Shown here piece by piece: positions 1 through 64,000 of a stretch of 64,000 bases of DNA. The translations under genes were made by a program, and so were the position numbers. Under the pieces are notes generated by a model. The model was given only the letters and a program-made list of their open reading frames with translations. It ran no database searches and was not told the origin of the DNA. Positions within the stretch are counted from its first letter, which is position 1. Each line of letters opens with the position of its first letter. Location: NCBI RefSeq assembly GCF_000219625.1, contig NC_018209.1, forward strand, positions 496,001 through 560,000, in the 5' to 3' direction. The DNA is from Zymoseptoria tritici IPO323 (lineage: Eukaryota; Ascomycota; Dothideomycetes; Mycosphaerellales; Mycosphaerellaceae).

Positions 1-74
1 TCCCTTTAGCGTGTGTATCCGAACCAACATCGCGGTTGTTGGAGTAGGAGACAAAAGAGGCAGAGCCTCGGCCT

Positions 75-361
75 TCAGTTGCAGAGGCATGTGTCGTGTC
101 CATCGCTGTACGTGATGTATATATCAGAACAAATGGTTTAAATCAAATGATCCCAAGGAAGCACGAAGGTCCTACCAGTTGCCACCATTGGAATGTCCTC
201 CATCATGGCAGTCGCGTCCACACTGTCGATCTTCGCAAGCCTGTGGCTGTACATTAGCAAGGAAAAGGAAAGATGGAAGCGTAGGAGAAGTGAGCTGGTA
301 CCGCGATCATTGGTGCGAGGAGGCCGGTGAAGAGGGCGGCAATGAGAAGCTTGAAGTTCAT
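75..361 (-). CDS. Secreted CS-alpha-beta (defensin-like) peptide, 53 aa
   Basis: Three exons on the minus strand (302-361, 176-246, 75-105) join in frame to 53 residues. The introns are 55 and 70 bp; the first has a good branch site (TGCTAATG) and both end in ACAG. Residues 1-20 form a signal peptide ending in a plausible cleavage site (APMIA). The mature part has six cysteines at 24, 29, 33, 44, 50 and 52, spaced C-x4-C-x3-C-x10-C-x5-C-x-C, with G42-N-C44. CxxxC, GxC and CxC in this order are the signature of CS-alpha-beta defensins. The loop between the first two cysteines is short (4 residues), and only one residue follows the last cysteine. Fungal members of this fold can be antibacterial, but activity here is inference. 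The gene model rests on splice-site reading only, and no neighbouring gene hints at its role. Confidence 0.65.
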
Positions 362-1964
362 GCTGGATCTTGAGGGTGGTATGCTTGTTCGGAGAAAGAG
401 GAATGGACGACTCGATTGTCTTTCCAACGAGAGCGAGATGGTGGGCAAGTGGGTGGCCTTGTATACACTTCTGGGCATCGTCGAGCTCGAGTCAACCGGA
501 ACCTCGCGGTCTTCCTAGCAGGGGAGAAGCGTGTCGTATATCGAAGACCGACATGTCGCCGTGACGGTGGAGTTGACGGCGAGGTTGATGATCGCAATGA
601 GAAGGTCTCCCATAGCAGGTTTCCACCGCATACTGGCGAGTTGCCTCGAGGATTGCATGTGCGTGCTTGATGAAGGAGCGAGCGAACGTCCTGCTTTTTC
701 ACATTCCCAACTGATTCGGTGACCAAAGCTGATCTCATCGTACTTGCGCTGGAATGTGGACTGTGTTGTTGTCGTTGTCGGTGGCTTCGGTCAGATGTTG
801 CAAACGGTCCAACGTCAATCTCATGCTCTCTTCTCTCTTTTGCTCGTTCTAGTCTTCTTCCATTTCAATTCTGATCGCATGTCTCCACTCCCACGCATCT
901 CGCCTCGAAGACCGTCTGCTCGGACTCAGCTCATGCGCGCACAAGAAGATCTTCGTGCATGACACAGCATGCATCCCTGCCGACGCACTAGAATATCGGA
1001 TGGAGGCGGGCAATCTTTTGGCGAGGTCTCAAATTCGCAGACCGGCCTTGCTCTCTGGACCGGTATCTCGACAAGGAGTTCGAGAACATGTTATTACGTT
1101 GGAGACTTGAAGACTCGAAGGTCACGACTCCTCGTTTCTGGCCTGCATGCCCTCTAGACCGGCCAACCCCTGCGTTGGTAGTCTAGCATGACTAAGGCAG
1201 CTCTCATTACCTCCCGCTTCTGCACAACTCGACACTACATCCTTCGCGCCTTGGAACACGTTCAGCTCGTGCGCGTGGTTCGCTCGTGCTGCGAGAGGCG
1301 TTTGCGCCGTGGTGGCATTGACCAGAATGCGCATTCCTCACTGCGCTCCTGTCTGGTCTTCTTGCGGAGAATTTATTCGCCGGCGTATAACTGGATCTCA
1401 TGAATATACACATCTACTTCTCCACGGCAAGAAGCCACCACACGTCCTCCCACGACATGGATTCCCGCAATCAGCCCCAGTCCAGCCATGGACGTGGGAT
1501 TCGTGACACTCTGGAGACGAAGCACGGCATATCGACCACAACGGTTCAACGGGTCCGTCCAGCAGCGACCGAGCAGAAGCGGCCCACTTTACCCCATCGG
1601 TATTATGCTTCCTGTGGCTAAGCTGATGCCGCCGGTAAGTGAACCTATCACTACTCTCCGTTCGTCGCTCTCCCGCGGTCGGAGCTGGGCACTTCTTCTC
1701 TTCCGTCTCTCTAGACTCTCTGCCTCTGCCGTGTGCCGTCTATACTTTCTAGCCTCGAGACCCCAACGTACGTCGTGTCTCGTGTACACTTCCACCACTT
1801 CTCATCGGCATTCTCATCCACAGCGCCATGTCCGGTATACATACTCCTCCTCCGTCCTGGTCATGATCCGCCGCTTCTCCGCCCGTCGACACTCGCCGCA
1901 TCGATAACGACCGCCATTCCTTCCACGCCTGCGCCGGGCTCGATCCTCTATCCCACCCGCCGCC
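362..1964. other. Intergenic, no supported gene
   Basis: About 1.6 kb with only short overlapping open frames and no protein-like composition. The last 300 bases are C/T-rich, as is common in fungal promoters and 5' untranslated regions, and lead to the ATG at 1965. I see no RNA gene or repeat. Confidence 0.5.
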
Positions 1965-3241
1965 ATGGCGCCCTCCAACCCCACCTACACTTTCTCTCCG
2001 GTAACCTCCACCGACCGCGCGGGCATCGTCTGGGTCGCGGGCATCCTCTCCTTCATGTTCACTCTCCTCGTCCTCATCACGCGCTTCCAAATAAAAGGCC
2101 ACACGCTCGGCCTGGACGATTGGCTGATCGCCGGCGCAACCATTGTCGCAACGGGTCAATACATCGCTGTCTACATTGGATTGAACGAAGGCCTGGGAAC
2201 GAGCAGTACGCTCTTATCGCAAGATCATGCGGGACGGTTGGCGCATGCGGTGTTGGCGAGTGAGGTCATGTTCATCCTGGCGCTCATGTTGAGTAAATTC
2301 AGCGTCTTGTTCTTCATGAAGAGGTTATTCACAAAGGAGCATCGCGCGGCGTGGTTGTGCTGTAACCTGGGATTTATCTTGACGGCGATCTGGGGTGTGG
2401 CATGTGCGATTGGGATAAGCGTGGGTTGCGGGTCGTATATGATGTTATACGGGCCCGCTAGGTGTGATGGAAAGGTGAGACAAACCATGTCCCTTGCTTC
2501 CATTGTTTCATACAAAAGGCAAAGTGGACGACGTACTGACACTCGCCGCTCCAGCTCGCTCGCTGGTCCGTCACAATCGCCCTCGATGGCGCTCTCGAAG
2601 TCGGCTATGTCGGCCTCGCCGTCCTCCTCGTGTACCCGCTCCAAATGAAACGCACCATCAAAGCGACCGTGGTCTTCGCCTTCTCCTTTCGCCTCACCTG
2701 CGCCATGCTCGCAGCCCTACACGGCTATTGGATATCCCTCTACGTGCACTCCTCCGACCCAGGTCTCGCCATCGCCGACGTCCTCGTCTGGCAACAAGTC
2801 GCGCTAGGCTACGCCCTCATCGCAACCACAATTCCCACTCTGAAGAACTTCATCCGCGGCTACAACCACGCCCTCGGTGGTGACTGCAGTTCCACCGGCA
2901 AACGAGGTCTAGGAGGCGGCTACAATCTCGGCTCGCACATTCGATCGCGGGACCAGACGAATACCAATTCGGGGAATCTGTCCAAATTGCAACGGTCGTC
3001 GAAGCAGAACTCGAAACAGAACTCCGGTTTGGGAAGCGCGTCGAAGGTCCGACAGGAACAGGAAGAGGGATTTCAGATGGGACCTGTCTCCGGAGCCTAT
3101 CGAGTGGGTGCGTTTCATGATTCGGGACCGCCGAGGGAGAGGCCGAGTGATGTGGGGAGTGATGATCCGATTATCATACGGAGGGATATGAGTGTTACGG
3201 TGGAGACGGAGAGGGCGAGTTCGAGTTGGACGCCGAATTGA
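1965..3241 (+). CDS. Rhodopsin-domain (seven-helix) integral membrane protein
   Basis: Exon 1 is 1965-2474 and exon 2 is 2555-3241; the 80-bp intron (GTGAGA...CCAG) is in phase 0, giving 398 residues. The start has a strong context (CCGCCATGG). Seven hydrophobic segments are visible, four in exon 1 and three in exon 2, and the intron falls between helices 4 and 5. A polar, serine- and glycine-rich cytosolic tail of about 120 residues follows. This is the layout of the large fungal family usually annotated as 'Rhodopsin domain-containing integral membrane protein', related to the Pth11-like receptors but here without a CFEM domain. Ligand and signalling role are unknown in most members. The family call is fairly sure; a receptor function is inference. 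Confidence 0.8.
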
Positions 3242-4406
3242 GATCCGGTTGGTCGTTATGTTTGGATTTGGTTTTGTTCTTTCAGCGTGGTGTTTTTCTT
3301 CTAGCGATTGAGCAGTTTTGGATGGAATATCCATGCTGGCTGATATGATACCTGGACACTATGTAGATACAGCACCGAGCTGCAACAAAGCGGGCACAAA
3401 TCGAGAAGATTGTTTGGTATCCATACCCACTGACTATTGCACGATCTCCCACCAGGACAGTATTCGACATTTGCGCAAATCGTCCGATCAGGAAAGTGTC
3501 CACCCAACACAATGGCTCGCAAGACAAGGCTGAGCAGGTGCATCTCGCTTGGAGCAAGCGGAATGTATGTCTGACGTGAGCCTACGCCACCACTTCACCA
3601 CTCACTCGGATAGCCTCTCAAGACGGCCGAAGGAGCAAGAATGGACCAATGATGGACGGCAAACTGGCGGGAAGCGCTGAATACTTTACTGAGAGACTGA
3701 GGACCGGTGAAGACATTCGCGGTGGTGGAGGTGTGGGACGGGAAGAAGGTGAGATTGACGACAGGATGGGTCGTTTGCATGTGACAGTCTTGCACAAATT
3801 ACTCACGATATCGAATACCTCGATGCAGGCATTGATGACTCGCCGCTACAATGAGGAGACGAGAGCGATACAATCATTTCTCACCAGAAGCTGAAATACC
3901 GAAACACTGGACACAGCAACCATCCCGCATCAACTCATTCAGCATATATTCGTGAGCTTGTACATCGCACCCAACAGTACGATGCAAGCCTCTGTCTACA
4001 TGTCCGACTTACCTCTGAGATCATAGCCACAAAAGGCAAACAACTCGAATCTTGCACCGCCGCAATGCAAGACACACCGACATGGACCCTGTGATCATTG
4101 TCCTGCCCTGCTCGCTTCAAGACGCATGGCGGAGCCTATAAGGCTGTGGTGGACACGTCGTTGGTTCAGCTTGCTCCAATTGCTCCTCTTCCAGCGAGTT
4201 CAGTGGACGGGATTCGCATCTTTTCGAGCGGCGGATTCAGTCTGATCACCCACGCCTTCCGGAAGCAAGCACCGTGCATATCTGCTTCTTGTCCGCCCAT
4301 CGCAGCTCCAATCTAAAGGTAAGCTTGATTCTCCACTTCACACAGACCCTTCCTTCATCTGACATGCCGAACAGCTCCGTCCTTTCGAAGCAGACCATAT
4401 ATCACG
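3242..4406. other. Intergenic; probable 5' UTR intron of next gene
   Basis: No convincing gene. Near the right end, a GTAAGC donor at about 4320 and an ACAG acceptor at about 4374 outline a probable intron in the 5' untranslated region of the small gene starting at 4407. Confidence 0.4.
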
Positions 4407-4637
4407 ATGGCCTTATCCGCAGACCGCTACTACGCCGACGACCTCTGCCGCCGCTGGTATGGCGTCGACGTACCGAGCCTCGAACAAGAACTCCGCGAAG
4501 TGAAGTACGAATTGGAGCAAAAAGAGCGAGACCATAGGAGGTTGTCGGAGAGATATTGGACTTTATGGTTGGAATTCAAGGACTTGGAGAGGAAGTGGAG
4601 GAAGTTGTCGTGGAGGAGGAGGTATCCTTGGGATTGA
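4407..4637 (+). CDS. Small coiled-coil protein, 76 aa (paralog 1)
   Basis: A single-exon frame of 76 residues, preceded by a likely 5' UTR intron. The N-terminus carries YADDLCRRWYGVDVP and the rest is a charged heptad-like helix rich in Glu, Lys, Arg, Leu and Trp. It resembles the protein encoded at 5711-6001: both have an aromatic-A-[DN]-x-L-x-R start, a G-x-DVP-x-L motif and then a helix with KERD at a similar place. I recognise no family or function. The shared pattern in two adjacent open frames is the main reason to believe both are genes. There is no signal peptide or membrane segment, so a cytosolic or nuclear protein is most likely. Confidence 0.5.
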   Translation: MALSADRYYADDLCRRWYGVDVPSLEQELREVKYELEQKERDHRRLSERYWTLWLEFKDLERKWRKLSWRRRYPWD

Positions 4638-5710
4638 TTGAGAGTAGGTTGGCGAGAGTGCTGGTGAGGATCGCGGAGAGAAAGGGAGAGGTTTGAGGTT
4701 TGGTGTTCCAGATTGTGATCACGGAGAGATGGTTGGGCGAGAACGGCTGTTGTGTTCTGTATCGAAACTATCAGTGGTTTGCGCGATAGAGGAGAGTTGC
4801 TCCACATTGATTGAATTACCCATACGGCCTTGCAATAAACAAGTGTCTAGCACGCCCGACTCGCATTCGCCTCTAACCTTTCTACATCTCGGCCGCTCTG
4901 ATCGCCATGTCACATCCCGAGCACAGTCGTCCGCCAGAGACACCGGAGGCGGTTCCGACCGCCATTCGGCCGCGAGAGGTAGCGGCCTTGACATGTACAA
5001 TAGGCAGGTACATGGATGTCAGCACCAGCCGCCACCACTTCTGCGCCAGGTCAGGTGTGATAGTAAGCCGACACGAGTGCGATCATGATTCTGTAAGAGC
5101 AATGGTTCGTGATACCGGCGAGAGCGTGTGTACTTGTCGAAAAGTGTAGGGAATGACGCGGGATGTGGTGAACCCGGACCGCTTTGCATGTGACAAAAGT
5201 TTAAATGACTTTTCGTGCTGAAATGGTTCAGAGATTGAAGGCAGGCATCTCTAAGTGAAGCAAAGAACAATGCAATGCTTACCAGTTGTGTCTGAATACA
5301 TTCATGTCTCACAGGTCTTTGACGACGCGAGTTGAAACACAGTCTCGCTTGCGATGTAGCAAGTACTGCTCTCTGATGTCTCTTCTTTGCCGTAGCAAGC
5401 CATGTATAGCTCGACCATGTCAGACTTTCACGTCATTCAACAAAGCCACAACAACGCAGTGTCTTGTTCTGCACTGCCGCGACACAGGATTCAGCAAACC
5501 AACATTGCTCTTAATCGAGCTAGCAGCAGGTATAATAGCAGTCTGCGAGTGGTCTTTTGGCGACAATCGATTGGCGACCACCACCTACGGATCAACCACA
5601 GTCGTCGAACCCCAGTCTTTTCACAATCGGTAACATCGAGCCAGTAAGAGCCAACACTTCAAATCCCGGCCAAAACTTTCAGCCACGAACATCCGGTCAA
5701 GTCTCCAGCC
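4638..5710. other. Intergenic, no supported gene
   Basis: About 1.1 kb between the two small coiled-coil genes. Short open frames overlap on both strands and none shows coding character. Confidence 0.4.
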
Positions 5711-6001
5711 ATGCCACGCCAAACCGATCGCGACTTCGCCAACTGGCTCAGCCGCAAGCACAATGGCGGGCAAGATGTACCCATCCTCCGCAAACAGATT
5801 GCCAGCATGCAAGACGATCTCGATCGTATCCGGAAAGAGCGTGATGGATTGAAGGCTAGCTACGCCAAAACGGCCGGCATGCAAGCTGATCTTCACCGTG
5901 TCAGGGGAGAGCGCGACGCATGGAAGGAAAGCTTTGACAGCGAGAGGAGGAAGGCATCGATGTGGCAGCTGCGGGCGCGGAGGCTCGGATACGGATGGTG
6001 A
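5711..6001 (+). CDS. Small coiled-coil protein, 96 aa (paralog 2)
   Basis: A single-exon frame of 96 residues with a good start context (CAGCCATGC). The N-terminal FANWLSRKHNGGQDVP matches the pattern of the protein at 4407-4637. It is followed by about 70 residues of predicted coiled coil with repeated RKERD and RGERD segments, ending in basic and aromatic residues. No known domain is recognised. The stop lies about 260 bp from the 3' end of the NEO1 gene on the other strand, so the two genes are convergent. It is probably a lineage-specific protein; function is unknown. Confidence 0.5.
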   Translation: MPRQTDRDFANWLSRKHNGGQDVPILRKQIASMQDDLDRIRKERDGLKASYAKTAGMQADLHRVRGERDAWKESFDSERRKASMWQLRARRLGYGW

Positions 6002-6257
6002 TGAAAAGCTGGGGTGGATGGTTTGCGGGAGTCCTAGCATCGAACTCGCATGGGTGGCATGAGAGAAACGCGTGAACGGGAGGTGGAAGAGTATTGTATT
6101 CGTGCGCTATGCATGGCGTTGTGAGCTGAACTTGAGCTTTGGACTTGTAGATCGTTTATACGGGAGGGGTCGGCAGATTTGTATGTGGTCAAATCAGCTT
6201 GGGACGACGACAAAGGACTGTTCCAATTGCTTCAAAATACTTCTCTCCTCGCCAGAC

Positions 6258-9200
6258 CTACACACCTCTGACCTTCCGATAACTCGGCGGCCTCACAAAA
6301 TCGCCCACAAACTTCCCACCCACCACCGGTCCCAAACTCACGGCTAAAATGCCCGCGCATCTCCACCAGAAACCGAAGTTTCCAAAGTATCCAAGATCGA
6401 AATACTCGCCCAGAGCCGGTAGACTACCAATGAAAATCGCCAGCGTAGCGAGGATGCTGGCCCACATTGACCAATGCCAAGTCACGATCTCGGCGGCGAC
6501 CATGGCGACTTCGTTCAAGATGAGAGCCGTGTACGACAGGGTGACCATCGTTCGGAACGGTTTGTTGTGGAGCGGCGCGTATGGATCGGGATTGGTACTG
6601 TCGTCGTCGTGAGTCATGTATGATGGCACGAGCAGCTCAGCGCCTCCCTGGATGACAACGCCTTGGTAGATGGAGATGCCCAACCAGATGAAGAAAGTGC
6701 GGTAGCTGAGGGACTTGCCCTGCGTGACCTCTTTGTAGAGCTCGGGGTACAGGTTTGCGAGTCCTTCGTCGACGTCTCGGTCCAGTACGAGAGAGAAGAC
6801 CGGCATCATAGTGTAAACGGTTGCATACCCGACGAGCAGGAAGTCGCGGTACAGAGCGATGGGCGTAAAGGAGGAGGCAATGCTGAACACGGTCTGGCAG
6901 ACAGAGATAATCAGTCCGCGATGAATGACGAACTGCGCGAGTTTGGCGCTGCGCTTGTAGGAGTTTCGGCCATGCCAGACAAGCAATTTCGTGAGATGTG
7001 CGAATTGCGTAATGCTGAAGTCGGCTGCCAGACTAGCCTGTTTGCCTTCTTTGCCGACAATGCCCACGCCCACGTCTGCCGCTTGAATCATGCTGACGTC
7101 GTTGCCGCCGTCGCCGATGCAGGCGATGCGCTTGCCGGTAAAGGCTCGGATGAGATGTGCAACGTCGGCTTTCTGAGTGGGAGAGCATCGGCAGGCGATG
7201 ACTGCGGGAAGACGTACGGCAGCAGCGACGAAAGTCTCGCGATGTGAGGGCGAGGAGAGGTAGATGTTTAGACTGTGGCCATCAATGAGCAGCGCAGAGT
7301 TGGGTTGCGATTGGAGAGGGCTGAGGGCGTCGAGCGCTGCAGCGCGGGATTTGAGATTGGCGATCGTGTGGATGTGTTGGCCGCGGGAGACGAGTTTGGA
7401 GGAAATGGCGACGCAGCGGGCGGTTTCGATCTTGTCGCCTGTGAGCATCCAAATTTTGATGCCGGCGTTGCGGAGAAGCTCGAGCGAGGGTTTGACGTGC
7501 GGCTGGAGTTTGTCTTCGACGCCAGTGACACCGAGGAGCTCCAAGTCGTTCTCGAGATGCTGCTTGATGGCAGAAGCCATCGCTGCATCGCGGCCGGATA
7601 GGGAAAGCGAGGCTTCCGCGTAAGCTGACGAAAACGCAGCGTATTGTTGCGTGCTGAGCACCTTGCGCCCGACCACGAGTGTGCGAAGACCTTCTCGAGC
7701 CATATTCCCAGTCTCTTCATCGAGCCAGTCGTTCGCCGCGACGATGGAAGTCATGACGGTGTCTGCACCCTTTTGGTAGAAGACAATTTCGCCCTCGTCG
7801 TCTTTGCTCAGATTTGTGTTGCGAATGAACCGCACAATGATACCCATTCGCTTGCTGTCGCTAGTGAACGGAAAGACGTTGAGAATCTCCACTCGGACGG
7901 CAGTCCGCTCGTCTGCAGTGAATTGGAGAGAGATGCGTTTGCGATCGCGGTGTGAAAGACGTAAGCCGACATGCTCCGTCCACTGCACAATGGCGATTTC
8001 GTCGGGCGATGAAGCCTGATATGAGATCGTTGGCTTGCCGTCTTCATCTTCTTCCGTCGTCGGAGTGACGTTATGGCACAGTGCAAGCGCGAGGACCAGA
8101 TCTCGGACTCGAAGACCAATCTCTCTTCGCGTTCTTGTGGCACCGCCCGCGGCAATGAAGCCTGCTGAGGGCGTGAACAATGTGCCTTGTGCGGCTTTGT
8201 CAGACAGCGCGAAAGCCTGCTTGACATAGCTGCTGACTTCCTCCATAGCATCTCCGCCGTAGCTGACAGTTCCAACATGGATCTTTTTCAGCTCCATCTC
8301 ATTTCTCGTCAGGGTCCCCGTCTTGTCACTAAGAAGATATTCGATTCTGCCCAGGTCTTCCGGAATGGTACTCGTCCGGACGACAGTCCCGGGAATGCCT
8401 TGATCACGATGTATGAGGCTCGCATACATGCTTTTGCCCAAGTCCAGATTCACGCGAAGTGAGATAGGCACAATGGTGCTGAAGAGAATCAAGAATCGCA
8501 TGGCATCCACGTACCATTTCTGGCCTTCATGTGTCTTGAAGCCTTCAAGTGCGACAAGGATGAAGCTCAGCGCAGCGGTCAAGACGCAGAGAATCTTGAC
8601 GAGATTGTTGATCTCAAGTTCCAGCAAGCCTGTCTTTGATCGTGATTGCGAAGTGGAGAGCGCGGCTCGCGTCTGCGATCCGGTGTAGACGACCAGCGCA
8701 TACACAGTCGTTGAAGATGCCAGCACAGTATTCGCCCATGCTGTGTTGTCGATGTTGAGAGGACTCGTCACAGATGTGGAAGAGATCTCCTCGGCCAATC
8801 GATGCCTCTTCGGCCCGAGTTCAATCGTTCCTACAAAATCGTTGACTTTCTTGTCCGGCTTGCCTGCCGTGACTTGCAGTCGAGTGTATTCGCTCGAGGG
8901 CAATGTCTGCGCGATCGGCACGGCCAGCCGCAATTTCCAATCCGTCTCTCCGTCGAGTTGATCAGTGCGGATGAAAGCCTCACCGCCTCCACTCGGGTCT
9001 GACGTTGTCGTTTCGTTCACTAAATCTTCCCCAAGCTCTGCTTTTGCCTGCAGTCTCTCGTCTCCTGACGGCGCATCAATTGCAGTTTCCGAATGCCTTC
9101 GAGCTTGTTGCGAATACGTTTCGACACTGAAGCTCTTAAGAATGACAACGTCGGCCGGAACTCTCTGGTCCTTGTTCAGCACAATCACATCGCCGACCTT

Positions 9201-10247
9201 GAGGTCGCGCGACGGCTTCACAATTTCAATTACATTAGTCGAGGGTGCTTCGGGATCCTCCGTCCTTTGCTCCTCTTCGTCAGCCTGCTGTACTCTTGCA
9301 TCGTCATCCTGAGTTCTCTGCTTTCCTCTTTTCTTCTCCGACATGTTCCTCAGCATGCGTATCTTACTGCTTTTCGTGGCATTGAACGCTCCCGCTTCGC
9401 TGCTGTCAAATCTCAAGACCGTATAAGGTTCACTGTTGGCCTCATTATCTCGCTTTCTCCTGTTCACATCGTCGAGTGCCTCTTTACTCAAGGTAATACT
9501 GAGGACGAACACCAGCGGCGCAATGTACGTCGAAAGGTAGCCTATCCGCAAGGCCGGGATGATTTGCGAGAGAGCAACCAGGAGGAAGTACATGTTGAAG
9601 AAGAATTTGAACTCGTTGAAGAGCGTCCTCGGAATAAAGGACCACGGTGTATATTTCGCGTTAGAGATCGCATTCGGAGGGAAGCGGGTAGCTTGCTTCT
9701 GGCCGACTGCGATCACACGAGCGGCAGCCGGGTCGTGAACATCCTCTGGTTCGTCTTCGCCAGCTTCATGTATGGGCAGGGCAATTGAGGTGCTGCGTTG
9801 TATGAACGGCACATATTTCAATATGCCTTTCCTTCTCCTCTTGCTGAAATCGCCGAGCGCATCTATGACACCTTGTGAAGAGCTGCGTATTCGACCATTC
9901 GGTCTTGCAAGTAGGGGCGCATCGTCTTCTCTGCCAGAGATCCCAGAGCTTGCAGCGCTCATCCGCTTCCGTGCTTGATCATCCTCGTTCTCGTCACCTC
10001 CCACCAATGCCTGAAGATCTTCGTCATCTTCCTCCCGAGGTCTTCTCCTTCCACCAAAACGGAGGTTTCTCAGTGGTATTCGTGAGTCGAAATCATAGCT
10101 AATGCGACCTGAGCTAGGCTGGCGCCTGGAAGGTGCAACAGGTTGGGGATCGAGTTCGTTTAGTTCGAGGTCGAGGTCGGAATCGTTCTCATCGTCGGAG
10201 GCATCGTGCTGATCGGCGGGTTGGTGGTAGCCATGCTGAGTTGTCAT
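6258..10247 (-). CDS. NEO1: P4-ATPase phospholipid flippase, Neo1/ATP9 type
   Basis: One uninterrupted frame of 1329 residues. About 160 acidic, disordered residues come first. The P-type ATPase motifs then follow in order: DGET (432-435, the P4 form of the actuator loop), PISLRVNLDLGK before the phosphorylation site (typical of Neo1/ATP9 flippases), DKTGTLT with the phosphorylated Asp at 641, KGAD, TGDK, and GDGGNDVSM at about 1046. About ten membrane helices are visible, with the last six in the C-terminal third. Neo1 proteins move aminophospholipids to the cytosolic leaflet in Golgi and endosomes and, unlike other P4-ATPases, work without a Cdc50 partner. The yeast protein has 1151 residues; the excess here is mostly the N-terminal tail. 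SEC16, also an early-secretory gene, is divergent from it across 628 bp. Confidence 0.95.
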   Translation of the reverse strand: MTTQHGYHQPADQHDASDDENDSDLDLELNELDPQPVAPSRRQPSSGRISYDFDSRIPLRNLRFGGRRRPREEDDEDLQALVGGDENEDDQARKRMSAASSGISGREDDAPLLARPNGRIRSSSQGVIDALGDFSKRRRKGILKYVPFIQRSTSIALPIHEAGEDEPEDVHDPAAARVIAVGQKQATRFPPNAISNAKYTPWSFIPRTLFNEFKFFFNMYFLLVALSQIIPALRIGYLSTYIAPLVFVLSITLSKEALDDVNRRKRDNEANSEPYTVLRFDSSEAGAFNATKSSKIRMLRNMSEKKRGKQRTQDDDARVQQADEEEQRTEDPEAPSTNVIEIVKPSRDLKVGDVIVLNKDQRVPADVVILKSFSVETYSQQARRHSETAIDAPSGDERLQAKAELGEDLVNETTTSDPSGGGEAFIRTDQLDGETDWKLRLAVPIAQTLPSSEYTRLQVTAGKPDKKVNDFVGTIELGPKRHRLAEEISSTSVTSPLNIDNTAWANTVLASSTTVYALVVYTGSQTRAALSTSQSRSKTGLLELEINNLVKILCVLTAALSFILVALEGFKTHEGQKWYVDAMRFLILFSTIVPISLRVNLDLGKSMYASLIHRDQGIPGTVVRTSTIPEDLGRIEYLLSDKTGTLTRNEMELKKIHVGTVSYGGDAMEEVSSYVKQAFALSDKAAQGTLFTPSAGFIAAGGATRTRREIGLRVRDLVLALALCHNVTPTTEEDEDGKPTISYQASSPDEIAIVQWTEHVGLRLSHRDRKRISLQFTADERTAVRVEILNVFPFTSDSKRMGIIVRFIRNTNLSKDDEGEIVFYQKGADTVMTSIVAANDWLDEETGNMAREGLRTLVVGRKVLSTQQYAAFSSAYAEASLSLSGRDAAMASAIKQHLENDLELLGVTGVEDKLQPHVKPSLELLRNAGIKIWMLTGDKIETARCVAISSKLVSRGQHIHTIANLKSRAAALDALSPLQSQPNSALLIDGHSLNIYLSSPSHRETFVAAAVRLPAVIACRCSPTQKADVAHLIRAFTGKRIACIGDGGNDVSMIQAADVGVGIVGKEGKQASLAADFSITQFAHLTKLLVWHGRNSYKRSAKLAQFVIHRGLIISVCQTVFSIASSFTPIALYRDFLLVGYATVYTMMPVFSLVLDRDVDEGLANLYPELYKEVTQGKSLSYRTFFIWLGISIYQGVVIQGGAELLVPSYMTHDDDSTNPDPYAPLHNKPFRTMVTLSYTALILNEVAMVAAEIVTWHWSMWASILATLAIFIGSLPALGEYFDLGYFGNFGFWWRCAGILAVSLGPVVGGKFVGDFVRPPSYRKVRGV

Positions 10248-10875
10248 GCCTCATATCATGAATCGTTATTCGGTGTTCGTTTTGGTTCGACCAGGTTTCC
10301 GGGAGAGGACAGCACGGCTTTCGTTTCGATGCTGTAGTATTGGATGATCCTGAAGAAGTTCGCGAAAGGTAGTGTAATTGTAAAACGAGTTCGTCAAGGA
10401 GTATCGGCCGTCTCTTTGTTCGTCGTGTTGAATGTCGCAACAAAAAGTTGTCTCACATGCGCAGAGGTAGTTCTATAGTTCTACACGTCGAGGCGCGGAC
10501 CCCTTCGGACCACGGATTCGGACATGGCAGAGATGCCGAATAATCCTCCGATCTCCTTTCGATGTACGTTCGCCTCATGATCTCTACCAGTTTGTCCTGT
10601 CGACTTCCTATTTCTGCGCGCATTGCATTTCTACGTGCCTATAATGCGCACATCCTTCTAGATACTCCAGGCCATACGAGCACTGCGTTGCGATTCTTGT
10701 ACAATACTTGGTAAGCCGCGCCGATGACCAGAGGGATGCGGCCAGCTGTTAAGCTGTCATGTCACGCTGCAACAACGCTGTCGCACGATCTGGTTCTCAT
10801 GCTGGGCAGGTGCTAACATAATGTGCAGTAATACTTTCTTCATCCTGAGCACATTGGACCTAACATCCATTCGCC
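10248..10875. promoter_or_regulatory. Bidirectional promoter region NEO1/SEC16
   Basis: 628 bp between divergent start codons. It must hold the promoters of both genes. No specific factor site is identified with confidence and no further gene is seen. Confidence 0.5.
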
Positions 10876-13800
10876 ATGGACAATAATCACATGTCCACTT
10901 CCACGCATACTTCGTGGAATCCCGCTTTCCGACCCGATTCCCATGCACATCTACCCACCGATACGCAGAGCGCGAGCGACGAGACTCGGGACGATGTGGA
11001 AATAGTCGAGCATGACGTCGTGCCAGATGAGGAAGTCGTTGAGCGGATACCAGCAGAAGACAGCATAGCCGCAACACAGGAGATTGAGCAACATGTGGAA
11101 GCCGCGGCACCGGAAGACGTCGCGGCGATTTCAGAGGTGTCTGCTGATGGGCAAGGCCCTGTGAGCCAGCCTGAGTCAACAAGTGAGCAATTAGCGAATG
11201 CGGAGCAGCTGCCACAGGACGAGGAAGCTGCGATATTTCAGCCAGAGGACACTGCTCAAGAGCAGAAAATCGAGCTGGAGGAAAAGATGCCGGACTCGCC
11301 GATTGTCGCAGAACCCAGCGCCGCCGATCTCACGGATCCAACCACCAGCGTACCGACGGAGGAAGATCAGACAGTGGAAACTGAGCAGCAAGGCGCGAAC
11401 TACGATTATCAGGGCGAGGTCACACAGCTGGAGGAGTCAGTCGACGAAGCTCCCAGCGCACCATTGCTGGAAGACGAGGAAGTATCGCCCACGGTTGTAG
11501 AGGACATGGAGGTGCCTCCTAGCATGCGTGTGGTGAGTGGGCAGTCATCGCAGGACTTTGACGATACCTCTGCATTTGGCCAGCCCTTGCCCAAAGCAGC
11601 CACCGAAGCCAGCAGCCTGGACCGGAGTTTCACGACCAACTTTACCGACTTGCCTGCTCAAGAGTCGGAATCTGTAGAAGAGCAGAAAGATGAGATGTCT
11701 ACGAACGATGAGTGGCCTGCAATTGGCGATGACAGGACGTTCGGAGAGCTGCTGGGAAGCGATGTACCTGCTGAAATTGTACAACAAAATCACCCTGAAG
11801 AAGACGATGGTTGGGGAGCAACAGCAGACGACGATGCTTTTGGCGAAATTCTAGGCGCCGAACGTTCGGATGTTCCTTTGGAGGAGCCCGCGGCCGCACC
11901 TGTGATCGAGACTAATGCGTCCGAAAATGAGCCGGAGGAAGATCTTGCGGCGATGTGGCAGGCGGCTCTTGATGACGATGAGCTACTTGAAGAGCCGAAC
12001 GATTTGGATCCGTCATCTTTCTTCGGGGACGACGACGATGGATTTCTCGAAGACGAAATTCTGGCTCCTGCTCCTCCGGTGCCTGCCGTAGCCGCTGCGA
12101 AGAACCCATATACTCCGGTCCACTCTGCACCGCAGACACCTCAACTGAACCAAAATCAATTTCAGGGCCAGTTTGGTCACAAAAGTGCGAGATCAGGCGG
12201 GACGCCGATGACCGGCCTTTACGATGTGTACAACCACTCTTCTATACCCGAGCAGCAACAGGCGCCACAAAGACCGAGCGCACAGACTGCGCAGTCGTTC
12301 GCAGATAGATCAAAAGGTGGCTATCAATCACCGTACGACCTTCCCATGGATGTCGTCAAACAGCCTAGGCAAAGGCCACGGCAATCATTACCAAATCAGC
12401 CAGCCCCTGTGCCACCGCCTCGAAGTACGAGCATGAGCTCCCAGCCAGGGAACTCCGCAACTCCCCCTGTGGCCGGCCAAGCAGCAGTCCCAGCGCCACC
12501 TTCATCAGTCAACGGCGCCGTCGCAGCCAAAACTGTTCCTCGAAGTGCCTCAGGGTTCTTTGAGGATCTGCCGATGGCTCCGAAGCCGCGTACTCGGCCC
12601 TCGGGAGCATACACACCGCAACTTCAGTCTGCGTCAACACCTGGGCCACCACAAATGCCACCACAGCAGCAGCCTCGAGGACAGATGCCTCCTCCAAGTC
12701 GAATGGCATCATCTACAGCACCTCCCATGTCCGCGCAGCAGCCTGTATACGGGGGATTTTCACAGCCCGAAAGACTGCCCTTGCTACCTGATCAACCTGC
12801 AGTTCCAGGCCCAGGCCTCATGCAGCCGCCTCCAGCACCACCTCAAAATCAGCGATATTCGCCAAGTCTCTCTGCAACAGCTCAGGCTCAAAGTCGATTC
12901 TCTCCAGCCCCTCCACCCTCCGGAGCCCCGTCAACATCGCGGTACTCACCAGCACCCAATGCACAGGCTGCTGCTCAGGCAAATAAGTACTCTGCTGCAC
13001 CCGTCCCAGTCACGCATGCACCTCCCGCTCCCCAGCAACAACATCCCTTTGCACCGAGAACAAGTAGTCCGCTGGCATACCAGACCGACAAGCCGCACCC
13101 GTCTCTTCCCAATGAGTTCCAGCGCAACACTTACTCGCGCCCATCCTCTCCTCCCACAGCAAACGCTCTTCGAAGCCCGATCAACATGTCTCCTGAGCGA
13201 CCGGCGAGTTTCAACTACTCGCCAATCCATTCACAGACACCAGCCACCTCGGGCATGGGCACTCCGCCACGACCGAAAACGCAATCTCCTTCTACTGCCA
13301 TGAAGTCCGCCAAGTACTCCATGACTCCAAACGAGAGACCCGCATCAACAGCCGCAGCGCCTACTACCAGAGCAGTGACTCTCTCTCATCGCAGACAATT
13401 TTCTCGAGATCTCGCATTCGTGGAGCCCAGCGATGAGCGCTCGCAGGATCCTTTGCAACGCTGGAAAGGCCATCCAATTTTCAAATGGGGCAACTCGGGA
13501 GTCATTGTCAGCAGCTTTCCCCAGCAGACACCATTCTACGCCGCTGGACATGGCATTCCTAGTATCAAGTGCACTCCTGGCGAGGTCACGGTGCAAGCTG
13601 CAACGACTTTCATGCCGATGGACGATCGCAATGCCAAGTTTCCAGGACCTCTAAGCGCCCGTGCCAAGGGAAGAAAGAAGGACGTCATGGCGTGGATGTC
13701 TGGCAAGATCGAGGATCTGGAGCGGAATGCTGAGCTTGTCAGGCTGGACTTCCAAATGGACAACGACCTGAAGAGGCGCATCGAAGAGAAGCTGGTTCTT

Positions 13801-16542
13801 TGGAAGATTGTGAGGGTCTTCGTCGAGAACGACGGCTCTCTGGAAGGGTCGCCGAAGATTCCAGAGGCCGTGCGACCTATTTTACTGCCAAATCTAGCAG
13901 ACATGGCACAAGCGATGGATCTGCAAAGCCCAGCAGGCAACTCTGGCGTCCAGCCTGACCCAATCGACAAGTCTGTGGTTGTGCAGCTTCGACAAGCTCT
14001 TCTTGAAGGGCACCGCGAGCAGGCTGTGTGGCTGGCCGAGGAGAAGAAGCTGTGGGGTCATGCCATGCTCATTGCCTCTACCATGGGTCCTGAGACGTGG
14101 AAGCAGATCATCCAGTCCTTCGTCCGCTCTCAAGTGAAGACAGTGGGCAATGACGGCCGTAGTCTGGCTGCACTATATCAAGTCTTCGCTGGCAATGCAG
14201 AAGAGTGTGTCGACGAGCTCGTCCCACCGTCTGCTCGTGCTGGATTCCAGATGGTGTCCAAGTCTGACGGGACCGTTTCTGGCAACCCTCTCGACGGTCT
14301 TGATCACTGGCGCGAAACACTAAGCCTCATTGCTGGCAATCGCACAGCTAACGATGTGCAGTCCTTGCTGGCTCTTGGAAAGCTTCTTGGTGGATATGGT
14401 CGAGCCGAGGCGGCGCACACATGTTATATGTTTGCTCGACAAGTCGCAAAACACACCGGTGCAGACGATCCTGAAGTCAACTTTGTGCTTCTCGGAGCGG
14501 ACCACACGAGCAAGACCGAGAGCTACGTGAACGATCTCGACGCCATCATCCTCACCGAAATCTTCGAGTGGGCTTCGTCACTATCAGCTCCGAGCAACAC
14601 CGTCGTCTACATCCCGCATTTACAATCCTTCAAGCTCATCCATGCGGGAGAGCTCGCAGGTTCTGGCTTGAAGAATAAGGCTCAGCAGTATTGCGACCAC
14701 ATCACCTCGGCGTACACCTCCACTAGTCGACCTTCACAGTACTACCACCCTACCTTTACACAATCCGTCACAGATCTTAGCGCTTTCCTGTCGCAAACTC
14801 CACAATCTGGCCCGCAAGGATTGATCTCCAAAGCTGCGATGAACAAAGTCTCGTCAGGCGCCGCCAGCTGGTTCACCAAATTCGTCTCGGGTGACGATGA
14901 CAAGGACTCCGCTGGTGCTGGCGCAGTCGGCGGCAATTCGGATGCCATGAACGGGCCTTTCAGTCGCGTCGCAGGTGATTCACCGATAGTTAGCAGGCAA
15001 GCGTCTACGACGGACTTGTACAACAATTACAACCCGATGAGCGGTCCCGGCTTGCAGAGCCCAAGCGCACCCGCTCTACCTATGGCTTCACAGCCATACC
15101 AGCCTTCTGCCGCGCCCAGCAAATACGCTCCTTCAGCAAGTGGAAGCAGCAGATACGCACCTGGTGGCATGTCGAGTATGGCAGCGGACTCGCATTCTCG
15201 ACCGGCTTCCACACGGAGCGCGAGGAGCTACACGCCCGTACAGCCTGGCACTCAGCCTCTTGGCGTTCCTAGGCCGGCAAACAGCCGAGCTGTGTCAGAC
15301 TATGCCGCCGTATACAACTCCGACTCGAGACGTGGTTCTGGACAGCACGGCAACTCGGGAACGAGCTATGAGCCAATGCCACAACAACCGGTCGATGCGG
15401 GCCCATATGGTTACCATCCCTCAAATGTCGCCGAGGAGCCTGCCGCGGAGGCTGAAGCTGAATTGCAGGAGACGAAGCAGCAAGACGTTGAGGAGGAAGA
15501 TGCCTTTGCACGACCGGCGAACTTGCAACTCGGTGGTGACGATGTGGTTGAAGATGCTGAAGGAGGTGGCGGGTATGCTCGTCCATCGTACGGCTATCAA
15601 CCGTCGGCATCCAACAGCCCATACAACCCGGAGAATACTTCGAGCGGATATGAGCCACCTTCCACTGGCGGGGGATACGAGCCGCCATCGTCCGCAAGTG
15701 GATATGAACCTCCTTCATCATCTGGCGGCTACGAGCCTCCTTCCTCCACTGGCGGCTACGAACCTCCTTCCTATCAGCCGTACAACCCCGATCAAGACGA
15801 AGAGGAACCTCCCAAACCCAAGAAGTCCATGCTCGACGACGACGAAGACGATACGGAAGAACTCGCTCGCCGCGCCGCAGCCATGCAAAAAGCGGCCGCC
15901 GACCGCGCCGCTGACGAAGCCTTCCGCGCCGCGGCCGAAGCCGACGCAGCTCGCGATAACAAGGGCTCCTCCTCGAAGGATTCCCTTGGTGGCGGCGGTG
16001 GAGAGAAGAAGGGGTGGTTCGGCGGCTGGTTCAAGAAGGACCCGAACGCTGGCGGCGCGCAATCCCCAGGGCCAATTCGTGCGAAGCTCGGAGAGGAGAA
16101 CTCCTTTGTGTACGATGAGACGCTGAAGAAGTGGGTTGACAAGAAGGCCAAGAAAGATGGCTCGACGCCGGAGTCTGCGGCTGCTACGCCTCCTCCTCCT
16201 AGAGGTCCTCCAAGTCGTGCTGCAAGTGGAATGGCTGGACCACCGATGGGTTTCTCTGCTCCGCCGAGTAGGAATGTCAGTGGTCAGGTGGGCTCGATCG
16301 CAGGCTCTGGGCCACCGAGTCGCGTCGGCACGCCTGCTGAAGGCGGAATGGGCATGGCGATGCCTCCTGCTGTCGCTGCATTGAATGGTTTGGGGGGTGG
16401 GCCGCCGAGTCGACCGGCTTCGAGCATGAGTAATGCGAGCAGTTTGGATGATTTGTTGGGCGGGCCTCCGGGACGGAAGGTTGGTGGCACAGTCAAGGCG
16501 AAGAAGAAGGGTGGGAGATATGTGGATATAATGGCGAAGTGA
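10876..16542 (+). CDS. sec16: COPII coat assembly protein Sec16
   Basis: One frame of 1888 residues. The N-terminal 860 residues are acidic, then rich in Pro, Gln and Ser, as in other Sec16 proteins. The conserved central domain begins at about residue 865 with GHPIFKWG and a following VIVSSFP. The alpha-helical ancestral coatomer element, which binds Sec13, runs to about residue 1340. A second disordered region contains five GYEPPS-type repeats (about 1590-1635). The C-terminal motif KLGEENSFVYDETLKKWVDK starts near 1738 and is shared by fungal Sec16 proteins. Sec16 organises ER exit sites and nucleates the COPII coat. The start at 10876 is followed by another in-frame Met at codon 6, so the exact first residue is uncertain. 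Confidence 0.93.
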   Translation: MDNNHMSTSTHTSWNPAFRPDSHAHLPTDTQSASDETRDDVEIVEHDVVPDEEVVERIPAEDSIAATQEIEQHVEAAAPEDVAAISEVSADGQGPVSQPESTSEQLANAEQLPQDEEAAIFQPEDTAQEQKIELEEKMPDSPIVAEPSAADLTDPTTSVPTEEDQTVETEQQGANYDYQGEVTQLEESVDEAPSAPLLEDEEVSPTVVEDMEVPPSMRVVSGQSSQDFDDTSAFGQPLPKAATEASSLDRSFTTNFTDLPAQESESVEEQKDEMSTNDEWPAIGDDRTFGELLGSDVPAEIVQQNHPEEDDGWGATADDDAFGEILGAERSDVPLEEPAAAPVIETNASENEPEEDLAAMWQAALDDDELLEEPNDLDPSSFFGDDDDGFLEDEILAPAPPVPAVAAAKNPYTPVHSAPQTPQLNQNQFQGQFGHKSARSGGTPMTGLYDVYNHSSIPEQQQAPQRPSAQTAQSFADRSKGGYQSPYDLPMDVVKQPRQRPRQSLPNQPAPVPPPRSTSMSSQPGNSATPPVAGQAAVPAPPSSVNGAVAAKTVPRSASGFFEDLPMAPKPRTRPSGAYTPQLQSASTPGPPQMPPQQQPRGQMPPPSRMASSTAPPMSAQQPVYGGFSQPERLPLLPDQPAVPGPGLMQPPPAPPQNQRYSPSLSATAQAQSRFSPAPPPSGAPSTSRYSPAPNAQAAAQANKYSAAPVPVTHAPPAPQQQHPFAPRTSSPLAYQTDKPHPSLPNEFQRNTYSRPSSPPTANALRSPINMSPERPASFNYSPIHSQTPATSGMGTPPRPKTQSPSTAMKSAKYSMTPNERPASTAAAPTTRAVTLSHRRQFSRDLAFVEPSDERSQDPLQRWKGHPIFKWGNSGVIVSSFPQQTPFYAAGHGIPSIKCTPGEVTVQAATTFMPMDDRNAKFPGPLSARAKGRKKDVMAWMSGKIEDLERNAELVRLDFQMDNDLKRRIEEKLVLWKIVRVFVENDGSLEGSPKIPEAVRPILLPNLADMAQAMDLQSPAGNSGVQPDPIDKSVVVQLRQALLEGHREQAVWLAEEKKLWGHAMLIASTMGPETWKQIIQSFVRSQVKTVGNDGRSLAALYQVFAGNAEECVDELVPPSARAGFQMVSKSDGTVSGNPLDGLDHWRETLSLIAGNRTANDVQSLLALGKLLGGYGRAEAAHTCYMFARQVAKHTGADDPEVNFVLLGADHTSKTESYVNDLDAIILTEIFEWASSLSAPSNTVVYIPHLQSFKLIHAGELAGSGLKNKAQQYCDHITSAYTSTSRPSQYYHPTFTQSVTDLSAFLSQTPQSGPQGLISKAAMNKVSSGAASWFTKFVSGDDDKDSAGAGAVGGNSDAMNGPFSRVAGDSPIVSRQASTTDLYNNYNPMSGPGLQSPSAPALPMASQPYQPSAAPSKYAPSASGSSRYAPGGMSSMAADSHSRPASTRSARSYTPVQPGTQPLGVPRPANSRAVSDYAAVYNSDSRRGSGQHGNSGTSYEPMPQQPVDAGPYGYHPSNVAEEPAAEAEAELQETKQQDVEEEDAFARPANLQLGGDDVVEDAEGGGGYARPSYGYQPSASNSPYNPENTSSGYEPPSTGGGYEPPSSASGYEPPSSSGGYEPPSSTGGYEPPSYQPYNPDQDEEEPPKPKKSMLDDDEDDTEELARRAAAMQKAAADRAADEAFRAAAEADAARDNKGSSSKDSLGGGGGEKKGWFGGWFKKDPNAGGAQSPGPIRAKLGEENSFVYDETLKKWVDKKAKKDGSTPESAAATPPPPRGPPSRAASGMAGPPMGFSAPPSRNVSGQVGSIAGSGPPSRVGTPAEGGMGMAMPPAVAALNGLGGGPPSRPASSMSNASSLDDLLGGPPGRKVGGTVKAKKKGGRYVDIMAK
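15640..15780 (+). repeat. GYEPPS tandem repeat inside sec16
   Basis: Five imperfect 24-30-bp units encode GYEPPS followed by a Ser/Thr/Gly spacer. Unit number could vary between strains. The units lie in the disordered region after the conserved central domain. Confidence 0.8.
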
Positions 16543-16743
16543 TGACTGCTTCTGGGGATGAGTTTCATGCTTGATGCATGATGGGTGATGTATACGTATA
16601 ATAGAAACCAGCGACGGTAGTCGTCCTACATCCACCATTTAGTGGCTGCGCTCTGCACCACCTACCTGGCTTGTGGATACTGTCAGTGAGATCTGCTACG
16701 CATAACAGCACAGATCGTGATGTCATTCTCAACATACAGTACT

Positions 16744-17316
16744 TCACTCCGCTGGACGCTTGATCAAGAAGTGATTGTCCGCCGTCTCCGTCGAGCCCCA
16801 AGGTCCTAACGAGTGGCCAAAGGCATGGAGGTATTCGGAACCATGCTTGTCATACAGTTTCTCCCAGTCTCTGGAAGTTGCCATCGCGAAGCATACGAGC
16901 TGCAGTCTTCGAGCCTGCTCCAGTTCCGACTCGAGAAGCTTGGATGCTACACCGCATCGCTGATGCCAGGGGTCAACTGCAAGATAGTCGAGCTCGGTTC
17001 GACCCTAGCAGAGAATGTAGTCAGGGCTCAGTCGTGAAGACATACCAGGATGCGGAACCATACCTGCATGGATAGGAGGATCGAGAGCAGACGTGGCGGT
17101 TGTAAAGCCCAAGTCTCTTTGTTCGTAGCGTTCCTGAAAAGCAGTCATTTCCGCGTGTGATACAGGCTGGGTCTTCGCATCTAGCTAGCCACTTGTGTAC
17201 CAGCAACTCGCGAAGAACCCGTCAGGCTCAATCGACGACTTCGCCATCATCGTTGACGACCATCTCGCGCCGACGGATGATGACTTGGGTGTGGAAATTT
17301 CTCGGAGTCCGAAGCT
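16744..17316 (-). pseudogene. GNAT acetyltransferase, multi-exon or decayed
   Basis: The minus strand encodes a clear GNAT acetyl-CoA-binding segment: LDYLAVDPWHQRCGVASKLL, then a helix ending at the stop at 16744. It can be joined upstream through plausible introns (17005-17063 and 17134-17200, both GT-AG), giving exons 16744-17004, 17064-17133 and 17201-17316. The middle joins read ...DGFFASCW, NATNKETW... and ...LLSMQ, GRTELDY. Beyond 17316 I cannot connect the N-terminal half: one frame with GNAT-like character (VVNDDGEVV) ends in a stop while the next frame continues. It is therefore either a gene with further short introns or a copy disabled by frameshifts. Substrate is unknown. Confidence applies to GNAT ancestry, not to an intact product. 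Confidence 0.5.
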
Positions 17317-17344
17317 CTACCGCGCGAATTATGTCTTGCTGAGA

Positions 17345-18174
17345 GCTGCACGCGGCCTTTGAAGAGGAAGCGCGACCAGGCTTGGGTCCAAGAGGCTGTT
17401 ACGTTATTGATTGCGAGGGACTTTGCTGAGATGAGCTTGTATTGGTGGTTGATGGCCATGAACACTGCAGCTTGCTGATCTCTGTGCCTTTGCGATTGAC
17501 CGGACCGCTAGCTGGAGGCATGGCATCGGTCGTTCCGGTAGACGGAGAGGGATGGAGGCAGACCTTTGAACGAGGGAGCTGTGTCGGCTTGATGGAGGCA
17601 GCCTGCAGGACACGTCAGATCAAAGGGACTACAGATGGACAGCGTAGTTGATCAATCCTCCTAGCTACTGCACCCCCACGATTGTGGCGCGATTGAAGTC
17701 CGACAGGGCCGCCCATCTCCATGAAGTCCAAATGCGAAGCTCAAACTCAATGTTGTTGTTGCAATTGCCGACGACAACTCCGTCTGAGTTCCGCTTCCTG
17801 TATCCTGGTTACAGGAAGAGAGCGGACGGTCGACAAAGTCTAGAACTATCTACCCTGTTTGAGCACATTTCGGCAGTTGATTGAGGGATCGCATTGGCGC
17901 GGAGAAGGCCGGTGACAGGCCCAATTCCAAGGGGCTACATGCACTACTTCTCGCTGTTGGTCCAGATATACTGTAAAACTAATGTTCTTCCTTGTATCGC
18001 GATCCGGGGATTGCCGCCACACCGCCTCTTCCGAGGCCCTCGTCCCGCTTGTATGAGGCAGTATTGACAATACAAGTTAAAGGCATCGTAGGCCGTCCTC
18101 CAGTGCATCCTTGACGCTCACCAAAGCTGTACTCGTCACTGGCTCGCATTCAACACCACTTCACCCAACACACC
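17345..18174. other. Intergenic; may hold the 5' part of the GNAT gene
   Basis: Open minus-strand stretches up to about 17610 could be N-terminal exons of the acetyltransferase, but I find no consistent splice pattern. From 17650 to 18174 nothing is recognisable. Confidence 0.35.
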
Positions 18175-18499
18175 ATGCAGCTCAAGACCTACCTTCTCGT
18201 CGCCGTAGCGACACTCACAGCAGTCGAAGCCACACCAACCAACATGCTCTGCAAAATCAACCCGAAAACTGCCTACGATATCTGTGAATCTTTGTACGGC
18301 AGGGCTGTAAGACATGTCCCTGCACTTTACTGACGCCAGACTGATCGAAGCTGTTGCTGACGTCTTACCGGTTTAGAGCGGCGATGGAACCGTCTGCTGC
18401 CTTGACAATAAGGCCTTGGTCAAGCGATACGACAGTCTTTGTATTGGGAGGGGTGGGGTCCCGTTTCCGGACCCGGATACTCATGGGGTTTGTTACTGA
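18175..18499 (+). CDS. Small secreted cysteine-rich protein, 84 aa
   Basis: Exon 1 is 18175-18306 and exon 2 is 18377-18499; the 70-bp intron (GTAAGA...TTTAG) is in phase 0. The start follows CACC. Residues 1-19 or so form a signal peptide (MQLKTYLLVAVATLTAVEA). The mature part of about 65 residues has six cysteines: two in exon 1, then a CC pair, then two more near the C-terminus (last residues GVCY). Size, signal peptide and cysteine content match the small secreted proteins often considered candidate effectors in plant-associated fungi, but no known family is recognised. I would not assign a role. It stands alone, about 3.5 kb upstream of the helicase gene. Confidence 0.6.
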
Positions 18500-21400
18500 T
18501 CAGCCATAAGGTAATCACACCGGCTCTTCCCGATCAAGGTTGTTGCTAACCGTCTTTTTTTCCGCTACAGAATGGTGGACTTTCCACTGCTGCGTTGCCG
18601 ATATGTACTGCGGCGGAAGCACCTGGTCGAGACGTCTCGGAGGTGGTGGTGGAACTGTGGCCAGCCCACCGTGTGTAAGGATGATAGAAAGGAGGAGGAC
18701 GACGGGATTTTCGGTTCTCGTTCTGTCTTGTCGCGCTTGTCTGTCAGTCATGTGTCTTGGCAAGCTGGAGCCTGACCACGGCAAAGTTGATGGTGCAATC
18801 TTCGACAGCTCAGCAAATCCGTCGTCCTCATCTACACACCCGTTTCCGTCCCTCTTGACCATGATAGGTTGCCGCATGTTTGAGGTGACCATTTGTTTTC
18901 CCATCGCACACAATTTCGAGTTGCCTAGGTGAGTAGCCGAACGGAGATGTGCAAAGGATGTCGTTCGCCAGCATGAGGACAACGCGATAGCAGGAAAATG
19001 AGGCCTGGATGTCCTCGTGTTGTATGTTCTGCTTGTTGCCCGAAGTTGAACCGATATCAAAGCAAGGCGCAAGCGCCAGATGGCGGATGCGTTGTCTTGC
19101 TGATAGAAATCTTGCTTCGGCATCGAACCGGGACACCGACGTATCAGCGGTCAGCCATCATGATGTGAGTGGTGCATTGGCGGGAGGAAGCGGCATCGGG
19201 TTCGCTTTTGCCTCGTACGTGAACCGCGCGGGTCGCTCTTGCCTCAACGCACGGCTGCTTCTCCCGAAGATGCTTATTTCCACGCCACTTCACTTCACTT
19301 CACTTCAACTTCATCTTCTCGTCCATCATCGTCACAGACCATGCCCACACCAATCGTGCCATTGTCATCGACCTCTCCATCGACGTGGAACGTCCAGATC
19401 CGCCTTGCACACCGCTCAGATGAGTGAGCACGAATTCCATCTCGGCCTTTCCCACCAGGTGGATGACTTGATACTCACCGTCCTTCGGTACGCGTGAGCT
19501 GACCTCGCCTCTTCCAGCATCGAACCCGACCGAGAGTGTGACCATCTTGCCAAAAGCGTTTCGTTCCGTCGTTCCAGGAAGACCCATCACAGCCATAGAC
19601 CCCAGATGTCCGCTGCAAGTCCTTCCCTATCAGCAAGCAACGGCTGCACCGCTCGCCCGCTCATCGAACAGTACACGGCGGGTCTCGCTTTCCGAGATCT
19701 CCCTGGTGAGAGTCGATGCCCCCAACTTGCCAGCTCTCGGGCGTGGACAATGCCAATGGAGGCCACTCCATGCGTACCGTCATGCCGCCGGCAGAGGAAT
19801 CATGCTCATCAATGATGGTCTCAGCGGGCGAGGCGCTTCAGCCGAACTGTCCACTCTTCAACGCCTGCCGCTCCTTGACTCGCCACTGTCGTCTGCTGCT
19901 CGACGGCCCTGCTCTACCGCTTGTCTACTAAAAGGTGAACGACGTCTAGGCTAACCGCAGCTCAACTGGCGCCTTCACTCGTTCCGTTGGCGAAGGAAGC
20001 AATCTTTACACAAGAGCCGTCAGCATTGAACAGACCTACCATATTATCTATCGAGCTACGAAGATTGGCACAATGAACCCCAAAACTGCCCGCGGCATGT
20101 TCGTCATTGAATGGCTCGCCAATAAGACATCAAAAGTGAATGCTGGACAACTGAGACCAAAGTCAACGGGCGTGTGAAGACCTCCGCCGCGATATGGCAA
20201 TACGGCCAACGCGAGGCAATTCCTCTATATTGACGAAACGCTCCGAGAGCAGGACTGTGCCATGCAGGATCTCGCATCTGCGTTCCGATTATGTTTGTTG
20301 GAGATGATGAACATCTGGAGGCTTCTTCAACCCATGCCATTTCACGATGTATGTCTCCATTTCGACCATGTTTGCTGGCGATGATGGGAATCTTCGCGTC
20401 GTCCAAGACCGACACCGAGGAAGGCTGACATGGCGCCTGCAAACGTGGGCATGTGCCCGTTGTTTGTCTCCAGCGGGTCATGCCTGCTGAGAGGAATGAT
20501 GTAGAAGTGTACCATCGCCGGTCGCATTGCTGCTGTTGCCTCCGCGCTTGCCCTGATCCTCGCGATTGCTGTTTGCAGCAGCCTTCTCGTAAATGGAGGT
20601 CCTGCTCTTGGTCCGTCCATCTCTTGTCTTGCGCATGTCTCAGGCCTTGCTCGTTTCCGGCCGTGAGAGATGGGTTTTCAAACGAAAGGCGTGTGAACGT
20701 TCGTGGGGAAACAAAATGAGGGTGGGCCGGAGGTATGTTCGAAAAGCCATGGATGTAGATTGCCCTCAAGGTCACTGCTGTGCAGCGCTTTGGGCGAAGC
20801 CAGTATTCAAAGAAGGCACGGCCACTTGGGCTCCCGGCGCGGTCCGGTGTAGGCTTGAAGTGCGCGTAGGCTTTCATCATGCGATCGATCGTGAAGCGTC
20901 AGAGCGGGATGAGGCTCAGGGAGAAGGACCGGTCTGGCTGGACTCGAGGCGCGATGAGAGCATAAGAGCGACGGGTGTGTTGTCCTTGTGGGACAAGATA
21001 GGGCAAAGAGGTCATAGTAAACAAGGACCACGGATCGGAGTAGGACAACGGGGAACACAATGGTCGTACGATCGTAGAAGCAGCGCAAGAGTGCTCATCA
21101 TCATGAGGCGCATTGTCGCTTGCGATGGACCCTGAGCATGGCCCATACCCCAGCAGAAAAAGAAGGTTTTCGATAAGCGCGTCACGTGGTTTTTTAGCGT
21201 GCTCAAACTTCACCTCACTTCACTCCTTCGCTGTGTCTTACACCTTAGAAGTACGCCGAAGCTGCTCGATACCAGGAAGTCCAGCAACATTGTGAATTCT
21301 CTCTTCTTTTGGTCCCTGCCGATCTTGTCGTCTTGCTCGTGGCGTTCTTTGTTAGCCGAAAGCGGCCGCTGTTGTCAGGGAAACTCCTCCTCCACAATGA

Positions 21401-21846
21401 GGCATCTGAAAGACCTTACTACTTACACCTTTCGCTATGCGCCTGGAGTCCCTGCGAATACACGAGACTGCTCTTGCTCCCCCACCCTGTACGGTCTGGC
21501 ACAACCAGGAGGTACGTGATCCAGGTTAGAGGAATCGTTGAGAAAATGAAGCTAAAGTCTCCACAACTTCGTTTGCTCCCCCCGCCACGTTTCAATGTCG
21601 TTGCTGCGCAAAGATGACGGTATGACCGGATGAGGGGTGATCGGCGTCAACAACTCCGCCGCGGAGGCTTGGCGCGCACGGCGCTGCCCCTCGTCCTTCA
21701 GCTTCAAATTCCTGCGCTGTCTCTTTCCTCTTCCTTCTTTACACATCGAGAACATTGCATGCGCGCGCACTTTACTGCTAGCTCTCTACACTGAGAGACA
21801 CGTCCTTTGTTGGACAACTGCCGCTTTGCTTCGTTTTTGGTCTGTC
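18500..21846. other. Gene-poor stretch, possible coding relics
   Basis: About 3.3 kb without a gene I can support. The plus-strand frame from about 19950 to 20178 reads like protein (RSVGEGSNLY, YHIIYRATKIG, MFVIEWLANK) and continues in the same frame after one TGA to about 20390. It has no start or partner exons. A minus-strand frame at 19300-19596 also looks protein-like. These may be remains of decayed genes or exons of a gene I cannot assemble. Confidence 0.3.
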
Positions 21847-22025
21847 CGAGGGGTACTGTTTAAGTGCTCCTCTATATCCTCTCCCTCCCTCCCTCTCTCT
21901 CTCCGAGGCGGTACCGTTTAGGTGCTCCTCTATCTTCTCTCTCCCTCTCGAGGCGGTACCGTTTAGGTGCTCCTCTATTTTCTCTCTTCTCCCCCCGAGG
22001 CGGTACCGTTTAGGTGCTCCTCTAT
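21847..22025 (+). repeat. Four tandem copies of a 30-nt leader element
   Basis: Copies lie at 21847-21875 (diverged, 29 nt), 21904-21933, 21949-21978 and 21996-22025. The last three are identical over 30 nt and include the core GGTACCGTTTAGGTGCTCC. The last two units repeat at 45-47 bp, each core followed by 15-17 nt of C/T-only spacer; a longer C/T tract separates the first two. The last copy ends 11 nt before the helicase ATG at 22037. The array is therefore core promoter or 5' untranslated region. The same 30 nt occur once more at 28270-28299. Confidence 0.9.
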
Positions 22026-22036
22026 TTCCTCTCAAC

Positions 22037-25000
22037 ATGGCTCCCAAGAACCAGCACGGCAGAAATGCCAACAAGCCCTCGCAGCAGCAGCCGCAGCAGC
22101 AAGGCAAGCAGTCCGAGAAGAACCGCGCTCCTCCTGCGGCGAAGTCGACGGCGACACCAGCACCGACTCAAAGCGGCGCAACAGTTGTCGGTCCGAGCAA
22201 AGCTGCAGGTAATGTAGACGAACTGTCTGCGAAGCTTGGTGACATCACCACGGGACAGCAGACTACTGCTGGTGCTGCCGCTGCTGCTCCGAAATCGCTC
22301 GCTGCCCCTGCCCCTGCCCCTGCTCCGATAACCGCTTCTGGAGATATGCCGAACATATTTGGCGGCATGCCGGACTCGTGGGAATCTGACGACGACGAGG
22401 ACCTGACTGGTCCGGCCTTCACGAAAGCGGAAGTTGGGCTCACCGACGGAGAGAACGGTGGTAAGTTCGTGTCCAGAGAGATCATCGACAAGCTCCAGAA
22501 TGGCGAAATCGTTCTCAAGGAACTGCCTAGGGACATGATGCTGCCAGCGAGTGAAAACTGGCTCTACCCATCCGATGCTACACAGGTTTACAACGTGTAC
22601 CGCGGTAGTGATGCTCCACGCGCGGAGAACATGGTCATCTATGATGCCGAGGGAAACAAGAAAGGCTCGCTCACCAAATCCAGCAAAGTCTTTCTGTCTT
22701 TCAATGACCACAAGGTCGGAATCGGAGCCCTCACTGGCAAGCCGGGACTCTTAGTGAAGCTTCAGTGGATTCTGCACAGCCAAGTACCAGGCTTCTTGCT
22801 CACCATTGAGCGGGGCAACGACCGTGGAACTGTTCAGGTTAGAGTTCACGTCAACAGTATGACGCGCGCTGAGGGTACGTTCGGTAGAGATGTCGGTTTC
22901 TCGATGCAATCCAGCGCCGAGAAGGGAGGACTGAAGGACCTTGCTCGCACAGGACTCGTTCTCGGCGACAAAGTCGAGGAAGGACTATGGGAGACACGTT
23001 GCAAGCTTCTCAAGAGCATGCACGAGCAAGCCACTGGGCCTCCACCATCTCGACCCCAGTTCGTCGGTATCAGTGAGAAGGAGCTGGCGGACATGAAAGC
23101 GAATTCGACTGATCTCAAATTCCTTGACGATTCTACGGGTCTTACTCATGGAGACTGGGCTTTGATCGCGCTTTTCGACACTGCAGACTTCAGTATGTTT
23201 CGATTCCTGCACACAGATGACGGTGCTCAACATGCGTATGGTACATTGAAGTACTGGCTGTGCGGTGCTATTCAAGACGTAGCGAGAAATGGAAACTTTC
23301 CTCACTACCGTAGACAGGCGGCCAAGCTTAGCCAGGATGTCAACAGTCGGGCATTCCGTCTACGAGAGACTGTCCCTCCGCGGCACATGGTCACCAAGTG
23401 GCGCATCACTTACGAAGCGGACGAAGCAGGCCGTCAGCGACCCGTCTCTGCGAGAGCTGAGCAGTGGACTTCTTTCGCGAAGCTCACGTTCTACCCGGAC
23501 AGCGAGTCGAAGGCTCTCGCACTCCGTATTGGAACCGAGCGCAACCGCGATTTCGGTGTGGCTATCATTCAGGACCTCCTGGATACCAAGATGGGCTCCC
23601 TACAAGCGCACATCACGCCGCTCCCTGACGACCCAAACCTCTACTGGATCGAAATCGCCGTCGAAGGCGGAGAAGGCTCGCTGTTCGGATCTGATCACCG
23701 CCTGAAGCCTGCAGTCAGCAGTCGGGTCGAGATCGTCGTTGCGGACGGAGACAACCGGGGTACTAAGTTCAACGGTACCGTTCAGGACGACCTGTTTGGC
23801 AGGAGGCCAGAGATCGCGTGCATCGCTCGTGTCGTTGGTAACAAGCGGCTCGACGAGGGAACCTTCCCAGTCAGCGTCGACATGAAGGACGACGGAACTC
23901 CTTGCGATCGTCAGAACGCAGCTCTCATCGAGCTGAGTCGCCGAGTCGAGCGGACCAAAGGTGTGGACATTGCAAACTTGGTGCTCCGTGCTAAGCCAAC
24001 CATCTTGGAACCAGAGGCTCTAGCGGAAGAGCTCTCCAGTGCGCCTTGGGCAAATGGAGATGCCATCTTGGAGAAGGTCATCAGCTCTTGGGCTCTCAAC
24101 CCAAAGCAGGCAGAGGCGGCTACACTGTCGACGAAGACACAGTCCGGCACTGTGTTGATACACGGCCCTCCCGGAACTGGAAAGTCTCGTGCTCTTGCTG
24201 CGATCGGTAACCTCCATGCGAAGCTCGGCCATTGTACTGGCATTGCTAAGCGACAGGTACTGTTTACCGCCCCGAGTAATTACGCAGTTGATCAACTCTT
24301 GTCGAAAATGGTCCAGAAACTCGACCTCAAGAAGGAGCGCATTCGAGTGTGCAGATTCACCGGCGATAAACCGCCAAAGGCTCCTCGTTCGACACCGCTG
24401 GCCGAACAGCAGGCGTCGGAGACTGCTCGGACAGATGAGTTCGTCGGTGAGGGTACTACTGACACGCTCTGGGAGCTCTGCGCGCGCATGGCAGAGAATA
24501 AGAAGGCTACGGCGCTCAGCGCGCAGTATTCGTTCTTTGTGCAGCGGAAGCAGTTCATCTACGACATATCTAGAGATACTGGTCATGAGTTCCAGCAAGA
24601 AGCCCTGTACTTCCGCACTCAGAAGAGGGATCTTGCGGAAGCCCTGAAGAAGGGCGACAAGGCGAGAGCTGATGAGTGTCGCAAGGAGATCACGATCAAC
24701 GAGCCTCTCTGGACGAAGCGCTACTTCGACGAAGTCGACTTCGTGTTTGTCACTAACAGTAGTGCAGCCCATGAGACTCTCATGGATTATCTCAAGCCTT
24801 CTGTGCTCATCAGCGACGAATCTGCTCTGGCGTCCGTGGCCGATATCGCAACGCCTCTCGCGGCCTTCCTAGAGTGGATCAAGCTCGTAGTCCTTGCAGG
24901 CGACCACAAGCAGATCGGTCCTCGCAACTTCTCCGCAGGTGCCAATGAGCTCTCGATCGACATGTCTCAATCGCTGTTCTCCCAGTTGGTTGAGAACAAG

Positions 25001-26140
25001 GGAGGTGAGGACCATGTCATGCTGACAGAGCAGTACCGCATGAAAGAAGCATTCTCGGAAATGGTGAACGAGATCTTCTACAACGGCAATCTGACGAACC
25101 ACGAGTCTCTTGCAACAACGAGCGCGCTTGAGGTCACTCTCAAAGACTTCTTCGGCCATCTCAGCCCGTTCTGGAATGGACGCCTCCGTCTTGCCGTCGA
25201 TGTCTCTGGCCCTGGGGTCAGTTCTGTCGCCACAGGATCGGCCAAGTCGACGAAGAACGAGGCTGAAGCAGCGGATCTCGTCGCTCTAGTGCATGCGTTG
25301 GTCAACTTCACGCCGAGCTCGACTGGAGGTCGCAAGATCAAGCGGGAGGACTTCCTCATCATCACGCCTTACGCAAGCCAGGTCACCGAGATTCAGCGTC
25401 AGTTGATCGCTCGGAACTTGACTGGTACCATCGAGGGCGATGCCATCGAGTGCCAGATCATGACTTCAGCAAGCGTGCAAGGCTTGGAGCACAAGATCGT
25501 GTTGCTCTCCAGCGTGAAGAATGAGCCTGGCAAGCCCATGAACATTGGTTTCACGAAAGATTCGAAGCAGCTTTGTGTCAACTTCTCGCGAGTAGAGGAG
25601 TGCATGGTGACGTTCAGCAACATCGCTGCTCATGCTGTCTCCCAGATCCGTGGAGCTCCGCAGATGACGCAGACGAAGACTGGCAAGATGTCGGCGTTCG
25701 CCAAGATCGTGGGCAGCTACCGCGACAAGAAGGACATCATCTCGAATGGTCATTTCAAGGCGCTGATCGGTCGTACAGAAGTTCGCGCTGCAGATGATAT
25801 CGAGATCATCTTCAAGCAAGTCCAGGAAGCGGAGACTGCGAAAGCCGACCGTGCCATCATGGAAGTCGATCAGGAAGGCAGACGTACTGACCGTAGAGGC
25901 CCTCGCGAGACAGGAGTACGTCCTCCGGGACTCGGACGCGATGCGCCAAAGGCCCGCCCGAACATGGTCTCCGCGTACCAGCAAGAGCAGTCTGCCTCGG
26001 AACAGCCAGGAGCCAAGCGGAAGCGTCCGGCAGTGGTTGGTGGCGACACCGAGCGATTGGCCACTCCGCGGCTCGACGAGGATTCTGCGATGGAGGAAGA
26101 CAACGTGGAGCCAGACGTCGAGATGGACGGAGCCTCTTGA
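22037..26140 (+). CDS. SF1 (UPF1-like) helicase, large intronless gene
   Basis: One frame of 1367 residues. After a Gln/Ala/Pro-rich start and an acidic segment, about 600 residues of unrecognised globular sequence precede an SF1 helicase core. Motifs: Walker A GPPGTGKS (710-717); motif Ia TAPSNYAVDQ; motif II SDES with Asp927-Glu928 (most UPF1-like enzymes have DEAG/DEAA or DEAS); GDHKQIGP (955-962); EQYRM (998-1002); ITPYASQ; and motif VI VNFSRVEECMV with Arg1185. The order and GDxxQ plus EQYRM mark the UPF1/Sen1/Dna2-type AAA_11-AAA_12 group, which unwinds RNA, DNA or hybrids 5' to 3'. There is no CH zinc domain, so it is not Upf1 itself. The C-terminal 150 residues are charged and disordered. 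It shares its leader with the gene at 28315. Confidence 0.85.
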   Translation: MAPKNQHGRNANKPSQQQPQQQGKQSEKNRAPPAAKSTATPAPTQSGATVVGPSKAAGNVDELSAKLGDITTGQQTTAGAAAAAPKSLAAPAPAPAPITASGDMPNIFGGMPDSWESDDDEDLTGPAFTKAEVGLTDGENGGKFVSREIIDKLQNGEIVLKELPRDMMLPASENWLYPSDATQVYNVYRGSDAPRAENMVIYDAEGNKKGSLTKSSKVFLSFNDHKVGIGALTGKPGLLVKLQWILHSQVPGFLLTIERGNDRGTVQVRVHVNSMTRAEGTFGRDVGFSMQSSAEKGGLKDLARTGLVLGDKVEEGLWETRCKLLKSMHEQATGPPPSRPQFVGISEKELADMKANSTDLKFLDDSTGLTHGDWALIALFDTADFSMFRFLHTDDGAQHAYGTLKYWLCGAIQDVARNGNFPHYRRQAAKLSQDVNSRAFRLRETVPPRHMVTKWRITYEADEAGRQRPVSARAEQWTSFAKLTFYPDSESKALALRIGTERNRDFGVAIIQDLLDTKMGSLQAHITPLPDDPNLYWIEIAVEGGEGSLFGSDHRLKPAVSSRVEIVVADGDNRGTKFNGTVQDDLFGRRPEIACIARVVGNKRLDEGTFPVSVDMKDDGTPCDRQNAALIELSRRVERTKGVDIANLVLRAKPTILEPEALAEELSSAPWANGDAILEKVISSWALNPKQAEAATLSTKTQSGTVLIHGPPGTGKSRALAAIGNLHAKLGHCTGIAKRQVLFTAPSNYAVDQLLSKMVQKLDLKKERIRVCRFTGDKPPKAPRSTPLAEQQASETARTDEFVGEGTTDTLWELCARMAENKKATALSAQYSFFVQRKQFIYDISRDTGHEFQQEALYFRTQKRDLAEALKKGDKARADECRKEITINEPLWTKRYFDEVDFVFVTNSSAAHETLMDYLKPSVLISDESALASVADIATPLAAFLEWIKLVVLAGDHKQIGPRNFSAGANELSIDMSQSLFSQLVENKGGEDHVMLTEQYRMKEAFSEMVNEIFYNGNLTNHESLATTSALEVTLKDFFGHLSPFWNGRLRLAVDVSGPGVSSVATGSAKSTKNEAEAADLVALVHALVNFTPSSTGGRKIKREDFLIITPYASQVTEIQRQLIARNLTGTIEGDAIECQIMTSASVQGLEHKIVLLSSVKNEPGKPMNIGFTKDSKQLCVNFSRVEECMVTFSNIAAHAVSQIRGAPQMTQTKTGKMSAFAKIVGSYRDKKDIISNGHFKALIGRTEVRAADDIEIIFKQVQEAETAKADRAIMEVDQEGRRTDRRGPRETGVRPPGLGRDAPKARPNMVSAYQQEQSASEQPGAKRKRPAVVGGDTERLATPRLDEDSAMEEDNVEPDVEMDGAS

Positions 26141-28269
26141 TCTGGTTCCATCGCCGCTCTTCCTTCCTGATAAGTGAGAGCACAACCTAACGGGGTGTTT
26201 GTCGGTATCGCCCTAAAAACCGTCGGCGTTTTGGGGAGTCAGCCTGAAGAACCCCAAAAACAAGAGGAGGAGGATGGACAGATCTATGGGAATTTTGGAA
26301 GCGTTTGCCGGGAGTGAGCTTGAAGGAAACCCGAAGAAAAGCAGAAATGGATGAGGACAAGACTGCGGAGGACATGAAATGAAGAGAAGAAAAATCAAGC
26401 CAAGAAGAATGGCACAACAAAACAAAACAAAATTCAAAGAACGAGCATGCTGCAGGGAAAGCTGGCGGACGATGTGTCGACATGGCGAGATTGAGATTGA
26501 GATTGGCCATGGAGGGCGAGATTGAGAGTACGAACGCGGGTGAGGTTGAGAGAGGGATTGAGATTGAGATCAAGATTGAGACGGAGACAAAGGACAAGCA
26601 TTGAGAGTGCGAAGAGTGAAGATCGAGATGGGAGTTGGAGCTGAGGTGCAAGATTCAGATAAGGATGGGCCAGCAATTGCGGTCGATGGAGCAGGAACGA
26701 CGAGATGGGAGGTGGAGATGCAGATGAGAGTGGAGTTCATATGAGAACGAGCAACTGAGGTCAGGTCCAGGGAGGAGATCGTACGAGGAGGAATGGCAGC
26801 GAGCGACGAAAGGCAGGAGTACGAGCAAAACATCGACACAACACACATACCCACACATCCACACACCCACACGAGCGGCAGCGCAACAGGAGCAACACAC
26901 AACAACCATACCTACCCGCACAACAAGAGCCGCGACACGAACAACGACACACGACGCTGGCGAGCAGACCGTCGTACACATCGACTGCTGCATTCTCAAT
27001 GCGTTGCAGCCGCGACAGACTGGAGGGAGGCAGGCATCCAGATCCACCACAACCATCCAGGCCGTCAACAAGCTCCACCCAATGCCATGTCCAATGCGAA
27101 TGCAAATAAGGAGGTGGCCGCCCAGAGCTCTTCATACGACGACATCTGCGCACCGAAAAATTGCCAGCCCACCAACAGCACAAGGATCGGCCATTGACTG
27201 CGCCCACAAACAACCAACAGTGAATGCCTCCGCCGCCTTCAACCGGCGACAATGCGAATACTGTCAACCGTGTCCCAATGAGCGACCATCAAACAGCCTC
27301 AAGCACAAAGCACGACAGCACTTCACCAAGGCAGAGCAGCTACAACCTCCCGCGATGGCCGAGCGGCCAAGTGAGGTCCACCACAGCACGAGCTCGAGCA
27401 ATACCATCAACGCGTCAATCAACACCCATCCACGGGCCACCGCGTCCAAGCAAAGCTCTCAGCATGCCACTCCCTCGGCCAGCGATGGAGGTCCTCCAAA
27501 ACAACAAGTCATTCTTGCTCTTGAGCAACAAAAGCGACGCATCGATCTCCGCAAGCAACAGCCAGCTCTTCCGGACCCTGAAAACTACCTTCGCCGTCCG
27601 GACAGCATCCCAAAAACCCAGCTCGGTTAGCGCGCCGCACAGTCCAGCTTCACACGTGACACAGCGCTCTTGCGAAGGACCGACGGCAATATCTCACCAA
27701 CAACGCCTCGGATCAAGAAACAGAATTGACAGCTCTCATCGCTGTCGCATGCTCTCCTGCCTCGAGTTTGAACCACGGAAAAAGAAAATGTTGAGCATAG
27801 TCGCCCACCGTCTCGGATGCCAAGCGGGACGATCGAGCAGGGGTCTCAGGCCGCGACATTGACATGTCGGGTTTCAAAGGATAAGACCAGTTGCGGGAAA
27901 ATTGATAGCAGAACGGGTGATGGGAATGGAGTCGATGTAAATAGAGCTTACGATCAATCGCAGTCACCTCTACCAATCTTCCCATACATGTCAGGTGCCA
28001 TAGTCGGGTGAGCGTCGGATATGGACCACTTCACTGACAGCAGCATTCGGCGACCCGCGTCGCTCTTTCCTCCCTGCCAGGTGAGATGCGGTCCCCCCTC
28101 ACCTTTGCATCTCTGTTTCTCGCTCCTCCTGCTCTTCTCCTCTTCTCTCTTCAGCACCGTCCATATCAATGCCACTGGCATCGTTGTTGAAACACACAGC
28201 TGGACGTGCCCTTGTGGAAAGAGCGAGTCGGCATCATCTTGATACCAACTTCACCTCTGTCTACGCCTT
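26141..28269. other. Purine-rich then C/A-rich non-coding stretch
   Basis: From about 26240 to 26790 the plus strand is dominated by G and A, with GAGATT-type short repeats. From about 26800 to 27650 it switches to C/A-rich. Several frames are open at once because of this bias (for example 26793-27197 and 27224-27862), but their products are low-complexity (His, Thr, Asn, Pro, Ser), so I do not call genes. A hairpin (TTTTGGGG at 26229-26236, CCCCAAAA at 26252-26259) lies 90 bp after the helicase stop. Confidence 0.6.
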
Positions 28270-28299
28270 CGAGGCGGTACCGTTTAGGTGCTCCTCTAT
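28270..28299 (+). promoter_or_regulatory. Single copy of the 30-nt leader element
   Basis: Identical over 30 nt to three of the copies in front of the helicase gene. It is followed by a C/T-only spacer and then CACCATG; the start codon at 28315 lies 15 nt after the element. Same orientation and nearly same distance to the ATG as at 22037 point to a shared promoter or leader function. Confidence 0.85.
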
Positions 28300-28314
28300 C
28301 TCCTCTTCTCCACC

Positions 28315-31300
28315 ATGAGCTTGCCTCACATCTTCTCGCCTTCGAGCGGCAGGGCTTCCAGCCAAGCCAACGGCAGCGGACATGGTTCTGCACCAATAGG
28401 TTCCCGGTCGGGAGTCCAAAATGCAGCGACAGCAGCACTCCGGCGTCCACTTGCACCGACGCAGCCACGAGCGAGCGGCACGGCTGCAGATGTTCCACCG
28501 TATGTGGAAGAAGCATGCCCGGCACCTACTGGCCCTGTCTCTCGTGAGTCCATGTCACGTCATGATACAACACCGCGCGGGTTGATGTCCACTGGCAAGC
28601 GTCCACGTTCAGTTGTCTTCAATTCGCCCGTTCAACCAAAGAAGGTAAAGTCCGCCCGTGTGGCTGATCGGTTTTCTTTGATTTTTGACCGACCGCCTCC
28701 CCCGATGACGAGCTTTCACCAGGGTGTGGTGGCAACTGACACGCCTTTAGTCTCGATTCTCAAGACGGTCCATCATGGTGCAGGTCATGGACCATCGCTG
28801 GGTGACCTGATCGCACAGTACAAGCAGGACGGCGGCAAGCAGCTCCGGGATGCTAGAGCTCTGATGCCTCAATCGCTTCACGCGATCGCAAATCCGCGAA
28901 AGCAGTCCTCGAGGATGGCGGGTAACATGTCCTCGCAGAGGGTGGCACAAGCACCCGTATCTGCAACTCCCGCGGAGACGCCTTGCAAGGCTCCGAAGCT
29001 GAACGAGTCAACAACGAATATCTTGGCGGGTACCGGTTCCTTGACCCCAATTATTCAGCGATCTGCTGCGTCCGAACAAGTCAAAAGCGACAATGCCCCT
29101 CGCGTGACCACGCAGCATTTCCAGGCGAGAAAGCCAATGACTGCACCCGGACAGAGCGTTCCACCCATGCACTCACCAGCTGAGGCTCATCGACCTGTCG
29201 ACGCCGTTTCCAGATCCAATGAAGCCGGCCAGCTAACCGAAAAGCAGAAAGCAGCGGTGGCTAGTTTCTTTGCCAGACGCCCGGGCCAGGTCACCGAACA
29301 GCAAAAGACGACAGTGGATAATTGCTTGGCTAGGCGGGCAGCTGCAGCCGCACCAGAAGCGGAGGATGATTACCTCCATGTTGATACAACTCCGGTAAAG
29401 ATTGATCAGGCAAAGCCACGTCAGAAGGACGACGCATCGACGCCCAAGGGTCGAAACGATCGACCCGCAGCTGAGGCGAACCTGACTGCAACGACGCAGC
29501 AGCGCACAGTCTACCAGTCTGGTAAAGCGATGCAGCCTTTGCAGCCAGCGAGACCGACAATGCCCACGATCTCGCAGCCGGCGGGGCCGATCATGCCGGC
29601 AGGTTTCCAATCCTCTCGACCGACAAAGCCAAGTCCGTTGAGACCAACGAGGCCCGCAATGCCGACAATCTCGCAGCCAGCGACACCGAGAACGCCAATG
29701 TATCTCCAATCGTCGAGCCCGGTAGTGCCGGTAAGCGCAGAACGTCTTCCGTTGAAGTGGTCTTTGAAAGCAACCGACGTTCCCTTTGGATCCGCCAAGA
29801 TCTACTGTGTTAAGCACGGTCACCACCCCGGCTTCTACTTCGACATGTCCACGGCGTGGGCTCAAATGAAGAACTTTGAAGGCACTCAATTCGACGAGTT
29901 TCCTCAAGAGGATGACGTGAAGCTTACTTCAGGTAACCTCGAATGGGCTGTTCAAGAAGCCGTGGTTTACATGAACATGTGGGGCAGTACTTGTTCTCCC
30001 CACTGCAGCTGCAAGGCTTCCAATCGAGGCGTGCCGTCAACGCCAGTCATGCGTGAGCCAGCACCACCTGTGCCAGCCAAGCACAATGCAGCGAACATGA
30101 TGCCTGCCCCACCGGTAAGGAGTCATGCTGCACCACTGACAATGCGTGAGCCACAGGCACCTATAACTACCGGACGCAATGCGGCGAACGTGATGCCCGC
30201 ACCACCGATAAGGAGTTATGCCTTGGAAGCGAAAGCTTTTGTGTCGCCTCTTCAACAGACGCCACAAGCTCCATCGAGAGCTCCTTCGACAACGTCTTCA
30301 CGCCATGTTGATCGGACGCCGGAGCAGAACATGCCACGATCGGAGTCTCCGCAAGGAGCGTACATGACTGACGCCTCAGACTTGTTCGTGACACCTGTCC
30401 GAGCCACGCCGCAGAAGGTTGTTGCAAGTGTGACACCGACTGCGAGCTCACCGGCGCCGACTGAAGACTCTCTTGGGAGTGGTCCGCGCAGATGGTCCCT
30501 TCGATTAGCAGATATCCCTACAGTGTCCAAGAAAATCCATGTTCTCTATCGCGGCGCTCAGCCAGGGTTCTATTACAACCAAACAGAGGTCAACATGCAA
30601 AAGAAAGGATTCCGTGGGTTTGTACTCAAGGTCTTTCCGGAAGGCAAAGGATCGGCGACTTGGCTTAGCCAGCACAACCGCGCTCAGGCCGTTCGCGACG
30701 CGGTGGCTTTCATGAATCACGACAACGTTTCCTGCACTTACGACTGCAGAGGCAAGTGTAGAGTAAGAGCATCTGGATCTGGTGCACTGCCAGAAATCGA
30801 GCCCAAGGTTGAGCAGGATATCATGGTCCATGAAGAGAGTTTTGCCGAACAGAGCGTGCAGGGTAGTGTCTCCGAACGGCATGACATACCACGCCATCCA
30901 TCGAATGGCGGTGAGTCCAAGAGCGTTTCAGCTGTAGAGTCGAATACCGGACACCAGGTGAAGAAGGCTACCATGCCGAGCGTTCAGGGAAGCGCCTCTG
31001 ACGCCAGCCAGAAGCCACCGAGCCAGCAGTCAAACGACGCTGACGACGCGGTCGCTCTAGTTGAAAAGAATGGTAAGTTGTCGTATTACAACAATCTCGA
31101 ATTCAATCGGAAACATGCAAACGTCCGCCGAGAAGCGACTGCTCGCCGGCAGCAAGAACTTCAGACCGTTGCAAGAGATGGCAACGATGAGTTTGCTGCA
31201 CCTCTGCTGCAGGTGATGGAGCGGTTTGAGCAGCATGACGAAGGTCAAAGGGCCGTTCTAGGTGACGAGTGGTACAGCAAGACCGGTACTTATGCGCTTC

Positions 31301-33453
31301 CTTTCCCGCATGGAAGCGGTTTTTCATCGGTGACCCTCGTCGAATGGCTGAGCTTACGGCCCGTTGAATCGGATGCCGCCTGGTATACTGACACCACTCT
31401 CTCCAACGCTGTTATCACAGGTAGGGACAGCTTTCTCCAAGGCCATTTCTTTTGCTCTGCGACCACCATCTACAGGTGGTACCCTGTCTCTCGAGAGGGC
31501 CTGCAGAAACTGGCAGAAATGCAAGTAGCCATTCGCTCTTTCCGTCAATCCGGCGGACTGGCGGCTCATGGACTATGCTGGCCATGCCTGGCCATGCCGC
31601 ATGACACGAAGAAAGTCGTCCTGCCGTGGAACACTGGCTTTCACTGGATCGCTGTTGCAATCACTCCTAACTTCGAAACGCGAGTGGGGAAGATCGAAGT
31701 ATTCGACTCCTTGGCAGGTCGTGATACCAAGTTGTTGCAAAGGATCCTGCCAGTGTTCGCGGACATGATCGGATTACAGTATGCCTGGGAGCAGACATGG
31801 GTCGTCGTCATTCGGGATACCATGAAGCAGAACAACTGGGTCGATTGCGGGCCGCTCGCTGCACACAATTGCAGGAAACTGCTTTCTGGCGAAAATCCAA
31901 GCGACGATGTGTACAACCTGGTCGGCGTCGACAAGTTCTGTCGGAAACTGCGGTTTGATCTTCTGAAGGCGATGTATTCGCTGTTCTTCAACGAAGAAAT
32001 TGACGAACCACGATCGTACAATTCGATTGGCGAGCTGACAATCGTAGGAAACTCGACTAGCAGGCGACAGCTCATCTGCAATGTTCTGTCTGCTGCTGCC
32101 ACGCCAATGACGGCCGACGCCGTAACAGAAGCGATAGTCCGGAACCGAGGATCGCCGCTGGGTTCGCACGACACGCTGCAGGAAGAAGTGACCATACTCC
32201 TGTGCCTGACTCCAGCGATTTTCGGACTCGTTGACGATACGAAATGGAAAATCCGGTCTGACCAGGCTTCCAGTGTCGCAAAAGCCACTTCGGATGTCCA
32301 TCTCAAGCGGGACCCAGAGAAAGACTGGCAGCTCACAACGCTGGATCCAATCGATCGGCCGTTTGACTTGTATATCGTCATCATCAGGACCAGTGCTTAC
32401 GTCTCCAGGAAGAGTGCGAACAACAACCACGACGTCCGACCACGGGAGCTACTCGAGGCATACTGGCATCGGTTTGGGCAGACTCAGGATTTGCCGCAGC
32501 AATATGTGTACGAGGACGATCTGGATCTGAACGTTCCGATCTGGCACCCGTACTTTCGCGAAGCGAAGTCGAGCCGTAAATCCGTGGTACACGGCACTAC
32601 TGCTGAGGTCGCTGAGGTCCGCAGGATTTTCCAAGTGGCCAACGATAAAGCACTGGAGGTCGAAGGCAGACGGCCACGGGTACTGTTACTCGGCAACGGC
32701 TTTGATGGGCTAACCTCCAACAACGATACCTGGGCGGAACTGACAGAAGCGTACCCAGAACTGGACTTCAGCATCTCGCTCTCGCTGCCTAGGAGTATGT
32801 GTCCTCCGGGCCTGTTCCGCGACGTCGGTGGCGACGATAGGTATGGCCTCAACACCTGGGCGCACTACGAGGTCAAGCTGCTCGCCGCCGCGTGGAGCAA
32901 AGTCTCCAAGTTCGCGCTGGCAGACCGCACGCCGTCGTCCTGGAAAGCCCATCACGAACAGTTTGTATTCATCTGTCTGCTGATAGACTGCAAGAAACTG
33001 GACCACTCGCTCTGGTATAGACGCAAGATCTGGCCTATCGAGATCAAGCCAGCGGAGGAGAATCCTCGTGCGGTTCGTCTGCTGGATAATCGCAATCAGC
33101 AGGATCTGGAACGCTTGGCCGACCGGGAATGTGGGGTCTGCGGGACTGATACCAGCGAGCGCTGGTATAGGTTCCACGCCGACACGTTAGACGTCATGTG
33201 CACGAACTGCTTGCCCGAAGTGGAGTGCAGCAAGAACACTGCCGCAGCGGAGGAGGAGAATCGCGAGACGCCGTCTCGGCAGTCGTCGCCAGCCTTGAGT
33301 CTGGCTGCGAACGATGACGATATTTTTGCTAACATCCAGCAGAGTGAAAGACTGGTGACAGCGGCGGTCCTCCGAGCGAGGATCAAGAACGGCAGAAGGG
33401 CCAACGACGAGTTTGTGGTCGAGTCTGACGACGACGGCGAAGACATGGAGTAG
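28315..33453 (+). CDS. Hybrid-binding-domain / Ulp1-like protease fusion, 1712 aa
   Basis: An intronless frame read from the ATG at 28315 (context CACCATGAG). Residues 1-480 are disordered. Two copies of an RNase H1 N-terminal/viroplasmin (Cauli_VI) domain follow at about 494-556 (KIYCVKHGHHPGFY, then K-x-F-x-G) and 738-800 (HVLYRGAQPGFYY, then KGFRG), each with a short C/CxC tail. At about 1060-1230 lies a Ulp1/SENP-type C48 protease domain with a complete catalytic set: His1110 (FHWIAV), Asp1131 (VFDSL), Gln1172 and Cys1178 (VDCG), the Gln-Cys spacing being the same as in Ulp1. Near the C-terminus is a GATA-like finger, CxxC-x19-CxxC (1606-1632). The first domain binds RNA:DNA hybrid or dsRNA in RNase H1; the protease family removes SUMO or ubiquitin-like proteins. 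Combined function is inference. Confidence 0.8.
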   Translation: MSLPHIFSPSSGRASSQANGSGHGSAPIGSRSGVQNAATAALRRPLAPTQPRASGTAADVPPYVEEACPAPTGPVSRESMSRHDTTPRGLMSTGKRPRSVVFNSPVQPKKVKSARVADRFSLIFDRPPPPMTSFHQGVVATDTPLVSILKTVHHGAGHGPSLGDLIAQYKQDGGKQLRDARALMPQSLHAIANPRKQSSRMAGNMSSQRVAQAPVSATPAETPCKAPKLNESTTNILAGTGSLTPIIQRSAASEQVKSDNAPRVTTQHFQARKPMTAPGQSVPPMHSPAEAHRPVDAVSRSNEAGQLTEKQKAAVASFFARRPGQVTEQQKTTVDNCLARRAAAAAPEAEDDYLHVDTTPVKIDQAKPRQKDDASTPKGRNDRPAAEANLTATTQQRTVYQSGKAMQPLQPARPTMPTISQPAGPIMPAGFQSSRPTKPSPLRPTRPAMPTISQPATPRTPMYLQSSSPVVPVSAERLPLKWSLKATDVPFGSAKIYCVKHGHHPGFYFDMSTAWAQMKNFEGTQFDEFPQEDDVKLTSGNLEWAVQEAVVYMNMWGSTCSPHCSCKASNRGVPSTPVMREPAPPVPAKHNAANMMPAPPVRSHAAPLTMREPQAPITTGRNAANVMPAPPIRSYALEAKAFVSPLQQTPQAPSRAPSTTSSRHVDRTPEQNMPRSESPQGAYMTDASDLFVTPVRATPQKVVASVTPTASSPAPTEDSLGSGPRRWSLRLADIPTVSKKIHVLYRGAQPGFYYNQTEVNMQKKGFRGFVLKVFPEGKGSATWLSQHNRAQAVRDAVAFMNHDNVSCTYDCRGKCRVRASGSGALPEIEPKVEQDIMVHEESFAEQSVQGSVSERHDIPRHPSNGGESKSVSAVESNTGHQVKKATMPSVQGSASDASQKPPSQQSNDADDAVALVEKNGKLSYYNNLEFNRKHANVRREATARRQQELQTVARDGNDEFAAPLLQVMERFEQHDEGQRAVLGDEWYSKTGTYALPFPHGSGFSSVTLVEWLSLRPVESDAAWYTDTTLSNAVITGRDSFLQGHFFCSATTIYRWYPVSREGLQKLAEMQVAIRSFRQSGGLAAHGLCWPCLAMPHDTKKVVLPWNTGFHWIAVAITPNFETRVGKIEVFDSLAGRDTKLLQRILPVFADMIGLQYAWEQTWVVVIRDTMKQNNWVDCGPLAAHNCRKLLSGENPSDDVYNLVGVDKFCRKLRFDLLKAMYSLFFNEEIDEPRSYNSIGELTIVGNSTSRRQLICNVLSAAATPMTADAVTEAIVRNRGSPLGSHDTLQEEVTILLCLTPAIFGLVDDTKWKIRSDQASSVAKATSDVHLKRDPEKDWQLTTLDPIDRPFDLYIVIIRTSAYVSRKSANNNHDVRPRELLEAYWHRFGQTQDLPQQYVYEDDLDLNVPIWHPYFREAKSSRKSVVHGTTAEVAEVRRIFQVANDKALEVEGRRPRVLLLGNGFDGLTSNNDTWAELTEAYPELDFSISLSLPRSMCPPGLFRDVGGDDRYGLNTWAHYEVKLLAAAWSKVSKFALADRTPSSWKAHHEQFVFICLLIDCKKLDHSLWYRRKIWPIEIKPAEENPRAVRLLDNRNQQDLERLADRECGVCGTDTSERWYRFHADTLDVMCTNCLPEVECSKNTAAAEEENRETPSRQSSPALSLAANDDDIFANIQQSERLVTAAVLRARIKNGRRANDEFVVESDDDGEDME

Positions 33454-34700
33454 ACTCGATCGGAGCTTGTTAACTTGGTGACTGGAACGAACTCCCGGAG
33501 CGATCCTCGATTGCTGGCTGTGTGGGTGGTCTAGGCACTGGACCGACTAGAATCCTGGTGCGGAATCCTGGCTCCGGGTGATCGTCGATCGAACAGATGT
33601 TCGGGGTGGAGGTGGGGTTTGGAGGATATACGTGGGTACAGAGCTGGTTCTCTGACTCGGTTGGAAAGTGGGAAATTGTGTGGGCACAGAGGTAGTTCTC
33701 TCGCTCGGTTGGATTGGGGCGGAGGGATGTTTGTGAATTTTGGATGTTGGAAGATTGGGTAGTGATTCGGGTGGATTGTGTTGGTGTTGATGGCGGAGAT
33801 TGAATTGTTGGAGCTTGCATGTTCAGGAGTGGCAGATGTTGGAGGAAGAAAGACAAAGAGCCATTCAGTGCTCCTGGAACCAAGGCGGAATGAGGAAAAC
33901 CAAGAAAATCAAGAAAATCAAAACGAAAAAGCAAAGCGGAAAGGCGAGAAGCAAGGTGGACGGTTCAGGGAGCAGGATTTACGCGGGATGGATCAAGAAC
34001 AAGAACAGAAAGGAGGAAGGAATTTAGAGAGGGACAAATCGACTACAAGAAAAAGAAAAAGACAAGAACGAAGGACGGAGGACAAAAGAACGAAGGTCAG
34101 AGCAAAATGGAAAGGAGGTCAAATCACGACGCAAAGGGGGATGTTACGACTGGAGCAGGCAACAAGAACATCGGAGGAGTACAGATCGCAAAGCAAGAAA
34201 CAAAAACCAAAAGAGAAGAAACGCAGGATTGATGAGGCGTGGAGGGCGAGGCAGGACACAACAGGATTCACAGCGAACGGAAGAGAAAAGCACTTACAGA
34301 GAACAAGCCAGATAATGGAAGAGGAGGCGTCAAGGGGATGTCAAGCGATGGAGGGAGGAGTTTCAGCCGGAGTGGAGGAGGCATAAAATCAACATCGACA
34401 GATCAGGGATTGGCAGAGCAGGAGTGGTTTCGGAGGCCAGAGATATTGGGGAGAGCTGGGAGGAGCTCATTATTGAAGGGAATCCAGCAAGGCGCAGGAT
34501 GATCGTCGAGAAGAGGAGTTGAGGAGACGAGGAGGATCCGCCAACTTTGCAGAGGGAGAGATTGGACGATTTGATGGTAGTCTTGGAGAAGAAGGAGGTC
34601 GACCACGGAGGCGGGATTTGAGCAGCTGAGGAATTGCCGGTGTATTCGCAAAGGAACGAGTTGGCGGCCCAAGGAGCTGGCACTTGGAGGAGGATGGAGA
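33454..34700. other. G/T-rich then purine-rich non-coding stretch
   Basis: Downstream of the protease-fusion gene the plus strand is G/T-rich to about 33830 and then almost purine-only to about 34700. This parallels the DNA after the helicase gene. A 34-nt imperfect direct repeat lies at 33632-33665 and 33680-33713. A charged frame at 33778-34386 (Lys, Glu, Arg, Gln only) is best explained by base bias. I call no gene. Confidence 0.55.
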
Positions 34701-35192
34701 GAATCCAGAGGGCTATTGTCGCCTCGCTGGACGAGGACCGCGGTGCCTACAACTGCCACATTATCACAACCGGAGCCATCACAAGGAGTGTGGGACATTG
34801 AGCAGCCATGGCTCTACACCTTACCCTGCTGGCCTGAGCACACCGCACCGCCGCCATACTGCCACCACCTCAACTGGACCTCATCGATGCTGTCGACTGA
34901 GCTGAAGAGCTCACTCCCGTCGGGCCCGCCCCTTGTCACATGCCATGTTCCGGGAACAAGCGCTACTATGACCACGCCGCCGCCGCGGTCCCTGTCACGT
35001 GACAAAAAGTCAAGTGAATGCAACTATTGTCGTCGCCACCACCGCCACCACCACGCCGCTCCAGCCAAGCTGCCACCGCTGAGGCCACCCATCATCACAT
35101 GGGAGCGCATCCGTCAGCAGTCTGGCAATATCGCGATCCTTCGTCGCCACACACACCGACACCGCACATGAGACCGATGTGACGTGCACGAG
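34701..35192. other. C/A-rich region upstream of Hsp70
   Basis: Composition changes to C/A-rich with CCACCACCGCC-type low-complexity stretches. Open frames here have biased composition and no recognisable product. Distal promoter DNA of the Hsp70 gene is the likely content. Confidence 0.4.
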
Positions 35193-35214
35193 GAAGCTTC
35201 GAGAATTTCTCGAA
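35193..35214 (+). promoter_or_regulatory. Heat shock element of the Hsp70 gene
   Basis: GAA and TTC units alternate in the pattern GAAnnTTCnnGAAnTTCnnGAA, containing a palindrome TTCGAGAA/TTCTCGAA. This fits a binding site for trimeric Hsf1, with one spacing of 1 instead of 2. It lies about 220 bp before the Hsp70 start codon. Confidence 0.75.
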
Positions 35215-35431
35215 GTGTCTAACCCCGCTGACGCATCAGCCAAGGCCAGGGCGGGAAGCTCTGCAAGCAGCATATCAACATTTTCCAGGCCGCTCCTTCT
35301 TTCCTTCCTGCACAAACACACATCCACCACTTCCTCACTCTTTGATACCCAACACTCAGCGCAGCTTCTTTGACACCCCAATTGCACGAGCAACACACTC
35401 CACACACACTTACGACACAACTACCTTCACC

Positions 35432-37438
35432 ATGGCACCAGCAATCGGTATCGACTTGGGTACGACCTACTCATGTGTGGGTATCTACAGAGATGACCGC
35501 ATTGAGATCATTGCCAACGACCAGGGTAACCGCACAACACCCTCGTTCGTCGCCTTCACCGACACCGAGCGCCTCATCGGTGACTCTGCAAAGAACCAAG
35601 TCGCCATGAACCCAGTCAACACAGTCTTCGACGCCAAGCGCCTGATCGGCCGGAAGTTCGACGATGCTGAGGTGCAGGCCGACATGAAGCACTTCCCATT
35701 CAAGGTCATCAACAAGGGTGGCAAGCCGGTGATGCAGGTCGAGTTCAAGGGCGAGGAGAAGCAGTTCACACCAGAGGAGATTTCATCAATGGTTCTTACC
35801 AAGATGCGCGAGACTGCGGAGGCATACCTTGGTGGCACCGTCAACAACGCCGTTGTGACTGTCCCAGCATACTTCAACGACTCGCAGCGTCAAGCAACCA
35901 AGGACGCTGGTCTCATTGCCGGCCTGAACGTCCTGCGCATCATCAACGAGCCTACCGCCGCTGCCATTGCCTACGGTCTCGACAAGAAGACTGAGGGCGA
36001 GCGCAACGTGCTCATCTTCGACTTGGGTGGTGGTACCTTCGATGTTTCCCTTCTCACCATTGAGGAGGGCATCTTCGAGGTGAAGTCCACTGCTGGAGAC
36101 ACTCATTTGGGAGGAGAGGACTTTGACAACCGCCTTGTCAACCACTTCGTTAACGAATTCAAGAGGAAGAATAAGAAGGCAAGTGACATTCCCTGTGTGC
36201 CCAATACCCACGAGACACATGCTAACTTTTCACAGGATCTCACATCCAACGCCCGCGCACTCCGCCGCCTGCGCACCGCTTGCGAGCGTGCGAAGCGCAC
36301 TCTCTCTTCCTCCGCACAGACCTCCATCGAGATCGACTCGCTCTACGAGGGTGTCGACTTCTACACCTCCATCACCCGTGCCCGCTTCGAGGAGCTGTGC
36401 CAGGACCTCTTCCGCTCCACCATGGAGCCCGTCGAGCGCACCCTCCGCGACGCCAAGATCGACAAGTCCTCCGTCCACGAGATCGTCTTGGTCGGTGGAT
36501 CCACCCGTATCCCCAAGGTCCAGAAGATGGTCTCCGACTTCTTCAACGGCAAGGAGCCCAACCGCTCCATCAACCCCGATGAGGCTGTCGCCTATGGTGC
36601 CGCCGTTCAGGCCGCCATTCTCTCCGGTGACACTTCCAGCAAGTCCACCAACGAGATCCTGCTCCTCGACGTCGCGCCGTTGTCTCTCGGTATCGAGACT
36701 GCTGGTGGTGTCATGACTCCTCTCATCAAGCGCAACACCACCATCCCCACCAAGAAGTCCGAGACTTTTTCGACCTTCTCCGACAACCAGCCCGGTGTGC
36801 TCATCCAGGTCTTCGAGGGCGAGCGTGCCCGCACGAAGGACAACAACCTCATGGGCAAGTTCGAGCTCACTGGTATCCCACCTGCTCCCCGCGGTGTTCC
36901 CCAGATCGAGGTCACCTTCGACCTTGACGCCAACGGCATCATGAACGTCTCCGCTCTCGAGAAGGGCACCGGCAAGACCAACAAGATTGTCATCACCAAC
37001 GACAAGGGCCGCTTGTCCAAGGAGGAGATTGAGCGCATGTTGGCTGAGGCCGAGAAGTACAAGGACGAGGATGAGGCCGAGTCTGCCCGCATCCAGGCCA
37101 AGAACGGCCTCGAGTCGTACGCCTACTCGCTCAAGAACACCCTCTCCGACTCCAAGGTCGACGAGAAGCTCGAGGCCGGCGACAAGGAGACTCTCAAGGC
37201 CAAGATCGATGAGACCGTCACTTGGCTCGACGACAACCAGACCGCCACCAAGGACGAGTACGAGAGCACCCAGAAGGACCTCGAGTCCGTCGCCAACCCC
37301 ATCATGATGAAGTTCTACGGTGGAGCTGAGGGCGGCATGCCCGGCGGTATGCCCGGCGGCGGCATGCCAGGTGGTGCTCCTGGTGGCGCCCCAGGTGCTG
37401 GTGGAGATGACGGCCCAACCGTCGAGGAGGTTGACTAA
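35432..37438 (+). CDS. Cytosolic Hsp70 chaperone (Ssa type)
   Basis: Exon 1 is 35432-36178 and exon 2 is 36236-37438, giving 649 residues. The start is CACCATGG. Visible Hsp70 signatures: [12 protein letters not shown] at the N-terminus, [25 protein letters not shown], a GGMPGG-rich tail and the C-terminal EEVD that binds TPR co-chaperones and marks cytosolic Hsp70. It folds nascent and stress-damaged proteins with Hsp40 and nucleotide-exchange partners. The frame stays open through a 57-bp segment (36179-36235) that interrupts the invariant KNKKDLTSN region. That segment begins GCAAGT, has a TGCTAAC branch site and ends ACAG, so it is a GC-AG intron. If retained it would add 19 residues. A heat shock element lies 220 bp upstream. 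Confidence 0.95.
36179..36235 (+). other. GC-AG intron in the Hsp70 gene
   Basis: 57 bp, phase 0, GCAAGT donor, TGCTAACT branch site 10 nt before ACAG. Its length is divisible by three and it contains no in-frame stop, so retention would be silent to nonsense-mediated decay. Confidence 0.85.
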
Positions 37439-38654
37439 ATGTCTTCGCCTTGATGCGGTTCGGTTCGAAGTCTTCCTTCTTGCTCTCTCCAGCATGGTAG
37501 CACGGCGTTTCACAAAAGGGTTTAGAGATGTTTTGTTTTTGCATGGGACTTCACCACGATGCTTATGATGGGATGGAAAAGCATCCAGCTGTAACGTAGC
37601 TCAGTTGACCTCGACAGAGGTAGCTTCAATCAAAGAATGTTCGAAAAATTGTCTTGTGCCTGCTGTCTCATGTTTTCGCGAATGTGGTCCGTCGTTGTCT
37701 TCTCTCGATGAGCTTTGGACAAGGTCTCGTTGCCATGTTGCCACATGAAATACCATTGCCATGGCCCAAGATGTTGGCGTGTCACATACGTTACGGGCAC
37801 GCCTCAAAACCCGTGCAAGATAACTTACATGCACGTGTACAGGTACGCTCCCCGAACAGCTTAGAAGAATGTATCGGTCAGCTATCATGGCACTGTCATT
37901 CATGGTACATGGCCGTGTCCACAACATGTGTTGGTAACTTACGGTGACGGCTAAATAATACTGCAGGTAGTCGACATGTACGCTTAAAGAGCGGCACAGA
38001 TAACTTGCCGCGACGATACCGCTCCGTGACGGAACGACCGGCGGCGTCCAGAGTGTAGTCGTCGTCTCGCGAGAGGAAGACCGCTTCCTTGCAACGTAGG
38101 GAGGCATCTTACCACTGCGGGCGTTAAAAGTCCACCATGATTCGCTCGTGAGCGCTGTCCGTCTGCTCCGTCGCTCAGGTGGACGATGATGATTTTCGTT
38201 CTCCGGGCACCGTACTCACGCAGAGAGCGTTCGATGCACTGTACGTGTGGACGCCATGCTGCAAGTCAAACGGGACAGGATGAAGCGAGTGGGACTGTTT
38301 GTACAGCAGTCATTGTATTGATGTCGTAGAGTGTGTCGAAGTGCGTTATCCCAACTCTGCAAACGCCCCTGGAAAGCGGGCGCAAAAAACAATCTCCATG
38401 GCCGAGCTTCCATCACTACAAGCTGGAAGAGGAAACCCAAAGAGCGAACATGGTCGGATCTCCCGGATATATGATTTCTTAAGCTGCTGCGATACAGAGG
38501 AGAGTGCTGTGATCACAATATTCCTACATCGGCAGCATCGAGATCAGCAAAAGGACCCTTATCGCACACACACACGTCCGGCATGGAGTGGTTGGGAGGC
38601 AACGACAAGACTTACATTGCGATCGATGCACTGCTCTTTCCATCGACAGCACCT
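37439..38654. other. Intergenic, no supported gene
   Basis: Hsp70 3' region and about 1 kb of unique sequence. A minus-strand frame at 37601-38107 is open for 168 codons but has no recognisable character and no splice partner; I leave it uncalled. Confidence 0.4.
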
Positions 38655-39011
38655 CTAGATGCAAACACAACTCTCGCCCTGGCAATCACAGAGTGCGTTG
38701 CCAGGGCACCAACCAGACTGTTGGTGGGTGCACGGAGCTGTAAGATGTTAGTATCGATCAATTGATTGCTTTAGACCTCGTAGGCACGCTCGCAACATAC
38801 TATGACACCTTGGGTATTGCCCGTCCTGAAGGCAGTCGGTCGAGGGGTAGTTGCAGCAATGGTTACCGTGACCGCAGACATCTATTCTAAGAGTTAGTAA
38901 CTAGTAGAACAGAGAAACACGATCGTATAGCATACCGCCGATGCCGAGGCACTTAGCCTGTACAGCCACCGCGAAGGCGAAAGCGAGGAGGAATTGAGGA
39001 ACGGAGGGCAT
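38655..39011 (-). CDS. Secreted 12-cysteine protein A, 79 aa
   Basis: Three exons (38936-39011, 38801-38881, 38655-38737) with introns of 54 and 63 bp. Both introns have exact TACTAAC branch sites, and both exon junctions are in phase 1. The product is 79 residues: a signal peptide of about 19 residues (MPSVPQFLLAFAFAVAVQA), then a mature part with 12 cysteines spaced C-x6-C-x5-CC-x6-C-x8-C-x3-C-x7-C-x5-C-x-C-x4-C-x-C. The first six cysteines have knottin-like spacing. The neighbour at 40039-40418 is a paralog with the same exon structure and cysteine pattern. Candidate effector or antimicrobial protein; neither is shown by the sequence. The gene model is supported by exact conservation of intron positions between the two copies. 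Confidence 0.8.
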
Positions 39012-39120
39012 CTTCGTAGGTATCAAAGGGCAATGTATCCGGCAATAGGTGGACGGATGTGTTGGAGGATAATCGATGTGGTGGGCGGCTGCGTCAATTT
39101 TGGCTAGGAGAGAGGGTCGG

Positions 39121-39225
39121 AGACGGAAGTGGGAGGAAGAAAAGAGGAAGTGGACGAAGGAGAAAGAAGTGTAATAAGTAAGAAGGAGCGAGGCCGGAAG
39201 CCCGCGTTACGGAACAGGCCTGGAA
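39121..39225. repeat. Upstream part of a duplicated segment (copy A)
   Basis: GA-rich sequence ending in ACAGGCCTGGA is repeated with about 80% identity at 40510-40614. Together with the genes, each duplicated unit is about 580 bp and the two are offset by about 1.39 kb. Confidence 0.7.
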
Positions 39226-40038
39226 GGGAACGGCGTGCGGACCGGACAGGGTGTTGGCTGTTGGGTGTGGACAATAATAGAGCACGAGCAGGGTTACTGT
39301 CCCCGACGAATCCGAGCAACTGCGAATTCTCAAACCTGCCAAAATGTGCCCAAACAGGGCAAAAGAGACTCCATCGACTGGGACACTCAAGCGGCCGTGG
39401 GGTCCAGACGTGACCACGAATTTCAACGGACTCGTTCTTCACCAGACTCGTGCAGAGGACATCCATCCGGAAGACTTTCTCAATTCCAGAGGACACTCCG
39501 CTCATCTTTTGCATTCACCCAAACATACTCCGCACAGTCCGGACTCCGCCGCCCTTCACGAAGCGTCATCGACAACAGATTCATCTCATCCACGTCGGGC
39601 GCAAGCTCATCTCTTGCAGTCGCTCCCGCCACGTCCGAAGCCGAGTGAAATCCATATCCATCGTTCTCCTTCATAAGGCTCGCGAGTGTCCAGAAAGGCG
39701 GATCTCGGTTAGGACCATCTCCACCTCCAAGACCGACCCGCTTAAAGAATGTCCTCCTAGGATATCGACCTTTTAGTCAAGCGAGATATGATTGCTAGTC
39801 CAAGAAGAAAGAAGGTAACGGCACCGTCGAGGATTTTAACGAGAGCGGGCTATATAAGTCTCAGCCCGATACGGTCAGTGGCTGCGCTTACACATCTCCA
39901 TGCTACATCTAGACGTTTAGCCGCCTACGGTGGACAAGACGGGATGAATGGAGTGGAAAGATCTTGTACGAGAGCAGCGTAGAGGCAATGGGGATTGACA
40001 CAACTTTTTCATCCACGGAAACGTTCTACCTCCAAGGT
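39226..40038. other. Intergenic between duplicated secreted genes
   Basis: About 800 bp without a supported gene. The segment between the two copies is not itself duplicated. Confidence 0.4.
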
Positions 40039-40418
40039 TCATTTTTTGACGCAGTGACAACCTTTCGAGCAATCGCAGCGTTGCCCATGGTGGCACCAAC
40101 CATAGGTCCCGCCGTCGTCGTAGCCTTCGGCGCACGCAGCTGCAAAGATGTTAGTATCGATCGATTGATTGCTTTACCCCTCGTGGGCGCGGCAACATAC
40201 TGTGACACCTTTTGTGAGGCCCGTCCTGGAAGCAATCCAAGCCGGGGCTGCCGCAGCAGTTATCGGCCGAAGCGCAGATGTCTACAAGAATTAGCGACTG
40301 GTAGGACAGAGCAACAGGTATCGTATGGCGTACCGTTTACATTGCCGTTGGAGACGCACTTGGCCTGTACGGCAACCGCGAAGGCGCAAGCGAGGAGGCC
40401 TTGAAGAATGGATCGCAT
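40039..40418 (-). CDS. Secreted 12-cysteine protein B, 88 aa
   Basis: Three exons (40334-40418, 40201-40281, 40039-40139), introns of 52 and 61 bp, same phases as copy A. The product is 88 residues with a signal peptide (MRSILQGLLACAFAVAVQA). The mature part has 12 cysteines: C-x9-C-x5-CC-x6-C-x8-C-x3-C-x12-C-x5-C-x-C-x3-C-x-C. Exon 2 is the best conserved part (CFQDG...RCHTAC against CLQDG...RCHTPC in A). Exon 3 differs at nearly all positions except the cysteines and GWC. Intron 2 is strikingly similar between the copies. The pair arose by tandem duplication of a unit of about 580 bp. Function unknown; secretion is the only firm prediction. Confidence 0.8.
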
Positions 40419-40509
40419 CTTAGTTGATGTAATCGGCGACAGGTGGAAGAATTTGTTGGATGGTATTCGATGTAGTGGGCGGCTGCGTTGATCTTGGCCA
40501 GGGGGGAAT

Positions 40510-40614
40510 GAAGTAAGGGAGGAGAAAGGGAAAGAAGTGGACGAAGGAGGAAGAAGTGTAAGAAAGCAGGAGGGGAAGGCCGAAAATCCCGCGTCCAGGA
40601 ACAGGCCTGGACTA
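40510..40614. repeat. Upstream part of a duplicated segment (copy B)
   Basis: Partner of 39121-39225, sharing AAGTGGACGAAGGAG, GAAGAAGTGTAA and ACAGGCCTGGA at matching spacing. It is the probable promoter region of secreted protein B. Confidence 0.7.
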
Positions 40615-40945
40615 GTATCTATCGAGGTCTGCAATCCAATCCCTACCTCACTCCCTCCAGACAGAGAGGGGTTTGACGAGGCTGAGAGTGTATCTCAGAT
40701 CCACGGCGTTTGGACTCTCTGACTTCTTTGCAGACTCATCGGGGGGCAAGGAAGCACGCCGCCGCCTCGACCTGCTGCGGTTTTGGTTGCAATCCTCATT
40801 CAATGCTGTAGACCAACTCTCGCAAATCGCTGGTGTTCTCTGCCTAGCAGATCCTGTCCAATCTGAATCCAAAATGGTATCTCTTCATCCGCACATGCAA
40901 AACTCAGCCCACTCATCTGTTGATTCTGTTCCTCCTCTCGGTTCC

Positions 40946-43522
40946 CTAAAACTCCGTCTCCAGAATCCTCTTCATCTCCGCACTCTCCCTCTCCAATCCC
41001 TCAATGTTCTTCTGCCCCTTCGCAATCTTCCCCACAAGCCACTGCACGCGATCAATCAACTCCCTCGGCTGTTTCGGCAACTCACTCAGCAAATGCAGTT
41101 CCTGCTCCAGCTTGTCAATCGCCGAATTCTCCCCAGCGATCGCCTCGCCCAGCAACACCAGCTCCATCTTCGCGCGCAGCACGTTGTCTTGCACGAGACG
41201 CTGGAAGGCCGGGCCGTAGACTGGTTTGCCGGGTTTCACGGAATGCGGTCGGCCGTTGACGGAGGCTACGGTGATGAGTTCGGCTTGTTCGAGAGCGGCG
41301 AGCGCGCGGTCACCGTGGGACTTGAACGGCGCAGAGAGGAGGAGTTCGTTGTAGCGGAGGGTATCGTTGGCGGCGAGGTTGCGGACGAGTAGCCAGGCTT
41401 GAGCGGGCGTCCACTGTCGGGAAGAGTCGCCGTCAGAGGAAGAGGAGAGGAGAAGGTACATTTTGAGAATCTCCGAGGCGGATTGGTCGATGATCTCGCG
41501 GACGGCTTTGCGAGGCGATTCGCCGGCCTTAATCCGGCGTGCGAAAAACTCCAGATCTGTGAGACGGCCGCCGAGAAGAATCATGACTTCGTCTAGTTCT
41601 TGGAGGTCTTCGCGCTGTTGAGAGGGAGTGAGCGGTTTAGTTTCTGGGTCTGTGGGGGAGTCGCTGGGTTTGCGGGGAGTGTCGGGTGCGTCGAAGTCGA
41701 GGTGGTTGATCACGTAGCGCTTGCCGACGTCGGGTGAGCAGTCGCCCAGAGAAATTTGGCGGAAGACACGGTCGGGAAGCGCTTTGCTGAGAGATTTGGA
41801 GAAGCTCACGTCGTTGGTGAGGAAGATGACGTGGGCGATGTTGGAGGTTGTCAAGCGCGCTGCCCATTCCGCGAGTTTGTCGTAGACGAGAGCTGCGCCG
41901 GGCTCAGAGTTCTTGTGGAGGAAGTTCTCGATCACCACCACTGGACGACATTCGGGGTGAGCTTCCAAGTATTCATCCTCACCGAGTTTGTAGTCCTTGT
42001 CATCTTTCCTTCGTCCGTCAAGTGCGATGCTCTTCAACGCAGCAGATGTCTTGGTCCATATCTTCACGAGCTGGTTCTCCAAAGTCTCGCTGAAGCCAGC
42101 CTTGGATCCGGTCATACCCTGCGCCGCCAGATCCATCAACCCGGAGATGTTGTTCATCCACGAGAAGACTGGTCGGTATCCGACTTGATTTGCAGCTGAT
42201 GCAATCGTCGCAGCATCGCCACGCGCCTCTTGTATCGGCTTGCAGTCTATCACCAAGACTCGGTTGGCTTCACGCTGTCGACGAAGGGCATGCTCCAAGA
42301 CAAGCTCGCGTTTGCCGCTGCCTCGTGGTCCTTGGACCACAATAAAGGTGCCTGAGGACTCGATGAGCCAGGATTTGAGCTGCTCGATCTCTTCTTGTCG
42401 ATCATCCCAGACCACCTGCATCCCGCCGCTTCCGTCGCCGCCATGACCGAATTGTTGCTTCGCCCTGTTGATCAGGTCCTCACCCTGCCGGCGGAACCAT
42501 GCGAAAACCACATTATCCTCGATGTGGAAGGCTCGGGTAATGTGCGCTTTGATGGATAGAGTTCGAAGAGGATCAAAGATAGCAACCGTGATACTCGCGA
42601 TGAGCGCTGCCAATATTGGAATCACAATACGAGGATGACTGAAAAGCCAATCTTTGATCCACCCGGCACGTTGCTTCTTCTCGTAGAGTAGACGTAGGAC
42701 AGTTCCGCTCTTACCGCCTCCCTGAGCTTCCGTGACCAGGTAGCCGTGCATACAGTTCTTTGCCATGACTGCTCTTCTGCCTTGGAAGAAATCCAGGTAA
42801 GCAAATCGCGGCAAGACTTTCGAGTCAGATGGTTGCGTGACAATGTCCGAGAGCTTGCCGAACGGACGGAAAAAGCTATACAGCTGCTCCTGGCTAAGCT
42901 CAGCGACTTCCGCACCCGGCTCACTCGGGAGAAACTCGACCCGAAGCCGGCGGGAAGGATGGCGCGACAAGTCTTCCACCCATGGTTTGCCAAAGACAAG
43001 GCTGGCAGATACACCATGGAAGGGATTCCACCAGGGTCTGGCAGCGTGCTGCTTCAGATGTTGACGAACAGCCTCTGCAATAGTCTTCGAATCGCTGTTA
43101 CCATCGTGACGGAATTTGAGGAATGCTCCTCCCTCTCCAAATCGAGGCAGCACTTCTACGACTTCCACGTTGCCGACTTGAGCTTCCTTGGTGGCTTTCT
43201 CAAGTACATTCGCCGGGTTCACTACAGCGTACGAGCTGCCCTGGAAGCTCGTCTCAGAGACCTTTGTGCTGTCACCTTTGCCGCCGAATTTGCGCGTGGT
43301 AGATGTGATGCGAAACAGCCATTGTAGATTTGGCGGCAGGATGGTGTTGAAGAATATGATGCCTTCCTGAGGTGCCGTTGTGATATGGCCTGTATTGTCA
43401 TCGCCAGCCTCTCCACTTTGATGTCGTCTCGCTGCCAGGCTCGGCGTGAAGCGTGATCGTCCTGCTCGGCATGAGTCCAGCAGGGGACTTGCGCACCGCC
43501 GAGCTATACGGTTTGGTATCAT
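40946..43522 (-). CDS. YME2: Mitochondrial inner-membrane protein Yme2
   Basis: One frame of 858 residues. It starts with a basic, Ser/Arg-rich mitochondrial presequence. An RNA-recognition-motif-like domain follows (about 190-280; RRLRVEFLPSE, LYSFFRPFGKLSDI, RFAYLDF), then one membrane helix (about 302-322; IVIPILAALIASITVAIF). A P-loop ATPase domain (RNA12 family) has its Walker A at 398 (GPRGSGKRE). A predicted coiled coil closes the protein. This order is that of Yme2/mitochondrial escape protein 2, which sits in the inner membrane and influences mitochondrial DNA maintenance and nucleoid organisation. Length matches the yeast protein (850). No intron is needed. Confidence 0.92.
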   Translation of the reverse strand: MIPNRIARRCASPLLDSCRAGRSRFTPSLAARRHQSGEAGDDNTGHITTAPQEGIIFFNTILPPNLQWLFRITSTTRKFGGKGDSTKVSETSFQGSSYAVVNPANVLEKATKEAQVGNVEVVEVLPRFGEGGAFLKFRHDGNSDSKTIAEAVRQHLKQHAARPWWNPFHGVSASLVFGKPWVEDLSRHPSRRLRVEFLPSEPGAEVAELSQEQLYSFFRPFGKLSDIVTQPSDSKVLPRFAYLDFFQGRRAVMAKNCMHGYLVTEAQGGGKSGTVLRLLYEKKQRAGWIKDWLFSHPRIVIPILAALIASITVAIFDPLRTLSIKAHITRAFHIEDNVVFAWFRRQGEDLINRAKQQFGHGGDGSGGMQVVWDDRQEEIEQLKSWLIESSGTFIVVQGPRGSGKRELVLEHALRRQREANRVLVIDCKPIQEARGDAATIASAANQVGYRPVFSWMNNISGLMDLAAQGMTGSKAGFSETLENQLVKIWTKTSAALKSIALDGRRKDDKDYKLGEDEYLEAHPECRPVVVIENFLHKNSEPGAALVYDKLAEWAARLTTSNIAHVIFLTNDVSFSKSLSKALPDRVFRQISLGDCSPDVGKRYVINHLDFDAPDTPRKPSDSPTDPETKPLTPSQQREDLQELDEVMILLGGRLTDLEFFARRIKAGESPRKAVREIIDQSASEILKMYLLLSSSSDGDSSRQWTPAQAWLLVRNLAANDTLRYNELLLSAPFKSHGDRALAALEQAELITVASVNGRPHSVKPGKPVYGPAFQRLVQDNVLRAKMELVLLGEAIAGENSAIDKLEQELHLLSELPKQPRELIDRVQWLVGKIAKGQKNIEGLERESAEMKRILETEF

Positions 43523-44778
43523 GTTGACGTCGTGCTGCAGCCGGTAGGCTCAATCATTGATGATGCATTCTGGAACATTGGTGCTCCGTTCATGGAAATG
43601 CGCGGTCACCGACGTGAAGTTGGACGCGATGCTTGAAGCTTGGCACTAGCGTCACGTCGTGAAATTGGCACGAGCAAGAGACGGCGTCTCAAGACTCTAC
43701 ATATCAGTCACTTTTCACAATCCTACATCAAAGACATGGCCGTGACTCGGGTCCCTGACCAGGCGAGTACAAAGGCGTCTGCCATGTCAGCCGCGACAGG
43801 TTTCCGCCATGATCGAAGCTGCCAGGCTGCCAAGTCGAAGCACAACCACGGATGCAATATATGCGGATACGACGACTCAACGGCGATCAACCGGAAAGGA
43901 TAGACTGATACAAAGACCTTCAAAACCGCTCCATCTGCGCCGTTTGAAGATCTGGGAATACGCGTTGACACGACTGGGCATCGCCTCCAAAGGAGCCTTT
44001 TGTACAAGAGTCTAGCATGACAGCATCCGCCAGTGGAAGACGCCCGCTGAAAGTAAAAGGTGAAGCGCTCAATATGGCCTGTACCATCGTCAAGGTACAC
44101 AGCATAGCTGCGCGAGCACCGTCGATCACTATGGTTCATCAGGCCGGTGGTGATCACTCCGGCGTAACGACTGTCCGTGGAGCGAGCCGATGATCATCGT
44201 CCTACATTGGGAAGTTCGTTCATTGTGCAAACTCCAAAGCCGTGATCGCTAAAGAAAGATCAAAAGATACGAGCTTCAGCGGAATCAGCGCCGATTGCCT
44301 GCCATCGTCGTGTGCAGGGATAAGTCTATTATTGGGCTTTTCGCCGATGGCCTGGTCGATTTGACTTCCCCTCTTTGGCTTTTGCTCAGATACGAGCTTA
44401 CTGGGATGGCCCGCTCGATCTTTCCCGCACTTACCATGAGATTGACTGTCGCAACACACTGCTGGTCCTTGTTGGCTGATCCGAAGAGTCGGCGAGGACG
44501 ATTGACGCAAGGATCATGGGCTTTCAATCGTCGAAACAAGCAGCCGCGTCTCCCGACAACATGCATTGCGAAGCTGTGTAGAGCCATGGACGTTTCCTGG
44601 TGAAGCGCCATTTGCCCATAAAGAGCCGTGTGCAACCCGTCAAGTGAACTATCATCAAAGCATCTCGACAACATCATCTCCACTACAACGCACAATCAGC
44701 ATTCTCAACCTACTCAATAGCCTCACATCATCACAACATCACAACAAGTCAGTCCAAGCATCGACACAAATCGCAACA
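43523..44778. other. Intergenic, no supported gene
   Basis: 1.26 kb between the YME2 start and the first PhiA-like gene. Short frames on both strands lack coding character. Confidence 0.45.
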
Positions 44779-45438
44779 ATGAAGTCCGCCTGCGCCATCC
44801 TCTTCGCCGCTTTGGCTGCCGCTGTTCCAGCGCCGGCACCTCAATCTGGCGACACCTCAGGCAGCGCCATCCGCATTCTTCGCTTTGAAGGACGTCTGGA
44901 CGTACCTGGCGGCTTCCTCCCTCACAGCACTGGCACCCACGTCGATGCCAATGATCTTTCCTTCTGTGAGCACATACCCTCTTGCATCCTCCCACACTGA
45001 ATCCATCACTGACACAATTTCGATTCAGGGTTCGGCAAATACACCAGGACCTACTCCGAAGATCCCGTCAAGCAAGCAAACACGAATACGACCATCTTCC
45101 GCATGATCCCTGGTGACGACCAGCTTTTCCTCGACACTCAGGCAGACTACGGTCAGGCTGTCTACATCCTGCCCAGCGGCGAGCTCAAGTTCAGACTGTT
45201 CCACCCTGTCATGTGGGAAGCCAATTACGCCATCTACAAGGGCTTCGAGTTTTCTGACGGCTACTTGCGCTATGAGGGACAGGACTTCATAGCCTGCCCT
45301 CAGGGCGACCCAGAGTTGGGCAACTATTCGATCTGGGCGGCAAGCAGGACGAGGATCGTGACGGGATATGAAGCCTGTGTTGACTTCAAGTTCGAGGTCG
45401 AGGCCTCGGCATTCCCAGCTGCTTACTCCTACTATTAG
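44779..45438 (+). CDS. PhiA-like secreted cell-surface protein 1, 198 aa
   Basis: Exon 1 is 44779-44965 and exon 2 is 45029-45438, with a 63-bp phase-1 intron (GTGAGC...TTCAG) inside a Trp codon. The protein begins with a signal peptide (MKSACAILFAALAAAVPA). The body is predicted beta-rich: GQAVYILPSGELKF, YAIYKGFEF, LRYEGQDFIACPQG and a Y-S-I-W-A-A-S segment, with a conserved Cys pair (ACP and EACVDF). This resembles the PhiA family of Aspergillus cell-wall proteins, where a FxACP...W(S)VW segment is shared. The tandem copy at 46528-47164 has the same intron. Family assignment is by pattern only; a structural or surface role is likely but unproven. Confidence 0.7.
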
Positions 45439-46527
45439 GCGGGACATGAAGGGCACGGAGGCTGTGGATGACATGGAGGACGTGATATACGAAGCAAATG
45501 ATGGGAATGGAGAAATTGGATGACTAAGACCGCTCGGTCACTCAAAAAGCAAAAAAAAAATACACTGTCGTTACCAAATCTGTGCTCAGGATATGGCGTC
45601 ACCAATTCTTTCATCATCTGCTGAGATCTTCAAAGGGATCGACTGTTGTTCGTCTAAATCAACGACAGCATGCACGCCTGCTTCCACTGTTCAGAGCTCG
45701 GACCGCCGAACTTCACAGTGAACAAAGTCAGTTACAGCCGGTCAGCGCATCGGAGTGCCGCCCGTTCGAAATCGGCACGAGCCCAAATGCCTGTGTTCAA
45801 AGAAATGAACCAATCGAGGTATGGCGATCACCTAACTTCCCGAAGTGGACGGCACTCCGACACGCTGCACAATACGAGCGTCAGCTCTCATGCTGTCCCA
45901 CCAAGGCTTCGATCGGTATCAAATGCCCTACGAGTGTGTAGTCAGAGCTGCAGGTCGTACAAAAAGTCGATCTCACACGAGGGTATCTGCGGAGGTGCGA
46001 GAACATATACATGGGTCGACCCTGACCTCCATGCTATTTGTATGCTCCGCGCTAATCTGCAGGTGAACCCGGTTCCTCCACTTTTACTCCATCATTCACG
46101 AGGCTACAGGGAGATCTGCCTCGTATTCCGCACAGGCTTAATCTCTTTCAAGCAATGGCAGGACGGCGCTCAGTCCGTAGAGACAGATTTGGCGCTCTTC
46201 AGAGGGTCTAGACGGCTTTGAGAGTGCTCACACTTCCCGCACCCTCCGAAAGCATGGGCTCATGGTCTTCGCCCATGCCAACGACAAGGATCATGAGTTG
46301 GCCAGCGGCCAAAATTAGCAACTCGAGTCCGGACGGACAGCACAGCGACTGCCGGTAGTGAGGGAACTGGACGCTTGGAAAGAAGATTCGCCATCGTGCT
46401 CAAGCCATGGTGTAAAGGTCCTCGCGCAGCGCCTCTCAGGACTCTTCAATAATCAACAGCTTACATTCAAAAAGCAAAAACACATTCAAAACACACATCT
46501 TTCCTGAGCAGACCACCAACCGCAACA
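45439..46527. other. Intergenic, no supported gene
   Basis: 1.1 kb between the two PhiA-like genes. A frame of 183 codons at 45670-46221 has no signal peptide or family character. The promoter of the second gene is near the right end. Confidence 0.4.
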
Positions 46528-47164
46528 ATGAAGACTGCTTGTGCCCTCCTCTTCGCTGCCGTGGCCGCCGCTGGCCCGATCCGTGCGATTCCGCCGGGTA
46601 CAACATTCGATCCCCTCCCAGACGCCCCTCTCAACTTCACTGCAACCGCCCTTTACGTGGGTGGCGACCTCGGCTTCCCGATCAATGCCAACGACAAGAG
46701 ATTCTGTAAGCCTGCTCGCTCCATTGTCTTCCGCCCGCAGCTCGCCACTAACACACTTTCCAGGGATCGGCAAAGACACCAGGACCTTCTCCGAAGAGCA
46801 AGACAAACAAGCCAACACCGACAAGACCATCTTCTCCTTCGCAGAAGGCACGGGTCAGCTCAATCTCGATGTCAATGTGCCCGGCGGCCAGAGGGTCTAC
46901 GTCAGAGACGATGGCCAGCTGCGATTTGTTGAGGCACACCGCCTCCGCACTGACGGCCACGCGACCTTCACTGGCTTTGAAATTGGAGACGGTGCCCTGT
47001 TGAAGTTCGAAGCGCAAGATTGGATAATGTGCCCAAAGGAATACGGAAGCTCCGAGTTCAAGGTGTGGGCGGCGAGCAGAGTCCAGGATCTCAAGGAGGG
47101 CTGTGTTAGATTCGAGTGGCAGAACGACTACACCAGATATCCGGAAGCTTGGGCGTACTACTAG
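46528..47164 (+). CDS. PhiA-like secreted cell-surface protein 2, 192 aa
   Basis: Exon 1 is 46528-46705 and exon 2 is 46764-47164, with a 58-bp phase-1 intron (GTAAGC...TCCAG) at the same Trp codon as in the neighbour. The signal peptide is MKTACALLFAAVAAAGP. Shared landmarks with gene 1 are INANDKRF / VDANDLSF before the intron, a GKxTRT/GKYTRT motif after it, GQRVYVRDDGQLRF, a GFEIGDGALLKFEAQD segment, ICP/MCP, K-V-W-A-A-S, a second Cys and an aromatic AWAYY/AYSYY end. The proteins differ at roughly half their positions, so the duplication is not recent. Probably cell wall or extracellular matrix. Confidence 0.7.
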
Positions 47165-48513
47165 AGTCCTCTCGAGAGATCGACGCGGCTCGGTGAACTG
47201 CCGTTCTGGAATTGATGTGTGTGGTGAATGACTTGCAGGAAATCCCGATGGCTGCATGAGCGATTGTGTATATGAAACGGCAGCAATTTGAATGGCAGAC
47301 TCTTCGTGACTTTCTTTTCCTTCCTCCCAGTCGTGCGAATAAAGGTCGTCTTGGTACCATACCTCCGTGCTTCCGCTCAAACTGCACCATCCAAGCCAAC
47401 CGAGCGATACCTGTACGGCGAAAGTTGCGCGGACAATCGGGGATATGTGCATCGGGATCGTTGGTCTCACGGTCTGTCTGGTCGGCAATGTGTCTCTACG
47501 CTTTCTTATGAAATGCACCGCACGAGGTGGGCTTGATTGGGTCAGTTTGGCGTGTTGCAGTTTGAGGGGAGAGATGGAGGTACGATTGTATGATCAGCAC
47601 TGCCGCGGACGCGCACATGATTCTTGCCCGATGTTTGACCTTGAGCCTAGCACAGGCGATTCAAGCCAGAGGTTGTCATTAAGCCGACATGACCTCAGTC
47701 ATCAGTCGCACCCAGCAGTAGGATGAAACCGAACGCCGACATGTACACATTCGGATGTCCCCAACCCATATAACCACAGGACGACAGCTGGAATGTCCTT
47801 CGCAGCGATAGCAGAGCTCCTCATCTATGGCTGTGGACCGAGGATAGCATCCAGTGGAGAGAGGATGTAGTGTTGTAGTAAGGACTCGGGGCGGGGCTCG
47901 TTCTGACTGTGTCGACGATTCCGGCATTGGCCCAAGCCCACGAAGAGCCAAAGTGCGGGTACGGCGAAATGTATGAGGTGGACTGGCGGGAGACAGAGCT
48001 CTAGGAGGACAATCGTGGACACCCATCCCAGAAATGGGAATGGCCATATACCTTGCAGCATTGTGATTTGGGTATCCGGCTGGAAGAGAGGAGGCTATTG
48101 ATCGCAGTGGGGCTTCTCGAGGCTGTCGGATCTGTCTCGATGTTCAGTCTGCTGCAATTGAGGAGCCACGTCCAGCTGTAAAAAAAGGACGAAGGTCTTC
48201 TCAAGGAGGTTTGAAGGATGCGAAGGAAGCGGTAGAACTGCCGATCTTTACTGATTCGGTCTGTGTTAAGAAAGCATATGGCAAATGCATGTGGAGATAT
48301 CGACTGTCCTTTGCTGTCAGGCGAACTTGAATGAACGAACAGCAACGACATCAGAGTTTCGGAGGCTGAAGAGCAATGGACAAAGAGGAGTCAAGTCGAA
48401 TTTGAATCCTTCGCAGGGATCGCTTCCTTGAAATGTACATCGTACAATCCTGTGGTATGGCACATGACGCCCGAATATGATACACTGAGCACCACCCATG
48501 CCAGGAGACACGC
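47165..48513. other. Intergenic, no supported gene
   Basis: 1.35 kb with only overlapping short frames. It holds the 3' ends of the convergent PhiA-like and uS4m genes. Confidence 0.4.
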
Positions 48514-49960
48514 TCATCTCCTTCGTAGATACCAGTTGAATCCCAGCGCCATCGTTTCTGCTGAAAAAGGAGTTGGAACCTCCGCAAGCCCAGGTCGCGC
48601 AACAGGATGCCGCAGGTAGACCGCCGAGCAAATATTCTGGTTGACTTCCAAATATCTCGGTATGAACGCAAATGCACTCATGAACTCTCGTGGTTCCCAG
48701 GGTGTCGCATATGGCTTTGATTGATCAATTGGATTTGCGCGAGCTCGTTCCAGGGCGGCGTGAAGAAGCTCGGCGTCCTTTCGTGCGCGATTGGCGTTCT
48801 CTTTTATCGACTGTGCAGGTGTTTCGCTTGATGCTGCTGCATCTGTCACTTCCGTGCTTGCAGGGTTCTCGCTTTGTGGCACGGAATCCTGTGGTACTTT
48901 CGTCAAGATCTCGGCCAATGTGGTCTCCAGCCCTTCGAGTGTTGCCTCTGTCTCAGACTCCTCCGTCTTTCTGAGCTTGGCAAATACTGTCTTGACCTGG
49001 CGAGTGAAGTTTCGTAGTTCAATCTTGCTCTTGCCGGACAAATCGCGCTTTGAGTCGGCCAGAATGACTTTGGCACGCTTCATTAATGCTCGAAGCTCTG
49101 TGCCGTAATTTGTCTTTGGATCCACAACAGCCACGCCGTCCCCAGGTGATGCACCATCCTCGAGCTCCTCCGCATCAACGTCTTCCTCCATGGCATCCTC
49201 CGCCTCTTGCTCCCTTCTTCGCGATCTCTGCTCGTTGGTCTCCTCCTCCCGCTCCTGCCGCTTCAAGTACGCCCGCTGAACCTCCAGATTTGATCTGTTA
49301 TCGTCCTTCTTCATCTTCCGTGCTCCAGTGGCGAATAGAACCATGTCTGGCTCGACCGAGAACATGTCGCCCGGGTTTAGTTGGTATCCAGGATATTTCA
49401 TCTTCTTCCCGTTGACTTTGACGAATCCATGCACGACAAATTGACGGGCCTGCCGCGTTGAGCTTGCGAACAGAGCACGAAATATGGACGTGTCTAGCCG
49501 CCGCTCTAGAGGGTGAAATGTCATGTGCATGTAAGGCGTCTTCTGGTTGGCCCTGTTGCGTGCCGCGCCTGTTCGAGCGTCCTGCTCTTCGACTGGGCTC
49601 TTCTCAACTCCCATTCCTCGTCCCTTTGCCATCTCGCTACCGTCCTCTTTCGCCAGATATCGATGATCCATCGGAACCACTGCCGGTAATCGCCTGTCGA
49701 ACATCCGTGTCCACGTGCCCTCACGAACATCGGGATTGTGATATGATCGCAGCATACTTTTGGCCGCCCATTTTTGCTGGAAGAAGGTCTTATTTGATGC
49801 GGGGGGTGTTGTGACTCGTGTGAGGTTGTAAAGGTTCCATTTTGACCAATCTTGACGGAGTTTCTGTGAGCATGTCGGTCAGCGGTGATGGCAGTGTGGA
49901 ACCGCATCGAATATTGCTCACAGGACGCTTCAGCGCATGAAAGCGCTTTGTGCGAGGCAT
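48514..49960 (-). CDS. NAM9: Mitochondrial ribosomal protein uS4m (Nam9)
   Basis: Exon 1 (49922-49960) encodes 13 residues, MPRTKRFHALKRP. A 58-bp intron follows (GTGAGC...CACAG), then exon 2 (48514-49863), 462 residues in all. The join restores the conserved start KRFHALKRPKLRQDWSKWNLYNL of fungal uS4m. The S4 RNA-binding domain is at about 130-200 (RRLDTSIFRALFASSTRQARQ and FVVHGFVKVNGKKMKYPGY), followed by a long charged insertion of about 130 residues before the conserved C-terminal part. The protein is an early-assembling component of the mitochondrial small subunit. It shares a 326-bp intergenic region with the divergent La gene. Confidence 0.9.
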
Positions 49961-50286
49961 TGCGCGAGGAGGAGATGCTGATGAGGAACGAGGCAATTCT
50001 TCGTGTACTCCTCTTGACATGTAATGTGAGGTCCATCGTCTCCTCCGCGGGCTTAGTCATTCGACTTTTCCTGCGATTCGCGAAACTCAACTTGGCGGGG
50101 TGCTTTCCTCGAGCTCGAATTTTCCGAAACTCCGCCATTCACTCACGGTCACACATTGCTCATATCTCTACTTCACTCTCTGTCACATGCGCGGTGACTC
50201 CTTCTGATCTCCGCCGGTCATATAAATCCTTCAATCCTTCATCGACACCATCAACCCAAATCTTTCAATCATAAACCACACACATC

Positions 50287-51742
50287 ATGGCCGAAGCTTC
50301 AGCTGCTGAGCCGCAGACCGCTCCAGTCGCCGAGAGCAGCAAGCCCACCGAGTCTACCAACGACAACAGCAACGGAGACGCCAAGGCGCCCAGCAACGAT
50401 GTGAAGACTTCCGAGGGCAGCGGCAAGCAAAATGGCAACGATGAGGACAAATTCGAGCGATACGAGGACAAGCGCGACAGCCGTGACAGCCGTGACCACC
50501 GTGACAACCGTGACCGCGATGGAGGACGTCGCGGCGGTGGTCGCGGCCGCGGTGATAGCAGAGGGCGTGGTGGTGGACGTGGACGTGGTGGCGGGAATGG
50601 AGGAGGACGTGGACGTGGTGGAGGTAACTGGCGCGGTCGCAGCGGCGTGAAGACTGCCTTCGAGCGCAAGGAAGAGAGCAATGATGCTGGAGAGATCCGT
50701 CGCCAGGTCGAGTTCTACTTCTCCGACTCCAACTTGCCATGCGACGCATTCCTCCTCGCCGAGACTGGCGGCCACGCCAACAAGCCAATTCCTATCAAGA
50801 CCATCCACAACTTCAAGCGCATGCGTCACTTCCAGCCATTCAGCGCTGTAGTCGACGCTATCAAAGGCAGCGACTTCCTCGAGGTCAACGACAAGGATGA
50901 GGTCTTCCGCAAGGAGCCGCTGGATAGCAAGTTCACCGACGACCCTAAGGAGAACGACAAGCTTCTTACGTCGGTCAGCATGGGACGCAGCATCTATGCC
51001 AAAGGGTTCGGTGAAGAGACTGATAGCAGCGCTTTCGACATTGAAGAGTGAGTCTTATCAGCTTCTTATTCCTTGCGAGGTTTCACACTGACAACGACGC
51101 AGATTCTTTTCGCCATACGGTGTTCGCTCCGTCCGTCTCCGCCGCCAGCAGGACGGCACCTTCAAGGGCTCCGTGTTCGTTGAGTTCCAGGACGAGGCTG
51201 CAGCCACCCAATTCCTCGAGATGGAGGAGAAGCCCAAGTACAACGACAAGGAGCTCTTGACCATGAGCAAGAGGCAGTACGTCGACACAAAGGTCAATGC
51301 CATTCACGAAGGCACCGTGCAGCCAAGATCTCCTAAGCAGTGGGGCAACAACCGTGAGAACCGTCGCGGCGGTGATCGTGGAGGTCGTGGTCGTGGTCGT
51401 GGTGACCGCCGCGATCGTGGCGATCGTCGTGGCTCATTTGACTACGGCAAGCGCAAGCGCGACGGCGACGATGCCGATGATGGCGAAGATGCGGACAACT
51501 GGAAGCAGCGCCGCGAGAAGTTCCAGAAGGGCAATGACGGCTCAAATAAGGCGCCACCCAAGGATGGCGAGGAGGCGCCACAGGACAAGGAAGTGAAGGC
51601 TGAGACCAAGAAGGAGACTGAGACCGAGGCCGGTGCCGCTCCGAAGGAAGAGGCTGCTCCCAAAGAGGAGGCTGCTCCTGCCCCATCTGAGGCTCCAGCT
51701 ACTACAGAGGCTAGAAAGGAGATCGAGGAGGCAAATGCTTAG
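50287..51742 (+). CDS. LHP1: La protein (RNA chaperone for Pol III transcripts)
   Basis: Exon 1 is 50287-51047 and exon 2 is 51103-51742; the 55-bp intron has a CACTGAC branch site and phase 2, giving 466 residues. An unusual N-terminal extension carries RDSRD repeats and an RGG-rich tract (about 60-118). The La motif begins near residue 133 (RRQVEFYFSDSNLP, phenylalanine-aromatic signature at about 143). The RRM spans the intron (RSIYAKGF, then FFSPYGVRSVRLRR). A second RGG region and an acidic, Ala/Glu-rich tail follow. La binds the 3' UUU end of Pol III transcripts and protects tRNA precursors. The stop TAG at 51740-51742 is followed by a long in-frame coding-like extension (see 51743-52066). 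Confidence 0.9.
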
Positions 51743-52066
51743 AAGGCAGAGTCTTCCGAGGTCAAACTTGAGCCTGCTACTAGCGACGAGCCCAAGGTTG
51801 GCGATGGCGGCGACAAGACCGAAGTGAAGATGGAAGATGCTGTTGCAGAGATCGAGAACGATGCGGGCAATGTCAAGGCCATGCCCGAGGCTCAGTTCGA
51901 GGCTGAGAGCGCTCCGATCAAGGAGGAACCGATGAAGGATGCTCCCGTCGTCGAGGAAGCCAGCGACCAGACCGTTGAGGCTGCAGCTATCGGCACCACT
52001 GACGCTGTCCCAGAAGAGATTGAAGGCGACAAGACCGAAGATTCCGTGGTTGAGAACCCTTCTTGA
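51743..52066 (+). pseudogene. In-frame extension of La after a TAG codon
   Basis: Directly after the La stop the same frame stays open for 107 codons and ends in TGA. Its product continues the Glu/Lys/Ala-rich character of the tail and holds three psi-K-x-E motifs (VKLE, VKME, IKEE), the consensus for SUMO attachment. A single C-to-T change (CAG to TAG) would explain the interruption. Readthrough, RNA-level changes or a sequence error are alternatives. Confidence 0.55.
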
Positions 52067-52331
52067 AGCATTATATGGCGTTTACAGGAGCAGTTTTGGC
52101 CTGGGGTTGGCAAAAAAGCGTTTGGCCACTGGAATACGCAGAGGCATTTGTCCTTGATGAGCAAACATCTCAAGTGAGGTTGTTACAATGGGCTCTGTGC
52201 TTCTATTATCACGCAATGAGAATCACCATTCACTACATGTCACTCGTGCCGTACCGTCATGTCGTTGCTCTATTTCATGCTACATCGACCCATTACGAAC
52301 TTTTCACCCGTCCATCTCTCATCAAACTCAT

Positions 52332-55300
52332 CTAGTCCTTCGGAGCCAACGGCTCCACATTCCAGATCATCTCCGCATACTCATCAATGCAGCGATCACT
52401 GCTGAAGAAGCCCATCCTTGCCACACTCGTAATCGTCTTCGTCAACCACTCCTCCTGGTTCTTGTACGCCTCATCAATCAACTTCTGCGTATCAACGTAG
52501 CTCTTGAAATCGTCCGAGACCAGGTAGTAGTCGCCGTGGTCTACAATCGAGTTGACCAACGCGGAGAACTGGCCAGCGTCGCCGAAAGTGCCCTCCCTGA
52601 TGGTGTCGAACACCTTCTTGAGCATGGGGTCGAGGTGGAATTCGGAGTACTGGTGGGCGTGGCGAAGGTCCTCTACGTCCTCGGAGAGGTTGCCGAAGAG
52701 GAAGATGTTGTCTTCGCCGACTTCGCGGGTGATTTCGATGTTGGCGCCGTCGCAGGTGCCGATGATGAGACCACCGTTGAGGACGAATTTCATGTTGGAG
52801 GTACTGTTGGAGTCTCGAGGTTAGTGGATGATGATAAAGATTGGACTGGAAGACATACCCTGAGGCTTCCGTGCCGGCGGTGGAGATGTGCTCGGAGATG
52901 TCGCTGGCGGGAACGATGATCTCGGCCTTGGAGACGTTGTAATCGCCCAAGAACACCACCTTGAGCAAGTCGCCGATGTCTTTGTCGCTGTTGACAACGT
53001 CGGACACTTTGTTGATCAGGTGGATGACGGTCTTGGCCATCCAGTATCCTGGAGCGGCCTTGCCACCAAAGATGCTCACACGCGGCTGCACCTTCTTGCG
53101 CTCCTCGGGAGACATCGCCTTCAGCTCGAGGTAGCGGTGAATCACACCGAAGATGTTCATCTGTTGACGCTTGTACTCGTGAATACGCTTGACTTGAATG
53201 TCGAACAGGCTGGCGGGATTGATGGAGATGCCGTTGTTCTCCTTGATGTACTTCGCAAGGCGAAGCTTGTTGGCGTACTTGATCTCTTGGAACTCCTTGC
53301 GGAACTCCTTATCATCAACATAGCTGCGGATTGTTAGCTTAGTACACGAGCATCTCCGTGAGTCTCGACCTACGATTCGATCTTGTGAAGCAGGGTCAGG
53401 TCGCGGAGGAATTCGTGGCCACCGAGCTTGCTGGCGATGAGCTCAGACAGTCTCGGGTTGGCCTGGTGCAGCCATCTTCGCGGTGTGATGCCGTTGGTGA
53501 CGTTGGTGAACTTGTCAGGACCATAGATCTTGACGAAGTCCTTGAAAATGGTGGTCTTGATCAAGTCGGAGTGCAGCTCAGCGACACCATTGACCTTGTG
53601 GCTTCCAATAAGAGCCAAGTAAGCCATGCGGACCATCTTTGGCTGCGACTCCTCGATGATCGAGACACGTCCAAGCATGTCGCGCTCCTTGGGGAAGTTG
53701 CGCTCAACGAATTGGAGGAAGTTGGCGTTGATCTCGTAGATGATCTGGAGATGGCGAGGAAGCAAGTGCTGAACAAGCGGCACAGACCACTTCTCGAGCG
53801 CCTCCGGAAGGACAGTGTGGTTCGTGTATCCAAAAGTCTTCTGCACAATGCTCCAAGCCTCGTCCCATTCCAGACCTTCCTGGTCGATGAGAATACGCTG
53901 CAGTTCAGGAATGGCAAGAGTCGGGTGGGTGTCGTTGAGTTGAATAGCGACCTGGTTGGGGAACTCCTTCCACGCCTTCTTCGACTTCTTGAAGCGACGA
54001 ACGATATCGTAGAGCGAAGCGGCGCACCAGAAGTACTGCTGCTTCAGGCGGAGCTCCTTTCCTCGCTCAAGGCTGTCGTTGGGGTACAGCACGGCCGAGA
54101 TGGTCTCAGCACGTTGCTGGTCGGCAACGGAAGCCTCGTACTCGCCCGAGTTGAATTTGGTGAAGTCAAACTCGCCGTGAGAAGCCTTGCTGGACCACAG
54201 ACGGAGGTTGTTGGTTGTCTTCGTGCCGTAACCTGGTACTGGAGCATCGTACGCAACCGCAGTGACGATTTCACCATTCTCCCAAACGCTGACCTGCTTG
54301 CCGCTCTCATCTGTGTACTTTCTCACATTGCCGTAGAACTGAATGTCTACGGTGACATCGTGACGAGGGAACTCCCATGGGTTGAAGTCGAGCCAGTAGT
54401 CGGGAATCTCGACCTGGTATCCATCCACAATCTCTTGCTTGAAAATGCCATATCGGTAGCGAAGGGCGTAACCCCAGGCCGGGTAGTTGAGGGTGGCGAG
54501 AGAGTCGAGGAAGCAGGCGGCGAGACGTCCGAGACCACCGTTTCCGAGAGCCGCGTCGCGCTCCTGAGAAATGAGGTCCTCCATGCGGAAGCCGAGATCT
54601 TGAACACCCGCTGAAGAAGTTGTCAGCTTCCGCTAAATGTGCATGCTCGTCCAATGCTTCTTACCAACGGCCACATCCTTCATTCCAGTGTTCAACATAG
54701 CATTGTCGAGAGCTCGGCCCATCAAGAACTCGAGAGACAAGTCTGCGGAATTGTCAGCAATTGCGCCTCAATGTAAGCCCAGAGGCCGGTCTTACAGTAG
54801 ACACGCTTGGGATCAGCGTAAGTCTGATTCTGCTGTGTCTTGTTCCACTCAATGACCAAGCGATCACGGAAAGCCAATGCTGTTCCAGAGTACGCCGCTC
54901 TGTACGCCATGTCAGCCGCAGCCTCTCTCGTCTCATTGTCCACGAGTGTCCTCACGCCTCATCGCAGTTGAACAGCGAACGTGCGAGCGTGGTCTCAATG
55001 TGTCTCACAGCCTCCTTGCCAAAGTCTTCCTTGGTCGTGAATTCGTTGGCCGACTGCTCATGCTGTCAGTCCTGCTCTTTATATCACTGGTATCGACCGT
55101 CACGTACGTATTTCCTCCATCTACGCATCGAACGTCAGTACAATTCTCCCACGATCTCTCTTCGGCTCATGAGAGTACGTACGCTTCTCTCTGTGGCTCT
55201 GGAATGCTCGCCTCGACGCTCTTGATCTCAGACGGACCAAATCCCGTCACAGTACGCTTGTGCTTGGGACGCGACATGCCCGCAGGTCCAATGGGTCCCT

Positions 55301-55370
55301 GGAAGTCGGTGATGGGAGCGGAGGAGCTGGGCTTCCGCTCACGAGGTGTAGATTTGTCCGCAGATGCCAT
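52332..55370 (-). CDS. GPH1: Glycogen phosphorylase
   Basis: Eight exons: 55183-55370, 55108-55120, 54956-55053, 54796-54899, 54665-54742, 53374-54610, 52859-53323 and 52332-52803. All introns are 50-62 bp with GT-AG ends, and the total is 884 residues (yeast Gph1 has 902). Landmarks: IPEPQREAWRKY across the first two junctions, YYLSLEFLMGRALDNAML, ALGNGGLGRLAACFLDS, QLNDTHPTLAIPEL, and the pyridoxal-phosphate lysine in EASGTSNMKF; the last intron splits the Gly codon of this motif. It degrades glycogen to glucose-1-phosphate in the cytosol. The N-terminal part contains RPKHKRTVTGF, a plausible phosphorylation region. Exon 2 has only 13 nt. The gene is convergent with the La gene. Confidence 0.93.
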
Positions 55371-56145
55371 GTTGATGGTGATGGCAGTGCAGTGATGTGA
55401 TGTGGGAGGAGAATGTTCGTGCGATGGAAGAAAGGGAGGAAACAGAGGGACGGTGAGCAGACAACAATGGCCTGGTACCTTGCCGTAGCTCAACCACTGT
55501 TCAACCACTCGGAGGAGCGAGGGCTAGCAAAGCTTGTGGAGGGGAAAATGGAGTGCAGCATGTGAAGTGTGGGACACGCGGGGTAGATGCTCTATTTTCG
55601 GGGGTGACGGGAGACATGGACTTATTCAGCCTCACGACGAGTTATGAGTTTATGATCAATCGATGCCTTGCATGTGAAAGTGCTTCTAGTGGTCATTATG
55701 CGTCAAGTGAATGCATGTGCTACTGCTGTCTAAGGTAGTCGTCCTCGATCGAGCAAGATACGGGTCCGTTTCCTCACACTCCATCTTCTGTGTGAAGACG
55801 TTCTTGCGGGGGCTAGCGTACATGTACTCGGTGGCATTGTGGATCCTAGAACACTTCTGGACCGTCTGCAGAGGAAATGCACATTTTCACACGCCGCTAA
55901 ACGTTCGTTGCAAGAAGATTCACAAGCATGCGGCTAGCCGCAGTGGCTCTCCCGGCGGTCTGCGACTCGCGTGATCCTCGTGCCAGTGGCAAGAAGTGGA
56001 GCCATGTCTAAAGGTCATTAGGTGAATGTAGTTCCGGCCATCCAAATCCACAAAATTCTGTTCCAACCGCATCAAGTTCTCCTACCCGATGTCTCCCTGT
56101 TCTGTGCAGCTTTTGATTTTCATTCGTTCACCAGGATCATCGTTC
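55371..56145. other. Promoter region of GPH1 and 3' region of CDS1
   Basis: 775 bp without a supported gene. C/T-rich sequence (on the minus strand) lies just before the GPH1 start, as expected for a leader. Confidence 0.4.
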
Positions 56146-57763
56146 TCATAGCGTTTTCCGCGCTACGTGCAGATTGTCGCCAAGGTATTCCAGTACCTTG
56201 TGATTGACCTGTCCTTGATTGTACAGATGTTGGGCCAGACCCTTCACCACCGCCATCTGGTCTTCCGCAGACAGTCCAGTAATGGCCGCCTCGATGACAG
56301 AGCCGACCGAGGCGTGGTTGACGGCGATGAAAGACTGGTAGTACATGAAGGCGAAGAAGCCCATGATGAATTGGCAGTCCATGCGATCCGTCATACCGCC
56401 GTGGCCAGGAATCGAGTCGCCGAAGTCCTTGATGTTGAATGTTCGCTTGAGGCCCGAAGCGAAGAAGCCGCCGAAGGGAGCGATTAGACTTGCGAAGGAA
56501 GCCATGGCAAGAATGTGGAATTGCATAGGCGAAATGCGTACGGTAGTTGGGAGGAAAGTCCAGGCGTGTGGAATGAAGGGAATGTGGTACGACTGTGCAA
56601 CGAAGACCGGGTTCGGCGTGCATTGAAGTCCGGTGAAGATATTGGCGCCCAGATCGTTGACTGGACAAATGAAGTACTTGGACCGCATGAGCATGTTGGT
56701 GAAGAGAAAGCCCATGAGGATGGTGCAAATCCAGGCTCCGACGAAGCCTGAGAAATATGGTTAGTATTCGTCGACCTATCCAAATCCGCGTTGAACGACT
56801 CACCCTCAACCGTCTTCTTCGGGCTGAGCTTGATGAGCTGGGTTTTGCCAAATGTGATGCCGCAAATGTATGCGAAAATGTCGTTGATGATGACCAGACT
56901 GACTGGCAGGAAGAACCAGATCATGCCCTCGAAGATGTTGTTCATGATGAAGTGTGCTTGCACAACGATCAGATACAGCGCCATGTGAGTCCACGCAAAT
57001 TGTGTGAACTGGAATTTGTAGTGGCCCTTCTGGAGGGATCCCACGAAAAAGACAAAGCCTGTACCCATTGTCAGTCCATATCACGTCTGTTCGAATGGGC
57101 TTGACTTACCCATCACGTAGAGCATAAAGCTGATGAACCTGTGGTGGGTCGCAAAGGGTAGCAGCACGCGGTCGATAAGCACAATGTGCTTGAAGTAGTA
57201 GATGACACTCTCGCCATAGAGAAAGTACATTGTCGTTCCGAGAAAGTACCAGTTTAGCGTTTTCGTGAAACGAAGCGATCTGGCTCTGCTGGGCACGTTG
57301 GAAATGGCAATGACCTCCTTGAACGAGATGATCTGCACAGCCGTCACGATGATTATCACGTAGATATGGCCTGCGAACATGGATCCGAAGAAGATGCCGA
57401 TCATGGCGAACGTCCAGATGGCGCGGGTGATGAACGACTGTTTCTTTTTCTCGTACTCTGAGGCTTGTGTCTCTTTGGGCTGTCTTCTGTCAGGATCGAT
57501 CTCATCTTGTGTATCGAGACACGTACCTTCTCGTCCTCATTTTCCGTAGCCCATCCACTCGCTGTGGTATCGGTCCTCTCTGCCTTGGGCCTCTCATCCT
57601 TTCCGACGAACCCGTTACGCGTAGGACTCTTAGCTCCATTGCTTCTGGACGAGCTTCGCTCCTCATTTGGCGAGTCGTTGTTGAAGTCTGACATGCTGCT
57701 GCTCTTGCTCATGCGCCTTTGCTCCCGGTGCTGAAACTTCACGTCCTTCTTAGGTCTCGTCAT
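56146..57763 (-). CDS. CDS1: Phosphatidate cytidylyltransferase (CDP-DAG synthase)
   Basis: Four exons: 57527-57763, 57110-57479, 56804-57058 and 56146-56747. The introns are 47, 51 and 56 bp and the product has 487 residues. The hydrophilic N-terminus is rich in Ser and charged residues; about seven to eight membrane helices follow. The family signature is complete near the C-terminus: [20 protein letters not shown] followed by MTDRMD, with the metal-binding Asp residues. LSPKKTVEG, split by the last intron, is also typical. The enzyme makes CDP-diacylglycerol from phosphatidate and CTP in the ER, the precursor of phosphatidylinositol, phosphatidylserine and cardiolipin. For intron 1 the acceptor after GAAGACAG is chosen because only it keeps the frame. 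Confidence 0.93.
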
Positions 57764-58248
57764 AGTTCGGTGGGTCTGGTTCGATGCAATTTAGACAAGA
57801 GAAGCCCAGTCCGCGACCAAAGTCTCGACGATGTAGCTCGCCCTTCTGTTGCTCCCGGCGCGTAAGACCGTAGAGGACGGATTCTGGCGGACTGGATTCA
57901 AGCCGCGATGTCGCGTGTGTGGGATGTTCGCGGCGGTGACAGTGAAATCGCGGGGAGGTTTCTCTTCATGTGGCCAGCGTGGTGGTCGGCATGTCGCGGG
58001 TGCAGATGTACAAGACGTGCACAGCCTGGACACGACGAGGTAGATTACTTTGACATGTAGGTCCACATGACGCACGCCAAGGATCTCACATGAAACCTCC
58101 ATTCGCGTCGCGTAGAACTGTCAAGTCGAGCCTTCCATTTATTGACAGCACAGCGGGACACCTGACACCTCTCCTCACTTTTCATCTGGTTGTCGACACG
58201 AACGCGTACGGCACGAGGCGGCAGGAATGGCCTTGGAGAGAGCAAATA
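57764..58248. promoter_or_regulatory. Bidirectional promoter region CDS1/Rad26-like gene
   Basis: 485 bp between divergent start codons if the second gene starts at 58249. The frame of the second gene is open back to 58090, so up to 53 extra residues are possible there. Confidence 0.45.
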
Positions 58249-60720
58249 ATGGACGAAGAGGACTTCTTCTCGGACGATGACCTAGGAAACATCCCCGACG
58301 ATACGATCCTCGAACTCGAACAATATGCTCTTTCGTCGACACCCATGCAGAATCCGCAGTCGTTGCAGCAACCATTCCGCAAGCAAGCTCACAATGCGTC
58401 CAGCCTGATAAGAACAGGTGGTGCCAATAAGAACTTGCCATGGCGACCACCTCAACCGACTCGGCCACAGATCCGCTCGCAAGCATTGAGAGCACCGCCG
58501 CAGATAGCACCGCCTGCGAGTGCTCCAGACCCGCCATCTTCTGACTATGGTCTCGACGATGAGGAGGTCATCGACCTGGATGAACCGTCAATGGTCATCC
58601 AGCCGGATGCAAGGATGCAAAACCGACAATCGAGTGTACAGCCAGGGTTTCAACAACAAGAAGCGTCTCAATCACTCTCGCAGGCGGAGATGGAGGCAGC
58701 GTATGCTGCTGCCGATGCCGAACTAGGGAGTCAGACGTTCGGTAGATGGCAGCCACCACAGCCGCGCTACAATGCTCCAAGCGGGAGCCCTACGGACACA
58801 TCAGCCCTCAAAGCACGCATTGCACAGCTTGAAGCGGAGCGGACCCGGCTACAACATGCTGAACACCAAGCACGAGAAGAGGCACGGCAAAAGCAGGGCG
58901 AAATCTCCATCGTGCGAGCGAATCAGGAAAAGACCATGCGACAGTATGAGACTCGGATCGCTCAGATGCAAAAGGTGCACGCAGACGAGGCTACAAGACA
59001 AAAGGCTGAACTCGAAGCACAGAAGAAAGAGCGAGAGAAGACGGAGACGAACAATCGATTCTTGCAGCACGATCTGGCTCAGGAAGCTGAACGTACCAAG
59101 AGATCGACCGCTGCGCCAAAGTCGCGAGTAGCAACCCAGATGGGCACGCCGCGAAGGAACAAGCGAACTGCAATCGGAGACGGTTTTGATGACGATGAAG
59201 TTCGTCTCGTCAGTCCGACTAGGAGCAAAGAGAGAGTGAAGGAGCAGACACCAAAGCTAGGTGCAAAGCGAAAACGCAGCGCCAACGATAGCCCAGTGGC
59301 TTCGTTGTCCTTCACGCAACCTGTGCAATTGCAGCACACCGATTCGGAGCAGACCATCGTATCGTTCCCCGAGACCACTGCCGAGGGTGTCATTCAGCGG
59401 AGAGACAGCAGATACGACCATCTCCAGCTAATCCTCAATCACCGCCCTTATGAAGGTCATGCCCGGACGGTGGAACAGTTGGCCAAGTATTCTTTTCCAT
59501 CTCGTCCTGAGCATTCACTTGCGTCCATCTTCATTGACAAGATCACGTACGAAGCCAACGCAGGAAATGATCTACCGCTAATGGTATGTCGCGTATTGTT
59601 GACGCTCTGGTCGCAGTGTCTCGACGATAAGTTCTTCGCTCCGCTATATCTGGTTGTTCACATGTTGCGATCTGTCCTGGAGACTGAGCTCGCAAGCACG
59701 AGCTCTAAGTTGCTCGAAGAAGCGATACCACTGTGCGTCCGATCGGTAGACTTGGTGTCTGTGCCGATCGCCCGAGCATCGACAAATCGCACGTTCGCAG
59801 CTAAGGTCGACTTCGAAGCGCTGGACCGGCTGGCAGAAGATATCGAGGTCGACGAGGTTCTTGACTTTCTCCACGGCCTATGCCAGGCCGCGACACTCTC
59901 GCCGGAGAGCCTTGATGTCTTTTGGCGCACCATGGACGTCACTTGGATCCTCCTGGTGCTGAACAAGGCGCTGCCACTTGATCAAATCATCACAGTCCTC
60001 CAGATACTGATCACTTCCGCACGACCCACGACCTTTAGCGTGGTGTCCGACGATCCAGAATCTCAAGCCAACAATGAGCGGCAGACAGTCGATCGACTTA
60101 CTAATATGCTGTTCGAGATGCCCGAGGTCCGGATAGATGAACCGCCCTACGATGAAGAGGATATTCTCGCTTTGAGGATCGAAGTGCTCGGCGTCTTCTG
60201 GGAGATGTGCCACACTGATCATGGTGGCCAGGTACTGGCGATGCATCGCAGTGTGATCGGCAGACTCGTGCGCTTCCTTGACAGCCAGGTCAGCAAGCTG
60301 TATAAAGTGCGACCTTCATTGTTGGTCTCATCGCCAGCCAAGGATGATCAATCAATACATGGCCTGATCTTGCAGACCGTCAATACGACTGTCCGCATTC
60401 TACACCATCTCCTCCGCACGTATGGCGACAACTTTGTACTCGGACAGAAAGTCGGAACTGTGCTGGGAGGCTATCACAAGTTCCTGATCGGCCTTACGCG
60501 AGTCGCTTTCTCCGAGCAATTAATATTCGAAGCTGGCATTGAAACGGAGGTGTCTGAGGCCGCGCATAATATTCTGGATCAGCTTTTGGGACCGGAGGAG
60601 GGCGAAGCGGTGATGAAAGCTATCGAGACGCCGAGAGGAACCAGGGGATCGACGACTGACAAGGACACCAGCGCAGAGCATAGCCAGAACCGCGACGACG
60701 ATACGACTATGAGTGAGTGA
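58249..60720 (+). CDS. uvsD: DNA-damage checkpoint protein, ATRIP/Rad26/UvsD
   Basis: 823 residues if translation begins at 58249 (MDEEDFFSDDDLGNIPDDTILELEQ region, the acidic start usual in this family). The frame also has an upstream Met at 58090, which I consider less likely because residues encoded there look unconserved. Order of parts: acidic N-terminus with a possible checkpoint-kinase-recruiting helix, disordered Pro/Gln region, coiled coil at about 185-290 (dimerisation in ATRIP), basic patch (AKRKRSAND), then about 400 residues of alpha-helical sequence (SFPSRPEHSLASIFIDKI, VLLTLWSQCLDDKF). ATRIP homologs bind RPA-coated single-stranded DNA and bring the ATR/Mec1 kinase. Identification is by overall architecture and segment similarity. 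Confidence 0.8.
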   Translation: MDEEDFFSDDDLGNIPDDTILELEQYALSSTPMQNPQSLQQPFRKQAHNASSLIRTGGANKNLPWRPPQPTRPQIRSQALRAPPQIAPPASAPDPPSSDYGLDDEEVIDLDEPSMVIQPDARMQNRQSSVQPGFQQQEASQSLSQAEMEAAYAAADAELGSQTFGRWQPPQPRYNAPSGSPTDTSALKARIAQLEAERTRLQHAEHQAREEARQKQGEISIVRANQEKTMRQYETRIAQMQKVHADEATRQKAELEAQKKEREKTETNNRFLQHDLAQEAERTKRSTAAPKSRVATQMGTPRRNKRTAIGDGFDDDEVRLVSPTRSKERVKEQTPKLGAKRKRSANDSPVASLSFTQPVQLQHTDSEQTIVSFPETTAEGVIQRRDSRYDHLQLILNHRPYEGHARTVEQLAKYSFPSRPEHSLASIFIDKITYEANAGNDLPLMVCRVLLTLWSQCLDDKFFAPLYLVVHMLRSVLETELASTSSKLLEEAIPLCVRSVDLVSVPIARASTNRTFAAKVDFEALDRLAEDIEVDEVLDFLHGLCQAATLSPESLDVFWRTMDVTWILLVLNKALPLDQIITVLQILITSARPTTFSVVSDDPESQANNERQTVDRLTNMLFEMPEVRIDEPPYDEEDILALRIEVLGVFWEMCHTDHGGQVLAMHRSVIGRLVRFLDSQVSKLYKVRPSLLVSSPAKDDQSIHGLILQTVNTTVRILHHLLRTYGDNFVLGQKVGTVLGGYHKFLIGLTRVAFSEQLIFEAGIETEVSEAAHNILDQLLGPEEGEAVMKAIETPRGTRGSTTDKDTSAEHSQNRDDDTTMSE

Positions 60721-60949
60721 CTGATTTGAGCAGATGCACTTGTTGGGGCAGCATATGGATGAACATGTCGATGACGGAGTATCGATCGTGGGGTCTCTGC
60801 AAGCCCCACCATCCAAGCCAATGCGGCTATTGCATTATACCCGAATAACCTCATCAACTCTTGATCAAGAGGGCGTAGATGAACATCACATTCGAGCAAT
60901 TCGGACAAGAAATTGTACAACTACACATCGCGCAACTCATTTTCTCAAC

Positions 60950-62083
60950 ATGACCGAATTACCGCAAAGCATTGGCTGGATCGGCCTCGGTGTGATGGGC
61001 TATCCGATGGCATCGAATCTGCTCAAGAAGATGGATAGTGCCACACTACTCTATGTTTTTGATGTTGCAAAAGCCGTCGTAGACAAGTTTGTCGAGGAGG
61101 GCGATGGGAGAGTATTTGCATGCCAAAGCAGCAAAGAAGTTGCAGACAAGTCGGTACGAATTACGGAAAACTTCAGGCACACAAGCACACGCCGTATCGG
61201 ATATGGTGCTTCCACAAGAACCAACAACTAACTCTTCTCTCAGGACGTAATCCTCTCCATGGTTCCCGAAGGCTCCCACGTCCGTTCCGTCTATCTGGAG
61301 CCCCAAAGTGGCGTCCTCGCTAGCTCGCTCGCCTCCAAGATCCTCATCGACTGCTCCACCATCGACACCGCATCATCCCTAGCAGTGCGCGACAGCTGTG
61401 CCGAGCTTCACCCCGAAGCGCGCTTCTACGATGCGCCCGTCTCCGGTGGGGTAATTGGGGCCGAAAAAGGCACCCTGACATTCATGTTGGGATGTGCTGA
61501 GGACAATCAGGACATGCCACTTCTGCAGAGCCTCCTCTCGCTGATGGGCGGTAATATCTTTCCTTGCGGAGGCGCGAGTCTGGGTCTGGTGTCAAAGCTT
61601 TGCAACAATTATTGCTCTGGTTTGATCGCTATCGCGGTCAGCGAAGCCATGAATGTTGGCATTCGATCAGGTATGGATCCAAGAGTTCTCGCAAATGTGT
61701 TCCATACTTCCACTGCTCAATCGGCTATCTGCGATGACTGGTGTCCCGTACCTGGTCTCTGTCCGGAAGCGCCTGCTAGCAAAGGATACCAAGGCGGGTT
61801 CCGGGTGCAATTGATGAAGAAGGACTTTGGACTGGCGGTCGATGCGGCGGAGAGGGTGGGTGCAAAGCTTGCGCTTGGTAGAGAGGGGTTGGCAGTGTAC
61901 GAGGGCGCGAGCAAGGACGAGAAGTGTAAAGATCTCGATTCAAGGGTCGTATACAGGTACCTTGGCGGTGAGGAGGACTGGAAGGCGAAAGGCGGATTTG
62001 CGGAGGAGGTGAGTATGAAGAGAGATGAGACTAGAAGGTTCGTCAAGGCGGGAAAAGAGGCAGAGAGCTCGAAGGAGTCGTAG
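60950..62083 (+). CDS. 3-hydroxyisobutyrate dehydrogenase-like enzyme
   Basis: Exon 1 is 60950-61153 and exon 2 is 61244-62083, with a 90-bp phase-0 intron, giving 347 residues. The N-terminal Rossmann motif is IGWIGLGVMGYPMASNLL. Further family landmarks are IDCSTID, the substrate-binding FYDAPVSGGVIGAEKGTLTFM, the catalytic lysine in LVSKLCNNY and KKDFGLAVDAA near the C-terminus. Members reduce or oxidise beta-hydroxyacids with NAD(P); the classical enzyme acts in mitochondrial valine breakdown. There is no clear mitochondrial presequence here, so a cytosolic relative with another substrate is possible. The C-terminal 70 residues are charged and atypical. The start is 229 bp after the stop of the Rad26-like gene. 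Confidence 0.88.
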
Positions 62084-62941
62084 TGCTCCGCAGGAATGCA
62101 CTCAGTCCAGTCTCAAGGAGTTCTCCACGCAGCACCAACCGGAATTCGAGATACCAGGTCTTGCATAGCCTGGCATCGAACTAAACTTCGCTGGATCCAA
62201 TCACGATTGTTAACATCGCAACTTCCGCTGGTTTACCCAGACCGACGGAAGGTGTGCTCGCTTCGCATTGTGCCGATCGAAGAATTGATCAATCACATTC
62301 GAGCCCTATACCTGGACGAAGGTCCTTGGCTGGAAGACCCGGTCAGTTACGCGCAGTAGTTCTGACACCTTCTCCCGATCCCGACGGAACATCGGAGTGT
62401 GGTTGGATTGACGCCCCCATTCACATGGGAGGTCAAACTCAACACTCCACCAGACTCTTTCTAGCTTGGACATGCGCATAGTGAGACCAAACCCAAGGCT
62501 CCACCAAGGCTCTAGTCGCTCTGGCATCATGACCATCAATCTCGGAGCCCCATGCTCCGAGGTCATGATCCTCGTTGTGCAGTAAGACAAGGTCAACAAG
62601 GTAGGAGGTATGGCTTTAACATCGGCAGCCATTTGTGGAGCCGGTGTTGGCCTCTGAATTCCGAGATGATCCCAGAGTACGCTTTGCCAAACTGAGCGTT
62701 GCCAGAATTGAGCGGCAGCCTTAGACGAGAGCTAACGTCCTTCCAGAAAGATCTTGGCCTCGTGCCAGTTCGCAAGCGACCAGGATATGACAGTAGGCTG
62801 GTTGGGATAGCTTGTGACTGGCTAGGGACCCTGGAAACGCCTTGACTCGGCGACAACCGCCATGAGATATACTGAAGTACTGCAAGACTTCCTCGGGTGT
62901 AGAATTCTACATGTATATCCGTACTCCGATCGAGACAGCAA
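62084..62941. other. Intergenic, no supported gene
   Basis: About 860 bp with overlapping short frames only. No repeat or RNA gene seen. Confidence 0.4.
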
Positions 62942-63622
62942 ATGGAGAAGAAGTACTCACAAAGCAATTCCGAGCCCAACGGCGATGGCCAACAATTCAA
63001 TCTGTATCCTGAACGACCACCACGACCCAGCATTATGCGGCATTCCTCAAGCAGCGGACAGTCCTCGTCCTCTCCTTCCAGCAACGCTTCCACCATGCCT
63101 CAGCCTTTAAGCAGCGGACAATCGATCTCCTCCCCCGACAGCAACAGCTCCACCCCTTCGGAATGCCCTCCACCAATACTCCCGGAAGTACATCCCGATT
63201 GTCCACCACCAGACGGCACCATGTCACCCACCGTCGAACTGGAATATCTCAGCCGCGTTGTCTTTCTTATAGTCCGCGGCCTCGACCCTCCTCCCTGGCT
63301 AGAAGCCCACATCTCCGACATCTTCAAATCGGAGGTGGACAACTTTCCTAGCTCGATGACCTGGCCACAGCTGCGGGAGATGTTCCGAATCGTCAATCGT
63401 GCAGCGAAGGGCACCTACAGACCGATCATCCTGAACGTGCTGGTGGACATCCATGAGCATTCGACTCATGCAGATGTGCTGATCTTGATTGAGGCGACGG
63501 GAAGACCAGTGAATTTGAGGAGGCATACGGTTTGTCGTTTGAGATGGCGGAGGAGAGAGGGGAGGTGGCAAATATACCACGCCCTGGCGATCCGAAGCCC
63601 GAGTTTGTTTCAATTCGTTTGA
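62942..63622 (+). CDS. Hypothetical protein, 226 aa
   Basis: A single open frame. Residues 1-90 are disordered, rich in Ser, Pro and Gln, with two SSGQS-type repeats encoded by a near-duplicate AGCAGCGGACA. Residues 95-226 look folded: alternating hydrophobic helices (LEYLSRVVFLIVRGL, REMFRIVNRAAKG), then beta-like segments and a basic WRRREGRWQIYHALA stretch near the end. I do not recognise the family. The C-terminal arrangement resembles small alpha+beta proteins of unknown function that are common in filamentous fungi, but this is an impression only. An in-frame Met further in (residue 32) could be the real start. Confidence 0.5.
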   Translation: MEKKYSQSNSEPNGDGQQFNLYPERPPRPSIMRHSSSSGQSSSSPSSNASTMPQPLSSGQSISSPDSNSSTPSECPPPILPEVHPDCPPPDGTMSPTVELEYLSRVVFLIVRGLDPPPWLEAHISDIFKSEVDNFPSSMTWPQLREMFRIVNRAAKGTYRPIILNVLVDIHEHSTHADVLILIEATGRPVNLRRHTVCRLRWRRREGRWQIYHALAIRSPSLFQFV

Positions 63623-63852
63623 TAAGAGCGGGTTGTGGAAGGCGAGATACATGGGAACGACTACCACTTCAGAAGACGATCGATTGACCGGACGCTAATG
63701 TGCTGGCTGCGCTATGAGGAGACATGAATCCTCTGTTCCACGATGTATCGTGTCTCGAAACGACATTGGCGGTCGGCACAACAGGGAGTAAGACGGACCC
63801 TGCGGAATTTTGCTCACCTCCACACACTCTTGACGTGTCATTCGAGATAGAT
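63623..63852. other. Intergenic
   Basis: Short stretch with nothing recognisable between the unknown gene and a possible partial gene at the right edge. Confidence 0.3.
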
Positions 63853-64000
63853 TTACCAACCACTGTCACCTCCCTGAGACATAGTGGCGCCAGGACTCTC
63901 CTTCTCAGGCGCCGACTGCTCCCTCCTTGCCGGCGTCATCCAAGGACGACGACCCGTGCGAGCCAGTCGAACCATCGGGATACCCCCTTCCTCGCATCTC
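63853..64000 (-). CDS. Possible C-terminal end of a gene cut by the window
   Basis: On the minus strand one frame is open from the window edge to a TAA at 63853-63855. It would encode about 48 residues including RTGRRPWMTPARR and the end SQGGDSGW. Composition is compatible with a hydrophilic C-terminal tail. Too short to name; another frame is also open for part of it. Confidence 0.25.
   Translation of the reverse strand, partial: RCEEGGIPMVRLARTGRRPWMTPARREQSAPEKESPGATMSQGGDSGW

Follow-up and report, generated by a model that had tools for sequence, protein, structure and literature searches.

A hairpin shared by the leaders of a UPF1-like helicase gene and an Ulp1-like protease gene in Zymoseptoria tritici: a candidate site of autoregulation

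Several described systems come close to the one considered here. The iron-responsive element, which carries a CAGUGN loop above a 5-bp stem with a bulged C, resembles the element of this study in being a short bulged-C hairpin near the start of several mRNAs, with the character of a regulon. MLE of Drosophila is a DExH helicase with double-stranded RNA-binding domains (dsRBDs), and the roX/MLE system joins a stem-loop lncRNA to an RNA helicase that acts on the stem-loops, much as the present model would. To our knowledge, structured regulatory leaders have seldom been described in fungal mRNAs. The closest precedent from fungi is that of the aminoacyl-tRNA synthetases, for which one report gives a model where the enzyme has a primary RNA target and, as a secondary one, its own mRNA (PMC8216456). 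As in the autoregulatory mRNA structures of ribosomal proteins and aminoacyl-tRNA synthetases, of which that report treats fungal cases, a conserved structure lies in what would be an untranslated part of the mRNA.

The window analyzed is a 64,000-nt stretch (C10:496001-560000) of the 39.7-Mb genome, which comprises 21 contigs. Its proteins match best those of the wheat-blotch fungus Zymoseptoria tritici, at 98 to 100%. On its plus strand it carries a gene for a UPF1-like SF1 helicase (22037-26140; 1367 aa) and a gene for a protein with one or more RNase H1 hybrid-binding domains and a Ulp1/C48 protease domain (28315-33453; 1712 aa), both in uninterrupted frames. The preliminary description had reported three perfect copies and one diverged copy of a short element before the helicase and one perfect copy before the protease, and this observation is confirmed: a 19-nt core starts on the plus strand at 21910, 21955, 22002, and 28276 without mismatches and at 21852 with two, while the chance expectation is a mean of 0.00 copies (100 shuffles). 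The corresponding plus-strand hairpins in the helicase leader lie at 21847..21882 (w1, which is diverged, is one base shorter, and carries the two core mismatches), 21905..21940 (w2), 21950..21985 (w3), and 21997..22032 (w4, immediately 5' of the helicase ATG), and the one in the protease leader lies at 28271..28306 (w5, immediately 5' of the protease ATG); w2 to w5 are followed by a pyrimidine tail included in these coordinates. The distances to the start codons were also as described, since the 29-nt element, which ends in CTCTAT, stops 11 nt upstream of the helicase ATG and 15 nt upstream of the protease ATG. The linkers TTCCTCTCAAC and CTCCTCTTCTCCACC, said to consist of C and T only, are pyrimidine-rich yet not purely C/T. 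The helicase start matches that of P0005 from another strain; the protease ATG is less certain because the annotated protein of strain 1A5 starts downstream and in a different frame.

The element is restricted to very few places. The exact 19-mer occurs at four places in the whole genome, all inside the window; when as many as three mismatches are tolerated, the 29-mer has five places, the fifth being C1:5102943. A degenerate 30-mer searched at the same tolerance yields nine places, with 0 control matches; five of the nine precede the two window genes, the other four stand in tandem on contig C1, and the orientation is identical throughout. Hundreds of scattered copies were not seen, and because the nine places belong to just two loci, each on its own contig, a transposon end or scattered repeat is ruled out. 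A 15-nt piece with one mismatch allowed had four unrelated matches besides, which is at chance level given the two matches of the reversed control. Window positions 21500-28700 and the C1 locus (L034), when searched for known RNA families, gave only matches below the gathering score, at E 2 or worse.

The predicted fold is GAGG-C-GGUACC-GUUUA-GGUGCU-CCUC followed by the pyrimidine tail, that is, 4 bp, a bulged C, 6 bp, and a 5-nt loop. The covariation set consisted of eight copies, of which four are identical in the stem, so that few are independent; w1 was omitted because it lacks one base. In this alignment, 97.5% of stem cells are paired, compared to 49 to 63% for slid partners, and 4 of the 10 stem pairs show compensatory changes (A-U to G-C, G-C to A-U, and C-G to U-A or G-U). 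The covariation score of 0.429 compares with 0.222 for shuffles, none of 500 reaching the observed value, and at most 0.157 for slid partners; one of five covariation measures, a count of additional pair types, showed no excess over shuffles (330/500). The model built without w1 recovered that copy at 46.9 bits. Single copies fold better than shuffles in most cases but not all (z of -5.1 to -1.4), and for copy c1d, 21 of 200 shuffles fold equally well. An upstream frame of 49 codons (28169-28318) runs through w5, and the differences between c1a and w5 are mostly silent in it. A shared peptide is nevertheless unlikely because the copies stand in different phases (spacings of 45, 47, 65, and 67) and one base is missing from w1, and the hairpin was therefore rejected as coding sequence.

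The two window proteins are unrelated, as the preliminary description had held: the helicase matches AAA_11/AAA_12 and the protease matches Cauli_VI and Peptidase_C48, and a Pfam search found no family common to both. The helicase has the AAA_11/AAA_12 core and the helicase motifs of the UPF1-like SF1 class, and by profile it groups with NAM7/UPF1, SMUBP-2, SEN1, and ZNFX1. It does not appear to be the nonsense-mediated decay factor UPF1 itself, since the CH domain (PF09416, the N-terminal mark of UPF1) is absent from its Pfam matches at E 0.01. In the protease, the C48 domain scores 33.2 bits against a cutoff of 20.7 and keeps the His/Asp/Gln/Cys pattern of a Ulp1/C48 cysteine protease (HW, DS, KQNNWVDCG). 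The earlier name of the protein thus stands as a C48 domain call, and its SUMO/ubiquitin part stays a label. One hybrid-binding domain is clear, and a second passes in the 1A5 relative; a search of solved structures with this stretch returned RNase H1 at E 0.61 to 0.79 only, and two structure predictions were poor (mean pLDDT of 47.2 and 40.4). A helicase together with hybrid-binding domains would fit RNA binding.

A second pair of this kind exists on contig C6. Counting itself, the helicase matches six places in the genome, and only one other spans most of its length (C6:1458523-1461543; 30% identity); the remaining four are partial, with E values of 1e-12 to 2e-4, and one of them, at C1:5115039, lies in a frame that is presumably Dna2-like. 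A single match besides itself exists for the window protease, at C6:1441304-1441753 (26% over 145 residues), within a 1456-aa Ulp1-like frame whose C48 domain barely passes (21.1 against the cutoff of 20.7) and whose start agrees with an annotated protein of another strain. The genes of the C6 pair are divergently oriented, about 12 kb lies between their ATGs, and they too share a leader: 169 aligned columns at 82% identity with 17 gaps, ending in a run of A directly 5' of both ATGs. This leader is unrelated to the window hairpin, and a genome search with the copy from the C6 helicase found only the two C6 leaders. Peptidase_C48 occurs at seven further places out of nine; no shared leader was seen in a comparison of 3.3-kb pieces of four of these seven (one on C9, two on C17, and one on C21) with C10 and C6, although such pieces may miss the leaders. 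The notion of a two-gene module is supported by C6, where the only other long helicase match and the only other protease match lie together, likewise with a shared leader before both ATGs. No earlier report of a helicase/Ulp1-like module was found in the open literature searched.

The third locus, on C1, carries both leader types, and it had been missed in the preliminary description. Four diverged window-type hairpins stand there in tandem, 63, 65, and 67 nt apart, and a C6-type hairpin lies at C1:5102743, about 165 nt upstream of the first of them. A genome search for the C6-type core hairpin, using a 34-nt pattern and allowing at most three mismatches, gives this place and the two C6 leaders, three in all; one stem pair changes from U-A in C6 to C-G in C1, and two of the three copies show no strand specificity. 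No long reading frame was found in L034:250-3300, the longest having 159 codons on the plus strand, and C1 is likely a noncoding locus. Its 3' part is built of tandem units. Three of them contain a hairpin with a YUCG loop, another hairpin, and a tail rich in pyrimidines, ordered as in the C6 leaders; in a fourth, the first hairpin is weak, and the C6-type unit is without a YUCG-loop first hairpin. Five YUCG hairpins, three of them in units, occur in 3.05 kb of C1, compared to a mean of 0.47 in controls, of which 0 of 300 reach five, for a motif that was picked post hoc. Between two neighboring units, 12 of 53 positions are different, and six of these make up three compensatory pairs (66/500 shuffles), which is weak when taken alone because only two sequences are compared. 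Most C1 units fold about equally well in the antisense direction, and the folding energy along the whole locus is nothing unusual (z of -2.6 to +2.3). In the window, a lone C1-like piece lies on the minus strand at 20804..20906, opposite to the adjoining helicase, with 80% identity across 66 nt and a further stretch matching at 20 of 21 nt, the latter being nonsignificant by itself (E 4.65).

The reading that we prefer, with a probability of roughly 0.5, is that the hairpin is a binding site by which the helicase and the Ulp1-like protein would control their own messages, with a likely noncoding RNA from C1 as the main or competing target. It builds on what the DNA itself displays: the folding potential of the hairpin, the compensatory changes, the placing next to the ATGs, the restriction of copies, the leader pair on C6, and the C6-type hairpin in C1. 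The hairpin with its pyrimidine tail would likely be part of the 5' leader of each of the two mRNAs. Each pair's proteins may bind the hairpin private to that pair, for the most part on the C1 RNA. The proteins probably bind hairpins because the same hairpin tags two genes, the paralogs share a leader of their own, and C1 holds both types. Once free protein exceeded the C1 RNA, it would bind the same hairpin in its own mRNA leaders and lower their translation as feedback; a block to the scanning ribosome is plausible because the hairpin lies 11 to 15 nt upstream of the ATG. We infer every step beyond the hairpin itself, including the transcription of the hairpin and of C1. A lncRNA survey (PMC10711317), in the parts available, gives no lncRNA on chromosome 10, which we count against the model, and the helicase and protease genes are not named in those parts. 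More tentatively, the three loci could represent an undescribed RNA-addressed gene system in which the two mRNAs of each helicase/Ulp1-like pair bear a hairpin private to that pair, and a noncoding hub RNA, with the hairpins of both pairs in its tandem units, would measure and set the dose of several co-evolving pairs. If true, shared hairpins would here keep proteins, the mRNAs that encode them, and one common RNA in register, a compact example from a eukaryote, and would offer a direct handle on the binding targets of fast-changing helicase and Ulp1-like proteins.

Four other explanations were weighed, and the first of them survives best, the second and third are about level, and the fourth comes last. 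The hairpin could be an address that gathers the two mRNAs, together with the C1 RNA, at one place or on one carrier protein for joint synthesis and assembly, without feedback. That both mRNAs would bear one element that is specific to the pair and structured as RNA agrees with this, but a tag alone leaves the tandem copies on C1 unexplained, and the position next to the ATG suits translational control better, so that we regard the address function as unlikely.

The preliminary description had spoken of a promoter or 5' UTR element. A transcription factor binding the DNA could drive both genes jointly, as the shared orientation and the closeness to both genes would allow, and the stem is also an imperfect inverted repeat in the DNA. 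However, a U-G pair is retained in all eight aligned copies and other G-U pairs are found repeatedly, for which a DNA palindrome has no need; in every one of the nine copies the fold of the antisense strand is much weaker, and the copies lie 11 to 15 nt from the ATG. The retained U-G pair and the weaker antisense fold make a DNA palindrome the poorer reading. Together, the compensatory changes, the retained G-U pairs, and the asymmetry between strands favor a 5'-leader element of structured RNA, which fits better than a promoter box, and we consider the latter improbable. The earlier interpretation is partly supported, with the leader part favored and the promoter part disfavored.

A further possibility is that the pairs evolve rapidly as recognition or selfish loci, in which the leaders and the C1 array serve as pair-specific marks of identity and not as dosage control. 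Helicase relatives include forms of 98% and 60% identity in different Z. tritici strains (1E4 and ST99CH_3D1, respectively), the latter a putative allele. Few relatives were found: 7 for the helicase at E 1e-10 or better among 7994 candidates scored, 2 for the protease among 5114, and 1 for the C6 Ulp1-like paralog among 5554. A decayed Ulp1-like piece also lies in the gap between the C6 genes. Against this, toxicity, drive, or incompatibility is not known for these genes, and we hold the idea to be doubtful. Genes with highly divergent haplotypes have been described in Z. tritici, and none of those in the sections available are the genes treated here (PMC4825649). Finally, a functionless leader repeat spread locally by tandem duplication and gene conversion would account for the array 5' of the helicase and for four perfectly identical copies, but it is very unlikely given that stem pairs covary among the diverged copies and that the paralogous pair also shares a leader, of a different sequence.

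Set against the known systems, the candidate site of autoregulation proposed here differs from each of the three in some respects. A link of the hairpin to iron was not seen, and a GUUUA loop on a 6-bp upper stem separates it from iron-responsive elements. It differs from roX/MLE in that the helicase is of the UPF1-like SF1 type, with no Pfam match to a dsRBD at E 0.01, and in that the hairpin would also lie in protein-coding mRNAs. With autoregulatory leaders it shares a conserved RNA structure near the start codon, presumably transcribed, and it departs from them in that one hairpin stands before two unrelated genes, the paralogs have a leader of their own, a third locus carries both types in tandem, and the binding is putative.

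An upstream frame of 49 codons (window 28169-28318) passes through w5, the hairpin copy directly before the protease ATG, and its stop codon overlaps this ATG, as ATGA. On C6, the contig with the paralogous, divergent helicase/Ulp1-like pair, two tandem arrays with a 28-nt unit lie 1.1 to 2.1 kb 5' of the Ulp1-like ATG, at L030:6220-6770 (19.7 copies) and L030:7022-7209 (6.7 copies) of the C6 stretch L030, and the inverted repeat CAGTC-NNNN-GACTG forms the core of the units in both.

The gap separating the two C6 genes holds two Ulp1-like pieces on the minus strand (C6:1449535-1449947), matching the C6 Ulp1-like protein at 48% and 36%, one of which has a TGA. These pieces are likely remnants of a further Ulp1-like copy. 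Peptidase_C48 domains were found at three places on C17 and one on C21, presumably accessory chromosomes, and two of these domains have one internal stop each.

Within the same species, the helicase protein P0006 from strain ST99CH_3D1 shares 60% identity with the window helicase (22037-26140). The P0006 contig, at 1.84 Mb, is near in size to the one carrying the 98% helicase form, and P0006 is possibly a very divergent allele.
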